Source: Ruminococcus sp.
Lineage (GTDB): Bacteria; Bacillota; Clostridia; Oscillospirales; Ruminococcaceae
Reading direction: 5' to 3'
Assembly: GCA_029060305.1 (NCBI GenBank)
Contig: JAIDUG010000050.1
Span: forward strand, 1-64,000
DNA length: 64,000 bases
Shown in pieces: positions 1 to 64,000 of this stretch (the first letter of the stretch is position 1; the number at the start of each line of letters is the position of its first letter). The notes under the pieces are model-generated. The model saw only the letters and a program-made list of their open reading frames with translations. It ran no database searches and was not told where the DNA came from. Both the position numbers and the translations under genes were made by a program.

Positions 1-18
1 ATTCTTAAATCTGTCCAA

Positions 19-47
19 TTGACATATATATTATAATGTGATATAAT
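19..47 (+). promoter_or_regulatory. sigma-A promoter of uppP (TTGACA, 17-bp spacer, TATAAT)
   Basis: TTGACA 19-24, TATAAT 42-47, upstream of the uppP ORF. Confidence 0.8.
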
Positions 48-79
48 TTTATTTATAAAAAAGAAAGGAAATTTTTGCA

Positions 80-937
80 ATGGATTTTATGGAAATACTT
101 AAAGCCGTCATACTGGGAATAGTTGAGGGTATTACAGAATGGTTACCGATAAGCAGTACAGGACATCTGATTCTTGTTGACGAATTTCTGAAACTTAATG
201 TTTCGGACGATTTCAAGGAAATGTTTGACGTTGTTGTACAGCTGGGAGCAATTATGGCAGTCGTCATAATCTTCTGGAAAAAACTCTTCCCATTCGGCAG
301 GGAAAACAACTCTCACCCACTCAGTAAAGAGGGTTTCGGAGCATACGTAAAAACGGATATTTTTCAGATGTGGTTTAAAGTGTTGGTGGCGTGTATACCG
401 GCGGCTGTAATCGGTCTGCTTTATGACGAAAAATTCAACGAACTTTTCTATAATCCGCCTACAGTAGCAATAGCACTTATAGTATTTGGTATTGCTTTTA
501 TAATCGTCGAAAACTGGAACAAAGGAAAAAGTCCGAAAGTAAACAGCATTGACGACCTCACCTACAAAACAGCTCTTATAATAGGTGTATTCCAACTTAT
601 AGCAGCGATATTCCCTGGTACTTCACGTTCCGGTGCAACTATAGTCGGAGCATTGCTTATAGGAATTTCAAGAACAGTCGCCGCTGAATTTACGTTCTAT
701 CTTGCCGTGCCTGTAATGTTCGGTGCAAGCCTGCTCAAACTTATAAAATATGACGGCGGTTTCGCAACTCAGGAAATAATGATTCTTGCAACAGGTATGA
801 TTATTGCTTTTGTAGTTTCAGTGTTTGTAATAAAGTTCCTTATGGACTATATCAAGAAACACGACTTTAAAGTTTTCGGCTGGTACAGAATTATTCTCGG
901 TGCGTTGGTACTGATGTATTTCACGCTTGTCAGATAA
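80..937 (+). CDS. uppP: undecaprenyl-diphosphatase UppP/BacA
   Basis: GIVEGITEWLPISSTGHLIL and PGTSRSGATI motifs, polytopic membrane protein. Confidence 0.95.
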   Translation: MDFMEILKAVILGIVEGITEWLPISSTGHLILVDEFLKLNVSDDFKEMFDVVVQLGAIMAVVIIFWKKLFPFGRENNSHPLSKEGFGAYVKTDIFQMWFKVLVACIPAAVIGLLYDEKFNELFYNPPTVAIALIVFGIAFIIVENWNKGKSPKVNSIDDLTYKTALIIGVFQLIAAIFPGTSRSGATIVGALLIGISRTVAAEFTFYLAVPVMFGASLLKLIKYDGGFATQEIMILATGMIIAFVVSVFVIKFLMDYIKKHDFKVFGWYRIILGALVLMYFTLVR

Positions 938-944
938 ATATATA

Positions 945-978
945 AGCACTTCTGTTAATTTTCGGAAGTGCTTTTTTT
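945..978 (+). terminator. Rho-independent terminator after uppP
   Basis: AGCACTTC/GAAGTGCT stem followed by a T run. Confidence 0.8.
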
Positions 979-979
979 C

Positions 980-1008
980 TTGACATTTTTGTATTTAATT
1001 GATATAAT
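980..1008 (+). promoter_or_regulatory. sigma-A promoter of the 3-gene hypothetical operon
   Basis: TTGACA 980-985, 17-bp spacer, TATAAT 1003-1008. Confidence 0.8.
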
Positions 1009-1035
1009 TTAGTAAAATAATTATTGGAGGTTAAT

Positions 1036-1383
1036 ATGAATAATAATGATTTCAGACAGCATTGTATAAATATTCTGCATGAAGCCGGCATAAATGATTA
1101 CGAAAAACAAATTTATATTGTAAACCCTATAATTGAAAAAAATAAGTCTTATGGTACATATGACTGGATTATGAAACTTAATGTACTTCCCAAAAAGGTG
1201 AAACTTACTTTTGAGCAGATGATAAAAATATTTACTTTATGGGAGGGATATTATCCATGTTGGATTGATATTACTATTACAGAAAATAATATTGAAATGG
1301 ATACCAGTCTCCGTATGCGAAAATTAAAAAATACTAAAAATATAGGTGAAAACCACCCGTTCAGAATAAAGGTGATAAAATGA
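1036..1383 (+). CDS. hypothetical protein
   Basis: ORF track; GGAGG SD just upstream of ATG 1036, so the TTG at 1024 is probably not the start. Confidence 0.7.
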   Translation: MNNNDFRQHCINILHEAGINDYEKQIYIVNPIIEKNKSYGTYDWIMKLNVLPKKVKLTFEQMIKIFTLWEGYYPCWIDITITENNIEMDTSLRMRKLKNTKNIGENHPFRIKVIK

Positions 1384-1742
1384 AAAACTCAAAGAATTAT
1401 AGGTCTTATATGGCAAGGAGACGGAAACTTTTTAAACACGCCTGTGAAATCAAGTCTGTATGTTCGGAATGCGAAAAACCATTATTGTATTTCTATACAT
1501 ATGATGCTATATGCTGTATATCGTGCAATGTATGGACGGAAGAAAAATGTTCCGACCCTGAATGCGAGTTCTGTTCAAAAAGACCTGATACTCCGACAGA
1601 GGCACTCTATATTGAAACTGAAAAAATACAACCTGCTTATGACAGGAAATACTATCGCTGTCTTAACTATCAGCGGAAAAAATCCGGCAATATAAAACAT
1701 GAAGGTGATAAAAATGAATTACGAAGAAATGAATTACAATGA
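1380..1742 (+). CDS. hypothetical protein with CxxC pairs (possible zinc ribbon)
   Basis: ATGA overlap with the previous gene; Cys-rich CSECEKP...CCISCNVW...CSDPECEFC. Confidence 0.65.
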   Translation: MKNSKNYRSYMARRRKLFKHACEIKSVCSECEKPLLYFYTYDAICCISCNVWTEEKCSDPECEFCSKRPDTPTEALYIETEKIQPAYDRKYYRCLNYQRKKSGNIKHEGDKNELRRNELQ

Positions 1743-2073
1743 ACATGCAAAATACCTGAAAGAAAATCCGCCATTTAATAATAACAAATGGGACAAGGAA
1801 ATTTTATATGAGTATCTTGTTTATAGCTGTTGTATCTCTACAAGCGAATATATAGACGAATATTTCAGCAAATACACCAATGACGAAAATTTACTTAAAC
1901 TGTTATTTGATTTCCTGCTTGATGATGATTATGACGGTTCAGACAGTCAGATTTCCTCCGCATACTACATATCAAAAATGGACAAAACACTTCTTGAAAA
2001 ATACAGCGATTTACTTTCAGAAGCAGGAAAAAATCCAGTTGACGCAAGAAATCCGCTGAAATATATGGAATAA
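1714..2073 (+). CDS. hypothetical acidic protein
   Basis: ORF overlapping the previous gene; likely start ATG 1714. Confidence 0.65.
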   Translation: MNYEEMNYNEHAKYLKENPPFNNNKWDKEILYEYLVYSCCISTSEYIDEYFSKYTNDENLLKLLFDFLLDDDYDGSDSQISSAYYISKMDKTLLEKYSDLLSEAGKNPVDARNPLKYME

Positions 2074-2076
2074 TAC

Positions 2077-2110
2077 AAAAACTCCCTGTCGGAATGACAG
2101 GGAATTTTTT
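2077..2110. terminator. bidirectional terminator
   Basis: CCCTGTC/GACAGGG stem with A run on the left and T run on the right. Confidence 0.75.
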
Positions 2111-2117
2111 AGTTATA

Positions 2118-2177
2118 TTAACATCCACAGTTCTTTAAAAGATTGCAAATGAGCTTGAAAAGTTCGTTACAGCACAT
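2118..2177 (-). CDS. 19-aa Cys-rich micro-peptide, copy 3: MCCNELFKLICNLLKNCGC
   Basis: ATG...TAA on minus strand; AAAGGAGG SD at 2187-2194; homologous to the two adjacent micro-ORFs. Confidence 0.7.
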   Translation of the reverse strand: MCCNELFKLICNLLKNCGC

Positions 2178-2218
2178 ATCGCTGAACCTCCTTTATGTAA
2201 AAGTTTTTCCTGTTAAAA

Positions 2219-2278
2219 TCAGCATCCGCAGTTCTTTAAGAGATTGCAGATAAACTTGAAAAGTTCGTTACAACACAT
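2219..2278 (-). CDS. 19-aa Cys-rich micro-peptide, copy 2: MCCNELFKFICNLLKNCGC
   Basis: ATG...TGA on minus strand; AAAGGAGG SD at 2288-2295; exactly 101 bp from copy 3. Confidence 0.7.
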   Translation of the reverse strand: MCCNELFKFICNLLKNCGC

Positions 2279-2319
2279 ATCGCTGAACCTCCTTTATATA
2301 AAAGTTTTTCCTGTTAAAA

Positions 2320-2373
2320 TCAGCAGCCGCAGTTCTTATAGAGGTTGCAGATAAACTTGAAGATTTCGCACAT
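2320..2373 (-). CDS. 17-aa Cys-rich micro-peptide, copy 1: MCEIFKFICNLYKNCGC
   Basis: ATG...TGA on minus strand; AAAGGAG SD at 2384-2390; 101 bp from copy 2. Confidence 0.65.
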   Translation of the reverse strand: MCEIFKFICNLYKNCGC

Positions 2374-2419
2374 AATTCATAAACTCCTTTTCAGTGGATT
2401 TCCTCTTGGGATTGATTAT

Positions 2420-2448
2420 ATTATAGCACGGAGTTTCAATAAAATCAA
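2420..2448 (-). promoter_or_regulatory. promoter of the micro-peptide array (TTGATT, 17 bp, extended TGCTATAAT)
   Basis: Minus strand TTGATT 2448-2443 and TATAAT 2425-2420. Confidence 0.7.
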
Positions 2449-2488
2449 TGCAAAAATAATGTCAGAAAACTTTACTTATACAGGAAAA

Positions 2489-2944
2489 TTAGTTAATAAT
2501 ATATATTGATACCGCAAGATATGTTGCAAATACGCTCCATAACAGGTAAGGTATGTTGAGGACAGCAGAGATTTTACTGACTTTAAAAAACTGTAAAACC
2601 ATTATTCCAACAAGTACCATAAGAATTACTGCTGTTATTGCTGAAAGTCCGAACATTCGGAAACGGAAGAAAATGATACTCCACATAAAGTTTACAGCAA
2701 GCTGTATTGCATATATTTTCAGACTTCCTGATTTTTGGTTTTTTACGATAAATGCAGAAATTCCCATAAGAGCATACAATAAAGTCCACACTACAGGAAA
2801 GACTATTGCAGGCGGTGACAATGGCGGTCTGATTATCTGAGAATAGAACGTTTGAAAGTTTCCTGCAACAAGTGCTGATACTGTTCCGACGAGTTCAGCG
2901 GTTACGACGGAAATCAATAAGTCGGTCAGACTGAATTTTTTCAT
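2489..2944 (-). CDS. TspO/MBR family protein
   Basis: PPLSPPAIVFPVVWTLLYALMGISAF motif and five hydrophobic segments. Confidence 0.9.
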   Translation of the reverse strand: MKKFSLTDLLISVVTAELVGTVSALVAGNFQTFYSQIIRPPLSPPAIVFPVVWTLLYALMGISAFIVKNQKSGSLKIYAIQLAVNFMWSIIFFRFRMFGLSAITAVILMVLVGIMVLQFFKVSKISAVLNIPYLLWSVFATYLAVSIYIIN

Positions 2945-3004
2945 ATTATGTACTTCTCCTTAAAATAGTAGTAGTACATAATATTCAGCGTTACCGGAAA
3001 AATA

Positions 3005-3667
3005 TTACAGTCTTATGACCCTGTTGAATATCGCACAGAATTTCATAGGAATGTACTTGTCTATATGGCACTTTCCGAAAAACCATCTTTCATACTGACA
3101 GGTCTTGATAAGCTCCTCAAGAAAAGCGTGAACTTCCAGCCTTTCAAAAACGTCAACCCTGAGGCAGTCTTTTAGTGAAGCTGGCGGTTCGTGGGTAATT
3201 ATGTAGTCGACTTTATTGTTGTTATCGGAAAGATTTCTGAGACCGGAAGTTATTTCGTCATATGTAGGCTGTTCACGTTCCCACCAGTTTTCGCTGTCAC
3301 GCCTGAATTCATAGTCGTGACTATGACCGCCACCGAATGCAAATATTTTTCTGTTTTCTATTGTATAGACTTCTCCACGCATAAGATGTACTATATTTCT
3401 TGAAATCCTGTGTATTCTGCCACCTTTCCATATTTCAATGGGGTACTTTTCAAGTAAGTCAAAATTTTCGTGACAGCCGTCTATAAAAGCTATTGTGTAA
3501 TCTTTTGCTGAAAGTTTCTTCAGCGTTGAGATTTCAGTTTTTGAACCGTTCCATATGAAGCCGAAATCTCCGCATATAATAAGAGTATCGCCTTTGCGGA
3601 TTTTCCGGAAGTCCGGCGACCTGAAACGTTCAATATCTCCGTGAGTATCTCCTGTTACATAAATCAT
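3005..3667 (-). CDS. metallophosphoesterase
   Basis: GDTHGD, GDFGF, HEPP motifs; SD before ATG 3667. Confidence 0.85.
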   Translation of the reverse strand: MIYVTGDTHGDIERFRSPDFRKIRKGDTLIICGDFGFIWNGSKTEISTLKKLSAKDYTIAFIDGCHENFDLLEKYPIEIWKGGRIHRISRNIVHLMRGEVYTIENRKIFAFGGGHSHDYEFRRDSENWWEREQPTYDEITSGLRNLSDNNNKVDYIITHEPPASLKDCLRVDVFERLEVHAFLEELIKTCQYERWFFGKCHIDKYIPMKFCAIFNRVIRL

Positions 3668-3830
3668 TTCTTTAGACCTCCATATTTTTTGATTGTTATA
3701 AATATATTTTATCATATTTTTACCTTAACGTAAAGTACAAAAAATTTTTTTTAAAAAGGGCTTTAAAAATCGGAAATTATCTGTTATAATATATTTATCA
3801 GATTATCATGTATAAAGTAAAGGAGTTCGT

Positions 3831-5228
3831 ATGAAAAAATTTTTATCTGCACTTGTGGCTTTAGCAATGACAGTGCCACTTCTTTGTGTTCCGAAAGCAA
3901 AAGCCGTCAACTTTACACTTAAAACCCCGCTTCAAAGTGAATCGGTTATTTTGTTTAACCGTGATACAAACACCATAGTAAACGAAAAAAACGCCGATAC
4001 CCGACAAATGCCCGGACCTCTTGTCAATATAATGACAGCGGTTGTTGTCCTTGAAAACTGTCAGAATATAAATCAGGAAATTGTTATGGACGAGGAAGTT
4101 TATGCCGATGTTATTTACAATGAAGAATATCCCGACGATGTACGTACTGCCGATATCTACAACGGCGATGTGTTTACGGTTACAGACCTGCTTTACGCAA
4201 TGATGCTTACTTCTTCTATGGAAGCATCACAGACCCTTGCTTATTACGTCGGAGGAAGTAACGTCAATAACTTTGTTACACTTATGAATCAGACAGCCGA
4301 AAAAATAGGTCTTGAAAATACTCATTTCACAAACCCGACAGGACTTTATGACACAAATCAGTATACAACAGCCCGTGATATGACAAAACTCACCGAATAT
4401 GCTTTGAATGTTTCGATATTTGAACAGATTGCCACGACTTACGAGTACAAGCCCACTGTCCCGAATGACACAAATCACCCCGATTTCAATTCTTGGACTT
4501 GGAAACATTCAAACGAAATGATGAATACCGAAAGCACTTACTACTATAATTCTGCAAAGGGAATAAAAACCGCAAATCTTGAAGAATCGGGACGTAATAT
4601 AGTTACGTTGGCAAGTAAGGACGGAAATAATTATCTTGCTGTATTAATGAATTCACCTATGAATGATGAATATGGCAATCTGACATATTCACATATTGAC
4701 GACGCAAAAACACTTTTCGACTGGGCATTCACGCATATTTCCTATCAGGTACTTCTTGCTGATACCGCTGAAGTAGGTGAACTTCCTGTAGAACTTGCTG
4801 ACGGAAATGACTATGTTCTTGCACGTCCTGCAAAAGAAGTGTCACTCCTCTGGTACGATGAGATAGACGTTGCTGTTGTGAACAGATATGACATCAAATG
4901 GTATAAGAAATCGTTGTACGCTCCTGTTAAAAAAGGTGAACCGCTTGGCGAAGTCACACTGAAATACAACGGTGAAGAACTGGGAACGGTTGAACTTGTT
5001 GCAGTATCGGACGTTAAACGTTCCACTTCAAAATATAATCTTTTTGCAGTAATGCAGTTTAAGGATTCGCAGTGGTGCAAGACGGCGTTTACAGTATCGT
5101 TTGTATTGTGTGCGATTTATATTCTTGTATGTATTTATTCATATATTGTTTATCGCAATCAAAAAAAAGCCGACGATGCAAGAAGACGTGCTGCACGTAA
5201 GAGAATGTCCCCACCGCCCGAAGAATAA
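3831..5228 (+). CDS. DacF/PBP5-like D-Ala-D-Ala carboxypeptidase homolog, probable pseudoenzyme
   Basis: Peptidase S11 layout and C-terminal TM, but SxxK, SxN and KTG motifs are degenerate (GPLVN, SME, KTA). Confidence 0.85.
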   Translation: MKKFLSALVALAMTVPLLCVPKAKAVNFTLKTPLQSESVILFNRDTNTIVNEKNADTRQMPGPLVNIMTAVVVLENCQNINQEIVMDEEVYADVIYNEEYPDDVRTADIYNGDVFTVTDLLYAMMLTSSMEASQTLAYYVGGSNVNNFVTLMNQTAEKIGLENTHFTNPTGLYDTNQYTTARDMTKLTEYALNVSIFEQIATTYEYKPTVPNDTNHPDFNSWTWKHSNEMMNTESTYYYNSAKGIKTANLEESGRNIVTLASKDGNNYLAVLMNSPMNDEYGNLTYSHIDDAKTLFDWAFTHISYQVLLADTAEVGELPVELADGNDYVLARPAKEVSLLWYDEIDVAVVNRYDIKWYKKSLYAPVKKGEPLGEVTLKYNGEELGTVELVAVSDVKRSTSKYNLFAVMQFKDSQWCKTAFTVSFVLCAIYILVCIYSYIVYRNQKKADDARRRAARKRMSPPPEE

Positions 5229-5252
5229 TATTTCCGGAATTTCCGCAATCAG

Positions 5253-5287
5253 AAATGCCCTCTGTATTTTACAGAGAGCATTTTTTT
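5253..5287. terminator. terminator between the convergent dacF-like and amidase genes
   Basis: CTCTGT/ACAGAG stem plus T run. Confidence 0.75.
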
Positions 5288-6024
5288 CATATAAAAATAA
5301 ATTCACTGCTTGAATAACCTATAGTTCCGTTGTAATTCACAACATACCAGCCGTCAGTTTCGCCGTTAATCATTACAGTAGCGTTATTCGGAACAGAACC
5401 GATTATTTCGGATGTCACGTCAGGTAGTTTCCTTATGTTCAGCCCTGAACCGTCTGTTATAACAGTTCCCCAGCGTACAGCGGTCGGGGAAATAAACGGT
5501 ATTCCGAAATAGTCGCATATTGAACGTGCAATATTTCTTGCTATGATGTCAAGATTGTTTTTCAGCCATGCTTCGTCAGCGTAGTTGTCATGGTATCCGA
5601 GTTCGCAAAGAACAGCAACGGCATTTGTACGGAGTACTTCACCAAGACTTGAAGTAGGTACAGCGTTTACTTTATCAGGGAGAGGATAAATGCTTTTAAG
5701 GTTATTTGCAATTATATTTGCGAGATATTCACTATCACGACTTTTCGGTGCGAAATATATGTCAATACCTCTTAACTTTCCTGCAAGATGTTCGGGGGCG
5801 GCGTTTGAATGGAGTGCAAGGTGTACGTCATAGTAAGCAGAATTTGAATCCTTTATAGCACCGTTTACATTTCGGGTAGGGTCGTTGCGGACAAATGCAA
5901 TTCCGCTTGACCTGAAATAAGGTTCTATCCTGTCGGCGAGCAGATTCATATAAAGTTCCTCATTGCCACTGGTAGCATATTGATTCCACTCCTGTGTCGA
6001 GGGACTTAAAAATACCTTTGGCAT
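5287..6024 (-). CDS. N-acetylmuramoyl-L-alanine amidase (Amidase_3-like) with C-terminal SH3b domain
   Basis: VHLALHSNAAP, VLCELGYHDN, C-terminal SH3-type GLNIRKLPDVTSEIIGSVPNNATV. Confidence 0.85.
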   Translation of the reverse strand: MPKVFLSPSTQEWNQYATSGNEELYMNLLADRIEPYFRSSGIAFVRNDPTRNVNGAIKDSNSAYYDVHLALHSNAAPEHLAGKLRGIDIYFAPKSRDSEYLANIIANNLKSIYPLPDKVNAVPTSSLGEVLRTNAVAVLCELGYHDNYADEAWLKNNLDIIARNIARSICDYFGIPFISPTAVRWGTVITDGSGLNIRKLPDVTSEIIGSVPNNATVMINGETDGWYVVNYNGTIGYSSSEFIFI

Positions 6025-6102
6025 AAAAAGACATTCCTTTCGGTGGGAATTGAGATTATCTCTCATAACATTCTATGCCACATACAGAAAAAACGTTACT
6101 GT

Positions 6103-6954
6103 TCAGTTTGGCTGACCCACACGATGACGGAGATTGTCTTCTTTGAGTTTACGCCCCTCTGCTATGAGATTTTTCATAGTTTCAGAATCACGTTTCTGAA
6201 GAGCGTCACGGTATTGCAGAAGGTTGCCTATAAGTGTATCAAGTTCAAACTGTAAATTTTCGGCATTCTGCATAAACAAATCCGTCCACATTTTTTCGTT
6301 CATAGTTGCGATACGTGTCATATCCTGAAAACTTCCTCCGCTGAAACCACATTCGAGACTAAGTTCGGGGCTTTTAACGTATGCACTTGAAACGATATGT
6401 GCAAGCTGTGAAGTATATGCAATCATCTTGTCGTGATTTTCCGGACTTGTAAGAACAATCTTTCCTGCTCCTATTTCGGAAGCAAGTTTCCTGAGAAGTT
6501 CAATATCCTCATTGTTGCTGTCCTCAAAAGGTGTGATAATGAAATTAGCCTTTACAAATAAGTCGGAAGTACTGTTTGAGTAACCGCCAAATTCTTTACC
6601 TGCCATAGGGTGAATACCAAGATAGCGGAGACCGTTTTTTTCTGCTATGGACTTCATACGGTCGGAAAAATCGCCTTTTATACCGCAAACGTCGGTAACA
6701 AGAGTATTCCTGTTGAAATTATGTGCGTTTTCAGAAAAGAATTTTTCAGCAGTTTCCGGAAACAGCGAGATAATAACCAAATCGAAATTATCATATTTTC
6801 CGTCAAAAGCATAGTCTATCGCAATATCACGGAGAGCGTTTTCTTCAATATCGTGGTTTATATCGCAACCTGTTACTGTATGGTAAGTGTATTTTTTGAG
6901 AGCCTTACAGACAGAACCGCCAATCAGTCCCAGTCCTACAACGAAAATATTCAT
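6103..6954 (-). CDS. tyrA: prephenate dehydrogenase
   Basis: VGLGLIGGSVCKAL and GIHPMAGKE motifs. Confidence 0.9.
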   Translation of the reverse strand: MNIFVVGLGLIGGSVCKALKKYTYHTVTGCDINHDIEENALRDIAIDYAFDGKYDNFDLVIISLFPETAEKFFSENAHNFNRNTLVTDVCGIKGDFSDRMKSIAEKNGLRYLGIHPMAGKEFGGYSNSTSDLFVKANFIITPFEDSNNEDIELLRKLASEIGAGKIVLTSPENHDKMIAYTSQLAHIVSSAYVKSPELSLECGFSGGSFQDMTRIATMNEKMWTDLFMQNAENLQFELDTLIGNLLQYRDALQKRDSETMKNLIAEGRKLKEDNLRHRVGQPN

Positions 6955-7027
6955 AAAATAATCAGACCTTTCTTTGAATTATATAAAAATTATATCGCTT
7001 TAAACAGTAAAAGTCAAGTGTTACGGA

Positions 7028-7969
7028 TTAAAATATTTCCTTGAAAGATTCGGGAACATTTACATTAATTCCGTTGAGATATGCAAGAGGGGAATTTTCA
7101 GGAAATGCAAATCTGAGAGAGCAGGCACATAACGCTTGTCTGAAAACTCCGTAGCGTTTGTTGGCAGATATATTGCCGTATTTTCCGTCACCTAAAAGAG
7201 GAGCGTTTATGTGGGCAAGATGTGCTCTTATCTGGTGGGTACGTCCTGTAAAAAGCGTTACTTCAATAAGCGAAAGTCCTTTTTTTCTGTCAAGAACTTT
7301 GTAACCTGTTTTTATTTCCTTGTAACCGTCTTTCTGCGTGTCTGAAATACGGACGATATTTCTTGTATCGTCTTTTCTGTGGTATGCGGAAATAATATCC
7401 TCATTTTTCGGCGGTGGCGAAACTGTTACACAATGGTATATTTTGTGGATTGTACCGTTTCGGACAGCCTCGTTTAACTCTCTCAGTGCGAAAGCGTTTT
7501 TTGCAGAAATAACTAAACCGCTTGTATTTCTGTCAAGACGACTGCACAAAGCCGGTGCAAATGAACTTTCAGATTGGGGGGAATATTCGCCCTTGTTGTA
7601 AAGATAGTGTTTTATACGGTTTATCAGAGTATCGGAAGTGCTTGTGCTGTTGGAATGTGAATCAAGTCCCACAGGCTTGAAAGCTATTAAAACGTTTTCG
7701 TCCTCATAGACTATATCCACACTGTCGGGAGCTTTAAGGAAATTCATATCGTGTTTTTTTTCGCCGGAAAGCTCCTGTTTCACATAGACGGTCACAACGT
7801 CCCCTGTTTTCAGAACCGCTGATATATCACAACGTTTTCCGTTGACTTTGATGTCCTTTTTCCTGAAAAGCCGGTACATCATGCTTTTTGGCAAATCGGG
7901 CAGGGCTTTTGTTATGAACTTGTCCGCACGTTGTCCGCTGTCGTTTTCGTTAACTGTAAAATTAACCAT
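7028..7969 (-). CDS. RluA/RluD family pseudouridine synthase with N-terminal S4 domain
   Basis: S4 motif, LCSRLDRNTSGLV, TGRTHQIRAHLAHINAPLLGD. Confidence 0.9.
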   Translation of the reverse strand: MVNFTVNENDSGQRADKFITKALPDLPKSMMYRLFRKKDIKVNGKRCDISAVLKTGDVVTVYVKQELSGEKKHDMNFLKAPDSVDIVYEDENVLIAFKPVGLDSHSNSTSTSDTLINRIKHYLYNKGEYSPQSESSFAPALCSRLDRNTSGLVISAKNAFALRELNEAVRNGTIHKIYHCVTVSPPPKNEDIISAYHRKDDTRNIVRISDTQKDGYKEIKTGYKVLDRKKGLSLIEVTLFTGRTHQIRAHLAHINAPLLGDGKYGNISANKRYGVFRQALCACSLRFAFPENSPLAYLNGINVNVPESFKEIF

Positions 7970-8082
7970 TGAAATTTTCCTCACTTTTTTAAAAATATTG
8001 TACATAATGTTCGGAATAATCTGTTGAAATTCGTAAAAACAACCAAACATTCCGGAAGAAATTGTTTTTTTCGTTTCTTGTA

Positions 8083-8111
8083 TTGCAATTTTAACAAAAA
8101 TATGATATAAT
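8083..8111 (+). promoter_or_regulatory. promoter of the GH25 gene
   Basis: TTGCAA, 17 bp, TATAAT. Confidence 0.7.
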
Positions 8112-8193
8112 GTTACAAAAGGGTTACACGCAAAAATAGGTCTGTACCAGTTTTGGTACGGCTTTATTGTTTTAATAGAAAGGAAGGATAAAA

Positions 8194-10764
8194 ATGAAGC
8201 TATATAAAAGATTGCTTTCGGCTGTACTGTCCTGTGCAGTTATCGGGACAGCTATTATTCCGGACGGTATTTCCGGTACAGTAGCTGTTGATATTCCTGA
8301 AAATATTTCTGCTGAATTATATGATACCATAGATTATGAAGAAAGTAAAGAGGAATCGGAAACAACTATATCTGATAGTACAGATTTACAGACAGACTAT
8401 TCATTGTATTATGACTATATTTCCGAAATAAACAGCAAGGTTGAAAATGATAATTTTGACGGTCTTGTCCCTGTAAGCTACAAGATTTATGATATTGACG
8501 GCGACGGTATACAGGAAATGTTTATGTATTTCACTGACTATGATTTTTCTGTAAACAGCAAATCCTGCTGGCACATCATATCAACAACAAGTACATCACC
8601 TTTTATAATATATTCCGGAAATGCTGATACTACTTTCCGTAAATATGATAATCAACTGTACTATTCGTGGGTATATGACGGCAATCAGTTTATAGAACAG
8701 CTGACATACAACAATGGCATTTTTGAAAAATATGACGCTGAAATATATGATGATAATTTAAGTGAATTTAATGATTTCGGAACAGAGATTGATACATATG
8801 ACTGGAATGACCTTTCCGGACTTGACAGTATCAGCAATAATCAGGTAATTAATGATATTTCCAAAACAGATACAAACAATGTTGAGTTGCCTTTTAATGT
8901 ATTCGATATATACAACGCATATATGGGATATGCACTTACTACTACACAACCAACTACAACAACGACTACTACGACTACAACAACCACTACTACCACTACA
9001 ACGACAACAACTACGACCACTACTACGACGACTACAACAACAACGACTACTACAAAACCTACTACCACAACAACCACTACGACAACGACTACAAAACCCA
9101 CAACAACGTCAACTACTACTTCAAAAACAACTGAAACAACAAATCCGGCTACTACAACCACCACCAAACCAGATAATACTACTACAGCAAAATCAACAAC
9201 TTCAAAAACAACTACAAAAACCACTTCAGCTACTACAACCACCAGCAAATCAAATAACACTACTACAGCCAAAACCACTACTTCAAAAACGACTGCAAAA
9301 TCCACAACCGCAAGTAATACCACTACAACAAGTACAGCGTCTACAACCAAAAAGAAAACTACAACCAAATCAACCACCAAAAAAACAACTACCACAACCA
9401 CTACTACACCGACAACCACTACAACTACAACAATTCCTGTTGACCTTGACCCAGTGCTTTTGCAGAGACAGTCAAAAGGTATTGACGTTTCGACATGGCA
9501 AGGTCATATTGACTGGAAAGCCGTAAAAGAAGCCGGTGTTGAATTTGCAATAATGCGTGCCGGTTACGGAAGATACATCACTCAGAAAGACCCCACTTTC
9601 GATTACAATATGCAGAACGCTCAGGCAAACGGTATTGCGTGTGGTGCTTACTGGTACAGTTACGCAACAGACGTTGAATCAGCTATTCAGGAAGCTGAGG
9701 TCTGCTACGAGGTAATAAAGGATTACGATTTTTCATTCCCTATATACTTTGATATTGAAGACCCGTCACAAGACTATCTGACACCAGCAGAAATTTCAGA
9801 AATAACAGATGCTTTCTGTACTACACTCTCTGAAAAAGGTTATCGTGTAGGTATATACAGTTATACCACATTCCTCAGGACAAAGATTTATACAGATGTT
9901 CTTGAAAAATACGACGTATGGATTGCGAACTTTGATGTTTCAGCACCTTACTACAGCGGAAAATACGAAATGTGGCAGTTTACGGCAAGCGGTTACGTTG
10001 ACGGAATAGAGGGTGAAGTTGACCTTGATGTTTCATATTTAAACTATCCATATATGATGTCACCTGATACATATGTTGATACACCTGCTACTACTTTCGA
10101 TTACACTATAAAGGATATAACAACAACCACAACTGCAAAATATCTTTACAAAGGTATTGACGTTTCAGTATGGCAGGGCGAAATCGACTGGCAGGCTGTA
10201 AAGGATTCGGGTGAAGTTGACTATGCAATTATACGTGCCGGTTATGGTAAACTTTTAAGTCAGGAAGACGAATATTTCGACTACAACGTAACTACAGCAC
10301 AGAGTTTAGGTATTGACTGCGGTGCTTACTGGTACAGTTACGCAACTGATGTTGAAAGTGCCATTGAGGAAGCAAAAACTTTCTGCGAGATTATCAAGGA
10401 TTACAAATTTGAATATCCTGTTTACTTTGATATTGAAGACCCTTGTTTTGATAATATGAGCAACGAAGAAATCCGTGACATTACTGATGCTTTCTGTATG
10501 TACATGGAAGAACAGGGTTATTGTTGCGGAGTAACAAGCTATTCTAACTTCCTTAAAAACAAGCTGGGAGCTTCATTCCTCAAAAAGTACGCTGTATGGA
10601 TTGCACACTATAATGTAAGAAAACCAAGCTACGGCGGTTATTACGGAATGTGGCAGTATTCAAGCAACGGCACGATAGACGGTATAAACGGTATCGTTGA
10701 CCTTGACTATGTATATATTGACTATCCTGAGCTTATGATTGAATGTCACCGCAACGGTTATTAA
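8194..10764 (+). CDS. secreted protein with Thr-rich linker and two GH25 (lysozyme) domains
   Basis: Signal peptide; two copies of GIDVSxWQGxIDW...YFDIEDP. Confidence 0.9.
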   Translation: MKLYKRLLSAVLSCAVIGTAIIPDGISGTVAVDIPENISAELYDTIDYEESKEESETTISDSTDLQTDYSLYYDYISEINSKVENDNFDGLVPVSYKIYDIDGDGIQEMFMYFTDYDFSVNSKSCWHIISTTSTSPFIIYSGNADTTFRKYDNQLYYSWVYDGNQFIEQLTYNNGIFEKYDAEIYDDNLSEFNDFGTEIDTYDWNDLSGLDSISNNQVINDISKTDTNNVELPFNVFDIYNAYMGYALTTTQPTTTTTTTTTTTTTTTTTTTTTTTTTTTTTTTTTTKPTTTTTTTTTTTKPTTTSTTTSKTTETTNPATTTTTKPDNTTTAKSTTSKTTTKTTSATTTTSKSNNTTTAKTTTSKTTAKSTTASNTTTTSTASTTKKKTTTKSTTKKTTTTTTTTPTTTTTTTIPVDLDPVLLQRQSKGIDVSTWQGHIDWKAVKEAGVEFAIMRAGYGRYITQKDPTFDYNMQNAQANGIACGAYWYSYATDVESAIQEAEVCYEVIKDYDFSFPIYFDIEDPSQDYLTPAEISEITDAFCTTLSEKGYRVGIYSYTTFLRTKIYTDVLEKYDVWIANFDVSAPYYSGKYEMWQFTASGYVDGIEGEVDLDVSYLNYPYMMSPDTYVDTPATTFDYTIKDITTTTTAKYLYKGIDVSVWQGEIDWQAVKDSGEVDYAIIRAGYGKLLSQEDEYFDYNVTTAQSLGIDCGAYWYSYATDVESAIEEAKTFCEIIKDYKFEYPVYFDIEDPCFDNMSNEEIRDITDAFCMYMEEQGYCCGVTSYSNFLKNKLGASFLKKYAVWIAHYNVRKPSYGGYYGMWQYSSNGTIDGINGIVDLDYVYIDYPELMIECHRNGY
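8936..9432 (+). repeat. low-complexity ACN tract encoding a poly-Thr linker
   Basis: Long run of ACA/ACT/ACC/ACG codons. Confidence 0.9.
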
Positions 10765-10770
10765 AAATAT

Positions 10771-10805
10771 GAATCCCCACGTTTTTACAGACGTGGGGAT
10801 TTCTT
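10771..10805 (+). terminator. terminator after the GH25 gene
   Basis: AATCCCCACG/CGTGGGGATT stem. Confidence 0.75.
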
Positions 10806-10815
10806 ATATAAAAAG

Positions 10816-10844
10816 TTGACGTATAAACAATAATATGGTATAAT
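10816..10844 (+). promoter_or_regulatory. addBA promoter
   Basis: TTGACG, 17 bp, TATAAT. Confidence 0.7.
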
Positions 10845-10892
10845 TACTATACATCAAAAACACACAAGTATGTAACAAAAGGGGGATTTTTT

Positions 10893-13800
10893 ATGGTGAA
10901 TTTTATTACAGGTCAGGCAGGAACAGGTAAAACTACTTTTCTGTTTGACGAAATAAAAAATAATTCCGGAAAACAGCTTATAATTGTACCGGAACAGTTT
11001 TCGTATGAATTTGACAAGAAACTCTATTCATTTATCGGTGCGAAAAAATTCAATGAAATTTTTTCACTGAGTTTTACCGGACTTGCAAGACAGATTTTTC
11101 AGATTTACGGAGAACCTGAAAGAAAAGGCGAATATGCCGATAATTATGCAAGAATGATACTCATATATCAGGCTATATCGTCAGTTCAGAATAACAAGAA
11201 TTCTCTGGAATATTTCAACAAACAAAGCTCATATAACGGCTTTGCGGAGGAAGTGCTTGACCTTATAAACAATATGAAACGCTCAGGAATATCCCCTGAA
11301 ATGCTTGCTGAAAAATCTGAACTTCTTGATACCCGTCTCCGTAAAAAGACAAATGATATTGCGAATATATATTCAGAATATGAAAAGCTGATGAGCGAAT
11401 ATGGATTCAAGGATAATTTTGAAAATATTATAGAAGCCTCAAAAATTGCCTTCCGTGAAGAATGGTTCAGGGGAATGAATATATATATAGACGAATTTGA
11501 AAGTTTTACCGGCGACCAGTTGGAAATGATAAAAGTTATGATTTATTCTGCTGAAAACGTTTATATAGCACTCCGTACCGACAATGTGAATGCAGGCGAA
11601 TTTACTCTCTTTGATACGGTAAACCGTACATACCGCACAATCCGAAAAATCTGCGACGAACTCTGTATACCAATATCATCAAGAAAAAATATAGTCTGTA
11701 AAAATAAATGGAGATTCAACAGTGCAGACCTTGAATATATCAGCGGTCATATTATGCGTAACGGTAATGGCAATAAGAAAACGGAAAATATTCCTTTACC
11801 GGAAAATATAAGGATATTTGAGGCTGGCGATATGTATAGTGAAGTAGAATACGTATGTGCTACAATAAAACACCTCATATACAATGACAAAAATCTGAAA
11901 TACAAAGATATTGCAGTAATATCAAATAATATTGAGGACTATGCCGATATTCTGAAAGATACATTTGCAAGATGTGAAATACCTTATTTCCTGAGTATGT
12001 CAAAACCTGTAATGCACACTTCAATAATGGTATTTATCAATTCATTGCTTGACCTGCTTACCGCAAGAAAATTAAAGACAGAAAATATTTTCCGTCTCAT
12101 TAAATGCGGATTACTTGATATTCCGGTTAAAAATGATTCTCTTACAGATATAGCACAGTTTGACAATTACTGCTATAAATGGAATATTGACGGCGATACA
12201 TGGAATCAGCCTTTCATTGACGAAAAAGACGAAAATATTGAAGAGATAAGAAAATCTGTTATTGAACCGATAAATAAAGTAAAAAATAAAATTTCCAAAA
12301 AAAATAAGGCTGTCGATATGTGCAGGATTATTTATGAATACCTTGCGGAATGTGGTACAGAAAAAAGTATCAACCATATGATGCACGAACTCATAAAAAA
12401 CGGTCGTGACTATGAAGCATCTGAACTTAAAAGATTATGGTCGTGTGTAATGGATATACTTGACAGTATCGCTGAAACCCTCGGCGAAAAGGTAATATCA
12501 TTTTCTGAAATGTCACGCATAATAAAGTCAATGATAGGCAGGATAGAATATTCCGTACCGCCACAGACCCTTGATTCAGTGATGACAGCTTCCGCACGTA
12601 CAGCAAGGCTCAGTTCACCTAAAGTTGTATTTGTAATCGGTGCAAATGAAGGTATTTTTCCAAGTAACAGCAGTCAGCACGGTCTGTTTTCGGAGACGGA
12701 CAAGTGCAGACTTTATGAAAAAGGTATCGAAATATCGCACCCTTTGTCTGAAATAATATCAGCCGAAAGACTTGTTGTATACAAGGCTCTTTCCTATGCT
12801 TCAGATAAACTTTTCATAACATATACACTTTCTGATTTATCCGGCACAAGTAAGTATCCTGCTTCAGTAACTGACAATATAATTGAAATGTTTAACGACA
12901 ATAGCATTCGTCTGAAAAAGGAAGATATTCCGCAGGACTACTATGCAGTAACACTTCATTCGGCATTTTATCACTATATGCAGAATGTAAGCCAGAATAA
13001 TGTTTGCAATGCTTCAATCAAAAAAATACTTATGGAAGTACCGGAATATAAAAGCCGTATAGAATATATAACAGACCGTTCACAATTCCGTCAGGATTAC
13101 AGGATAGATACGGACGTTATGAAAAACCTTAAATCATTTGAGCCACTTAAACTTTCTGCAACAGGTGTTGAAGATTACAATAAATGTCACTTTATGTACT
13201 TCTGTAAAAATTTCCTCAAACTCAAGGAATACAAAAAAGTAGAAATAAACAGTCTTGAAATCGGTAACATTATACATTACTGTTTCTGCAAAATATTAAT
13301 GAATACCAACAAAGAACAGTTTATTAATCTGTCTCTGGAAGAACTCAGAAAACTTATAAAAAAATATGCGGAAGAATATAAAAATGAAAAACTTTCGGGA
13401 AATTTCAGCAAAAATTCAAGTTTTGAGTTTATGTTCAGGAAGATTATTGATTTTGCATTATTTGCGTTCATTCATTTACAGAACGAACTCAAGCATACTG
13501 ATTTTGTACCAAAGAAATTTGAAATTGAACTCCGTGACAAATACGCACTCAGTCTTGATTTCGGCGACGGCTATAAACTGAATTTAGACGGAAAGATTGA
13601 CCGTGCTGATGTATGGACGAAAGACAACAAAAAATATCTCAGAATTATTGACTATAAAAGCAGTGTAAAGACAAAAAATATTACTGTGGAAACCCTTGCG
13701 GGCGGTCTTAATCTTCAGATGTTGATTTATCTTTTTGTTGCAACGGAAGAAAACGGATTTTTCAGTGGCTATCTTCCGGCAGGAGTACTCTATTCACCGT

Positions 13801-14252
13801 TTTTTGCAAAAGATATATCAAGCAATACAGACCACCTTAAAAACGATACAAGTATAAATTCGGCTTTCCGTTCTGTCGGACTTGTTCTCGGAGACAAAGA
13901 TGTCCTTAAAGCTATGGAAAAAGATATAAAAGGCGAATTTATTCCTGTAAAATTCAAAAATAAAACGGAACTGGAAAAAAGTAACAGCTCGTGTATATCT
14001 TCGGATTCAATGGAAAAGCTCAGAAAATATGTATACAGCAGACTGGTTGAAATGGCAGAGTTTCTTCTTTCCGGAAACGTTGAGGCAAAACCTCAGGTCA
14101 TAAAAAATATTTCAGAGCCGTGCAAATATTGTAGTTATATAAATATATGTAATAATTCATCGCAGGAAGTAAAAACCACTCCGGACGAAAAAAAGGATTT
14201 TATTAAAGAAATATTGGGGAATCATCTTGAAAAACAGGGGGAAGAAGAATGA
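10893..14252 (+). CDS. addB: ATP-dependent helicase/nuclease subunit B
   Basis: GQAGTGKTTFL Walker A, nuclease motif RIIDYKSS, C-terminal Fe-S Cys motif CKYCSYINIC. Confidence 0.93.
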   Translation: MVNFITGQAGTGKTTFLFDEIKNNSGKQLIIVPEQFSYEFDKKLYSFIGAKKFNEIFSLSFTGLARQIFQIYGEPERKGEYADNYARMILIYQAISSVQNNKNSLEYFNKQSSYNGFAEEVLDLINNMKRSGISPEMLAEKSELLDTRLRKKTNDIANIYSEYEKLMSEYGFKDNFENIIEASKIAFREEWFRGMNIYIDEFESFTGDQLEMIKVMIYSAENVYIALRTDNVNAGEFTLFDTVNRTYRTIRKICDELCIPISSRKNIVCKNKWRFNSADLEYISGHIMRNGNGNKKTENIPLPENIRIFEAGDMYSEVEYVCATIKHLIYNDKNLKYKDIAVISNNIEDYADILKDTFARCEIPYFLSMSKPVMHTSIMVFINSLLDLLTARKLKTENIFRLIKCGLLDIPVKNDSLTDIAQFDNYCYKWNIDGDTWNQPFIDEKDENIEEIRKSVIEPINKVKNKISKKNKAVDMCRIIYEYLAECGTEKSINHMMHELIKNGRDYEASELKRLWSCVMDILDSIAETLGEKVISFSEMSRIIKSMIGRIEYSVPPQTLDSVMTASARTARLSSPKVVFVIGANEGIFPSNSSQHGLFSETDKCRLYEKGIEISHPLSEIISAERLVVYKALSYASDKLFITYTLSDLSGTSKYPASVTDNIIEMFNDNSIRLKKEDIPQDYYAVTLHSAFYHYMQNVSQNNVCNASIKKILMEVPEYKSRIEYITDRSQFRQDYRIDTDVMKNLKSFEPLKLSATGVEDYNKCHFMYFCKNFLKLKEYKKVEINSLEIGNIIHYCFCKILMNTNKEQFINLSLEELRKLIKKYAEEYKNEKLSGNFSKNSSFEFMFRKIIDFALFAFIHLQNELKHTDFVPKKFEIELRDKYALSLDFGDGYKLNLDGKIDRADVWTKDNKKYLRIIDYKSSVKTKNITVETLAGGLNLQMLIYLFVATEENGFFSGYLPAGVLYSPFFAKDISSNTDHLKNDTSINSAFRSVGLVLGDKDVLKAMEKDIKGEFIPVKFKNKTELEKSNSSCISSDSMEKLRKYVYSRLVEMAEFLLSGNVEAKPQVIKNISEPCKYCSYINICNNSSQEVKTTPDEKKDFIKEILGNHLEKQGEEE

Positions 14253-17200
14253 ACAGTACAACTGAACCGAAAAATAAAATAAATTCGTCAGTGAAATGGA
14301 CAAAAGAACAGGAAAATACAATCAATGCAGTAAATTCGTCTCTGATTGTATCAGCAGCGGCCGGAAGTGGTAAAACTGCCGTTCTTACTGAAAGACTTGT
14401 AAAACTGATTTCAAATCCGGAATCGGGTGTAAGAGCGGACAGAATAATTGCAGTTACTTTTACAAACGATGCGGCATCTGAACTGAAAAAACGTCTTGAC
14501 AAAAAGCTGAGCAGACTCATAAAAGAAAATCCCTCTGATACTCACCTGATACAACAGCAGATACTTTTACAGAATGCCAAAATTTCCACTATAAATTCTT
14601 TCTGTTTTGAGATATTAAGAGACCACATCACTGACGAGGGTATAACATCGGGATTCCGTGTTATAGAGGAAACTTATAACAAGGTTCTCAAATCTCAGGC
14701 TATGGACGAACTTATTGAATATTACAGTCAGAATGAATATGATAAACTTTCATTTATGTACGATTGTTTCTGTAAAAACAATATTGACAGGATTAGAATA
14801 GTAATTGAAGATGTTGACAGATTTCTTTCTTCTGTGGCTTTCACGGACGAATGGCTTGATACTGCCGTTTCGGAATACAGGAAAGACTTTCAGAATACTA
14901 TTTATTATAAATGTCTTATGGAAAATCTTGATAAAGCACTGGCTATTTCCGAAGAATGTTGTGATGAACTTGCAAAAGCATTCGACGGAGATACTACAAA
15001 TAAGAAATATAATGATACTCTTGAAAAATTAAATATTGAATCTGTCAGAATAAAGAGTTTCAGCAATAAACTGATGAATGGCATTATTCCTGACAAAGAC
15101 GAAATTGATAACGTGACGACGTTTGTAAAAGGTATAAGCAAAGACAGAAAACCTAAGTATTCTTTTAACGAATATAATTGGAACACTATGCTAAAAAAAC
15201 GTGGCATATACAAAAATTGTGTAAAAAAAGCCCGTGCATTCTGTGAAGACTTTGAAAATACTTTCAGTCTTTCTGCCAAAGTAACGGAAATCCTTGTTGA
15301 AATGGTTAAAGAATACCAGTCACTCTTGTGGAAAAAGAAATGTGAAAAAAATGCTATAAGTTTTGACGACGGTGAACGCATAGCACTGAAAATTCTTTCA
15401 AAAAGAGACGAAGACGGTAATATTGTTCAGTCTGAAACAGCAAAGCAAATAGCTGATTTTTACGACATAATAATGATTGACGAATATCAGGATTCAAACA
15501 ATAAAGAAGATATGATTTTCAAACTTATTTCAAAGGACTATCATCTTGACGAAAACGGAAGACCAATGTATGGAAGTAACGCTTTTCTTGTAGGTGATGT
15601 AAAACAGTCAATTTATCGTTTCCGTCTTACAAACCCCGAAAATTTCATAGCTACCGTTGAAAGTTCAGAAAAATATACTCCCACAAGCAATGCAATAAAC
15701 AAGAAAATCGCCCTCAATAAGAATTTCCGCAGTTCACGTGAAGTCATAAACTTTGTAAATTATATTTTCAGCCGTATAATGTCCAGAAAATGCGGAGACG
15801 TTGATTATAACAGTGACGAGGAAATACTTCATTTTGGTGCGACTGCTTACGACAATGACGGCAGTGACAGACTTACACATATTGCTTTTATAAAAGAAAC
15901 AAATACAGAGGACGAAAATGACAACGACGAAGAAAAAAGTCAGTCTGTCAGAAATAAAAATGATAAACCGAATGCGGAAGCCCTTTATACTGCACGAAAG
16001 ATAAAGGAAATGCTTGACAGCGGTGCAGAGGTAATCTGTGAAAACGGTGAAAAACGTCCCTGTAGACCGTCAGACTTCTGCATACTTCTCCGTAAAAACA
16101 AATCTATAAAGACGTATACGAAAGCACTTGAAAAACTCGGTATTCCGTCAAACAGCAAGGAAGAAAAAGGCTATCTCCAATCATACGAAATAACTGTACT
16201 TATCAATTTACTGAAAATCATAGATAATCCCTTGCTTGACGTTCCGATGACAGCAGTTATGACTTCACCTATGTATATGTTCAAAATTTCGGAGATAGCG
16301 TATATAAAGTCCATTGATAATACATTACCATTATTTTCTGTTATGCAGAATATGGTCAGCAATAATAACGTCAGTCATAACAGCGGACTTGTTGAAAGAT
16401 GTATAAGATTTCTTAAATCACTTGAAAATTTCCGTCTTGACTCCATAACAATGACAGTCGGAGAGCTTATCAATAAGATTTATGATACTACTGACTTTAT
16501 TTCAGTAATGCAACTTTACAGCGACGGTGAAAGAAAACGTGCAAATTTACGTGCGCTTATCCATCATGCCAGAAACTATGAGAATTTTGTATCATTTGAG
16601 AATAACGGCGGACTGGGCGGATTTCTCCGTCATATTGATACGATTATCCAAAATGATAAAGATTTTGAACAAATCAGGTCTTCAGCACCGTCCGGCGACT
16701 ATGTTTCAGTAATGACATTACACAAATCAAAGGGACTTGAATTTACTTTTGTTTTCATAGCCGAAACAGACCCTTCAAATAACAACGATAAAAGTATTGT
16801 ATTATGTTCTCCGGACGGTAAAATAGGATATACGCTTTATGAAAACAGTCCGGAAAGTTATAAACTTACAAAATACAATACTTATCAGAAAGATTCTATT
16901 AAAGAAGAAAATGAAAGAAATGACCGCAGTGAATCAATGCGTCTGATGTATGTAGGATTTACGAGAGCAAAACAGAAACTTTTCATAAACCTTAAAATCA
17001 ATGAAAAAATAATTAAAAAAATTGAAACACTTATCAGCAATTATAATGAAGATATTTCAGAACAGGCTTGCGAGTATAAATTTTTCAGTGAATGGCTGTG
17101 GCTGTGCCTTATGCAACACACTGACTTTGAAGATATTGCAAAAGAAATTGATATTGATAGTCACTTGAATCTTCCCGAACCTTTATGTAACGACAGAATA

Positions 17201-17968
17201 TTCGAATATGAGTTTGTGAAAATCGATAACGTAAATGAGGACGATTCAGTTTATGAAAGTAAAGAAGAATCTGTTGTGGCAGATGATGATTTATACAATA
17301 AGATAAAAAATATTATTTATAATAAATACGACAGCAGTTTTTCACAAATGCCTGCAAAATACAGCGTTACACAGCTTACCGGCAAAAACAGATTAAACAG
17401 TGAGATTGATTTCAAGCTGAAACGCCCTGCATTTATGTCCGAAAAAACAATACTTACAGGTGCTGAACGTGGTACAGCTATACATACATTTTTCCAGTAC
17501 TGTATTTTTGAAAATGCCATAAACAATCCGGAAAACGAAATAAAACGCATTACTGATATGGGATATATAAGTCCGGCACAGTCGGAAGTCATCGCCCCTG
17601 AAAAAGTAAAGGCATTTTTTGAAAGTATTCTTTATCAGCGTATAAAGAATGCCATCAACGTATGGCGTGAAAAGAAATTCACGGTTGCAGTTTCGGAGCT
17701 TGATATAAAAAACGATATAATAGAAAAGTTGCAGAAATCCGACAGTATGATAAAAGGTATTATAGACCTTATGTTTGAGGAAGATGACGGACTTGTTATT
17801 GTTGACTATAAATCAGACAGAGGTGTTTCAGAAAAGCACCTTGCAGAACGCTATAAAATGCAGATACAGCTTTACAAGTCAGCTATGGAACTCATTACCG
17901 GAAAATCTGTAAAGGAAACTTATCTCTATTCAATTGAAATGGAAAAAGCCATTCCGATAGAGTTGTAA
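14249..17968 (+). CDS. addA: ATP-dependent helicase/nuclease subunit A
   Basis: AAAGSGKTAVLTERL, UvrD-like motifs, nuclease VIVDYKSD; ATGA overlap with addB. Confidence 0.95.
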   Translation: MNSTTEPKNKINSSVKWTKEQENTINAVNSSLIVSAAAGSGKTAVLTERLVKLISNPESGVRADRIIAVTFTNDAASELKKRLDKKLSRLIKENPSDTHLIQQQILLQNAKISTINSFCFEILRDHITDEGITSGFRVIEETYNKVLKSQAMDELIEYYSQNEYDKLSFMYDCFCKNNIDRIRIVIEDVDRFLSSVAFTDEWLDTAVSEYRKDFQNTIYYKCLMENLDKALAISEECCDELAKAFDGDTTNKKYNDTLEKLNIESVRIKSFSNKLMNGIIPDKDEIDNVTTFVKGISKDRKPKYSFNEYNWNTMLKKRGIYKNCVKKARAFCEDFENTFSLSAKVTEILVEMVKEYQSLLWKKKCEKNAISFDDGERIALKILSKRDEDGNIVQSETAKQIADFYDIIMIDEYQDSNNKEDMIFKLISKDYHLDENGRPMYGSNAFLVGDVKQSIYRFRLTNPENFIATVESSEKYTPTSNAINKKIALNKNFRSSREVINFVNYIFSRIMSRKCGDVDYNSDEEILHFGATAYDNDGSDRLTHIAFIKETNTEDENDNDEEKSQSVRNKNDKPNAEALYTARKIKEMLDSGAEVICENGEKRPCRPSDFCILLRKNKSIKTYTKALEKLGIPSNSKEEKGYLQSYEITVLINLLKIIDNPLLDVPMTAVMTSPMYMFKISEIAYIKSIDNTLPLFSVMQNMVSNNNVSHNSGLVERCIRFLKSLENFRLDSITMTVGELINKIYDTTDFISVMQLYSDGERKRANLRALIHHARNYENFVSFENNGGLGGFLRHIDTIIQNDKDFEQIRSSAPSGDYVSVMTLHKSKGLEFTFVFIAETDPSNNNDKSIVLCSPDGKIGYTLYENSPESYKLTKYNTYQKDSIKEENERNDRSESMRLMYVGFTRAKQKLFINLKINEKIIKKIETLISNYNEDISEQACEYKFFSEWLWLCLMQHTDFEDIAKEIDIDSHLNLPEPLCNDRIFEYEFVKIDNVNEDDSVYESKEESVVADDDLYNKIKNIIYNKYDSSFSQMPAKYSVTQLTGKNRLNSEIDFKLKRPAFMSEKTILTGAERGTAIHTFFQYCIFENAINNPENEIKRITDMGYISPAQSEVIAPEKVKAFFESILYQRIKNAINVWREKKFTVAVSELDIKNDIIEKLQKSDSMIKGIIDLMFEEDDGLVIVDYKSDRGVSEKHLAERYKMQIQLYKSAMELITGKSVKETYLYSIEMEKAIPIEL

Positions 17969-17978
17969 AAAAAACACT

Positions 17979-18005
17979 AAAGCCGTTCCGGAATGGAACG
18001 GCTTT
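17979..18005. terminator. terminator between convergent addA and htrA
   Basis: AAAGCCGTTCC/GGAACGGCTTT stem. Confidence 0.7.
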
Positions 18006-18050
18006 AATGAAAGTAAGGAGAAGTATGAAATAAAATGAATATTGCTTTAA

Positions 18051-19439
18051 TCAGTTGTCGTCAACGCTTGTTTCGTCACCGAATGGTGTTCCTTTGTCAG
18101 CATTGGCTTCCTGTAAGATAACGTCAATCTTTATATCTTCACCGGCTCTTGTAATCGTAAGAGTGAGAGTTTCACCGGCTTTGTGATTGCTTTTTATTTT
18201 GTTGAGTTCGTCAGCAGTGGTAACGGGTTCACCGTCAGCATCTATAATAACGTCACCTTTCTGTATACCTGCGAGGTCACCTGCTCCGCCTTCCTGAACG
18301 CTCTGCACACAAACACCGAGCGGAATATCATAATAGCGTGAGACGGATTCAGTAACGTCAACGGTTGAAATGCCAATCTGCGGTCTGCCTTTTACGTACT
18401 TGTAATTTATAAGGTCGTCAATGATAATTTTTGCTTCATTTATAGGAATTGCGAAACCGAGACCCTCAACGCTTGCAGACCCATAGCTTGATGACATTTT
18501 AGCGGAATTTATACCAATAACCTGTCCGCAACTGTTGAGAAGAGGTCCGCCGGAGTTACCGGAATTTATAGCGGCATCTGTCTGAATAAGCGTCATGCTT
18601 TTTTCGTTTATGTCAATTTTTCTGTTCTTTGCGGAAACAATACCGCTTGTTACCGAACCGAACAAATCAAAACCGAGAGGATTTCCGACAGCTATTACAA
18701 GTTCGCCGACCCTCAAATCTTCACTGCTACCAAATTCGGCAGGTGTGAGACCGGTTTCATTTACTTTCAAAACGGCTATATCTGTTTCTGTATCGTAAGC
18801 TATTATTTTAGCTTCGTGTTCTGTTTCGTCGCTGAAAACAACCGATACCTCAACGGCTTCACCACATTTATATTCTTCATCCTCATAAATAACGTGGGCA
18901 TTTGTAATTATATAACCGTCACTTGACATCACAATTCCTGTACCTGTTGCACGTAATTCCTGAGTTTGCGGTTGCTGAGGTATACCAAAGCCCCAGCCCC
19001 AGCCCATACCGCTGTAATCGGGTGTATATTCAAATGTTGAAGCAACTCCCACAACGGACGGCATAATTGTATCCACTATATCCGGAAGTGACTTCGCATC
19101 TGCACGAGAAGCTATTTCGATAAGGCTTGGAATATCTTTTGTTTCGGGATTTTCTGCAATGGAACTATCGGGAAGACTTTGCTGTACAACTGCCCTTGAA
19201 GTTTCAGTGTTGCTTTGGCTGTCGTCAAAATCCGATACTTCAATTTTGTCAGCATTCATATACTTGTATACCTGTACAGAACCACCGCCGACCACTACCA
19301 TTGACAATACAAAGGCTATTGCTTTAAGTCCTGTATGTTTTTTAGGATTTTTCGGACTGGAATTATTCTCATAAATAAAAGATGATGAGTTTTGATAATT
19401 GTTTTTATCATCGTTGTTAAACGGATAATTGTCTGACAT
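18051..19439 (-). CDS. HtrA/DegP-like serine protease with PDZ domain
   Basis: TNAHV, DIAVLKV, GNSGGPL triad, PDZ, N-terminal TM. Confidence 0.93.
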   Translation of the reverse strand: MSDNYPFNNDDKNNYQNSSSFIYENNSSPKNPKKHTGLKAIAFVLSMVVVGGGSVQVYKYMNADKIEVSDFDDSQSNTETSRAVVQQSLPDSSIAENPETKDIPSLIEIASRADAKSLPDIVDTIMPSVVGVASTFEYTPDYSGMGWGWGFGIPQQPQTQELRATGTGIVMSSDGYIITNAHVIYEDEEYKCGEAVEVSVVFSDETEHEAKIIAYDTETDIAVLKVNETGLTPAEFGSSEDLRVGELVIAVGNPLGFDLFGSVTSGIVSAKNRKIDINEKSMTLIQTDAAINSGNSGGPLLNSCGQVIGINSAKMSSSYGSASVEGLGFAIPINEAKIIIDDLINYKYVKGRPQIGISTVDVTESVSRYYDIPLGVCVQSVQEGGAGDLAGIQKGDVIIDADGEPVTTADELNKIKSNHKAGETLTLTITRAGEDIKIDVILQEANADKGTPFGDETSVDDN

Positions 19440-19596
19440 AAGAAACTTCCTTTCCGGTTTCGTTTTTATTTTATAATTATTATTATAAACATTTATGTGA
19501 TAAAAATATGATAGCATACAGAAAAAAATATCATTTAATGTGAAATATAAGAAAAAAGAACAGGTTTCAGACCTGTTCTTTTTAACAAATTCAGAA

Positions 19597-19989
19597 TTAC
19601 TTAATTTTTGAGTAGGTTTTCTGTATGAATTTCGTACCGTTTACAAGGAAACGTCTGTGAGTACCCTCGCCGATAATACCTGTTTCATCAGAAGCCTTTA
19701 CACTGAAAACAAATTCACGACCGTTTATTTCTGTAAGTGTTGCAGTAGCTGTAACTTTCATTCCATTCGGAGTAGCTGAAACGTGTTTTACATTTATTTC
19801 AGTACCTACTGTTGTCTCGTCATTTTCGAGGTAATCAGCAAGACAGTTACAAGCGGACTTTTCCATAAGAGCCACCATAAAAGGAGTAGCAAATACTTCG
19901 AGACTACCGCTTTCCGCATTTACTGCAAGCTCTCTGTCCGATACTGTTATTTCTGCTGTACCGGAAATATTTGTTTCTATGTTTTTCAT
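19597..19989 (-). CDS. hotdog-fold thioesterase (FlK-like)
   Basis: ATPFMVALMEKSA and GTEINVKHVSATPNG motifs. Confidence 0.8.
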   Translation of the reverse strand: MKNIETNISGTAEITVSDRELAVNAESGSLEVFATPFMVALMEKSACNCLADYLENDETTVGTEINVKHVSATPNGMKVTATATLTEINGREFVFSVKASDETGIIGEGTHRRFLVNGTKFIQKTYSKIK

Positions 19990-19992
19990 TAA

Positions 19993-21843
19993 TTATTCCT
20001 CCTCTGTAGGAACAAGAAGTTCTTCGGGTATCGGACAAGGTGAATAAACGTCGCCGATTACTCTGTCATAAGTAAGCATATCAAGCTGTTCATTACGTGG
20101 TACTTCGCTTGCATACTCTTCTGAATAAACCGGAATTTCTTTCATATATTCCATCATAGTATCAATGAAAGCATCGCGCGGAGCGTCAATAATATTCATA
20201 AGAACATACGGCATATAGAAAAATGATACATTTTCTTCAGGTACTGACGAATAATCAGCATCGTAATTGCTCCACAGGAAATAGTGCTGTTCATAAAGTT
20301 CACTACAGTTTGAACCGTTGAGACCAAGCTGATTATAAACGCTTGTTTCGCCTCTGAGTGACGGGAAATGGTCTCCCACAAAAAGTATCAATGTAGGCTC
20401 GTCAATTTTCTTGATGTTTTCAAGAAATTCTGTAAGACCTTCGTTTGTATGCTGAACCCATGTGAGATAGTTTGTAATTTCATCGCCGTCGCCCTGGTCG
20501 TAAGGCTGATGATTCTGCATTGTTGTAGTGTGAATATAAATCGGGTCGTCAGTAGTTTTAATAAGGTCTACAAGCTGATTGTAAACGGTCTTGTCATCTA
20601 CATATGTTCCGAAATGTTCAACCGGCACTGTAAAATCCGATTCACCTGTCTGGTCGTTATGGAAAATCATAGTATCAAAACCGAATCTTCCATATATTCG
20701 TGAACGGCTATAGAAACTGCTCTGGAATGGGTGAACGTAAGCGGTTGAGTAACCCCAGTTCTTGTAATACTGTGCAAGTGCAGGCTGTTCACGTGAAGCA
20801 AGTTCTCTCTGTGGCATATTCGGAGTATTTATTCCACGTACAGGAAGTCCGAAAAGGAGTTCAAATTCTGAACGTACAGTCCAGCTTGCGTAAGTAGGGG
20901 TAATAGTAGTACCCGCATAACCCTCCTGACGTGCCTTGTCAAAACCTTCATAATATTTGTCATCTATGTTAAGTTCTTCAAATACTCTGAAATCAGCATA
21001 TGATTCACTCATAACAACAATTACATTCGGTTTTGTACCGCCGTTGAAATCGTTGTTTTCCTTGTGTTCTTCCTCAACTATTTCTGTAATATGTTGGTCG
21101 TCGTAATTTTCCGGCTCTGTAAGACGGTTTGCGTAACTTTCGGAAGCGGTCTGTACTATGAACGCTAAGAAACTGTTACTCTGAAATTTTTCGTTAAGTT
21201 TGAAAGTGTTTGTAGCCTTTGTGGTATCTACACCGAAAACCTTATATACTGACGAGTAGAAAGCAGGAATTAAAATAAGTCCGGCACATGGAATCACGCA
21301 CGCACAGGCTGTAATTACACGTCTTATCGGTCTTATTTTGAATTTCGGGTTGAAATAGAACGAAAGTGCTATAAAGGCTATTACTATCAGGCAATAAATA
21401 ACAAGTCGTGGTGTTATCTTTATGTACGCAAACGATTTGAGGCTTTTAACACTGCGGAAAAGTTTCATATCAGAAAGTATCAGGTGATTTCCGTTAGTAC
21501 CGTACTTGAAAAGCTCCGTGATACTCAGTGCCATATATACAAAACTCTGCACGGCAATTGAAATCCAACCTGAGCGGAACAGTGCAAGTAAAAATATAAA
21601 CAGAATAGATGTCAGGAATAAGTCGAATAATATAACAGACGGTCGGCTTGCAAAAAATTCAAGATATGGTATAAACCCTTTGAACTGGTTGATTTCCGCC
21701 ATACTCATTATGAATAACGGAAAAACAAGCATAATTGCAAGGTTTATTTTCGGGTGTAAGTCTGTCTGCTTGTTGTGTTTGTCCTGAAACGCTTTAAAAC
21801 GTTCAATAATCGTTTTCTTTTCAACAATTGAGTCTGTAGTCAT
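19993..21843 (-). CDS. LTA synthase family sulfatase-fold membrane protein
   Basis: N-terminal TMs; NVIVVMSESYADF; LFVGDHFPSL. Confidence 0.9.
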   Translation of the reverse strand: MTTDSIVEKKTIIERFKAFQDKHNKQTDLHPKINLAIMLVFPLFIMSMAEINQFKGFIPYLEFFASRPSVILFDLFLTSILFIFLLALFRSGWISIAVQSFVYMALSITELFKYGTNGNHLILSDMKLFRSVKSLKSFAYIKITPRLVIYCLIVIAFIALSFYFNPKFKIRPIRRVITACACVIPCAGLILIPAFYSSVYKVFGVDTTKATNTFKLNEKFQSNSFLAFIVQTASESYANRLTEPENYDDQHITEIVEEEHKENNDFNGGTKPNVIVVMSESYADFRVFEELNIDDKYYEGFDKARQEGYAGTTITPTYASWTVRSEFELLFGLPVRGINTPNMPQRELASREQPALAQYYKNWGYSTAYVHPFQSSFYSRSRIYGRFGFDTMIFHNDQTGESDFTVPVEHFGTYVDDKTVYNQLVDLIKTTDDPIYIHTTTMQNHQPYDQGDGDEITNYLTWVQHTNEGLTEFLENIKKIDEPTLILFVGDHFPSLRGETSVYNQLGLNGSNCSELYEQHYFLWSNYDADYSSVPEENVSFFYMPYVLMNIIDAPRDAFIDTMMEYMKEIPVYSEEYASEVPRNEQLDMLTYDRVIGDVYSPCPIPEELLVPTEEE

Positions 21844-21993
21844 TAAATATCCTCCCCATAAAATAATAAATAAAATATATCATAATTACGCACAAATTTC
21901 AAGCTATACTGACAAAATATCATCTTTTTATCACGCAATTCAGCGGTTTAGTAATCATGCACGTAAAAAGAAACTTGTTTTTGTGAAATGTGA

Positions 21994-22584
21994 CTATATT
22001 TTCAGCCAGCCTTTTTTTACCGCATCTTCTATAATGGCGTTTATGACTTCTGCGAGGTCTGAGGAAATTTCGGAAGTATTTCTGTTGCGTGCGGAAACCT
22101 GCTCGCTGTAAATATCATGTTCTTTCCATGATATACCATTTTTGGAATAGTTCAATATAAGAGGTTGTATTTTGTCGAGTACTCCTGCAAACTTTGCTTC
22201 ATTTGTCTGACCGTCTTCAAACTCACGCCATAGTCTGTAAAATTCTTCTTTCTGGTCGTCGGGAAGCAGTCCGAAGATTCTCTGTGCGGATTTTTCTTCA
22301 CGCAAGGCTTTTGTTTTGTAACCCTCTTCATCATAACAATAAGTATCACCGGCATCAATTTCCACAACGTCGTGAATCAGAAGCATTTTCATTATTTTGA
22401 AAGTATCCACCTTTGAATTTGCGTACTCGTCAAGCAGAAAAGCCATTACTGCAATATGCCAGCTATGTTCCGCATCATTTTCCTTTCTGTTCTCGTGTAA
22501 AACATAGGTCTGTCTGTAAAGATTTTTCATTCTGTCAAGTTCAATCATAAACTCAAGTTGTTTTTTCAGTCTGTCAGTAATCAT
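21994..22584 (-). CDS. HD-domain hydrolase (YfbR-like)
   Basis: NDAEHSWHIAVMA...LLIHDVVEIDAGD. Confidence 0.85.
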   Translation of the reverse strand: MITDRLKKQLEFMIELDRMKNLYRQTYVLHENRKENDAEHSWHIAVMAFLLDEYANSKVDTFKIMKMLLIHDVVEIDAGDTYCYDEEGYKTKALREEKSAQRIFGLLPDDQKEEFYRLWREFEDGQTNEAKFAGVLDKIQPLILNYSKNGISWKEHDIYSEQVSARNRNTSEISSDLAEVINAIIEDAVKKGWLKI

Positions 22585-22596
22585 TTAAACCCCTCC

Positions 22597-23301
22597 TCAG
22601 ATAACCATACCGCCATTTACTGCAATAACCTGTCCGGTAATGTATTCTGCCTTGTCGGAAGCAAGAAAAACTACAGAATCGGCAACGTGTTCCGGAGTAC
22701 CGAAAAATCTTAATGGTATTTCTTTTTTTATTGAATCGAGTTCCTCAGCAGTAAAACGACTGTTCATTTCCGTCATTATGAAACCAGGTGAAACACAATT
22801 TACACGTATTCCGGACGGTGCAACTTCTTTTGCAAGTGCTTTTGTAAAACCTATTATTCCTGCTTTTGTGGTTGAGTAGTCCACTTCACATGAAGCACCT
22901 ACCTGTCCCCACATTGACGAGATATTAATAATACAACCTGATTTTTCGTGTATCATGTACGGCAGAAATGCACGTGAACAATTAAGAGTGCCATTCAGAT
23001 TTATATCCATAATCCTTGACGATTTTTCATGGGAAATTCCAGTGAATAATTCTATTTCAGAAATTCCGGCATTGTTTACAAGTAAATCTGTTTTTCCGAT
23101 TTGTCGGGATATTCTTTCAACTTCTTCCCTGTCGGAAACGTCAAATTTCAGTGCTTTTCCGGAAATTTCTTCCGCAAGTCTGATTGCTTTTTCTTCTGAA
23201 TGAAGATAATTTACTATCACATAATAACCGTCCTCAGCAAGTTTTCTGCATATTGCCTGACCAATACCGCCAGTACCGCCGGTAACAAGTGCTGTTTTCA
23301 T
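22597..23301 (-). CDS. SDR family oxidoreductase (FabG-like)
   Basis: TGGTGGIGQAI, NNAGIS, YSTTKAG. Confidence 0.9.
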   Translation of the reverse strand: MKTALVTGGTGGIGQAICRKLAEDGYYVIVNYLHSEEKAIRLAEEISGKALKFDVSDREEVERISRQIGKTDLLVNNAGISEIELFTGISHEKSSRIMDINLNGTLNCSRAFLPYMIHEKSGCIINISSMWGQVGASCEVDYSTTKAGIIGFTKALAKEVAPSGIRVNCVSPGFIMTEMNSRFTAEELDSIKKEIPLRFFGTPEHVADSVVFLASDKAEYITGQVIAVNGGMVI

Positions 23302-23436
23302 AAAAAAATCACTCCTTTGTGTTGACTGAATATAATTATAGCACATCGTAAAATAAAAATCCAGTGACAATACTTGAAATATTTGTAAATTCGTGGTATA
23401 ATTAAAACAAAATTTTGAAATATGAGGAGTTTTTAT

Positions 23437-23637
23437 ATGAATCAGAAAAAAATTGACCGTATAAATGAGCTTGCACGCAAGTCAAAAAGTGTGGGGCTTA
23501 CGGAAGAAGAAAAAGCTGAACAGACAGAGTTACGCAACGAATACAGACAGTCGGTTGTAGGAAATCTTGCCTCACAACTGAACAATACCTATGTTGTAAC
23601 TCCCGACGGAAAAAAACGCAAAGTCGGTAAGAACTGA
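23437..23637 (+). CDS. DUF896 (YnzC-like) protein
   Basis: [28 protein letters not shown]. Confidence 0.88.
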
Positions 23638-23649
23638 GGTGATTTTTTT

Positions 23650-24030
23650 ATGAAAGACGCTGATTTTTTTGCACTCGCTGTTAAAGCCTCCGAAAAATCC
23701 TATTCGCCGTACAGCAATTTCAAAGTAGGTGCTGTTCTTCTTACAAAGGACGGACAGATTTTTACAGGTTGCAACATCGAAAATGCTTCATATTCGCTGA
23801 CAATGTGTGCTGAACGTACCGCATTTTTCAAGGCTGTCTCGTCGGGATTCAGGGACTTCAAAGCTATTGCTATTGCAGGAAGTTCTGACGGTGACTTCTC
23901 AAAACCTTGTATACCGTGCGGTGCTTGTCTGCAAGTAATGGCAGAATTATGTGACGATAATTTTATGATTGTACTTGCTGATGGTGTTTACAGGCTGTCG
24001 GAGTTTCTGCCGAAAAGGTTTACACTATGA
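23650..24030 (+). CDS. cdd: cytidine deaminase
   Basis: CNIENASYSLTMCAERTA and PCIPCGACLQVM zinc site. Confidence 0.93.
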   Translation: MKDADFFALAVKASEKSYSPYSNFKVGAVLLTKDGQIFTGCNIENASYSLTMCAERTAFFKAVSSGFRDFKAIAIAGSSDGDFSKPCIPCGACLQVMAELCDDNFMIVLADGVYRLSEFLPKRFTL

Positions 24031-24608
24031 GAAAGATATATGCAGTTTACAACGACAAAACGATAAGAGTATATCAGGCTTTCAACAAACATATAGCAAC
24101 GGAAGCAGTGAAGCTCGGTACTTTCGGGAAGTCTTTCAAGCGTGAGAGAATGACTTGGATTAAACCGTCGTTTCTTTGGATAATGTACCGCTCAGGTTGG
24201 GCGGAAAAGGAAAATCAGGAAAATATTCTTGCGATTGACATAAAGCGTGACGGTTTTGACGAAATACTCAGTAATGCGGTTATGTCGTCATATAACGAAA
24301 ATATGGGAATTTCCCGTGAGGAATGGAAAAAACAAATAGCTTTATCAGAAGTACGCTGTCAGTTTGACCCCGACAGAGATATTTTCGGAAATCCTCAGCA
24401 GACAAGGGCAATACAATTAGGTCTGCGTGGGAAAATGGTTGAAAAATATATAAACGACTGGATTGTAAACATAACTGATATTACAGACCATGTAAAATAT
24501 CTTAAGTCGCTCAGAGACAGCGGAAAACTTACGCCGGAAGAGTTGCCACAGGAAAAGGAATATCCGGTAAATATAATTGTTATAGGAGGACTAAATGTTA
24601 AGGGATAA
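24027..24608 (+). CDS. DUF4291 family protein
   Basis: IRVYQAFNKHIA...RMTWIKPSFLWIMYRSGW. Confidence 0.85.
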   Translation: MRKIYAVYNDKTIRVYQAFNKHIATEAVKLGTFGKSFKRERMTWIKPSFLWIMYRSGWAEKENQENILAIDIKRDGFDEILSNAVMSSYNENMGISREEWKKQIALSEVRCQFDPDRDIFGNPQQTRAIQLGLRGKMVEKYINDWIVNITDITDHVKYLKSLRDSGKLTPEELPQEKEYPVNIIVIGGLNVKG

Positions 24609-26436
24609 AATTGAAAAACATCTGCTTGAAATTCAGAAACCGTCACGTTACATAGGCGGAGAAGTCGGCAGTGTTATTAAAGACAAGTCAAAAATAGATG
24701 TGAGATTTGCATTCTGTTTTCCGGACACCTATGATATAGGAATGTCACATCTCGGAATGAAGATACTTTACTCTCTCACAAATGAACGTGAAAATTACTG
24801 GTGTGAAAGATGTTTTGCACCGTCGGAAGACTTTGAAAAGATTATGCGTGAAAACAATATTCCGTTGTACGCACTGGAAAGTCTTGACCCTATCAGAGAT
24901 TTTGATTTCATAGGTTTCACAATGCAGTATGAACTTTCTTATACAAACGTTCTGAATATGCTTGACTTAGCAGGAATACCCATATATTCACGTGACCGCA
25001 CAGAAGAACTTAAACAGATAGTAGTTGCCGGAGGTCCTTGTGTATGCAATCCCGAACCTCTTGCTGAATTTTTTGATTTGTTCATTCTTGGAGAGGGTGA
25101 AGAAGTAAACCTCGAACTCATGGACTTATACAACAAAATGAAAGAACAAGGTGCTACACGAAAGGAATTTTTGCAGAAAGCCTGTCAGATAGAGGGAATA
25201 TATGTTCCGGAGTTTTATAAATTCCACTATAAAGAAGACGGTACTATTGAAAGAGTTGAAACAACAGACAATGCACCGTCAGTTGTGAAAAAACGTATTA
25301 TAAAGGATTTCGATAAAGTGTATTATCCGGATAACTTTGTTGTACCGTTCACGGAGATAGTACACGACCGTGTTTCCGTAGAGGTGCTGAGAGGCTGTCT
25401 GCGTGGCTGTCGATTCTGTCAGGCAGGATTTATTTACAGACCTTTCCGTGAAAAGAAATCTGATACTATCGTTAAACAGACAAAAGACCTTTGTGAGAAT
25501 ACAGGTTATGACGAAGTTTCACTTGCTTCACTCAGCACAAGCGACCATTCGGATATTTCACCGATACTTTCTGAACTCATTGAATATACTGCTGACGAAA
25601 AAATAACTCTTTCGTTGCCGTCGCTGAGAGTGGACAACTTTTCGGAAGAACTTCTTGAAAAAATAAAGAAAGTCCGCAAATCAGGGCTTACATTCGCACC
25701 CGAAGGCGGTACTCAAAGACTGAGAAATGTTATAAACAAGAACGTAAGCGAAGAAGAAATTATGAATACTTGCCGTATAGCTTTTGAGGGCGGTTATTCT
25801 TCTGTGAAACTCTATTTCATGATGGGACTGCCTACTGAAACGGACGAAGATATTATAGGTATCGCTGAACTTGCACAACGTATTATAGATATGTTTTATA
25901 GTCTGGAAAATCGTCCCAAGGGCAAGGGCGTACAGATTTCAATAAGCTGTGCCACATTTGTTCCGAAACCTTTCACACCGTTTCAGTTTGAACCTCAGGA
26001 TACAAGGGAAATGATTGAACACAAACAGAAACTTCTGCTTGACAGCGTAAACAAAAAACGTGTAAAGGTAAGTTATCATGATGCAGATGTGAGTATTCTG
26101 GAAGCGGTACTCGCAAAAGGTGACAGAAGACTTTGTGATGTTATATATACAGCGTGGAAAAAAGGTTGTAAATTCGACAGCTGGGGCGAACATTTCCATT
26201 TTGACAAGTGGGTATCTGCTTTTGAGGATTGCGGAATAGACCCGTCTTTCTATGCGAACAGAAGAATAGCATATGACGAGGTACTTGCGTGGGAACATCT
26301 CGACTATTACGTTTCAAAGGAATTTTTCGTGCGTGAAAACAAGACCGCTCACGAATCCGTTACAACTCCGCACTGTCGTCTGAAGTGTTCGGGTTGCGGA
26401 GTAAATAAGAAGATTGGAGGAAAATGTTTTGATTAA
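24595..26436 (+). CDS. radical SAM protein, TIGR03960-type
   Basis: RGCLRGCRFCQAGFIYRP radical SAM motif; family layout. Confidence 0.9.
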   Translation: MLRDKIEKHLLEIQKPSRYIGGEVGSVIKDKSKIDVRFAFCFPDTYDIGMSHLGMKILYSLTNERENYWCERCFAPSEDFEKIMRENNIPLYALESLDPIRDFDFIGFTMQYELSYTNVLNMLDLAGIPIYSRDRTEELKQIVVAGGPCVCNPEPLAEFFDLFILGEGEEVNLELMDLYNKMKEQGATRKEFLQKACQIEGIYVPEFYKFHYKEDGTIERVETTDNAPSVVKKRIIKDFDKVYYPDNFVVPFTEIVHDRVSVEVLRGCLRGCRFCQAGFIYRPFREKKSDTIVKQTKDLCENTGYDEVSLASLSTSDHSDISPILSELIEYTADEKITLSLPSLRVDNFSEELLEKIKKVRKSGLTFAPEGGTQRLRNVINKNVSEEEIMNTCRIAFEGGYSSVKLYFMMGLPTETDEDIIGIAELAQRIIDMFYSLENRPKGKGVQISISCATFVPKPFTPFQFEPQDTREMIEHKQKLLLDSVNKKRVKVSYHDADVSILEAVLAKGDRRLCDVIYTAWKKGCKFDSWGEHFHFDKWVSAFEDCGIDPSFYANRRIAYDEVLAWEHLDYYVSKEFFVRENKTAHESVTTPHCRLKCSGCGVNKKIGGKCFD

Positions 26437-27082
26437 ACTGAGAGCCGTTTTTGAAAAAAAAGACCGTGCAAAATATATTTCACACCTCGATTTAAACCGC
26501 TGTATGCTTAGGACTTTCAGACGTTCCGGACTTCCGATATGGTATACAGAGGGTTTCCATTCGCACCCTTATTTTTCGTTTGCACTTGCACTTTCACTCG
26601 GTTACGAAAGCAGTTGTGAAATACTCGACTTCAATCTCAATGAGGAAATCCCTTTTTCAGAAGTCCGTGACCGTCTCAACGCTGTTATGCCTTATGGTAT
26701 GAAGATTATTTCCGTTTCAGAACCAAAACTCAAGATTACGGCAATCGCAAAGGCTGAATACAGTTTCAGACTGGTGACCGACAATACGGAAAATCTTATG
26801 AACGAAATAAACAGTCTCATAAATCAGGAGCAGATTCTGATTGAGAAGAAAACAAAAAAGGGCATAAAGACGGTTGACATAAAACCCGATATGGAAATAA
26901 CAGTCTGTGAAGTTTCCGGAAAATCCGTTGATATGGTGATGAGACTTCCTGCCGGTACTCAGACAAATTATAATCCGTCACTTTTCTTTGAGGCACTCAG
27001 AAACATTTCCGGAGTTCCTTTTGAAGTGGCTGATATAAGACGTACCGGAATTTTATGCGGAAATAATGAAATTTTTTATTGA
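26429..27082 (+). CDS. TIGR03936/DUF2344 family radical-SAM-associated protein
   Basis: Follows the TIGR03960-type gene; KYISHLDLNRCMLRTFRRSGLP; likely TTG start 26429 after GGAGG. Confidence 0.85.
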   Translation: MIKLRAVFEKKDRAKYISHLDLNRCMLRTFRRSGLPIWYTEGFHSHPYFSFALALSLGYESSCEILDFNLNEEIPFSEVRDRLNAVMPYGMKIISVSEPKLKITAIAKAEYSFRLVTDNTENLMNEINSLINQEQILIEKKTKKGIKTVDIKPDMEITVCEVSGKSVDMVMRLPAGTQTNYNPSLFFEALRNISGVPFEVADIRRTGILCGNNEIFY

Positions 27083-27100
27083 TATGGAGAGTGATTTTTT

Positions 27101-27619
27101 ATGGCAGTTGAAATGGCAGCCGCTACAGTAGCGGAAAAAGTATTACCTGTCCTTGCAACAAAGATGTTGCCGGACTTTAAGGACATCAGCGGACTTGTAG
27201 GTGTTCTTTCCTCCAATATTATGGAGTACGGATATCAGAACAAAAAAATTATATCAGACGAAAGACTTCATATTTTTGACGGATTTATGCCCATAGCGGA
27301 AGATTTTTTCAGAAATCTGAATGATGCAGTGAATATGTCAATTCAGCTGGACGACCAAAGGTATAGCAGAGTTATTGATTGTGTCCTTGAAAACGAAACA
27401 GTATCATTGGAAAGAAAAATTGAAATATACACAGCTCTTGACGAACAGAAACATAATCAGAAAATGGATTGGATTAAAAATATTGGCAGATTTGTTATAG
27501 CATCTGCTGTTATAGTATTAGGCGGAAAAGCAATCCAAACAGGCAAAGAACTTAACACCAACAAATCATATAACAAAAGAAAAATCAAAGAGGCAAAATA
27601 TAAATACAAATACAGATAA
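27101..27619 (+). CDS. hypothetical protein with one TM segment
   Basis: ORF with SD; hydrophobic FVIASAVIVLGG. Confidence 0.6.
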   Translation: MAVEMAAATVAEKVLPVLATKMLPDFKDISGLVGVLSSNIMEYGYQNKKIISDERLHIFDGFMPIAEDFFRNLNDAVNMSIQLDDQRYSRVIDCVLENETVSLERKIEIYTALDEQKHNQKMDWIKNIGRFVIASAVIVLGGKAIQTGKELNTNKSYNKRKIKEAKYKYKYR

Positions 27620-27695
27620 TTATTTCAGAATTTTTGCTTGTAACTTATACATAAAAAATTTTTCGGAAAATATTGAAAATTTTTTTGAAAAACAC

Positions 27696-27724
27696 TTGCA
27701 TTTTTCTGAAAAGTGTGATATGAT
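27696..27724 (+). promoter_or_regulatory. rplS promoter
   Basis: TTGCAT, 17 bp, TATGAT. Confidence 0.6.
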
Positions 27725-27730
27725 ATAAAG

Positions 27731-27836
27731 GCATTTGAAATCCGTCAGCGGTTTTTGCCGACGGGAGTTAATGCCGTAAGACATTAAACCGGATAGTCCG
27801 CTGTTGTCCATAACAAGAATGTCCGAAAATTTTAGG
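27731..27836 (+). promoter_or_regulatory. structured 5' leader of rplS, candidate L19 leader
   Basis: Several stems in about 105 nt between promoter and SD; position matches known L19 leaders. Confidence 0.5.
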
Positions 27837-27846
27837 AGGAATAAAA

Positions 27847-28191
27847 ATGGATGCACTTAAGTTAATCAGCAACTCAAGCATGAAGGAAAACGTTCCTGAA
27901 TTCAATGTAGGTGATACTGTAAAGGTTCACGTACAGATTAAGGAAGGCGAAAAGAGCCGTATTCAGATTTTTGAAGGCACTGTTATTGCCAAGAAACACG
28001 GCGGTATCAGCGAGACTTTCACCGTCAGACGTGTTTCTCACGGTTGTGGTATCGAAAGAGTTTTCCCTGTTCACTCACCCGCTGTTGACAAGGTTGAGGT
28101 TATCAGACACGGTAAAGTACGTCGTGCTAAGCTCTACTACCTCAGAGACAGAGTAGGCAAGGCTGCTAAGGTTAAAGAACAGATTCGCTGA
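27847..28191 (+). CDS. rplS: 50S ribosomal protein L19
   Basis: [35 protein letters not shown]. Confidence 0.97.
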
Positions 28192-28248
28192 GATGGCTGT
28201 TGACTGGATTCAGGCAGTTCATTCTGCCTGTTCCGTCTATCTCCGCAA

Positions 28249-28269
28249 GGGACTGCAAGTCCCTTTTTT
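28249..28269 (+). terminator. terminator after rplS
   Basis: GGGACT/AGTCCC plus T6. Confidence 0.8.
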
Positions 28270-28296
28270 GCTAATATTATGTTGTGAGGTGTCACT

Positions 28297-28980
28297 ATGG
28301 AAGAAAATATGGAAGTCAATACCGGTCAGGAAAATGAATCCGGAAAAAAATCTGAAAAAAAATCCGGAAAAAAGTTCCTCAGTGATGTCATGGAAATTGT
28401 TGAATCCACATTGGTAACGGTTTTTGTTATTGTAATGATTTTCACCTACATTCTGCACCCTGTAAATGTTGTCGGCACTTCAATGACCAACACACTACAG
28501 GACGGCGACAGGATTTTTATGACTACTGTATATGGAAGCCTGTCATATGGTGATATAGTCGTTATTAACAACGATATGGCGTATCTTCTTGACGGTGACA
28601 ACGAAATTGTTGAAAAAAATATCGACGGTTCAAGTCTTAAAGAATGTATTATCAAACGTGTTATCGCTACAGGCGGACAGACTATTAAAATCATTCCCGA
28701 AAGCGGAGACGTTATAGTTGACGGCAAAACCCTTGACGAGCCTTATATAAAAGAAAAACTCAGAAACAGCGGTACTTTCGACTATCCGATAATCGTTCCG
28801 GACGGATATTATTTCGTAATGGGTGATAACAGAAACGGCTCTTCCGACAGTCGTAATCCCGATATAGGTCTCATAAAAAAAGACCAGATTTACGGAAAAG
28901 CTATACTGAGATATGCTCCGATAAGTAACTTCAAATATCTCGGCGACTCTTACAAGCATAACAGCAATGAAGAACAATAA
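28297..28980 (+). CDS. signal peptidase I, copy 1
   Basis: VGTSMTNTL catalytic Ser, KRVIATGGQ catalytic Lys, MGDNRNGSSDSR. Confidence 0.92.
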   Translation: MEENMEVNTGQENESGKKSEKKSGKKFLSDVMEIVESTLVTVFVIVMIFTYILHPVNVVGTSMTNTLQDGDRIFMTTVYGSLSYGDIVVINNDMAYLLDGDNEIVEKNIDGSSLKECIIKRVIATGGQTIKIIPESGDVIVDGKTLDEPYIKEKLRNSGTFDYPIIVPDGYYFVMGDNRNGSSDSRNPDIGLIKKDQIYGKAILRYAPISNFKYLGDSYKHNSNEEQ

Positions 28981-29563
28981 ATTTTTCGGCGTACTGTACC
29001 GTGAAACTCTCGCATTGATTGAAATGATTATTATAACGCTTTTCATGATGTCGATGATTTTTACATATGTACTCCGGATTGCAACTGTAAACGGCGATTC
29101 AATGAAAAATACTCTGATGTCTGGCGACAGACTTATAACAACGGCTTTCTGTAACTCTCCGGAACAAGGTGACGTTGTGATTATATATGCCGGTGACGCT
29201 GTTACACTTGACGAAGAAAGAAATCTTGAAATAAAAAAAGGTCTCCGGAAAACTCTTGTAAAACGTGTTATCGCCACAGAGGGACAGAAGATTGATATAG
29301 ATTTTGAACGTGGTGCGGTTTATGTTGACGACATTATGCTTGACGAAGATTATATAACCGGTCTTACCCATATGGACGAGGGTGCTTTTACCGGACAATA
29401 TCCTGTAAAAGTTCCTGACGGATATGTTTTTGTAATGGGAGATAACAGGCAGGTTTCAAAAGACAGCCGTTCAAATGAAATCGGTTTTGTATCCGTCGAA
29501 AATATAACCGAAAAAGTTCTGTTGCGTATATCGCCGACGGAAAAATTCGGTTTTGTGAAATAA
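28967..29563 (+). CDS. signal peptidase I, copy 2
   Basis: NGDSMKNTL, VKRVIATEGQ, MGDNRQVSKDSR. Confidence 0.92.
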   Translation: MKNNKFFGVLYRETLALIEMIIITLFMMSMIFTYVLRIATVNGDSMKNTLMSGDRLITTAFCNSPEQGDVVIIYAGDAVTLDEERNLEIKKGLRKTLVKRVIATEGQKIDIDFERGAVYVDDIMLDEDYITGLTHMDEGAFTGQYPVKVPDGYVFVMGDNRQVSKDSRSNEIGFVSVENITEKVLLRISPTEKFGFVK

Positions 29564-29582
29564 CTTTTAAGGAGGTATTTTC

Positions 29583-30458
29583 GTGGATAATACCGATATG
29601 AAAAATATACAATGGTTTCCGGGGCATATGGCTAAAACCCGACGTGCCATTACTGCAAATTTGAAACTTGTTGACGCAGTGGCTGAAATAGTTGATTCAC
29701 GTCTGCCGTTGAGTAGTCGCAATCCCGAAATGGACAGGCTGACAGCAGGAAAACCACGTATTGTACTTCTGAACAAGTGCGACCTTGCAGACGAAAAAGC
29801 TACTCAGAAATGGGTTAATTATTTCAATAACAAAGGTATAACAGCACTTGCGGTTGACTGTAAATCCGGAAAAGGTCTGAAACAATTTATTCCGACAGTT
29901 AAAACAAAGGTTCTCAAAGACCTTATGGAAAAACGTCAGAAAAACGGAATGACCGGTACACCGGTAAGACTTATGATTGTGGGTATTCCTAACGTGGGAA
30001 AATCCTCACTTATAAACAAACTGGCAGGTGCAAAACGTGCAAAAGTTGAAGACAGACCTGGAGTTACACGTATAAAGCAGTGGGTGAAACTCGGAAACAA
30101 TGTTGAACTTCTTGATATGCCAGGAGTATTATGGCCTAAGTTTGAAGACCAGAATGTTGCAATAAAACTCGCCTTTACCGGTGCAGTAAGTGACGATATT
30201 CTTGATATTGAAACCCTTGCTATGAAATTACTCGTTTTTCTGAAAGAAAATTATCCGCAGTCACTTGTTGAACGATATAAAATAGAGTATTCGGACGATG
30301 AAACAGGTATAGAATTACTCGAAAAAGTCGGAAGAAAACGTGGTATGATGATTGCAGGCGGAGAGGTCAACACCGAAAGGGCTTCTATAACTGTTATCGA
30401 CGAATTCAGGAGTGCAAAACTCGGTCGTATTACTTTGGAGTTGCCGGAGATAAAATAA
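29583..30458 (+). CDS. rbgA: ribosome biogenesis GTPase YlqF/RbgA
   Basis: QWFPGHMAKTRR, NKCDL, circularly permuted G motifs, GIPNVGKSSLIN. Confidence 0.94.
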   Translation: MDNTDMKNIQWFPGHMAKTRRAITANLKLVDAVAEIVDSRLPLSSRNPEMDRLTAGKPRIVLLNKCDLADEKATQKWVNYFNNKGITALAVDCKSGKGLKQFIPTVKTKVLKDLMEKRQKNGMTGTPVRLMIVGIPNVGKSSLINKLAGAKRAKVEDRPGVTRIKQWVKLGNNVELLDMPGVLWPKFEDQNVAIKLAFTGAVSDDILDIETLAMKLLVFLKENYPQSLVERYKIEYSDDETGIELLEKVGRKRGMMIAGGEVNTERASITVIDEFRSAKLGRITLELPEIK

Positions 30459-30459
30459 T

Positions 30460-30780
30460 ATGAAAGACGAAATAAGAAAGAAAATTGAAGATGTTGCAAA
30501 GAGATATTCCAAATATGGCGTAACTCTTGCGGAATGTATAAATATATATAACAGCGGTCTCGCAAACCAAATCAGTGAAGAATCCGCAGTTATCGGATTA
30601 CGCCTTGCACTGTCTCACCATTTCCACGAACATGAGTATTTTACAAGTGAAGATGTTGCAGTCATTACAGGCGAAACCGTGGAGCAGGTCAATCAGCGTA
30701 TAGAAGAAAACAAGGAAGAACTTATGAAAAACGGTTCTATAATTGAAGTTTCAAGTCCGTTGAAAGGATTGTTCGACTGA
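30460..30780 (+). CDS. hypothetical protein
   Basis: ORF in an operon between rbgA and rnhB. Confidence 0.65.
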   Translation: MKDEIRKKIEDVAKRYSKYGVTLAECINIYNSGLANQISEESAVIGLRLALSHHFHEHEYFTSEDVAVITGETVEQVNQRIEENKEELMKNGSIIEVSSPLKGLFD

Positions 30781-30807
30781 TATATCATTACAAAGGAGGG
30801 TTTATTA

Positions 30808-31431
30808 TTGCAGAAAATAATTCTCCACAAGGAACTTTTTGATTATGACAGTGAATTACGAAAAGATTTTCCGGTAATATGCGGAGTTGACGAAGCAGGC
30901 AGAGGTCCTCTTGCCGGTGACGTTTATGCTTCCGCTGTCGTACTGAGCGACGGTCTTTTAATTGACTACCTCAACGACAGCAAGAAACTTTCCGAAAAAC
31001 GCCGTGAAGAACTTTATGACGAAATTATAGAAAAAGCCGACGCTTATTGTATTGCAACTGCAACTGTCGCAGAAATAGACAGTCTGAATATTTTGCAGGC
31101 AACTATGCTTGCAATGAAACGTGCGGTTGCAGGTCTCGGCATAAAACCCGACCTTGCACTCATTGACGGCAACAGAACTCCGGAACTTGAATGTAAAAGC
31201 CGTTTTATCATAAAAGGTGATGCTATTTCCGCTTCAATTGCATCTGCTTCCATACTTGCAAAAGTCTCACGTGACCGATATATGAAACAACTTGCCGTTA
31301 AATATCCGGAGTATTGTTTTGAGAAACACAACGGCTATCCGACAAAACTTCATTATGAAATGATTGAAAAGTATGGCATATCCGACGTACACCGAAGGAG
31401 TTTCAGGCTTGAAAAAAATGACAAAAAATGA
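30808..31431 (+). CDS. rnhB: ribonuclease HII
   Basis: [20 protein letters not shown] start after AAAGGAGG. Confidence 0.95.
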
Positions 31432-31795
31432 AACAGGTAAACTCGGTGAAGACAGCGTTTGCACATATCTTGAAAATCTCGGTTACAGAATTATTTTCCG
31501 GAATTACAGGATAAAAGGCGGAGAGATTGACATAATCGCTCAGAATGACGAATATACGGCGTTTGTTGAAGTAAAGTCAAGAAAACCGGATAGCCTTGTT
31601 TCCGGATTTGAAGCGGTCGGCAAACGCAAACAAGGTCTTATTATTAAAACTGCTTGTGATTTTTGCTGTAAGAATCCCGATATACTTCAGCCACGTTTCG
31701 ACGTTGCGGAAGTAATCGTTGAAAACGGTCGGGTTCTCAGCATTGATTATATTTTTAATGCCTATGATACCACAGGCTACAATTTCATTTTCTGA
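31409..31795 (+). CDS. YraN/UPF0102 family nuclease-like protein
   Basis: [19 protein letters not shown]...[24 protein letters not shown] 31409 or ATG 31418 start. Confidence 0.88.
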
Positions 31796-31806
31796 AAGGT
31801 GATAAT

Positions 31807-33300
31807 ATGTTTTACAACAGCACAAGAAACAGCACCGTAAAAGTAAACAGTGCTGAGGCTATTACTCAGGGCATTTCTGCTGACGGTGGTCTGTTTGTTC
31901 CCGAAAGCATTCCCGAACTCTCTCTCGAAGAAATAAAAGCTGTCGGCGATATGAATTACGCTGACAGAGCTTCATTTGTTTTTTCAAAGTACCTTACTGA
32001 CTTTACAGATGCTGAAATTCATTACTGTACGGACAACGCTTACAGTACAAAGAATTTTGAAACTGAAAGTATTGCCGAAATCGCTCACCTTTTCGACGGC
32101 ACTTATATGCTTGAACTCTGGCACGGTCCTACGTGTGCTTTCAAGGATATGGCACTTCAGATTCTTCCGTACTTCCTTACAACTTCCGCAAAGAAAATCA
32201 ACCTCGACAAGAAAATTGTAATTCTCGTTGCTACTTCCGGCGATACCGGAAAAGCTGCTTTAGAGGGTTTCAAGGACGTTGAGGGTACTTCAATTATGGT
32301 ATTCTATCCGGAAGATGGCGTAAGTCCTATGCAGAAACGTCAGATGAAAACTCAGGAGGGTTCAAACGTCGGCGTATGTGCTTTGAAAGGCAATTTCGAT
32401 GACTGTCAGAACGGTGTGAAAGCTATTTTCACTGACGGCGATGTCAAGGCAAAACTTGACGAAAAAGGAATGATGTTCTCAAGTGCAAACTCTATCAACT
32501 GGGGAAGACTTGTTCCGCAGATTGTGTACTATATTTCTGCTTACGCTGAACTCGTAAAGGACGGCGAAATTGAACTCGGTGAAAAGATAAATATTGTTGT
32601 TCCTACCGGAAACTTCGGAAACATTCTCGCCGGTTACTATGCTAAACATATGGGCTTACCTGTCAATAAACTCATATGTGCTTCAAATATCAACAACGTC
32701 CTTACAGACTTCATAAATACAGGCGTTTACGACAGAAACAGAAAATTCTATGCTACTGTTTCGCCATCAATGGACATTCTCATTTCCAGCAACCTCGAAA
32801 GACTTCTGTATCTCCTCACTGACAGAAACGATACCCTTATTAAAGAATGGTTCGGAAAACTCGCAACTGAGGGAAAATATGAAGTTACTGACGATATAAA
32901 GACTAAACTGAATGAGGAATTTTGTGCAGGCTTCTGCGACGACATACAGACCAAAAAGACTATTCACGAAATTTACGAAAAATATTCATATACCTGCGAT
33001 ACCCATACAGCAGTCGCTGTAAAAGTATATGAGGATTACAAGAAAGCAACAGGCGATACTACAAAGACCGTCATTGCCTCGACTGCCAGTCCGTATAAAT
33101 TCAGTGCTTCCGTACTCGAAGCAGTACAGGACAGCGTTTCAGACCTTGACGAATATGATATGATTGACAAACTCGCTGAACTTTCAAAAATGCCTGTACC
33201 GACAGCACTCGCCGACCTCAGAAACAAGCCCGAAAGATTCAACGACGTTATCGACAAGGCAGAACAGAAAAATTATGTTCTGAAAACTCTCGGTATCTGA
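31807..33300 (+). CDS. thrC: threonine synthase
   Basis: STRNSTVKVNSAEAITQGISADGGLFVPE; HGPTCAFKDMALQ PLP site. Confidence 0.95.
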   Translation: MFYNSTRNSTVKVNSAEAITQGISADGGLFVPESIPELSLEEIKAVGDMNYADRASFVFSKYLTDFTDAEIHYCTDNAYSTKNFETESIAEIAHLFDGTYMLELWHGPTCAFKDMALQILPYFLTTSAKKINLDKKIVILVATSGDTGKAALEGFKDVEGTSIMVFYPEDGVSPMQKRQMKTQEGSNVGVCALKGNFDDCQNGVKAIFTDGDVKAKLDEKGMMFSSANSINWGRLVPQIVYYISAYAELVKDGEIELGEKINIVVPTGNFGNILAGYYAKHMGLPVNKLICASNINNVLTDFINTGVYDRNRKFYATVSPSMDILISSNLERLLYLLTDRNDTLIKEWFGKLATEGKYEVTDDIKTKLNEEFCAGFCDDIQTKKTIHEIYEKYSYTCDTHTAVAVKVYEDYKKATGDTTKTVIASTASPYKFSASVLEAVQDSVSDLDEYDMIDKLAELSKMPVPTALADLRNKPERFNDVIDKAEQKNYVLKTLGI

Positions 33301-33992
33301 TGAGCCTGTTTGTTATAGCCGATTTGCACTTATGTCAGGGCAAACCCGAAAAGACTATGAGCATTTTTAACGGCTGGAAAAACTATCAGGAGCTTATTAA
33401 GAAAAACTGGCTTGAAATCGTAAAGCCTGACGATACTGTAGTAATTGCCGGTGATATTTCGTGGGGAATGTCGTTACAGGATTCCTTACAGGACTTTCGA
33501 TTTATTGAAAACCTTACAGGTAAAAAAATTATTATAAAAGGCAACCACGATTACTGGTGGTCAACTAAAAAGAAAATGGACGATTTCCTTGTGGCTGAGG
33601 GTTGCAGAAGTATTCAGATTCTTCATAACAACCACTTCAGATACGGAAATTACGGTATATGCGGTACAAGAGGTTGGGTAAGCATAAAGGGCGAAACTCA
33701 GGATGAAAAAGTCCTGAAACGTGAGGTGCAACGTCTTGAGACCTCGATAAAATCTGCCCTTACTGAAAATCTCCAACCTGTTGTATTTCTGCATTATCCG
33801 CCTATTTTCGCTACAAATTTCAATTACGACATACTTGACGTTCTTTACCGCTACAACATAAAAGACTGCTATTACGGTCATATTCACGGACGTTCCGCAC
33901 ATGAACTGAGCATTAAAAATACTTATGACGGAATTAATTTTCACCTGATTTCCGGTGATTATTTACAGTTTATTCCGGAAAAAGTCGTGTAA
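33300..33992 (+). CDS. metallophosphoesterase
   Basis: DLHLC, GDISWG, GNHDYWW, GHIHG. Confidence 0.9.
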   Translation: MSLFVIADLHLCQGKPEKTMSIFNGWKNYQELIKKNWLEIVKPDDTVVIAGDISWGMSLQDSLQDFRFIENLTGKKIIIKGNHDYWWSTKKKMDDFLVAEGCRSIQILHNNHFRYGNYGICGTRGWVSIKGETQDEKVLKREVQRLETSIKSALTENLQPVVFLHYPPIFATNFNYDILDVLYRYNIKDCYYGHIHGRSAHELSIKNTYDGINFHLISGDYLQFIPEKVV

Positions 33993-34094
33993 TTTGTTCA
34001 TTTCGCAGAACTCAGTGAAATCAGTAGAAAAATTTTTCAGTTTGTGGTATAATATACCAAGTATGTTATATAAATAATGGAGGATTAACAAATC

Positions 34095-35417
34095 ATGAGT
34101 TTAAAATCATCAACAAAAACAGATGTAAACACAACCGAACTGGTTATCAGCATTGATGCTGAGAAATTTGAAAATGCCGTTGAAAGAGAATATCAGCGTC
34201 AGAAGAAGAGTATTCAGATTAAGGGCTTCAGAAAAGGTCACGTTTCACGTAAAATGGCTGAAAGAACTTTCGGCGAAAGCGTATTCTATGAGGGTGCTAT
34301 CAATTCTCTCATCGGTTCTGAAATCGAATCCGCTGTAGCAGGTCTTGCTCTCGCACTTGTGGACAGACCCTCTGTTGAAGTTACTTCTATTGACAAGGAA
34401 ACCGGCGTTGAACTCAAGGCTATATGCATCACAAAGCCTGATATTGAAATCTCAGATTACAAGGGTATGAAGGCTTCAAAGGCTGTAAAGGAAGTTACAG
34501 ATGCTGACATCGACAGACAGATTGAAATGATTAGAAAAAAGAATGCACGTATCGTTTCAGTTGACGACAGACCTGCTCAGATTGGTGACGAAGTTACTAT
34601 TGATTTTGAGGGATTTTTCGGCGATGAAGCATTTGAAGGCGGTAAGGGTGAAGACCACCCACTCGTACTCGGAAGCGGTCAGTTTATCCCTGGTTTTGAA
34701 GACCAGATTGTGGGTCACAGCATTGGTGACGAATTTGACGTAAACGTTACTTTCCCTGCTGATTATCAGATGGAAGAATATGCCGGTAAAGACGCTACTT
34801 TCAAGACAAAGTTAAAGGCTATCAGCTATGAAGAACTTCCTGAAATCAATGACGACCTTGTAAAAGATGCTACTGAATTTGATACAGTTGAAGAATACAG
34901 GGCTGACATAAAAACAAAACTTGAAGAGGCTTCATTGAAACAGGCAGACGCAGATTTTGAAACTCAGCTTCTGAACGCTCTTATTGAAAAGGTTGATTCC
35001 CCTATTCCTAACTGTATGTTTGAGCAGAGAATTGATACTATTGTACGTACATTTGAACAGCAGTTATCACAGCAGGGTATGGATATAAAACTTTATTTCC
35101 AGTATACAGGTATGAATATGGAAGATTTCAGAGAGTCTTACAGAGAAAAGGCTGTCAATGAAGTAAAACTCCGCCTTGCACTTGAAAAGATTACAGAAAT
35201 TGAAAAAATTGAAGTTTCTGAAGAAGAAATCAATACAGGACTTACTGAAGTTGCAGCTGCAAACCGTGTTGATGTTGAAACTATCAAGAGATTTATTCCT
35301 ATGGACGACTATGTAATGGATTTGAAGGTTCAGAAAGTTATCGACCTCATAAAAGAAACTGCTGTTACAGAGGACACTCCTGTTGAAGAAACTTCCAATG
35401 AGGAAAATGCTGAATAA
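34095..35417 (+). CDS. tig: trigger factor
   Basis: N-terminal ribosome-binding domain, FKBP-type domain, C-terminal helical domain. Confidence 0.94.
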   Translation: MSLKSSTKTDVNTTELVISIDAEKFENAVEREYQRQKKSIQIKGFRKGHVSRKMAERTFGESVFYEGAINSLIGSEIESAVAGLALALVDRPSVEVTSIDKETGVELKAICITKPDIEISDYKGMKASKAVKEVTDADIDRQIEMIRKKNARIVSVDDRPAQIGDEVTIDFEGFFGDEAFEGGKGEDHPLVLGSGQFIPGFEDQIVGHSIGDEFDVNVTFPADYQMEEYAGKDATFKTKLKAISYEELPEINDDLVKDATEFDTVEEYRADIKTKLEEASLKQADADFETQLLNALIEKVDSPIPNCMFEQRIDTIVRTFEQQLSQQGMDIKLYFQYTGMNMEDFRESYREKAVNEVKLRLALEKITEIEKIEVSEEEINTGLTEVAAANRVDVETIKRFIPMDDYVMDLKVQKVIDLIKETAVTEDTPVEETSNEENAE

Positions 35418-35458
35418 TCGGTTTTTTCAGGACTGATAAAATTTATAAATATAAAAAA

Positions 35459-35495
35459 GCTGTTCTGTCGGACGGCAGGACAGCAATGTTTTTTG
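35459..35495 (+). terminator. terminator or attenuator hairpin between tig and clpP
   Basis: GCTGTTCTGTC/GGCAGGACAGC plus T run. Confidence 0.7.
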
Positions 35496-35513
35496 TAGAA
35501 AGGGCGATGAATA

Positions 35514-36104
35514 ATGAGTAGTTTAGTACCGTACGTCGTTGAACAGACAAGCCGTGGCGAAAGGTCTTATGATATTTTTTCCCGACTTCTCAATGACAGA
35601 ATTATTATGCTTTCAGACCAGGTAAATGATGCTACAGCAAGTCTTGTAGTGGCACAGCTTCTTTACCTTGAAAGTCAGGACGGCGAAAAGGATATTTCGC
35701 TTTATATCAACAGCCCTGGCGGTTCTATCACTGCCGGTATGGCGATTTATGATACTATGAATTATATCAAGTGTGATGTTTCAACTATCTGTATTGGTAT
35801 GGCGGCTTCAATGGGTGCGTTTCTGCTTTCCTCCGGTGCAAAGGGCAAGAGATTCTCTCTCCCCAACAGCGAAATTATGATTCATCAGCCCCTCATCTCC
35901 GGCGGACTTTCCGGACAGTGTACAGATATAAAAATACACTCAGACCACCTTGTCAGAACTCGTCAGAAGATGAATGAAATTCTTGCCAAGAATACAGGTA
36001 AGCCTATTGAACAGATTCAGATTGATACTGAACGTGACAATTATATGTACGCTCATGAGGCTCTTGAATACGGTCTTATCGATAAGGTTATTGAAAAAAG
36101 GTAG
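35514..36104 (+). CDS. clpP: ATP-dependent Clp protease proteolytic subunit
   Basis: [19 protein letters not shown] and [10 protein letters not shown]. Confidence 0.97.
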
Positions 36105-36113
36105 GTTGCATAG

Positions 36114-37406
36114 ATGGCTGAAACTTTTAAATCATGCAATTTCTGCGGTAAAGGCGAAAACAGAGTAAAGAGTATGCTGTCGGCAGGTACTACAAATATC
36201 TGCGACGAGTGTGTCTGCTACTGCTATGAGATACTTTATGGACCGGCTCTTGCCAAAGCTAACAGAAAAACCACAGAAACGGATAAAAAATCCGATTCCA
36301 ATGAAATAAGGCTCATGAAACCTATTGAAATCAAGAAATTTCTTGACGAATATGTAATAGGTCAGGACGATGCTAAAATTTCGCTTGCCGTTGCGGTTTA
36401 TAACCATTACAAGCGAATTATGAGCCAGTCCGAAAAGGAAGACGGTGACAATGATGATATTGAACTCCAGAAAAGCAACGTTTTACTTTTAGGACCTACA
36501 GGTGTCGGAAAAACTTTTCTTGCACAGACACTTGCAAAACTTCTTAATGTACCGTTTGCAATTGCAGATGCTACTACAATCACAGAAGCAGGATATGTAG
36601 GCGACGACGTTGAAAACGTTCTTCTCCGACTTATTCAGGCAGCAGACTATGACATAAAGTCCGCTGAAAAAGGTATCATATATATTGACGAAATCGACAA
36701 AATCGCACGTAAATCTGAAAATACTTCTCTTACCCGTGACGTAAGCGGTGAGGGCGTTCAGCAGGCACTTCTGAAGATTATTGAGGGTACTGTCTCGAAT
36801 GTTCCTCCTCAGGGTGGCAGAAAACATCCTAATCAGGAAGTACTTCAGATTAATACGAAAAATATTCTTTTCATATGCGGTGGAGCTTTTGACGGTCTCG
36901 AAAAACAGATTCAGAAGCGAATCGGTAAGTCTCCTATAGGTTTCGGAGGGGAAATAAAGTCAAGTATCGAACAGAAAGACAATATTTTCAAAAAGGTTGT
37001 TCCGAAAGATTTGGTCAAATTCGGTATGGTGCCTGAATTTATCGGCAGACTTCCGGTTATATCTGTTCTTGAGGAACTCGACGAAAATTCTCTTGTGAGA
37101 ATACTCACAGAGCCGAAAAACGCCCTCGTAAAACAGTATAAGAAACTTTTTGAATACGACGACGTGGAACTTGAAATACAGGAAGATGCACTCATTGAAA
37201 TAGCTAAAAAAGCTATCTCTCAGAAAACGGGAGCAAGAGGTCTGCGTTCAATTCTTGAAACGCTCCTCATGAAAGCTATGTATACAGTACCGTCAGACGG
37301 AAGTATTGCAAAAGTTACTGTAACGGCTGAAAGTGTTACCGGAGATGTACAACCGATTCTCACAAACAGACGTAACAAAGTCGTTAATATTTCAGATATA
37401 GCATAA
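36114..37406 (+). CDS. clpX: ATP-dependent Clp protease ATP-binding subunit ClpX
   Basis: Zinc-binding N-domain, [25 protein letters not shown]. Confidence 0.97.
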
Positions 37407-37407
37407 T

Positions 37408-37442
37408 AAAAAAGGGACGCTCAGTGCGTCCCCCTTTTTTTC
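37408..37442. terminator. bidirectional terminator between clpX and the minus-strand mini-gene
   Basis: AAAAAAGGGACGC...GCGTCCCCCTTTTTT. Confidence 0.8.
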
Positions 37443-37450
37443 GGGCTTGA

Positions 37451-37603
37451 TTAACAGCCACAGCCACATCCGTTGTTGTTGCAACCGCAGTCGTTGTTAT
37501 TGTTGTTGTTATTGCCACAGCCTCCGCAGAGAACGAGGAAGAGGAGAATGAGGAGAATGATGCACCAGCAGTTGTTGTTGCCGTCAAAACATGAATTACA
37601 CAT
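37451..37603 (-). CDS. 50-aa Cys/Asn-rich single-TM mini-protein (YjcZ-like in style)
   Basis: MCNSCFDGNNNCWCIILLILLFLVLCGGCGNNNNNNNDCGCNNNGCGCGC; AAGGAG SD before ATG 37603. Confidence 0.75.
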   Translation of the reverse strand: MCNSCFDGNNNCWCIILLILLFLVLCGGCGNNNNNNNDCGCNNNGCGCGC

Positions 37604-37778
37604 AAAGTACAACTCCTTGTTGAATTTATTTAAAGCGTTTTTGTTCCGCTTCATATTACATAGTATGCCGGACTGAAAAAAGTGTTACAAAAAAATTTTT
37701 CAACCGCAACTTTCGACTGTTATCGCATAAAAATAGTGGCATAATATAGTCAGGTGTTTTTTTCAGGAGGGTTTAACG

Positions 37779-40121
37779 ATGATAAATACTGACAAGTTTA
37801 CAAAAAAAGCGGTTCGGATTATTGAAAACGCTGTCAACATAGCTTCGGAACTGGGACATACCTATATAGGAAGTGAACATATTTTACTTTCGATTACCGC
37901 AGACGGTACAACAGGAGCTTCAGAGATTCTTATAGAAAACGGCGTGGCTTATGATGACCTCAGACGTGAAGTTATACATCTTGTGGGACAGGGAACTCCG
38001 TCCATTCTCAATCAGAGATACTTCACAACAGCAACGAAAAAAATTCTTGAAACTTCATACAACATAGCCTTGACGGACAAGAAACGTCAGGCAACTCCGG
38101 AACATATTTTAGCGGCAATTATCCGTGAGTCCTCGTGCAGTGCCTGTACGATAATAAAAAAAATCGGCGGAAATCTTACCGGCATATGTGGCGGACTGAA
38201 TCTCATTCATTCCTCAGAAGTACAGGCGGAACTCCTTGAGGCTGTAAAACCAAAAATCTCGCAGTTACCGAATCTTTTCAGGTACGGAAAAAACCTTACA
38301 GATATAACGGTAGTCAAAAAAAATGACCCGCTTATTGGCAGACAGAATGAAATTGAAAGAGTTTTGCAGGTTTTATCAAGACGTAATAAAAATAATCCAT
38401 GTCTGATAGGAGAAGCAGGTGTGGGAAAGACCGCTATCGTTGAGGGTGTAGCAGAGCTTTTTGTGCGTAATCTTGTTCCGGAATCACTCAGAAACAAGTT
38501 TATATTTGCACTTGATTTCACTTCATTGCTTTCGGGTGCAAAGTACAGAGGAGATTTTGAGGAACGTATGAAAGCCTGTCTCGACGAGGCTGTAAATGCC
38601 GGTAACATAATACTTTTTATTGACGAAATTCACACAATAGTCGGAGCAGGTGCGGCAGAGGGTGCTATCGACGCTGCCAATATTATGAAACCTCAGCTTG
38701 CACGTGGAGAACTTCAGATAATAGGTGCGACTACTTTTGAAGAATACCGTAAGACTATCGAAAAGGATTCCGCACTTGAAAGACGTTTTCAACCAATAAG
38801 TGTTAATGAGCCTGCTATTGAAAACTGTATCGAAATAATTAACGGTCTCAAAAATAATTACGAAAATTATCACGGCGTTGAAATAAGTGAAGAAATAATA
38901 TCTTTGTCTGTAAATATGTCTGTGCGGTATATATCAGAAAGGTTTCTGCCGGATAAGGCTATTGACGTACTTGACGAAGCCTGTGCCTGTGCGAAAATCC
39001 GTTGCAGTACAGGAGTATTGACGAAAGATACGGAATATATAAATATGAATACTGCAAAATGTCGTTTAAGCGGAATAAGGAAAATTATAAACGGAAATGT
39101 CCGGCCGAGAGTGTTGAAAGAGGATATTATATCGGTTATTTCAATGAAGACAGGTATTCCGCTTGATAAGATAAGTGTGCGTGACGCTCATGAACTGAAT
39201 TTTCTGAAAATAAAGCTGTCGGAAAGGGTCATCGGTCACGAAAACGCTATAAACAAGATTACAAACGCCATATGCCGTGCAAAATCAGGGTTACGTGACG
39301 GAAACCGTCCTACAGCATCATTCCTGTTTGCAGGACCTACGGGAGTAGGAAAAACAGAACTTGCCAAGGCTCTTGCCGACTGTATGTACAGCTCCGGAAA
39401 CAATCTCATAAGGATTGATATGTCTGAATATATGGAAAAACATTCAGTATCAAAACTTATCGGAGCTCCTCCAGGGTACGCAGGTTACGACGAACAGCCG
39501 AGTAATCTATGCGAAAGAGTACGCAGAAATCCTTATTCATTATTACTTTTTGACGAAATTGAAAAAGCCGATATTGAGGTTTTAAACGTTCTTTTGCAGA
39601 TACTTGACGACGGTATTCTGACAGATTCAACAATGAGACGTGTAAGTTTCAGAAACTGCATTATAATTATGACTTCAAATATAGGTGCTGACCAGTTGAG
39701 CAGAAAGTCATTAGTCGGTTTTACTGAAAATCCCGAAACAGCTAATGAAGATTACGTCATGAAAAGGCTGAGAGAACATTTCACACCTGAATTTATCAAC
39801 AGAATTGACGAATTAGTAGTATTTCGACCGCTTGTACATGATGACCTGATGAAGATAAGTCAAATAACTCTCGAAAATCTCCGTATGCGTGCAAGAAGTC
39901 TGGGCATAGAACTGAGTTATTCGCCGAAAGTGATTGAAACTGTTGCTTCTGCCAAAGAGACAGAAAAATACGGTGCAAGACCTATAAAAAGACGTGTTAC
40001 TGAACTCATTGAAAACGAACTCGCCGGAATGATAGTACGTTCTGAAATAAAAAGCGGTGAGACGGTACAGGTTGAACTCAAAAACGACAAGATACTTTTC
40101 CTCAAAGGTGCAATAGTATAA
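37779..40121 (+). CDS. clpC: ClpC-like AAA+ unfoldase
   Basis: Clp N-repeat, two Walker A sites ([26 protein letters not shown]), VGF ClpP loop. Confidence 0.9.
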   Translation: MINTDKFTKKAVRIIENAVNIASELGHTYIGSEHILLSITADGTTGASEILIENGVAYDDLRREVIHLVGQGTPSILNQRYFTTATKKILETSYNIALTDKKRQATPEHILAAIIRESSCSACTIIKKIGGNLTGICGGLNLIHSSEVQAELLEAVKPKISQLPNLFRYGKNLTDITVVKKNDPLIGRQNEIERVLQVLSRRNKNNPCLIGEAGVGKTAIVEGVAELFVRNLVPESLRNKFIFALDFTSLLSGAKYRGDFEERMKACLDEAVNAGNIILFIDEIHTIVGAGAAEGAIDAANIMKPQLARGELQIIGATTFEEYRKTIEKDSALERRFQPISVNEPAIENCIEIINGLKNNYENYHGVEISEEIISLSVNMSVRYISERFLPDKAIDVLDEACACAKIRCSTGVLTKDTEYINMNTAKCRLSGIRKIINGNVRPRVLKEDIISVISMKTGIPLDKISVRDAHELNFLKIKLSERVIGHENAINKITNAICRAKSGLRDGNRPTASFLFAGPTGVGKTELAKALADCMYSSGNNLIRIDMSEYMEKHSVSKLIGAPPGYAGYDEQPSNLCERVRRNPYSLLLFDEIEKADIEVLNVLLQILDDGILTDSTMRRVSFRNCIIIMTSNIGADQLSRKSLVGFTENPETANEDYVMKRLREHFTPEFINRIDELVVFRPLVHDDLMKISQITLENLRMRARSLGIELSYSPKVIETVASAKETEKYGARPIKRRVTELIENELAGMIVRSEIKSGETVQVELKNDKILFLKGAIV

Positions 40122-40123
40122 TC

Positions 40124-40193
40124 AAAAAAAGAATCACTGAACGACTTAAGTTTGACTGAAAAATCAGCTACACTTATCGGTCGTCAATGATTC
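40124..40193. terminator. long hairpin at the clpC 3' end and ncRNA copy 2 3' end
   Basis: GAATCACTGAACGAC / GTCGTCAATGATTC near-perfect stem; T7 run on the minus strand. Confidence 0.75.
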
Positions 40194-40277
40194 TTTAAAA
40201 TAACACCTGTTCAGCTACCGGGTTATCAGACCCGCTCTCAAATGACTACCGTCACCGAGGATGCCCCAACAAGTGTT
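40124..40277 (-). ncRNA. putative structured small RNA, copy 2
   Basis: Perfect consensus promoter upstream; terminal stem AACACTTGTT/AACAGGTGTT with two internal hairpins; T7 terminator. Confidence 0.65.
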
Positions 40278-40283
40278 AATATA

Positions 40284-40312
40284 ATTATATCACAATTATA
40301 TTGATTTGTCAA
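40284..40312 (-). promoter_or_regulatory. promoter of ncRNA copy 2 (TTGACA, 17 bp, TATAAT)
   Basis: Both hexamers match consensus; predicted +1 at about 40277 is the first base of the terminal stem. Confidence 0.8.
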
Positions 40313-40325
40313 GTGAAATCAAGAA

Positions 40326-40412
40326 TAAAAATAACACTTGTTGAAGCTGACAGTGTTTTTCGCACAACAGTCAATAGCAAAAACGCTACCGAAGATACTT
40401 CAACAGGTGTCA
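40326..40412 (-). ncRNA. putative structured small RNA, copy 1
   Basis: Diverged homolog of copy 2 with matching stems; own promoter; U-rich tail after the terminal stem. Confidence 0.6.
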
Positions 40413-40418
40413 TTTTAC

Positions 40419-40447
40419 AGTATACAACGATTTTACGAATTTGTCAA
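40419..40447 (-). promoter_or_regulatory. promoter of ncRNA copy 1 (TTGACA, 17 bp, TATACT)
   Basis: Minus-strand hexamers at 40447-40442 and 40424-40419. Confidence 0.75.
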
Positions 40448-40480
40448 GAAGTATGACGGAAATTTTTTAAAAATCCTTAT

Positions 40481-42664
40481 TCACTCCTCTTTTTTTCTGT
40501 GTCTGATAAGTAATGTTGAAGCAGTTACAGCCAATACCGCACCTGCTCCCACAACAACGCTTGCTTTCGGAGCAGACTGTGTTGATTTTTTGATTTTTTC
40601 TTCTGTACCGTCTGTTGAAATAGTCATAATGTGTTTGCCTGTTTCGTCGTTCACGAACATCTCGCTATCTTCAATATCAAACTCAATATTTTTTCCGTCA
40701 GCAATATTTACGTTTCTATAACTCTTTGAAAAACCGTTCATATCGTTTATTGAAATCTCAAGAATTTCGTCGGTGTTGCCCGAAAAATTTATTTTATAGT
40801 TTCCGTCAGACAGAAATATATATGTGTGTTCGTCATCGGAAAGAATTTTAAGACTTTCTTGCTGAATCGGAAAGTTATTTTTCATCACCTCAAAATCCGC
40901 ATACGGATTATTCAGAGTTATCTGTCTGTATGTTGTATAGTCGGCAGTATCGGGAAGATTTTCAGCATAAATTTTCGGCTCATAAAAGTCCATACCGAAA
41001 CCGCCTACATCAAAAGTAACTGTTTTTCCGGACTTTGTGCCGAATGGTACTAATGTTACAATATCGCTTTCATTCATAACGTTTATTATATTCGGACAGT
41101 CAACAGCAGAATTATAAACGCATGGACTTCCGAATGTATAGATAAATATATCTTCTGATGGAATTTTCAGTACAGAATCCGGACTGTTTATTTCTTTGCC
41201 CAACAACATAGCACTTGCACCGCCTATGCTATGACCGCTTATTAAAATTTTCAGTTTACCATTCTGTGCGGAATTGAGTATATCGTGTGTAGAAATATAT
41301 TCGTCAAGAGCGTTTTTCACCCTTATGTAAAAATCATAGTAATCAGGGTTTGTCGTGCTGTCGCCGAATGGCTGACTGAAATCCTTGTCAATCTGTTCAT
41401 AGAAATCTTTTTTTCCGCTGTTGCCTTTCAATGTGACGACAAGCAAAGTGGTTTCCCCTATTGCACGTGAAGCGATAGAAAACGAATAATCTTCTGACGG
41501 ATAACCGTATATTTCTATATTGTCGGAAGTAAAACCAAGCTGTCGGTATGCGGAATTTATATAGTAACCTGTTTCACGTCTGCCATTATATGAAGCTGAA
41601 CTCAATGCAACAGCTACTTCCGCAATATCCTTGTGATATTCCGTTGAATCCTGATTAAACATATCTTCAGTTATTTTCGTATCAACTGCTCCGCCGTAAT
41701 ACCTCACACCGTCAGGAATGTCATTGACTGTAGCGTTTATGTACTTATAACCATAGTGTGCCAAAAGTCCGTTTTCTTCGTTTGTGTCGAAATATACAGA
41801 CTGTCCGAATCTTTGCCCGTCCGGAACTTGTGGTATCAGGTCGCTTTCGTTTATTACGTTTATGATGTTGTCGCAGTCAACAACCGTTGTGTCACCGTAA
41901 TATACATTCGGACAGGCAAAACTGTACACAAAAATATCATTCTGCGGAATATCAAGTAATGCGTTGTACATAAAGTTTACAGCTTCATTTCCTGAAAAAC
42001 CGCTGTAATTATTATCGTCATGGGTATTGAAATATGCTCCTAAAAGATTAGTACCAGCACCGCCGAGGCTATGTCCTGTTATGAGAATTTTCAGACTGCC
42101 TTTTTCAGCGGATTCCGCAATTTCGGGATGTTCTTCAATGTAGAGACTCATTCCGACTGAAACTTTTCTGAAAAAATTAACAAACCCGGTCGGAGAACTC
42201 TTTTTATAGAAGTCTGTACCGAATATTGAAATATCGTGCAGAATATCACTTGTGCTGTTGAGATTCGTACCTCGCAGAGTTACAACAAGCAGACGTGTAT
42301 CGTCAAATTCCGTTGTTGCAAGCGAAAACGCCAAAGAATCATCTGTTGTATTTATCAGATTTGTTTCATAGTCGGCGTTGTTTTTTTTGTCTGTATAACC
42401 GAAAAGTGTTACATCATTTTCAACGTTAAAACCGAGTTTTTCGTAAGCGTTATTTAAATTTTCGCCGTTGTAAGCACACTGGCTCAGTACGGACGATAAC
42501 AAAGCAATATCCTTATGGTATCCGTTGGAATTTTGTGAAAACATTTCTTCATTTATCGAAACTTCCGCTGAACCGTTTCCGAAATCAATTGTTGCGGTAG
42601 TGTTTCCGACAGCAGAAAAAATCATAACCGTACTTAAAATATTTGCAATTATCAATTTAAACAC
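40481..42664 (-). CDS. secreted, membrane-anchored tandem lipase-like (class 3) alpha/beta hydrolase
   Basis: Two GHSxGGA nucleophile elbows in duplicated halves; signal peptide; C-terminal TM plus RHRKKEE. Confidence 0.8.
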   Translation of the reverse strand: MFKLIIANILSTVMIFSAVGNTTATIDFGNGSAEVSINEEMFSQNSNGYHKDIALLSSVLSQCAYNGENLNNAYEKLGFNVENDVTLFGYTDKKNNADYETNLINTTDDSLAFSLATTEFDDTRLLVVTLRGTNLNSTSDILHDISIFGTDFYKKSSPTGFVNFFRKVSVGMSLYIEEHPEIAESAEKGSLKILITGHSLGGAGTNLLGAYFNTHDDNNYSGFSGNEAVNFMYNALLDIPQNDIFVYSFACPNVYYGDTTVVDCDNIINVINESDLIPQVPDGQRFGQSVYFDTNEENGLLAHYGYKYINATVNDIPDGVRYYGGAVDTKITEDMFNQDSTEYHKDIAEVAVALSSASYNGRRETGYYINSAYRQLGFTSDNIEIYGYPSEDYSFSIASRAIGETTLLVVTLKGNSGKKDFYEQIDKDFSQPFGDSTTNPDYYDFYIRVKNALDEYISTHDILNSAQNGKLKILISGHSIGGASAMLLGKEINSPDSVLKIPSEDIFIYTFGSPCVYNSAVDCPNIINVMNESDIVTLVPFGTKSGKTVTFDVGGFGMDFYEPKIYAENLPDTADYTTYRQITLNNPYADFEVMKNNFPIQQESLKILSDDEHTYIFLSDGNYKINFSGNTDEILEISINDMNGFSKSYRNVNIADGKNIEFDIEDSEMFVNDETGKHIMTISTDGTEEKIKKSTQSAPKASVVVGAGAVLAVTASTLLIRHRKKEE

Positions 42665-42712
42665 TCCGTCCGATAGATTTTTTAATATAATATGTCCAAC
42701 AGAACTTTTATA

Positions 42713-43600
42713 TTACAGTCCTGACAAATCAAAGTCCGGTACATACTGTTCGCCTACTGCCGACGATTGCTGTGTATAACCGTTTATTCCGAGATTTTCT
42801 GCATAACGCACAACGCTGTTGTATTCCATTTTTGTAAGACAACGTTTTATTTCGGAGTACTTTTCGTCTATAAAGTCAAAAGGCGTGTACTGATTCATTA
42901 TGCTTACAAGTACATCAGGAACGTTTTCCGCAATCCATTCCATTATTTTCATTGAATCGTGACGTTGAGACGGCAGAACAAGATGACGTATCAGAACGCC
43001 TTTAATAAGTCCGCCTTTTTCATTGAAGATATTTTTTCCTGTCTGTTTAGTCATTTCGATAACTGCACGGGAAGCATATTCAAAGTAGTCCGGAGCTTTT
43101 GAGTAACGTGCGGAGACTTCCGGCGAAAAGTATTTTATATCAGGCATATAAACATCAATATAACCTTTCAGCATTCTAATAGTTTCCGTGAGTTCGTAAC
43201 CGCCTGTATTATATATGACCGGAATTTCAAGTCTGTGTTTCACAACGTCGAGGGCTTTTATAATGTCAGGGACAAAGTGCGTAGGCGTTACAAGTTCAAT
43301 GTTGTCTGCCCCTTTATCCCGCAACTTCAGAAACACTTCCGCAAGCTGTCGGTAAGTAAGTGCTTTTCCGAAAAACTCATTACTTATCTTGTTGTTCTGA
43401 CAGTAACAACAGTGCAGATTACAGCCTGAAAAAAATACAGTACCTGCTCCGTTGCGATAGGATATACAAGGTTCTTCCCACTGGTGAAGCGTTGCCTTTG
43501 CGGACAGTATTTCCGCACCTGCTCCGCAGAATCCTTTTTTTTCGTGACGGTTTATTCCACAACGTCGGGGGCATAAATTGCAGTTTTCGTAAATATTCAT
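42713..43600 (-). CDS. radical SAM protein, PflA-like (COG1313-like)
   Basis: NLCPRRCGINR...GTVFFSGCNLHCCYCQNNKIS. Confidence 0.85.
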   Translation of the reverse strand: MNIYENCNLCPRRCGINRHEKKGFCGAGAEILSAKATLHQWEEPCISYRNGAGTVFFSGCNLHCCYCQNNKISNEFFGKALTYRQLAEVFLKLRDKGADNIELVTPTHFVPDIIKALDVVKHRLEIPVIYNTGGYELTETIRMLKGYIDVYMPDIKYFSPEVSARYSKAPDYFEYASRAVIEMTKQTGKNIFNEKGGLIKGVLIRHLVLPSQRHDSMKIMEWIAENVPDVLVSIMNQYTPFDFIDEKYSEIKRCLTKMEYNSVVRYAENLGINGYTQQSSAVGEQYVPDFDLSGL

Positions 43601-43738
43601 AAAAATCACTCCTGTTAATGATTATACCATATCAGACAGATTTTATCAATATTAAATTTTTCGGAAAATTCATAATTTTAACACTCCACACACAAAAAAA
43701 TATATTATTATAGTAAAAAAATAGAAACGGAGGAAATT

Positions 43739-44212
43739 ATGAAAAAGAAAAAATATATAATTATTCCGTTGATTTTTGTAGCCTTTGTGGTGGGACTTCT
43801 GATACTCGATTCAATCCATATGCATTCGTCTTTTTCAAGAAACTGGAATACTATATCAGAACAATTTGAAATTGTAAACGATTACGCAATGACAAAATTT
43901 CCGGCTGAAAGAAATTATATTCAGCTTTCTGACCTTGACGACACCAACGACGATAATATAAATAATGCTATGTCGGCTGTACGTGAGTATTTAAACAAGT
44001 ATTTTGATAATGGAAGTTATATTCAGATTTCCGATAGAGGCGATTATTTAGAATATACCTGTATGGAACGTTACCAATATATTTTAATACATATAAAGGA
44101 TAACAAAAAACAATCTCTTAAATTCAGTAAAAAATTTGATTTCTTCATAAACAAATATACAATAGACAAGTTAGGCAACGGCTGGTATTTAGTGTTTCAG
44201 CACCATATATAA
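43739..44212 (+). CDS. hypothetical membrane-anchored protein
   Basis: ORF with SD (GGAGG) and N-terminal TM. Confidence 0.65.
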   Translation: MKKKKYIIIPLIFVAFVVGLLILDSIHMHSSFSRNWNTISEQFEIVNDYAMTKFPAERNYIQLSDLDDTNDDNINNAMSAVREYLNKYFDNGSYIQISDRGDYLEYTCMERYQYILIHIKDNKKQSLKFSKKFDFFINKYTIDKLGNGWYLVFQHHI

Positions 44213-44216
44213 AAAG

Positions 44217-44254
44217 ATAGTACCCGAAAAATTTTCAGGTACTATGTTTTTTTA
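44217..44254. terminator. bidirectional terminator
   Basis: ATAGTACC/GGTACTAT stem. Confidence 0.7.
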
Positions 44255-46312
44255 CTGCTTATGACTTTTTATTATGGACTTACTGCAAAGGTAAGTGATA
44301 AGGAAGTATCCGCCGTAAATCAGCAGTATCATTATTGAAGTAAATCCGATAGATTCAGCAAGTTTTTCCGTACCGAAAGTTTCGAGGATAAACGCTGAGA
44401 ACTTCATACCGAATACCGAGTGTACGCAGGCGAGAAGAAGCGGAAGGAGGAAAAATATACCTGTCTGTCTGAACAGTGACTTTGATATATCGCTTTCTTC
44501 TGCACCTATTTTGCGTAACATCTCATATCTTGAAATGCTGTCCACGCTTTCGGAGAGTTGTTTCAAAGCGAGTATGGCAGCACATGAAATAAGGAAGATA
44601 AGTCCGATATACAGACCTATGAATGTAACCATAGCACCCAGTCCGACAGTAGCCTCTGCAATGTCAATTCTTGTATTAATGCCATACATATAGCCAATGT
44701 TTCTGTCATTTCTGTCTGATGTATATTCTTTGAAGAAATCGTTATATTTATTGTTTATTTTATCTTCAATTATTTGTTTATCTTCTTTTGTTTCTGCATT
44801 GTAGTTGCCTATGAGGAAATCTAAACTTGCGTAATTTTCGTCAACCACATAATCTGGTACTACATAAAATCCGATATTAACATGTTGTGACGATATATCT
44901 ATAAAACCGTCCTGACATTCGTCATATTTTGAAGTAAGAGTATGTCCGAAAATTGTTATTGTCTTGTCTGTTTTCAATGCTTCATCACGAATTGCCTTGA
45001 TACTCTTGAAATCGCAAATTATAGCAAATTCGTTATCATTGAGTGTAAGTTCATCTCTTCCGTAAAGTCGTCTGATTGCGTTGTAGTCGCTGAGTTTAAC
45101 AATATCTTCAGGATTCTCATATTCCATGTATTGATATTGTTTCTTAACTTCTTCAAGTTTACTTCCGAGAGCGTCGGCAAAAGTAAAGCTATCGGAGCTG
45201 TAAGGGTGGAAATGTACATACTCACTTAAATCTTCCTCAAAATCGTAACCAAATTCCTTAGCTTTTTCCACAAAATCTACATATTTATTAATATCTGTCT
45301 GATTATCGTATTCAGTAAATTGTATTTCCAAATCAGCAGGACACATTTTTTTTAAGTTTGCGTTCATGGAGTTTCTTATTGAAAACGCTGACGACAATGT
45401 ACAGATAGTCACGAAAAGCATAAGGCATATAACGGTCATTGAAGCAACTGTAGTATTGATTTTACTGCTTATCTGTCGGAATGTGAAACTGTTGAGATTT
45501 TTGTAGTAAGTCTTTTTCATTGACATTACAACCCTTAACATCATTCCTGATACAGACCAGAATATAAGGAACGTTGAAACTGCACCTATTGCTATAAGTT
45601 TGACGAGTTTTTCGGTACTCATGTCATTTGTTTTCCAGCCTGCTGTATAGTACGCATATCCTAAAGCACACGCTGATATTATAAACACGATTACACAAAG
45701 TACGGGATTCTTGAGTTTGAGTTTTTCCGACTTCTTGCCTGACTGCAAAAGGTTTATCAGTTTGCACTTGCTTATCATAAAGCTGTTGAAAAACATCACA
45801 ACAAGATACATTATACCGAAATATATTGCAGTTTTAATAATTGCGTCGGTTGATACCATGAAAGTGTATTCTGTCATATCAGCTTCAAAGAGGTTGGCAA
45901 CAACCGTACTCATAAGTTGTGAAAGTCCGATTCCGATAAGCAGACCCACTCCGAGAGAGCCAAGTCCGATAATTATTGTTTCTATAAGAAGTATTGCCGA
46001 AATTTTACTTTTTCCCATACCTAATATCAGGTACAACGCAAACTCTTTATTACGGCGTTTCATAAGAAACCGGCTTGCGTATACAATAAGCAAACCCAGT
46101 ACGAAAGAAACAAATACACTTATACCGTCTAACATACTTGTGAGCAGGTCTATAATGTCTCTTGTATTGCTTGATACCTGTAAAAAAATTGTCTGTTCAC
46201 TTATGGCGTTGAATACATAGAATACCGAAACGCCTATAATCAGTGTAAAAAAGTATATAGCGTAGTCACGCAGACTTTTGCGGATATTGCTGACGGAGAG
46301 TTTAAAGAGCAT
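44252..46312 (-). CDS. ABC transporter permease, BceB-like
   Basis: FtsX-type membrane segments with large extracytoplasmic domain; next to BceA/R/S homologs. Confidence 0.88.
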   Translation of the reverse strand: MLFKLSVSNIRKSLRDYAIYFFTLIIGVSVFYVFNAISEQTIFLQVSSNTRDIIDLLTSMLDGISVFVSFVLGLLIVYASRFLMKRRNKEFALYLILGMGKSKISAILLIETIIIGLGSLGVGLLIGIGLSQLMSTVVANLFEADMTEYTFMVSTDAIIKTAIYFGIMYLVVMFFNSFMISKCKLINLLQSGKKSEKLKLKNPVLCVIVFIISACALGYAYYTAGWKTNDMSTEKLVKLIAIGAVSTFLIFWSVSGMMLRVVMSMKKTYYKNLNSFTFRQISSKINTTVASMTVICLMLFVTICTLSSAFSIRNSMNANLKKMCPADLEIQFTEYDNQTDINKYVDFVEKAKEFGYDFEEDLSEYVHFHPYSSDSFTFADALGSKLEEVKKQYQYMEYENPEDIVKLSDYNAIRRLYGRDELTLNDNEFAIICDFKSIKAIRDEALKTDKTITIFGHTLTSKYDECQDGFIDISSQHVNIGFYVVPDYVVDENYASLDFLIGNYNAETKEDKQIIEDKINNKYNDFFKEYTSDRNDRNIGYMYGINTRIDIAEATVGLGAMVTFIGLYIGLIFLISCAAILALKQLSESVDSISRYEMLRKIGAEESDISKSLFRQTGIFFLLPLLLACVHSVFGMKFSAFILETFGTEKLAESIGFTSIMILLIYGGYFLITYLCSKSIIKSHKQ

Positions 46313-47066
46313 CGTTTACGTCACCTCCCAGCAATGTAACAACGTCTATTATTTTATCAAAAAACTGTTTTCGATTATCAGCACCACGGCTTATTTCGTG
46401 GAAAACTTTTCCGTCCTTTATGAAAAGTACACGTGAGGCGTAGCTTGCGGTGAAACTGTCGTGTGTAACCATCATTATAGTAGCCTCGTGTTCGTAATTG
46501 AGGTAGTTGAAACGCTCCAGTAACATTTTAGCGGACTTTGAATCCAATGCTCCTGTAGGTTCGTCGGCAAGAATGAGTTTCGGATTTGTTACTATCGCAC
46601 GGGCGGAAGCTATTCGCTGTTTCTGACCGCCTGACATCTGATACGGATATTTCTGCAATACTCCAATAATATCAAGCTGTCTTGCAACGTTTTTTACAGC
46701 CTTGTCGATTTCAGCAGGATTTACTTTCTGTATGGAAAGTGAAAGTGCGATATTTTCGTAAGCTGTCAGCGTATCAAGCAGGTTGAAGTCCTGAAAGATA
46801 AAGCCGAGTTTTTCACGGCGAAACTGATTTAACTGTTTGCCTTTGAGAGTTGTAATGTCGATGTTTTCAAGATAAATGTGACCTGATGTAACTCTGTCGA
46901 TTGTTGAGATACAGTTTAACAGTGTAGTCTTTCCGCTTCCTGACGCTCCCATTATTGCGACAAATTCACCTTTACTTACAGTAAATGAAATGTCGTCGAT
47001 AGCTTTTGTAAGGCTTGACTTACTGCCATAGTATTTTTCGATTTGCTGTATTCTTAATAATTCCAT
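46302..47066 (-). CDS. ABC transporter ATP-binding protein, BceA-like
   Basis: GASGSGKTTLLN, MSGGQKQRIASARA, ADEPTGALDSK. Confidence 0.92.
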   Translation of the reverse strand: MELLRIQQIEKYYGSKSSLTKAIDDISFTVSKGEFVAIMGASGSGKTTLLNCISTIDRVTSGHIYLENIDITTLKGKQLNQFRREKLGFIFQDFNLLDTLTAYENIALSLSIQKVNPAEIDKAVKNVARQLDIIGVLQKYPYQMSGGQKQRIASARAIVTNPKLILADEPTGALDSKSAKMLLERFNYLNYEHEATIMMVTHDSFTASYASRVLFIKDGKVFHEISRGADNRKQFFDKIIDVVTLLGGDVNDAL

Positions 47067-47161
47067 TTGTGTGACCTCCTTGTTTTTGATAACTTAATTA
47101 TACAGCAAAATTTTTTGTTTGTCGTCAGTCCAATGTTACGGAATATTACAATTCTGTAATG

Positions 47162-48175
47162 TTACTGCATTTTCATGAAATCGTTTTTTCCGAAAGATAT
47201 TGATATTTCCGTGAAATCGTCAGGTACTGAAACCGCTTTCACTTCGTGACCTAAACTGTCGCAAAGATTTTTTATAATGTAAAGTCCCATTCCTGTTGAT
47301 TTTGAACGTGTGCGACCGTTAGAACCTGTATACGACTTTTCAAAGATATAAGGCATATCACTCAACGGAATACCTATGCCGTTGTCACGGATATGCAGAA
47401 TTGTCTTTTCGTTGGAATCAGTTGCATATATAAATATTTCAGGTTCACGGTCTGCCGAAAAATATTTCATACTGTTTGCGATAATCTGTCCGATAATATA
47501 TTCTAACCATTTGCTGTCCGTCATAACTTTTATATCAAGGTTTTCCGTTCTGAGAATGACGTTTCTTGCCTGCAACTCCTCACGGTTTTTTATAGCTGTG
47601 TTTGCAAACGCCCTTTTCAACGATACTTCTTTTATAAGGTAATCCTTGCGGACGTTTTCGCTCCTTACATAATACATAACGTTTTCTATATAGTCGTCAA
47701 TACGTCTGAGCTGTTCATTGTACTTTCCGTCAATATCGGGGTTGTTGTGACACATCAGTAAAAGACTTGCAACAGGCAGTTTTATTTCGTGTACCCATAA
47801 TTCAATATATTCCTGAAATTCTTCCGAACTTTTACGATATTCCGCAACGTTATCACACATTGACTTGTTAGTTTCGCAGAGAATATCATAGAAAATCTGC
47901 CCTTCATAGAAGTCAGGAGATTCAGTCATTGCGGACAGCAGATATTTTTTTTCAAGATTTTCAGTGTTTGTCATAAGGTCTGTATAGAATTTTTTCCGCC
48001 GGAAGTATTCTATTAAAATCTTGCTTGTTTCTGCAATAAAGTATATAAACCCTATTATAAATATCTGTCCTGCTTTTATGTGAAATACTGCCAAAAAGTC
48101 CCATATTATAAGCCACGTCACTATTGTTATGATAATTGAGATTATTTTGTCTGAGAGGAATCTTCCGAACTTCAT
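47162..48175 (-). CDS. sensor histidine kinase, BceS-like (intramembrane-sensing)
   Basis: Two N-terminal TMs with little extracellular loop; WVHEIKLPVA H-box; GNGIGIPLSDMPYIFEKSYTG. Confidence 0.9.
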   Translation of the reverse strand: MKFGRFLSDKIISIIITIVTWLIIWDFLAVFHIKAGQIFIIGFIYFIAETSKILIEYFRRKKFYTDLMTNTENLEKKYLLSAMTESPDFYEGQIFYDILCETNKSMCDNVAEYRKSSEEFQEYIELWVHEIKLPVASLLLMCHNNPDIDGKYNEQLRRIDDYIENVMYYVRSENVRKDYLIKEVSLKRAFANTAIKNREELQARNVILRTENLDIKVMTDSKWLEYIIGQIIANSMKYFSADREPEIFIYATDSNEKTILHIRDNGIGIPLSDMPYIFEKSYTGSNGRTRSKSTGMGLYIIKNLCDSLGHEVKAVSVPDDFTEISISFGKNDFMKMQ

Positions 48176-48834
48176 ATTAATATATACCCCTGTTTCTTGC
48201 GAGTTTCTATTGCGTTTTCGTAACCGAAATCCGCAAGTTTATTTCTGAGACGGCTTATATTTACTGTTAATGCGTTGTCGTTGATATATTCTTCATTGTC
48301 CCATAAAGTCGTCATAAGGTCGTTGCGTGAGACTATCTGTCCCTGTCTGTCGAGCAATAACTGAAATATAATCATTTCGTTTTTAGTGAGAATAATTTCG
48401 TCTCTGCCGTCCGAAAGACTTCCCTTTGCAAGATTTATCTGTAAATTCCTGTATTTAGTTTTTATGTTGTCTTTTGAGACACGTTTCAGCACAGCGGAAA
48501 TCCTCAGTAAAAGTATAGTCGGATTGTAAGGTTTTGTGATATAGTCGTCAGCTCCGTAACTCATCGACAATACTTCGTCAGTTTCAGAAGTCCTGCTGGT
48601 GACCATTATAACAGGGGTATCGGTTTTTTGACGGATATTTCTGAGAAGCATTTCGCCGTTTACGAAAGGTATGTTTATATCAAGAAGTATCAAATCAGGT
48701 TTTGAATTTATGATACTGTTTTCAGCGTCCGAAAAATCAACAAGACATTCCGTTTCATAACCTGAGTTATTAAGAAGTTCAGCAAGTTCTTTACGGATTG
48801 ACCTGTCATCTTCCACAATGTATATTTTGTTCAT
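48172..48834 (-). CDS. OmpR-family response regulator, BceR-like
   Basis: IVEDD, LLDINIP, YITKPYNP, winged-helix C-terminus. Confidence 0.92.
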   Translation of the reverse strand: MNKIYIVEDDRSIRKELAELLNNSGYETECLVDFSDAENSIINSKPDLILLDINIPFVNGEMLLRNIRQKTDTPVIMVTSRTSETDEVLSMSYGADDYITKPYNPTILLLRISAVLKRVSKDNIKTKYRNLQINLAKGSLSDGRDEIILTKNEMIIFQLLLDRQGQIVSRNDLMTTLWDNEEYINDNALTVNISRLRNKLADFGYENAIETRKKQGYILI

Positions 48835-48931
48835 AAAAAATCACTCTCCTTTTGAGCGATATTATAACACGTTATGAAAAGTTTGTCAAATATCGTTTCA
48901 TTCGCATACTATAATTATGAGGTGATAATTT

Positions 48932-49141
48932 ATGATTATGTGTGCAAAAGTACTTGAAGTAAATAACGATAATCTTCTTGTACACGACAATTCAACGGAG
49001 CAGGACGTTGTTGTAAATACTTCTTGTACCTGTCGTTTCAACGTTGACGACCATGTGAAAATTATATATAATGGTGCAATGACAAACAGTCTTCCACCGC
49101 AGATAAGTTCACAAAAAATATGTAAGATAAATTGCAGATGA
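48932..49141 (+). CDS. hypothetical 69-aa protein
   Basis: ORF with GAGGTG upstream and a terminator directly after. Confidence 0.55.
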   Translation: MIMCAKVLEVNNDNLLVHDNSTEQDVVVNTSCTCRFNVDDHVKIIYNGAMTNSLPPQISSQKICKINCR

Positions 49142-49146
49142 CATTC

Positions 49147-49179
49147 CAAAACCGGACATAATAGTCCGGTTTTTTTATT
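49147..49179 (+). terminator. terminator
   Basis: AACCGGAC/GTCCGGTT plus T run. Confidence 0.8.
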
Positions 49180-49222
49180 AATAAACTTCACAAAATAAAT
49201 TTCAGAAAAATTAAAAAAGTAT

Positions 49223-49251
49223 TTGACAAACGGAATTTTTTGTGATATACT
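49223..49251 (+). promoter_or_regulatory. promoter (TTGACA, 17 bp, TATACT)
   Basis: Upstream of the HMGL-like aldolase. Confidence 0.75.
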
Positions 49252-49337
49252 ATATAAGTACGTTTGAGAAATTTATATATCACTTTAAAGCGTTACAGCA
49301 TAAAGCGGTAAATTATATTGAAAGGATTGTTTTTTTC

Positions 49338-50312
49338 ATGAAGGAAATCTCAAAATTAATGGATTACAGACCTGACATCAAAGTCATTGACGCAACCCTC
49401 AGAGACGGCGGTCTTGTAAACGAGTTCCGTTTCAGTGACGAGTTTGTCAAGAATCTCTACAACGCTAACCTCAGGGCAGGCGTTGACTATATGGAATTCG
49501 GATACAAGGCAGACCGTGAAATGTTTGACGAAACAAAATTCGGTCCTTGCAAGTTCTGCGACGACGAGTACATCAGGTCTATTGTAGGCGAAAACAATAC
49601 AGACCTTAAAATTGCCGTTATGGCAGACGTAGGACGTTGCAACTACAAGCAGGACATTCACGACCGTTCTGAAAGTCCTATCGACCTTATCCGTGTGGCA
49701 ACATACATTCATCAGATACCGACAGCCGTTGATATGATTGAAAACGCCAAAAGCAAGGGTTATGAGGTAAGCTGTAATATTATGGCTATTTCCAATTCTC
49801 AGGAGGGCGATATTAAAGCCGCTCTGGATATTCTCGGTAAGTCACCGGTTGACGTTTTCTATATAGTCGACAGTTTCGGCTCACTCTATCCGGAACAGAT
49901 TGCAAGAATTGCTGATATGTACTGCAATATGGCTGAGAAGTACGGAAAAAAAGTCGGAATACACGCACACAATAATCAGCAGTTAGCTTTTGCGAATACT
50001 ATTGAGGCAGTCGGTGACGGTGTTGACTGGCTTGACGCTACTTACTCCGAAATGGGCAGAGGTGCTGGCAACTGTGCTATGGAATTACTTCTCGGATTCC
50101 TCAAAAACCCGAAATATAACGTTTATCCTGTAATGCAGTTCATCGAACAGCATATGACTAAACTCCGTGAAAACGGCGTTGTATGGGGTTACGATTTACA
50201 GTATATGATGACGGGTCTCCTCAATCAGCACCCCAGAACAGCTATCCAGTTCACTAACGAAAAACGTAAGGATTACGCTGAATTTTACAAGGAAATACTT
50301 TCACAGGAATAA
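49338..50312 (+). CDS. HMGL-like aldolase-domain protein
   Basis: IKVIDATLRDGGLVNEFRF; GIHAHNNQQLAFANT. Confidence 0.85.
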   Translation: MKEISKLMDYRPDIKVIDATLRDGGLVNEFRFSDEFVKNLYNANLRAGVDYMEFGYKADREMFDETKFGPCKFCDDEYIRSIVGENNTDLKIAVMADVGRCNYKQDIHDRSESPIDLIRVATYIHQIPTAVDMIENAKSKGYEVSCNIMAISNSQEGDIKAALDILGKSPVDVFYIVDSFGSLYPEQIARIADMYCNMAEKYGKKVGIHAHNNQQLAFANTIEAVGDGVDWLDATYSEMGRGAGNCAMELLLGFLKNPKYNVYPVMQFIEQHMTKLRENGVVWGYDLQYMMTGLLNQHPRTAIQFTNEKRKDYAEFYKEILSQE

Positions 50313-50321
50313 TATGTTTTT

Positions 50322-50639
50322 ATGATAATAAGGTTTCGAGAGGGCTATAAAAAGCATCTACAGAGAAGAATCAAAGAAAGACGTTTCAGAAAAACAATCA
50401 AACACGAGTATCACTATATAAAAAGAATAAACGGTGATTTTCCTGCCTGTACTTTTAACGGATATGTTGTAGACGACAGTGGAATTATCAGACAGGTAAA
50501 CAAATACAGCAAACGTTACTGGTTTAAAAATCCCAGATATTACAGACGTGTTCGCCGACGTTATTTTAATAAAGATGTCGGAGATGTTGATATGACCAGT
50601 TTCGGAAGAAATTATAAAAAGGTTTCAAGAAAATCCTAA
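50322..50639 (+). CDS. hypothetical highly basic protein
   Basis: ORF just downstream of the aldolase gene; Arg/Lys/Tyr-rich. Confidence 0.55.
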   Translation: MIIRFREGYKKHLQRRIKERRFRKTIKHEYHYIKRINGDFPACTFNGYVVDDSGIIRQVNKYSKRYWFKNPRYYRRVRRRYFNKDVGDVDMTSFGRNYKKVSRKS

Positions 50640-50664
50640 TACTCTTTTAAGGTGGTAATTTGAT

Positions 50665-50991
50665 ATGTGGTTTAGAATTGCAGTCAATGAAAAACCGGAA
50701 AATGTAGTTTTTCTTATACAAAACCGGTATAATATTATAAGGCGTTCTGCAAAAACTTATTATATGTCGGGGAATATATTTGAAGTATATCGTAATGAAG
50801 ACTATGATAATTTTCTTGCGGAGAATGAGGACGGCTGGCTTTATTACAATACACATATGGATTTTTTCCCGATTGACGATAAAATCACTGTTTCACAGGA
50901 AATTGAAATTGCTGAAAATATTAAACATTTTTTGGATAGTTGTTCTTTGAAGTCCGAAATCATATTTGAATCCGACGAATATATAACATGA
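50665..50991 (+). CDS. hypothetical protein
   Basis: ORF with SD AAGGTGG. Confidence 0.6.
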   Translation: MWFRIAVNEKPENVVFLIQNRYNIIRRSAKTYYMSGNIFEVYRNEDYDNFLAENEDGWLYYNTHMDFFPIDDKITVSQEIEIAENIKHFLDSCSLKSEIIFESDEYIT

Positions 50992-51005
50992 AGAATATTT
51001 TGAAT

Positions 51006-51039
51006 AACTCCGGAAGATTTAGTCTTCCGGAGTTTTTTA
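51006..51039 (+). terminator. terminator
   Basis: AACTCCGGAAGA/TCTTCCGGAGTT plus T run. Confidence 0.8.
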
Positions 51040-51173
51040 TGTCTGTTTTTTTATGGAAAATGTCTCTGTTTAGAAGTGCAAAAATCGTGGTAGCAATGAT
51101 ATAATATAACCATAGTAAAGGAAAAAAACAAACCACAAAAAATATATAAAGAATTTCTTTAGGAGGAAATATT

Positions 51174-51953
51174 ATGAAAAAAATGAACGTATTCAGAAGA
51201 GTTATCACAGCTATCACAACAGCTATTATGACAGTAAGTGCAAGCGGTCTCGCATTCAACACATCAGCTACAAATGAAGAACCTGATTTCAATGAAATGG
51301 CTGACAGAATTGTTTATCTCGTAAACGAAGCAAGAGAAGAAGCAGGTTTAAAACCGATATATGCAGTTCCTTACCTCAGCGAAAGAGCAACAGTAAGAGC
51401 TGAAGAATGCACAGAAACTTTCAGTCATTCAAGAACAAACGGCGATTCTTTCTCAACAGTAGTTGATTATGAATCTGCACCATGGGAAAAAATAAGTGAA
51501 AATATCGCTGCTGGAATGAATACTCCCGAAGCTACTTTTGAACAGTGGAGAAATTCACCAAGTCACTGGGCAGCAATCATGAACCCTGAGTTTACACATA
51601 TGGGTGTCGGTATTGCTTATGACGAGGACAGCACTTACAAATGGTACTGGCAACAGCTCTTTATCAAAGTTGACACTTTTGAAAGACCGGACGGAAGTAT
51701 GGACGGTCAGTATATTCCTGACCAGTACACAATCGTTCCTCAGGCAACAGGCGATATTGACGGTGACGGCGTTATCGATTCATTCGACTATGTTCTTCTT
51801 TGCAGATACCTCAACAAACAGGTAACATTAAATCCCTTACAGGTTGAAAGTGCAGATATTCTTCAGGACGGCGTTATAAGCTATTCCGACGCTGCTTTCC
51901 TCAGAAAATACATTCTTGGTCAGATTAGTGAAGTGCCTGTTAAATTATTCTAA
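51174..51953 (+). CDS. secreted CAP/SCP-domain protein with C-terminal type I dockerin
   Basis: CAP core HSRTNGDSF...HWAAIMNPEFTHMGVGIA; dockerin GDIDGDGVIDSFDYVLLCRYL...ADILQDGVISYSDAAFLRKYIL. Confidence 0.9.
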   Translation: MKKMNVFRRVITAITTAIMTVSASGLAFNTSATNEEPDFNEMADRIVYLVNEAREEAGLKPIYAVPYLSERATVRAEECTETFSHSRTNGDSFSTVVDYESAPWEKISENIAAGMNTPEATFEQWRNSPSHWAAIMNPEFTHMGVGIAYDEDSTYKWYWQQLFIKVDTFERPDGSMDGQYIPDQYTIVPQATGDIDGDGVIDSFDYVLLCRYLNKQVTLNPLQVESADILQDGVISYSDAAFLRKYILGQISEVPVKLF

Positions 51954-51989
51954 AAATAACTATGTTTTCTTCATAATATCCTTCAAATA

Positions 51990-52020
51990 AAAAGCGGTTG
52001 ATTATATCAACCGTTTTTTA
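51990..52020. terminator. bidirectional terminator
   Basis: AAGCGGTTGAttatATCAACCGTTTTTT. Confidence 0.75.
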
Positions 52021-52036
52021 TTATATAAAAATTTTT

Positions 52037-52696
52037 TCATTTCTTTGTAATAATCGTATCGTCCTTTTTGTAGATACTGTTTTCCGGAATAACTCCACGT
52101 ACACAGCTTGTGGGATAGATATTTGAGTGACGACCTACAACAGTACCAGGATTCAGAACGCTGTTACAGCCGACCTCTACAAAGTCGCCGACCATTGCAC
52201 CTATTTTTTTAATACCTGTTATAATTGTTTCCTCGCCTTTGATAACAACGTTTGTTTTGTCCGACTTGACATTTGAAGTTATAGAACCTGCTCCCATATG
52301 GGATTTATAACCGAGAATACTGTCGCCTACATAGTTATAGTGCGGAGTTTGTACGTTATCGAAAATAATAACGTTTTTCAACTCGACGGAGTTTCCGATA
52401 ACGCAGTTTTTTCCGACCAACGCACTTCCACGTATAAAAGCACAGTGACGGACTTCTGTTTCCGCACCGATTATGCACGGAGAACCAATATAAGCTGTCG
52501 GATAAACGTTAGCTGTCTTGTGAATCCATACGTTTTCAAAAGGGTTGTCGTATTCATCACGAGGGAGAATTTTGCCGAGTTCAATAATAAAATCGCTGAT
52601 ACCTTTGAGGGCTTCCCAAGGATATGTGAATTTACTCAGGTACTCAGATGCGGAAGTATGACCTAAATCATACAAATCATTAATAGTGACTTTCAT
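52037..52696 (-). CDS. left-handed beta-helix (hexapeptide) sugar-nucleotide acyltransferase-like protein
   Basis: Hexapeptide repeats; GAGSITSNVKSD. Confidence 0.82.
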   Translation of the reverse strand: MKVTINDLYDLGHTSASEYLSKFTYPWEALKGISDFIIELGKILPRDEYDNPFENVWIHKTANVYPTAYIGSPCIIGAETEVRHCAFIRGSALVGKNCVIGNSVELKNVIIFDNVQTPHYNYVGDSILGYKSHMGAGSITSNVKSDKTNVVIKGEETIITGIKKIGAMVGDFVEVGCNSVLNPGTVVGRHSNIYPTSCVRGVIPENSIYKKDDTIITKK

Positions 52697-52860
52697 ATAA
52701 ATTCAGCTCCTTTTCTGAAAATTCAATAATAATATTATAATACTAATATAGTCACTTGTCAACTATTACTGGTATTTTTATGAAATTGCAAATTAGTCTT
52801 TACTTTTTGATTGAAGTGTGGTAAAATATAACTGAATCATTAAAAAAGGAAGTCCTTATT

Positions 52861-53982
52861 ATGAAAAAAAGTTTTATAAATAAAACAATGCTTACAATAT
52901 CGTTTTTAGTATCGGCTGTCGCTGTAGTTTCGGTATGCACTTCATGTCAGGGAAACAACTCTCCGGAAGATGATAATATTTCCGTCATAAATATGGAAAG
53001 TATTTCGGAAACAGTAACCGAATCAACAGTTTCTACAGAAGATATAATACCACCTGTTACAGAAATACCGTCCGATACAGTAACGACTTTACTGTCTTAC
53101 TCTTCGGAAGAATATGCTATACCTGAAACAGAAGTTTCCACGGTCGCAGAAACTTCTGCTGAATCCTCAACTACCCATATTATCAGTGTTCCGACCGGTA
53201 CGCAAAAGCCGGTTACAAAACCACCTGTAACAAGTTATGATGTATGGCCTCCGGTAACGCAGAGACAGATAGACCAGACCATTCCTACAAATGGACACAA
53301 TGACAGGGAAATAACTACAACTACTATTGCACCTACTGCTGGTTCTTATGTTGGAGATTCTCCTAATAGTGCTTTTTATCAGGAAAGAATTGCCATAGCA
53401 GGCGATTCAATAGCTTACGGTTTTGACGCTTACGGATATATTCCTGCCTCCCACAATATAGCAAAAGAATCTGTATCAATGTGGAATATTGATTATTTCA
53501 CTTTCAATACCGGTATGGGACTTGTCGACAGTGTGGCTTACATAAACCCGTCAATCCTTTATATGTCAATGGGTATGAACGATGTAAACAACTCAACAGC
53601 GGAAGAGTTTGCAGAAAGATACAAGAATACTATTTATGACATAAGAAACAGATGTCCGGATATAAATATAATCGTTGCCGGAATAACTCCTGTATCGGAA
53701 GATTCTGATTTTGTCAACAACAATACTATAATGTCATTCAACACTGCACTTGAAGAAATGGTAACTGCGATAGATTCAAACCATGTGTATTATTTTGACG
53801 CTTATTCTATAGTTGCCGACCCTGAAACAAATGACCTCCGTCCCGAATGTACAGGCGGTGACGGTATACATCTTGTCTCATCTTGCTATTACGATTTCCT
53901 TGATGAACTTTTTGAAATGCTTGACGATACACCGGTCAAGGAAAACATTGAAAAAGTGGAACAAAATAATGTTGCTCAATAA
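52861..53982 (+). CDS. SGNH/GDSL hydrolase lipoprotein with Ser/Thr-rich spacer
   Basis: Lipobox-like VCTSC; AGDSIAYGFD, MGMNDVNN, GDGIHL. Confidence 0.85.
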   Translation: MKKSFINKTMLTISFLVSAVAVVSVCTSCQGNNSPEDDNISVINMESISETVTESTVSTEDIIPPVTEIPSDTVTTLLSYSSEEYAIPETEVSTVAETSAESSTTHIISVPTGTQKPVTKPPVTSYDVWPPVTQRQIDQTIPTNGHNDREITTTTIAPTAGSYVGDSPNSAFYQERIAIAGDSIAYGFDAYGYIPASHNIAKESVSMWNIDYFTFNTGMGLVDSVAYINPSILYMSMGMNDVNNSTAEEFAERYKNTIYDIRNRCPDINIIVAGITPVSEDSDFVNNNTIMSFNTALEEMVTAIDSNHVYYFDAYSIVADPETNDLRPECTGGDGIHLVSSCYYDFLDELFEMLDDTPVKENIEKVEQNNVAQ

Positions 53983-54457
53983 AAAACAATATAATTATAT
54001 TTGGAACAAAATAGACATTGAATTGAAATTCTATCCAAATTGTAATTACAGAGGACACTCTTTTAATGTAAAACTGCCGTTTGAAATAAACAGACCCTAT
54101 GTCGTATATGACATTGAAAATATGACAGATGAACAACTCAGCATTATGGACGATATAATAAGAGAATGTTTCATAGAAATAACTGACAAAAACGACAGAA
54201 TATATGCTCTTGACTGGCAACACGCCGGATTTATCTACAATCCACGCAACTTAAACGAACAAAAAGGTGAAAACGGTCGTTTTTTTCCGTGTTTTTATCC
54301 CGATGGTGACTATTACTTTTTCATAAGCAAAGATTTCCGCTTCGGCTATCTCGGACACCCTTGGCGACAAGAAGTATGGATTTTCGGTACTGACCTTATC
54401 AATAATATTTCCAGCAAAGTTCACCTACTTGGCTGGGTTGAACTAAAGAAAGGATAA
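53969..54457 (+). CDS. DUF2716-like protein
   Basis: FYPDGDYYFFISKDFRFGYLGHPWRQEVWIFG; overlaps the previous gene by 14 bp. Confidence 0.7.
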   Translation: MLLNKKQYNYIWNKIDIELKFYPNCNYRGHSFNVKLPFEINRPYVVYDIENMTDEQLSIMDDIIRECFIEITDKNDRIYALDWQHAGFIYNPRNLNEQKGENGRFFPCFYPDGDYYFFISKDFRFGYLGHPWRQEVWIFGTDLINNISSKVHLLGWVELKKG

Positions 54458-54497
54458 TATTTAGAACAGACTTATTTCAAAAAAAATGATTAAAAAA

Positions 54498-54530
54498 CCT
54501 GAGAACTTAAAAATTCTCAGGTCTTTTTTT
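54498..54530. terminator. terminator between convergent genes
   Basis: ACCTGAGAA/TTCTCAGGT stem. Confidence 0.75.
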
Positions 54531-54531
54531 A

Positions 54532-56370
54532 TTATTCTACTGTAACACTCTTTGCGAGATTACGTGGCTTGTCAACGTCATAACCCTTTGCGACAGATAC
54601 ATAATATCCTAAAAGCTGTAACGGTACTACTGAAAGACTTCCTGCAAAAAGCGGATTTGTCTTTGGAATATACACAGTAAAGTCAGCAGTATCTTCCATA
54701 TTGTAGTTGCCGTAAGTTGTAAGACCCATAAGTGAAGCTCCACGGCTCTTTACCTCAACCATATTGCTTACTGTTTTTTCGTAAAGGTCGGGCTGTGTGA
54801 GTACGCTTATAACAAATATTCCGTCCTCAATCAGACTGATAGGACCGTGTTTCAGTTCACCTGCTGCATAAGCCTCTGAATGAATATAGCTGAGTTCTTT
54901 CATTTTGAGACTTCCTTCAAGACTTATTGCGTAATCAATACCACGTCCGATAAAGAAAGCATCTTTAGCACCGGCGAGCTTATTTGCAAACCACTGTATA
55001 CGCTCCTTGTCCTCAAGGACTTTTTCGATTTTTTCCGGAATAGTGTAAAGTTCTTCAACCATTTCTTTGCAGAGTTCGGGAGTAATTTCTTCTCTTGCAA
55101 GTGCAAATTTCATTGCAAGAAGATAGCCTGCTATCAACTGTGTACTGTAAGCCTTTGTAGTAGCAACGGAAATTTCAGGACCTGCAAGGGTATAGAAAAC
55201 ATTGTCCGCTTCACGTGCAATTGACGAACCGACAACATTGACAATGCCGAGAGTTTTCACACCACATTCCTTAGCCTGTCGGAGTGCCGCAAGACTGTCA
55301 GCCGTTTCACCTGACTGACTTATTATTATAACAAGACTGTTTTCAGCAAGTTTCATTTTTCTGTACCTGAACTCTGAAGCGAGTTCAACTCTTACAGAAA
55401 GTGAAGTGAGTTCTTCCATTACGTACTGAATAGCCATTCCTACATAATAAGCTGAACCACACGCAACAATATAAACTTTATTCAAATCTTTTATTTCTTC
55501 GTCTGTCAAACCGACTTCGCTGAAATCTATCCTGCCATCCTTTACAACGGAATTTATTGTATCACGTACAACTTTCGGCTGTTCGTAAATTTCTTTAAGA
55601 ATGAAATGCTCATAACCGCCCTTTTCAGCGGATTCAGCGTCCCACTTTATCTCAGTGAGTTCTTTCTGAATTTCCTCACGGTCGATATTGTAGAAAGTTG
55701 CTTTACCCTTTTCAAGTTTTGCAATTTCCATATTGCCTATATAGTAAACGTTGCGTGTATACTTCAGAATTGCAGGAACGTCAGAAGCAACATAAGTTTC
55801 GCCGTCGGTAACGCCGATAATCATAGGACTTTCCTTGCGTGCAGTGTAAATTTCGGTCGGATAGTCCCTGAACATTATAGCAAGTGCATATGAACCTCTT
55901 ATTCTTATCATAGCACGGGCGATTGCATCAACAGCACCCGAATTATATTTCTTATAATAATAGTCAACAAGTTTTATAGCAACTTCCGTATCGGTCTGCG
56001 AAATGAATGTATAACCGTTTTTAGAAAGTTTTTCCCTGAGTTCCTGATAATTTTCAATAATTCCGTTGTGAACGCCTATAACATTTTCGTCGTCACTTGC
56101 GTGAGGGTGAGCATTGAGAGTGGACGGCTCGCCGTGAGTAGCCCATCTTGTATGACCGATACCGCAACAACCTTTTACAGCATCACCGGCATTTGTCATT
56201 TCTTTGAGAACCTTTAATTTGCCTTTTGCTTTTACTATTTCCGTCTCGTTTTCGCCGTCACGAACAGCTATTCCGGCTGAATCATAACCTCTGTATTCAA
56301 GTTTTGAAAGACCGTCAAGCAGTATCGGACCAGCCTGTTTGCTTCCTGTAAAGCCTACTATTCCGCACAT
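54532..56370 (-). CDS. glmS: glutamine-fructose-6-phosphate aminotransferase
   Basis: MCGIVGFTGSKQAG N-terminus; SIS domains; NLAKSVTVE C-terminus. Confidence 0.97.
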   Translation of the reverse strand: MCGIVGFTGSKQAGPILLDGLSKLEYRGYDSAGIAVRDGENETEIVKAKGKLKVLKEMTNAGDAVKGCCGIGHTRWATHGEPSTLNAHPHASDDENVIGVHNGIIENYQELREKLSKNGYTFISQTDTEVAIKLVDYYYKKYNSGAVDAIARAMIRIRGSYALAIMFRDYPTEIYTARKESPMIIGVTDGETYVASDVPAILKYTRNVYYIGNMEIAKLEKGKATFYNIDREEIQKELTEIKWDAESAEKGGYEHFILKEIYEQPKVVRDTINSVVKDGRIDFSEVGLTDEEIKDLNKVYIVACGSAYYVGMAIQYVMEELTSLSVRVELASEFRYRKMKLAENSLVIIISQSGETADSLAALRQAKECGVKTLGIVNVVGSSIAREADNVFYTLAGPEISVATTKAYSTQLIAGYLLAMKFALAREEITPELCKEMVEELYTIPEKIEKVLEDKERIQWFANKLAGAKDAFFIGRGIDYAISLEGSLKMKELSYIHSEAYAAGELKHGPISLIEDGIFVISVLTQPDLYEKTVSNMVEVKSRGASLMGLTTYGNYNMEDTADFTVYIPKTNPLFAGSLSVVPLQLLGYYVSVAKGYDVDKPRNLAKSVTVE

Positions 56371-56416
56371 ATATTTTCCTCCAATTATAAAAATTCATAG
56401 TAAATTAAATTCCGGA

Positions 56417-57775
56417 CTATTTAAGCTGTTCGCCACATTCGGGGCAGAATTTCGGAATATTATTCGTATCGGAAGTAGTCCAGCCACAAGTCCTGCATAA
56501 GAACGTTTTTTTAACGGACTGTCTGGGACTTCCACATTCTGCACAGAATTTACCTGTATTTTCAGCACCACAGGAACATTTCCACGAACCTGAAGCCACG
56601 GGTTTCGGTGAACCGCACTCAGAACAGAATTTACCTGTATTCTCAGAACCACACGAACATTTCCATGAACCTGAAGCCACAAGTTTCGGCGAACCGCAGT
56701 TAGCACAGAATTTTCCGGTATTGTTTGTACCGCATGAACATTTCCAAGAATTTACATTATTCTGCTGTTGCTGTTGACCCATCTGGAAAAGTGACTGTGC
56801 GTTGAGACCGCCTGCCTGCTGAGCCATATTCATTCCGTAGAATCCCATAGCTGAGCCTCCGGAATTTCCAGCGGCGGTAGTCATTGCGTTTGCCTGAGCG
56901 TTTACAAGCATTGCGGCAGCATTTGAAGGGTCTCTGTTCCATGCAGTATCTTCAAACTTCTTTATTCTGTCCTCGTCGTCCTTAGAAATAGTTACGGAAT
57001 TTATAGCTACAGAAACTACTTCAAGACCTCTTTTTTCGCTCCACTGCGGAGAGAGAACACTTCCCATAGCGTTTGAAAGTTCAACGGTGTGTAACGGAAG
57101 TTCGTCATATCTGAGACCGTTTTGTGAAAGTTTTGCAAAAGCAGGATTAAGGGCGTTAAGAAACTCTGATTTCAACTGCTGGTCGATATTTGAACGAGTG
57201 TACGCACTGGAAACGTTACCGCATACATTTGTATAGAAAAGCAGAGGGTCGTTTATTCGGTAAGAGAATACGCCGTTACAGCGTACACCTACAGTAAAAC
57301 TTCTGCCGATGTCATTGTAAGTCATTCTGAACGGTACAGGGTTCTGAGTACCGAATTTGTTGTCAGTAAGTTCCTTAAGATTGAAATAGTAAACTCTCTG
57401 GTCGTGTGCGGTATCTCCACCGTAAGAAAAACGTTTTCCGATAACCTTGAAAGTCTCCTTGATATTTTTTCCGAGACTGCCACCGAAAAGACTGGGTTCT
57501 GTTGACATATCATAAACGTATTCGCCTGGGACGGCACATACTTCCACCACTTGTCCTTGGTCAACGATAATCATACACTGACCGTCACTTACAGCAATTT
57601 TACTGCCATTTGTGATGATATTGTCGTTGCCTTTGTTTGCAGAAAATGTACCTGTTTTCTTTTTGCCCTTTACAACAAGAACGTCAGCAGGAAGTGCATC
57701 ACAATAGAAAAACTCTTTCCATGTATCGCCTAAAGTTGAAGCTGTTGCCACAACAGCTGCCTGAATAAGTCCCAT
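56417..57775 (-). CDS. SPFH-domain protein with C-terminal zinc-ribbon repeats
   Basis: YdjI-like SPFH core; three SWKCSCGxxNTGKFCxxCGSP repeats plus a final CxxC ribbon. Confidence 0.85.
   Translation of the reverse strand: MGLIQAAVVATASTLGDTWKEFFYCDALPADVLVVKGKKKTGTFSANKGNDNIITNGSKIAVSDGQCMIIVDQGQVVEVCAVPGEYVYDMSTEPSLFGGSLGKNIKETFKVIGKRFSYGGDTAHDQRVYYFNLKELTDNKFGTQNPVPFRMTYNDIGRSFTVGVRCNGVFSYRINDPLLFYTNVCGNVSSAYTRSNIDQQLKSEFLNALNPAFAKLSQNGLRYDELPLHTVELSNAMGSVLSPQWSEKRGLEVVSVAINSVTISKDDEDRIKKFEDTAWNRDPSNAAAMLVNAQANAMTTAAGNSGGSAMGFYGMNMAQQAGGLNAQSLFQMGQQQQQNNVNSWKCSCGTNNTGKFCANCGSPKLVASGSWKCSCGSENTGKFCSECGSPKPVASGSWKCSCGAENTGKFCAECGSPRQSVKKTFLCRTCGWTTSDTNNIPKFCPECGEQLK
56507..56749 (-). repeat. 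three in-frame 81-bp units encoding zinc ribbons
   Basis: 27-aa repeats SWKCSCG(T/S/A)(N/E)NTGKFC(A/S)(N/E)CGSP. Confidence 0.85.
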
Positions 57776-57875
57776 AATTTTAACTCCTTTCAAAAAGCCT
57801 TTTTATATATTGTATATTCATTATAACATATTTACGTATAAATTGCACGGCTTTTAAGAAAATTTATATTTTTAA

Positions 57876-58217
57876 CTATTCCCAGCTTTTCCACACGTCC
57901 GGACAGTAACCAATAGTAGCTTTTTTTCCGTTACGTACAACAGGCGTTTTTATCAAAGACTGATTTTCAAAAACTTTTTCTTCTTTGTCGCCGTCGGAGA
58001 GATATTTAATAAGTGCAAGTAAATCCTTGTTTTTTGCATTTTCGTCAACCATACTGTCGATACCGCCGACAGACTGTTTCACGCTGTTAAACTCTCCCCT
58101 GCTCATACCTTTTTCTTTCATATCGATAAGCTGATATTTTATACGTCTCTCCTTGAAAAAACGTTCAGCCTTTCTTGTATCCTGACATTTTTTCGTACCG
58201 AATATCTGTATATTCAT
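57876..58217 (-). CDS. ArsC/Spx-family protein
   Basis: MNIQIFGTKKCQDTRKAERFFKERRI; TPVVRNGKKATIGY. Confidence 0.88.
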   Translation of the reverse strand: MNIQIFGTKKCQDTRKAERFFKERRIKYQLIDMKEKGMSRGEFNSVKQSVGGIDSMVDENAKNKDLLALIKYLSDGDKEEKVFENQSLIKTPVVRNGKKATIGYCPDVWKSWE

Positions 58218-61001
58218 TTAGTCCTCCTGTTTGAAAGCAATTTCCTCAAGACTTCCTGCTCCCTTTACAAACTTAAACTCTATACTGTGCATATCAAGAC
58301 CATTCTGTGCAAAGTAAAGTCTTATCGTCGTAAACTTAGAGAATATAGGAATTTCCTTTGAGTATGAAACCGGCTGACCGTTAGTGCCGTTCCATGTGAA
58401 AGTACCTGAAGCCGTTCCCATAGCGAAAAGTGTAACCGGAATCTGTGCCACTTCGCTCTGAGTGGAAGATGCTGTGATTGTAACTTCATAGTAACCGGCA
58501 TTATTCACGGTCAAAGCAAAACTATAATTTGTACCCTTTTCGGATTTTACTTTGCTGAGGTCGAGTTTCAGACAGTTATCAAGTTCATAGAATACTACAG
58601 GTGAATCGTTTTCTGAAGAATCGTCAGGACGGTTTATTATTTCTACAGGTTCATCTTCACCGCAAAGACGTTTCATTGCGTTAGTACCCATAAGAAAATT
58701 ACATATATTCATAGCGTTTCTTTGAAGTTCGCAACGCAACAATGTGCCTTTTCTGAGTTCGTCAAGTGTGTTGTCGTCTCCGGAAGCTCCGTCAGCACAT
58801 ACCATATAAATATCATTCTGTACACGTGCCATAGATGCAAAATCATTTTTATTCGGTTTATTGCCACGGGAATTTATATTAGCCCACCAGTCCGTCATAA
58901 CTATTCCTCTGAAACCCCATTCATTACGAAGAATAGTTGTATTCAAATCATAGTTTCCGGCAGTCCAAAGTCCGTTTACAGGTCCGTAAGTTGTCATAAC
59001 ACTGTCAGCTTTTCCGGACTTAACCGCAATTTCAAAACCTTTCAGATAGATTTCACGCAACGCACGCTCAGAAATTACTGCCTCAACGTAATGGCGGTTG
59101 GTTTCCTGATTGTTTGCACAAAAATGCTTTATAGTTCCTGTAACTCCTGATTTGTGCAGTCCTCTGAGTTCAGCGGAGGCAATTTCACCGGTCAGGAACG
59201 GGTCTTCCGAAAGATATTCAAAGTTTCTTCCGTTCAGAGGGTGGCGGTGGATATTCATTCCAGGACCTAAAAGACAGTCAACCTTGTTTGCAGTCATTTC
59301 AAGTCCAGTAAATTCAAACAGTTCTGTCAGAAGTTCACGATTGAAAGTAGATGCTATCATAGTACCATTAGGCAGACTGAACGCTTTAGTTCCGCAGTCC
59401 AGTCGCATACCTGAAGGACCGTCATCACAACAACCGGCAGGTATTCCGAAATTAACAAGATTGTCAGAAACTCCGCCGAATGCAGAAGCAGTACCGGCGG
59501 TAACTTTTGGACTTCCCATACCCTCGCCACGAATTATACAAGACAAATCATAGTCTGAAAGCTGTGCGATAAATTCAGTCATTGAGTTTTTACCGTTCTT
59601 CACGTCAATAAGTTTTATGCCCTTATCACCGGTATATTCTATTTCTGCCGGAAGATTTTCTATTCTTCTTTGATTTTCGTCATATTCAAGCAACGGTACA
59701 CTTTCTGTAATAAGCATACGGCATTTTTCGGTATGTACTGGCTTTATTCTCTCAAAAGCAATAACAGGTGGCATTGCCTGAGAACATTTTTGTAAAACTT
59801 TAGTTTCATCAATGTTGCAGGAACAAACAATTTTTGTGTTTCTTACGCTGTTGCCGACCCAAAATTTATATTGACCTTTTTCAAGCACCCAACAGAATCT
59901 GTGTCCGGTCACTCCCGAATCGTCATAAGACGCAACATCATAATAGTTTACTTTTATTTCAAGTATCTGACTTTCAGACGGTGCAAGGGTCTTTGTTTTA
60001 GCGAAACCGCATAATACTTTTGCCGGTTTACCGAGTTCCCCTTGTGGTTGTCCGCAATAGACCTGTACAACTTCCTTACCGCTGTAACTTCCGGTATTGG
60101 TGACTTTCACACGCAAGGTTACTGAATCATCATTATATATTTTTTCCTTTAAAGTTATTTTAAAATCAGTATATGAAAGTCCGTAACCAAAAGGATAACG
60201 CACTGCTATCCTTGCAAAAGTCTCAAAAAATCTGTAACCTACGTAAATATCCTCACAATAGAAATTTCTTTCCTTACCGCCAAAGCCACGAACGTAATTA
60301 TAGTCATTTATTCTATATGCAATAGTGTCGGGAAGTTTTCCGCACGGACTTACTTTTCCGGTGAGAACGTTTGCCACACCTGTACCGCCTGTCATACCGC
60401 CCTGCCATACATAAAGTACAGAATCCGGTTTATATTTATCAACAAATGACATATCTATAAGTCCGCCTACATTCAGCAACACAACCACTTTTCCGAAAGC
60501 ATTGCGTACTTTGTCAAGCATATCGTTTTCGGTATCTGTGAGAAGATACGAACCTTTTTCAACTTTTGAATCCTGTTCTTCACCTGCTGTACGTCCGATT
60601 ATTACAATAGCTGTATCGCACTTTTCAGCAGAACGTGAAACAATATCGTCATCAAGTGGCATTTCTTCCTGTGACCACGGCTCATTACCCCAACCTGCTC
60701 CCACATCGTAAGGATTCAGCTCGTCCCATTTTCTATACACGTCAAGAAGTTCAGTATCTATTTCAACCCCTGCTTCAATAAGTCCGTCAACTATTCCGGT
60801 GACTTTTGAAACGTTCACCATACCGCCTGAACCTGTACCGCTTTTGTAGTAGTGTAACTGTATTCTGCCGAATACTGCAACAGGCTTGTCCTTTTCAAGC
60901 GGAAGAACATTGTTTTTATTTTCAAGCATTACGATACCCTCAGAAGCAACCTGTACGGCTGTTTCAATGTATCTGCTCCAGTCAAGAGTTTTCATTTTCA
61001 A
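58218..61001 (-). CDS. GH3 beta-glucosidase with reversed domain order
   Basis: C-domain-like region and FnIII-like region precede the TIM-barrel; GIVMTDWW nucleophile motif, TIKHFCANNQE. Confidence 0.92.
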   Translation of the reverse strand: MKMKTLDWSRYIETAVQVASEGIVMLENKNNVLPLEKDKPVAVFGRIQLHYYKSGTGSGGMVNVSKVTGIVDGLIEAGVEIDTELLDVYRKWDELNPYDVGAGWGNEPWSQEEMPLDDDIVSRSAEKCDTAIVIIGRTAGEEQDSKVEKGSYLLTDTENDMLDKVRNAFGKVVVLLNVGGLIDMSFVDKYKPDSVLYVWQGGMTGGTGVANVLTGKVSPCGKLPDTIAYRINDYNYVRGFGGKERNFYCEDIYVGYRFFETFARIAVRYPFGYGLSYTDFKITLKEKIYNDDSVTLRVKVTNTGSYSGKEVVQVYCGQPQGELGKPAKVLCGFAKTKTLAPSESQILEIKVNYYDVASYDDSGVTGHRFCWVLEKGQYKFWVGNSVRNTKIVCSCNIDETKVLQKCSQAMPPVIAFERIKPVHTEKCRMLITESVPLLEYDENQRRIENLPAEIEYTGDKGIKLIDVKNGKNSMTEFIAQLSDYDLSCIIRGEGMGSPKVTAGTASAFGGVSDNLVNFGIPAGCCDDGPSGMRLDCGTKAFSLPNGTMIASTFNRELLTELFEFTGLEMTANKVDCLLGPGMNIHRHPLNGRNFEYLSEDPFLTGEIASAELRGLHKSGVTGTIKHFCANNQETNRHYVEAVISERALREIYLKGFEIAVKSGKADSVMTTYGPVNGLWTAGNYDLNTTILRNEWGFRGIVMTDWWANINSRGNKPNKNDFASMARVQNDIYMVCADGASGDDNTLDELRKGTLLRCELQRNAMNICNFLMGTNAMKRLCGEDEPVEIINRPDDSSENDSPVVFYELDNCLKLDLSKVKSEKGTNYSFALTVNNAGYYEVTITASSTQSEVAQIPVTLFAMGTASGTFTWNGTNGQPVSYSKEIPIFSKFTTIRLYFAQNGLDMHSIEFKFVKGAGSLEEIAFKQED

Positions 61002-61033
61002 AATCTCCTTTTATTATATATTTGATAATACTT

Positions 61034-61591
61034 TTATATCGGATAATACATACGATAATATTCTTTATCTCTCATAAAGTTGCAGAAGTCTATAACCTTA
61101 TCGGATTTAATACATTTGTTTGTCTGTCCGGAAATACATAATTTCTGTTGTACATAAATACCGTCTGTTTTTTTCAGCAGATACAATGTATCAAATCCGA
61201 CATCATATATTGTATCCGCATATTCCATAAAAACAGGAACATCTTCTATTTCCACACTGTTCACGAAATCGTACATTGTATAAAGGTCATTTTCAGGTAT
61301 TGTACTTTCAACAGAAGTATTTTCCGATAAACGTATTAACTGTTCTGCCCAGTCGTCAGGCATTTCACCGTGTTCGCCTAAAATATAGTCGGGTACTTCT
61401 ATATATTTTCCGTCTGTAGTTATTAAAGATGCTGAATGAATTTCGTCATAAGCATAACTGTCATAAGTCATAAGAAACATTAACTCCTGCTCAGGCGGTT
61501 GTACTTTACGGACTTCCTTTTCCTTACCGCAAGCTACAAATGAAATTACTGTAAAAGCAGTCAGAAATATACATACGATTTTTTTAAACAT
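61034..61591 (-). CDS. hypothetical lipoprotein
   Basis: Signal peptide with lipobox-like SFVAC. Confidence 0.65.
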   Translation of the reverse strand: MFKKIVCIFLTAFTVISFVACGKEKEVRKVQPPEQELMFLMTYDSYAYDEIHSASLITTDGKYIEVPDYILGEHGEMPDDWAEQLIRLSENTSVESTIPENDLYTMYDFVNSVEIEDVPVFMEYADTIYDVGFDTLYLLKKTDGIYVQQKLCISGQTNKCIKSDKVIDFCNFMRDKEYYRMYYPI

Positions 61592-61724
61592 AATTTTTCC
61601 TCCTTTGCTTTATGACAGTTAAATTATAACAACTATCTACAGAAATTTCAAGTCTTTTCACCAAATATTCAGAAACAATTAATATATTACAAAAATAAAA
61701 AAAAGCCTTGTATTTCAAGACTTT

Positions 61725-62012
61725 TTATCTGTTATTAATATGAGATTCAAGAATACTTATCAGTGCCGATGCTGAACCTGAGTGAGAACGTTCTATACAT
61801 ATCGGAAGTCCTTTTATTTCGTTCACGGCACATCTTGCCATTTTATGTGACATTGTACCGGTAAACATCACAAGCAAATCCGGACTTCCTATCTGTTTTC
61901 TGAGGTCAGTTTTCATATGCGTGAAAACTTTCGCCCTGCATTTGTACTGTTTGCAGATATCCTTATATCGTCTTACCATACAGTCGTTACCGCCTAAAAT
62001 TACTACACTCAT
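61725..62012 (-). CDS. DUF2325 family protein
   Basis: MSVVILGGNDCMVRRYKDICKQY; SD GGAG before ATG 62012. Confidence 0.85.
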   Translation of the reverse strand: MSVVILGGNDCMVRRYKDICKQYKCRAKVFTHMKTDLRKQIGSPDLLVMFTGTMSHKMARCAVNEIKGLPICIERSHSGSASALISILESHINNR

Positions 62013-62030
62013 TTTTATACACTCCTTCAT

Positions 62031-62062
62031 GTTAGCTATCACTAATATTAGTATATACTAAC
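62031..62062. promoter_or_regulatory. double inverted-repeat operator candidate
   Basis: GTTAG-N6-CTAAT directly followed by ATTAG-N6-CTAAC. Confidence 0.6.
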
Positions 62063-62078
62063 TTTCGTAAAAAGTCAA
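62050..62078 (-). promoter_or_regulatory. promoter of the DUF2325 gene (TTGACT, 17 bp, TATACT)
   Basis: Minus-strand hexamers at 62078-62073 and 62055-62050. Confidence 0.7.
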
Positions 62079-62124
62079 GTTTGTTATACACACGCAACAA
62101 AAAAACTGCACACAAAGTACAGTT

Positions 62125-62664
62125 TTATTTTTTTCTTCTGAATCGTGGCATAATTTTCGTTCTGTACATATAGTGGCAGGCTTTGAGATTCACATCATAC
62201 AGCACGAAAATAATATTACAGAGTGCCAGCATAATTAAACTTCCATATTTTCCTATTTCGTCAAATTCCTCAAGCATCTGTTCAAGTCCGAAAATATATA
62301 CTGTCACAAAAAAGTAGACTATCACACATACATTGAATACAATAAATTTTATAGTACGTCGCAGAAATTTTATATTTATCCTGTCGATATAGAATTTCAT
62401 AATAGGATAATGTCCGAAAAGCATTATAAAAATCAGTGCTGATTCCTTGTCAAAAGTTATGAAAAGCGAAAGCAGACCTACTGACATATAGGTAAGCCAC
62501 GCCCAGCCCGTACTCACTTCAACGGCAATAATCATCATAAGCACTCCGGCAACCATCGGCAACAACAAATACAGCATTGGCATAATTCCTGCAAAAAACA
62601 TAGCTGTAAGGCATAGTGCCGAAACTATGCCCCCCAAAGCCACACGATAACTTATATCTCTCAT
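62125..62664 (-). CDS. hypothetical polytopic membrane protein
   Basis: Five or more hydrophobic segments. Confidence 0.7.
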   Translation of the reverse strand: MRDISYRVALGGIVSALCLTAMFFAGIMPMLYLLLPMVAGVLMMIIAVEVSTGWAWLTYMSVGLLSLFITFDKESALIFIMLFGHYPIMKFYIDRINIKFLRRTIKFIVFNVCVIVYFFVTVYIFGLEQMLEEFDEIGKYGSLIMLALCNIIFVLYDVNLKACHYMYRTKIMPRFRRKK

Positions 62665-62666
62665 AT

Positions 62667-63422
62667 TCAATCCTTTTTCTTTGCTTTCTGAACATTATAC
62701 GTTATCGCTGAAAGAAGTCTTTCCGGAATAAATCGCTGTCCTATTGCACAGCATTTTGTGGTAAGAGACGGTACAGCAAAAAATTTTCCCTGAAAAAGTC
62801 TTTTCAATGCATAGTCGGCAACGTATTCCGGCGAAACAGGTTTCACACTGAAACTTACTCCTGCACGGTTATTGAAATTGGTGTTTACCGGTCCGGGACA
62901 GAGTACAGTTATTTTTACGTTTGAATGTTCTCTTCTGAGTTCCTCATATATCGCTGACGACAATCGTATAACGTAGTTTTTTGAAGCGTAGTAAGAAGAA
63001 AGCAAAGGTCCTGTCATAAATCCTGCTACAGAAGCCACATTCAGTATATAACCCCTGTCACGTTTTTTGAAGTCACGCAGAAACAGTTTTGTAAGAATAT
63101 GGAGTGCAGTTATATTCACGTCAATCATTGCAAGTTCGTCGTCAAGGTCTGTACAGTCGAATTTCCCGAAAATCCCATAACCTGCATTATTCACAAGCAA
63201 ATCAATATTCCTGTCTTTGCAGAAATCATAAACCCTGAAAACATCTTTTCTGTCTGAGAGTTCAGCCACGATTATTTCAGTATCTTTTCCGAAATCTTTC
63301 TGTAATTTTTTCAGTACATTTTCGTTTCTGCCTGTAAGAATGAGTTTCCAGCCGTGCCTGTGAAGATTTTCCGCAATACATTTTCCTATTCCGGAAGTCG
63401 CACCTGTTACCAATGCTTTCAT
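62667..63422 (-). CDS. SDR family oxidoreductase
   Basis: TGATSGIGKCIA, NNAGYG, YYASKNYV. Confidence 0.9.
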   Translation of the reverse strand: MKALVTGATSGIGKCIAENLHRHGWKLILTGRNENVLKKLQKDFGKDTEIIVAELSDRKDVFRVYDFCKDRNIDLLVNNAGYGIFGKFDCTDLDDELAMIDVNITALHILTKLFLRDFKKRDRGYILNVASVAGFMTGPLLSSYYASKNYVIRLSSAIYEELRREHSNVKITVLCPGPVNTNFNNRAGVSFSVKPVSPEYVADYALKRLFQGKFFAVPSLTTKCCAIGQRFIPERLLSAITYNVQKAKKKD

Positions 63423-63443
63423 AAATAAATCACTGTCCTTTCG

Positions 63444-64000
63444 TTAACTGTTCAGCAAGTCGAATAAATTTTCATTGTCCATACTGTTTATCCCGAACAA
63501 AAATAAAGTCTGTTCGTAGTTATCGGGATTTATGAAATTGCTGAGGGGTTTTGCCATATCTTCCGGAGATATTACCGCAATTTCGCTGTAGTGTTGTATC
63601 AGAAACTGTATAAAGCAGTCTGCATAACTGTCTTTTATCAACAGAAGTTTCTTGTTATTGTTCACGGAAGTCTTTATGCGTATAAAAGGTTCTTCCTCAC
63701 CTATATACATTCTGTACATATCACCACCCGACAGAAACTTCTCATCATTAAGAGTTTTCCGGTAAGTAATTCCGTTATTTTTGTAAGCTGTACAGGAAGT
63801 AACCTCCGCACCGCCTGGATAGCTGTAAACATCCAGTATATCAGATTTTGTTTTGTCGTAAAGACATCTGCTGTAAAGGTTTCCTCGGAAATCACTTGTA
63901 ACGTGCCTTATAGTATACTTGTTATATGACAAAGACTGAAAACCTAATTTCTGAATAACTGTCCTGTAAATGTAATACGCTCCGTAACTTGTAATTCTGG
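63444..64000 (-). CDS. DHHW family protein, 5' end cut by window edge
   Basis: The frame stays open beyond the reported TTG start to the window edge, reading ...SYGAYYIYRTVIQKLGFQSLSYNKYTIRHVTSDFRGNLYS. Confidence 0.65.
   Translation of the reverse strand, partial: RITSYGAYYIYRTVIQKLGFQSLSYNKYTIRHVTSDFRGNLYSRCLYDKTKSDILDVYSYPGGAEVTSCTAYKNNGITYRKTLNDEKFLSGGDMYRMYIGEEEPFIRIKTSVNNNKKLLLIKDSYADCFIQFLIQHYSEIAVISPEDMAKPLSNFINPDNYEQTLFLFGINSMDNENLFDLLNS

Follow-up and report, generated by a model that had tools for sequence, protein, structure and literature searches.

Structured small RNAs written antisense to LPD3 polyvalent genes of Clostridia, with putative free-standing derivatives in Ruminococcus

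The window analysed here, a stretch of 64,000 nucleotides from a Ruminococcus sp. contig, carried representatives of an unlisted class of structured RNAs. Elsewhere, promoter, fold and terminator of this class were found overprinted opposite a conserved protein domain, LPD3 of large polyvalent genes belonging to phages and conjugative elements from gut Clostridia, with codon-level evidence and in several families of Clostridia. Both the RNA class and its promoter were well supported. The copies of the window had no such gene opposite them and would be derivatives that left it.

The locus lay on the minus strand of contig C46 in a genome of 2.47 Mb, between a clpC-like and a lipase-like gene (Table 1). 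An earlier note, made from the letters alone, had proposed two homologous structured small RNA genes at this place, each with its own promoter and each folding as a terminal stem enclosing two hairpins, and all of this was borne out. Both promoters were confirmed where they had been placed, and both copies were recovered by covariance model R1 (93.5 bits for copy 1 and 66.3 bits for copy 2). The RNAs were about 85 nt long and displayed a closed terminal stem and a T-rich tail; their fold z values were -4.14 (copy 1) and -4.13 (copy 2), none of 200 shuffles being equally stable in either case. The note had not recognised the family, and indeed no match at gathering score was encountered in Rfam 15 for the window and nine related loci, relaxed thresholds yielding matches at chance level only. 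A 6S-like role, which had also been raised, found no support: these RNAs are 85-nt, branched molecules without Rfam match, whereas 6S RNA is a rod of about 180 nt with a central open-promoter-like bulge.

The two tandem elements were real, but the region was found to hold three. The long hairpin with its T7 tract had been taken as the end of copy 2; it appears to serve as its terminator but is a separate element (fold z -8.56), with a promoter of its own elsewhere. Its homologs L013 and L014 each carried a TTGACA-17-TATACT promoter, placed antisense to SISYLSELVK or a relic of it; they also had the opposite-strand words ESLNDLSLT or ESLNNLSLT in common with the third hairpin. This promoter and these common words indicate that three types stand in tandem in the window. 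Separately, a stem-closed "element B" with a T-run followed a copy-2-like RNA and preceded a metallophosphoesterase-like ORF at two loci (L010, about 1617-1710, and L026, downstream of 138) and may be a fourth type. A short stem with the family's GAAGTATCTT, beside a heavy-metal-binding-protein-like ORF of the same genome (G000:C44:22872-22917), may be a decayed copy.

Table 1. Features of the RNA locus and its surroundings (positions in the window)
Feature	Positions	Strand	Description
Copy 1 promoter	40447-40419	-	TTGACA-17-TATACT, 11/12 consensus, near-perfect sigma-A
Copy 1, type-1 RNA	40412-40328	-	P1 terminal stem, P2 and P3 hairpins, then UUAUUUUUA
Copy 2 promoter	40312-40284	-	TTGACA-17-TATAAT, 12/12 consensus, sigma-A, extended TG
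Copy 2, type-2 RNA	40278-40197	-	R1 model, fold
Third element	40196-40124	-	Long imperfect hairpin and T7; appears as copy 2 terminator
LPD3-gene coding relic opposite copy 1 and its promoter	40322-40477	+	46% identity, one stop, 2-bp frame shift
LPD3-gene coding relic opposite copy 2	40192-40316	+	KITPVQLPGYQTRSQMTTVTEDAPTSVNIIISQLY, stop, FVK
Putative ClpC-like ATPase gene, convergent neighbour	37779-40121	+	ORF; named by sequence resemblance
Putative secreted protein, two lipase-like repeats, upstream of the RNAs	40481-42664	-	ORF; named by resemblance

Free-standing copies, which no longer code for protein, have kept the fold through compensatory change. Among nine free-standing type-1 copies, the three-helix fold retained 97.6% of its pairs, 16 of 28 pairs were changed on both sides and none of 500 shuffles was as good, while controls with slid partners brought pairing down to 29-53%. 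The same covariation result was obtained when coding copies were included. Compensatory changes, previously read from the two window copies, were thereby extended to many homologs. P1 was only 70% alike among free-standing copies, yet 97.8% of its pairs were kept, with double changes. Common flanks identified L050 and L053 as one locus in two species, and compensatory changes were displayed there in both P1 and P2. Variation within the type-1 RNA peaked at the P2 loop (identity 0.47), the only place where frame-breaking indels were found in L057 and L067; J1/2 (UAUC) and the P3 loop (CUGAAAA) were nearly fixed. A pseudoknot between J1/2 UUCGG (alignment positions 20-24) and P3-loop CUGAA (51-55) was 97% paired with zero covariation and is not claimed. 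G-U cells far exceeded C-A cells in free-standing (41 versus 4) and in coding copies (41 versus 0), which puts the RNA on the minus strand of the window. The free-standing counts settle the orientation assigned earlier, which had carried a caveat over one C-A mismatch in copy 1.

Homologs were gathered by DNA and covariance-model (R1) searches of 125 genomes of the genus. Firm homologs were present in about a dozen genomes of Ruminococcus, including R. flavefaciens, and further copies were found in an Oscillospiraceae bacterium (L078; G635/L119 has an identical sequence) and an uncultured Clostridia bacterium (L084). The nearest relatives of copy 2 were the free-standing L059/L010 and L060, which lies within an LPD3 gene. 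Free-standing copies occupied ordinary chromosomal intergenic regions; one of them (L078, about 2950-3300) stood beside a tyrosine-integrase-like ORF. Coding and free-standing copies co-occurred in two genomes (G002 and G183), while the window genome itself contained no LPD3 gene. A phylum-wide sample gave no match, which sets the range known so far at the class Clostridia, but it contained no positive control and is a weak negative; a scan of viral sequences with the bare RNA pattern and tblastn of LPD3 queries against phage and plasmid collections were likewise empty. Several candidates were discarded: many blastn matches to the promoter region were strong but ordinary promoters of the genus, such as those preceding tRNA genes, low-scoring R1 matches (L062, L063, L064, L069 and L072) fell in coding sequence and had neither promoter nor fold, and matches outside Clostridia in a degenerate-pattern scan of genome contigs were due to chance.

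Seven homologs were enclosed by a long opposite-strand open frame, which contained the LPD3 domain (PF18798) of large polyvalent genes and measured 3,400-4,055 residues where the contig was long enough. This location inside LPD3 genes had not been anticipated in the earlier note. One of the frames (L085) came after a topoisomerase gene, as is typical of conjugative elements. In reverse complement, the SIPQLYEFVK codons gave the antisense promoter and the IKI codons the T-run of the terminator. Antisense TTGACA (6/6), a spacer of 17 and TAnnnT were encountered at the same helix in every one of the 26 distinct LPD3-type genes examined, which came from viral contigs and from several families of Clostridia; the -10 forms were TA followed by TACT, CAGT, TAGT or CTGT, and Val-Lys was written GTC-AAG in all 26. 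LPD3 proteins of other architecture, devoid of the ISxLYxxVK helix (L110 and L118), were left out of this count. Each of the 26 nested RNA loci thus lay opposite a protein gene with its own promoter, as cis-antisense small RNAs do, while the window copies faced a relic only. Most of the 26 genes displayed a stem-closed RNA after the promoter in spite of unrelated linker sequences. Across LPD3 families the loops differed while promoter, stem and terminator persisted, and no conserved loop or sequence motif was common to the families of these 26 genes. Four genes from viral contigs (L132, L133, L135 and L137) contained nested RNAs with a common GGGCUA-hairpin-UGAACCC-like core inside the terminal stem, and in L137 an ART-PolyVal domain came next.

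The predicted LPD3 structure consisted of helices followed by a four-strand meander; its best PDB match was NTF2-like (E 0.009, TM about 0.3), and a BECR-type RNase fold received no support from the fold search. The linker between strand and helix was of low confidence (pLDDT <50, residues 165-178) and is probably disordered according to the model. LPD3 homologs from other families displayed the same strand-linker-helix order with unrelated linkers. As this order is common to other families and the linker is of low confidence, this segment is ancestral to the protein and leaves space for an RNA.

Conservation of the antisense promoter exceeds what the protein demands. Among seven Ruminococcus genes, pS over promoter and RNA (43 codons) was 0.351 against a gene median of 0.583, the lowest value, with no non-overlapping codon window below it; with only four close genes, 0.8% of codon windows were lower in synonymous divergence. 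Promoter codons were invariant in the seven genes although rare: V=GTC (10%), K=AAG (18%), S=AGT (21%) and I=ATA (20%). Synonymous shuffles were also performed, in which codons were redrawn 300 times according to the usage of the gene concerned, leaving the protein unchanged. The promoter score was reached in ≤3.3% of draws in every one of the 26 genes (p ≤0.033) and in none of 300 draws in most, these p values not being independent since the genes are related within subgroups. The terminal stem reached p ≤0.05 in 19 of the 26; the remaining seven had no stem beyond synonymous shuffles. In a different part of the long frame, over its first ~200 codons in L049, L051, L052 and L055, synonymous divergence (~0.05) was below non-synonymous divergence (~0.15), and another frame is therefore probably the true gene there.

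The window copies still carried traces of such a gene. The earlier note had stated that no ORF explains the RNAs, which is true only in part: the strand facing each copy holds the broken remains of LPD3-gene coding sequence. Opposite copy 1 the plus strand reads IKITLVEADSVFRTTVNSKNATEDTSTGV and, past the frame shift, SIQRFYEFVKKYDGNFLKI; opposite its promoter it resembles the LPD3-gene codons (S)I..FYEFVK, and former coding sequence can be traced by similarity beyond the -35 box. The plus strand facing copy 2 reads KITPVQLPGYQTRSQMTTVTEDAPTSVNIIISQLY followed by a stop, FVK and a further stop, and opposite the copy 2 promoter IIISQLY, a stop and FVK. From these resemblances we infer that the window copies are escaped, gene-less derivatives of RNAs nested in LPD3 genes. 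The likeliest course would be that the RNA arose within the gene and became free-standing afterwards, because the promoter-bearing helix belongs to the ancestral protein.

The explanation we prefer, to which we give about an even chance, is that the nested RNA acts as a cis-antisense regulator of the polyvalent mRNA and that escaped copies were kept for action in trans on the same gene of mobile elements. The small RNA would start at the promoter written in the codons of the ISxLYxxVK helix, cross the linker between the last LPD3 strand and this helix, fold into a stem-closed structure and end at its own terminator. It would then pair in cis with the polyvalent-gene mRNA and lower its expression, in the manner of plasmid-control antisense RNAs; the window copies would persist through activity in trans, the likeliest target being this gene in elements that arrive or already reside in the cell. 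Divergence of the loops, while promoter, stem and terminator stay, is what is expected of gene-specific antisense control. Calculated duplexes between free-standing RNAs and coding mRNAs reached -68 to -115 kcal/mol versus about -26 kcal/mol for shuffled sequences, but such long-duplex energies follow from common ancestry and are no proof of pairing in the cell. A further step, possible though on the doubtful side, is that chromosomal copies provide host-side RNA immunity derived from the element's own gene, which they would silence in trans at entry, while copies in the elements act as a built-in brake or incompatibility determinant. Any such immunity is not absolute, as two genomes hold both free-standing and coding copies.

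Against the antisense reading, a nearly fixed J1/2 and P3 loop with a free P2 loop fit a protein- or RNA-binding site equally well. The RNA could thus bind protein, as antitoxin or cofactor of LPD3 or of the neighbouring ADP-ribosyltransferase domain, free-standing copies being anti-addiction or immunity RNAs like solitary antitoxins. In favour of this are the unpaired, near-invariant J1/2 and L3 amid covarying stems of free-standing copies, the fusion of LPD3 to ART-PolyVal in phage versions, and the toxin-like enzymes carried by polyvalent proteins (PMC5512222). Because LPD3 families have no loop or motif in common, the LPD3 model matches neither an RNase nor an RNA-binding fold with confidence and toxicity of LPD3 is not known, we consider protein binding unlikely. 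It is more improbable still that the window copies are decaying LPD3-gene fragments from a lost mobile element, with promoter and hairpin as functionless leftovers. Stops and frame shifts in the plus-strand coding similarity, and its continuation past the -35 box of copy 1, are what decay would leave. Decay does not account for P1 pairing kept through double changes, for promoters that are still perfect or near-perfect, or for a locus that still covaries in two species (L050/L053). This explanation is disfavoured, since covariation goes on after loss of the frame (L057 and L067).

Two readings place the function elsewhere. A DNA-level element, in which hairpin and promoter are used on single-stranded DNA at conjugative entry or replication in the manner of plasmid leading-region ssDNA promoters, would suit a position within phage and conjugative-element genes that act at early entry (PMC5512222) and a hairpin adjoining the promoter. 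The hairpin nevertheless follows the promoter without forming it, the G-U/C-A asymmetry points to RNA on one strand, the terminator-like tail is conserved and free-standing copies lie in ordinary intergenic DNA, all of which renders this very improbable. Hardly any weight is given to a riboswitch or attenuator acting as cis-regulatory leader for downstream genes: tandem elements L010/L026 and L053 do stand upstream of ORFs with ribosome-binding sites, but in most copies the terminal T-rich tail is not closely followed by a same-strand gene, the RNA strand of the window heads into the convergent clpC gene, and nested copies are antisense to their gene.

LPD3 (PF18798) polyvalent proteins, whose genes host the nested RNAs, were described by Iyer et al. 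2017, which covers the proteins only and where the words antisense and noncoding RNA are absent (PMC5512222). Of the open-access papers searched, this was the only one to contain both "polyvalent proteins" and "LPD3", and no report of an LPD3-antisense RNA was found in their texts. A human-microbiome screen listed thousands of candidates, 2,022 of them possibly overlapping coding regions (PMC8040213), and could include this class unrecognised. RNA searches limited to intergenic DNA miss such classes. With the antisense reading, the poorly understood polyvalent LPD3 genes gain a candidate regulator, which suggests a new control route over the LPD3 gene for mobile elements and perhaps for hosts; the free-standing copies would illustrate how RNA genes leave a mobile-element coding region and become independent chromosomal genes. 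The promoter depends on a handful of synonymous codons, which makes its role directly testable by altering them alone.

Like the type III RNAs ToxI and CptI, the LPD3-class RNAs are compact, structured, sometimes in tandem and tied to mobile-element conflict; unlike them, they do not form upstream repeats that a cognate toxin cuts, and the window copies, flanked by clpC-like and lipase-like ORFs, had no ToxN/CptN/TenpN-type toxin gene beside them. Type I toxin-antitoxin systems include antisense RNAs such as RatA of txpA and RalA of ralR. LPD3 RNAs resemble these in being antisense to a mobile-element gene, but differ in lacking a small hydrophobic toxin ORF and in spanning the linker of a large multidomain protein. 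Plasmids are controlled by cis-encoded antisense RNAs, among them CopA of R1, RNAI of ColE1 and FinP of F. Like these, the LPD3 RNAs are short and highly structured, with a constitutive-looking promoter opposite a mobile-element gene, their own terminator and loops diverging between families. In contrast, they lie deep in a giant polyvalent coding region and not in a leader, their promoter is written in the codons of a conserved helix, and they have free-standing chromosomal copies. Cis-antisense RNAs are a known kind; what appears new is the LPD3 class, together with the promoter written in codons and the free-standing derivatives.
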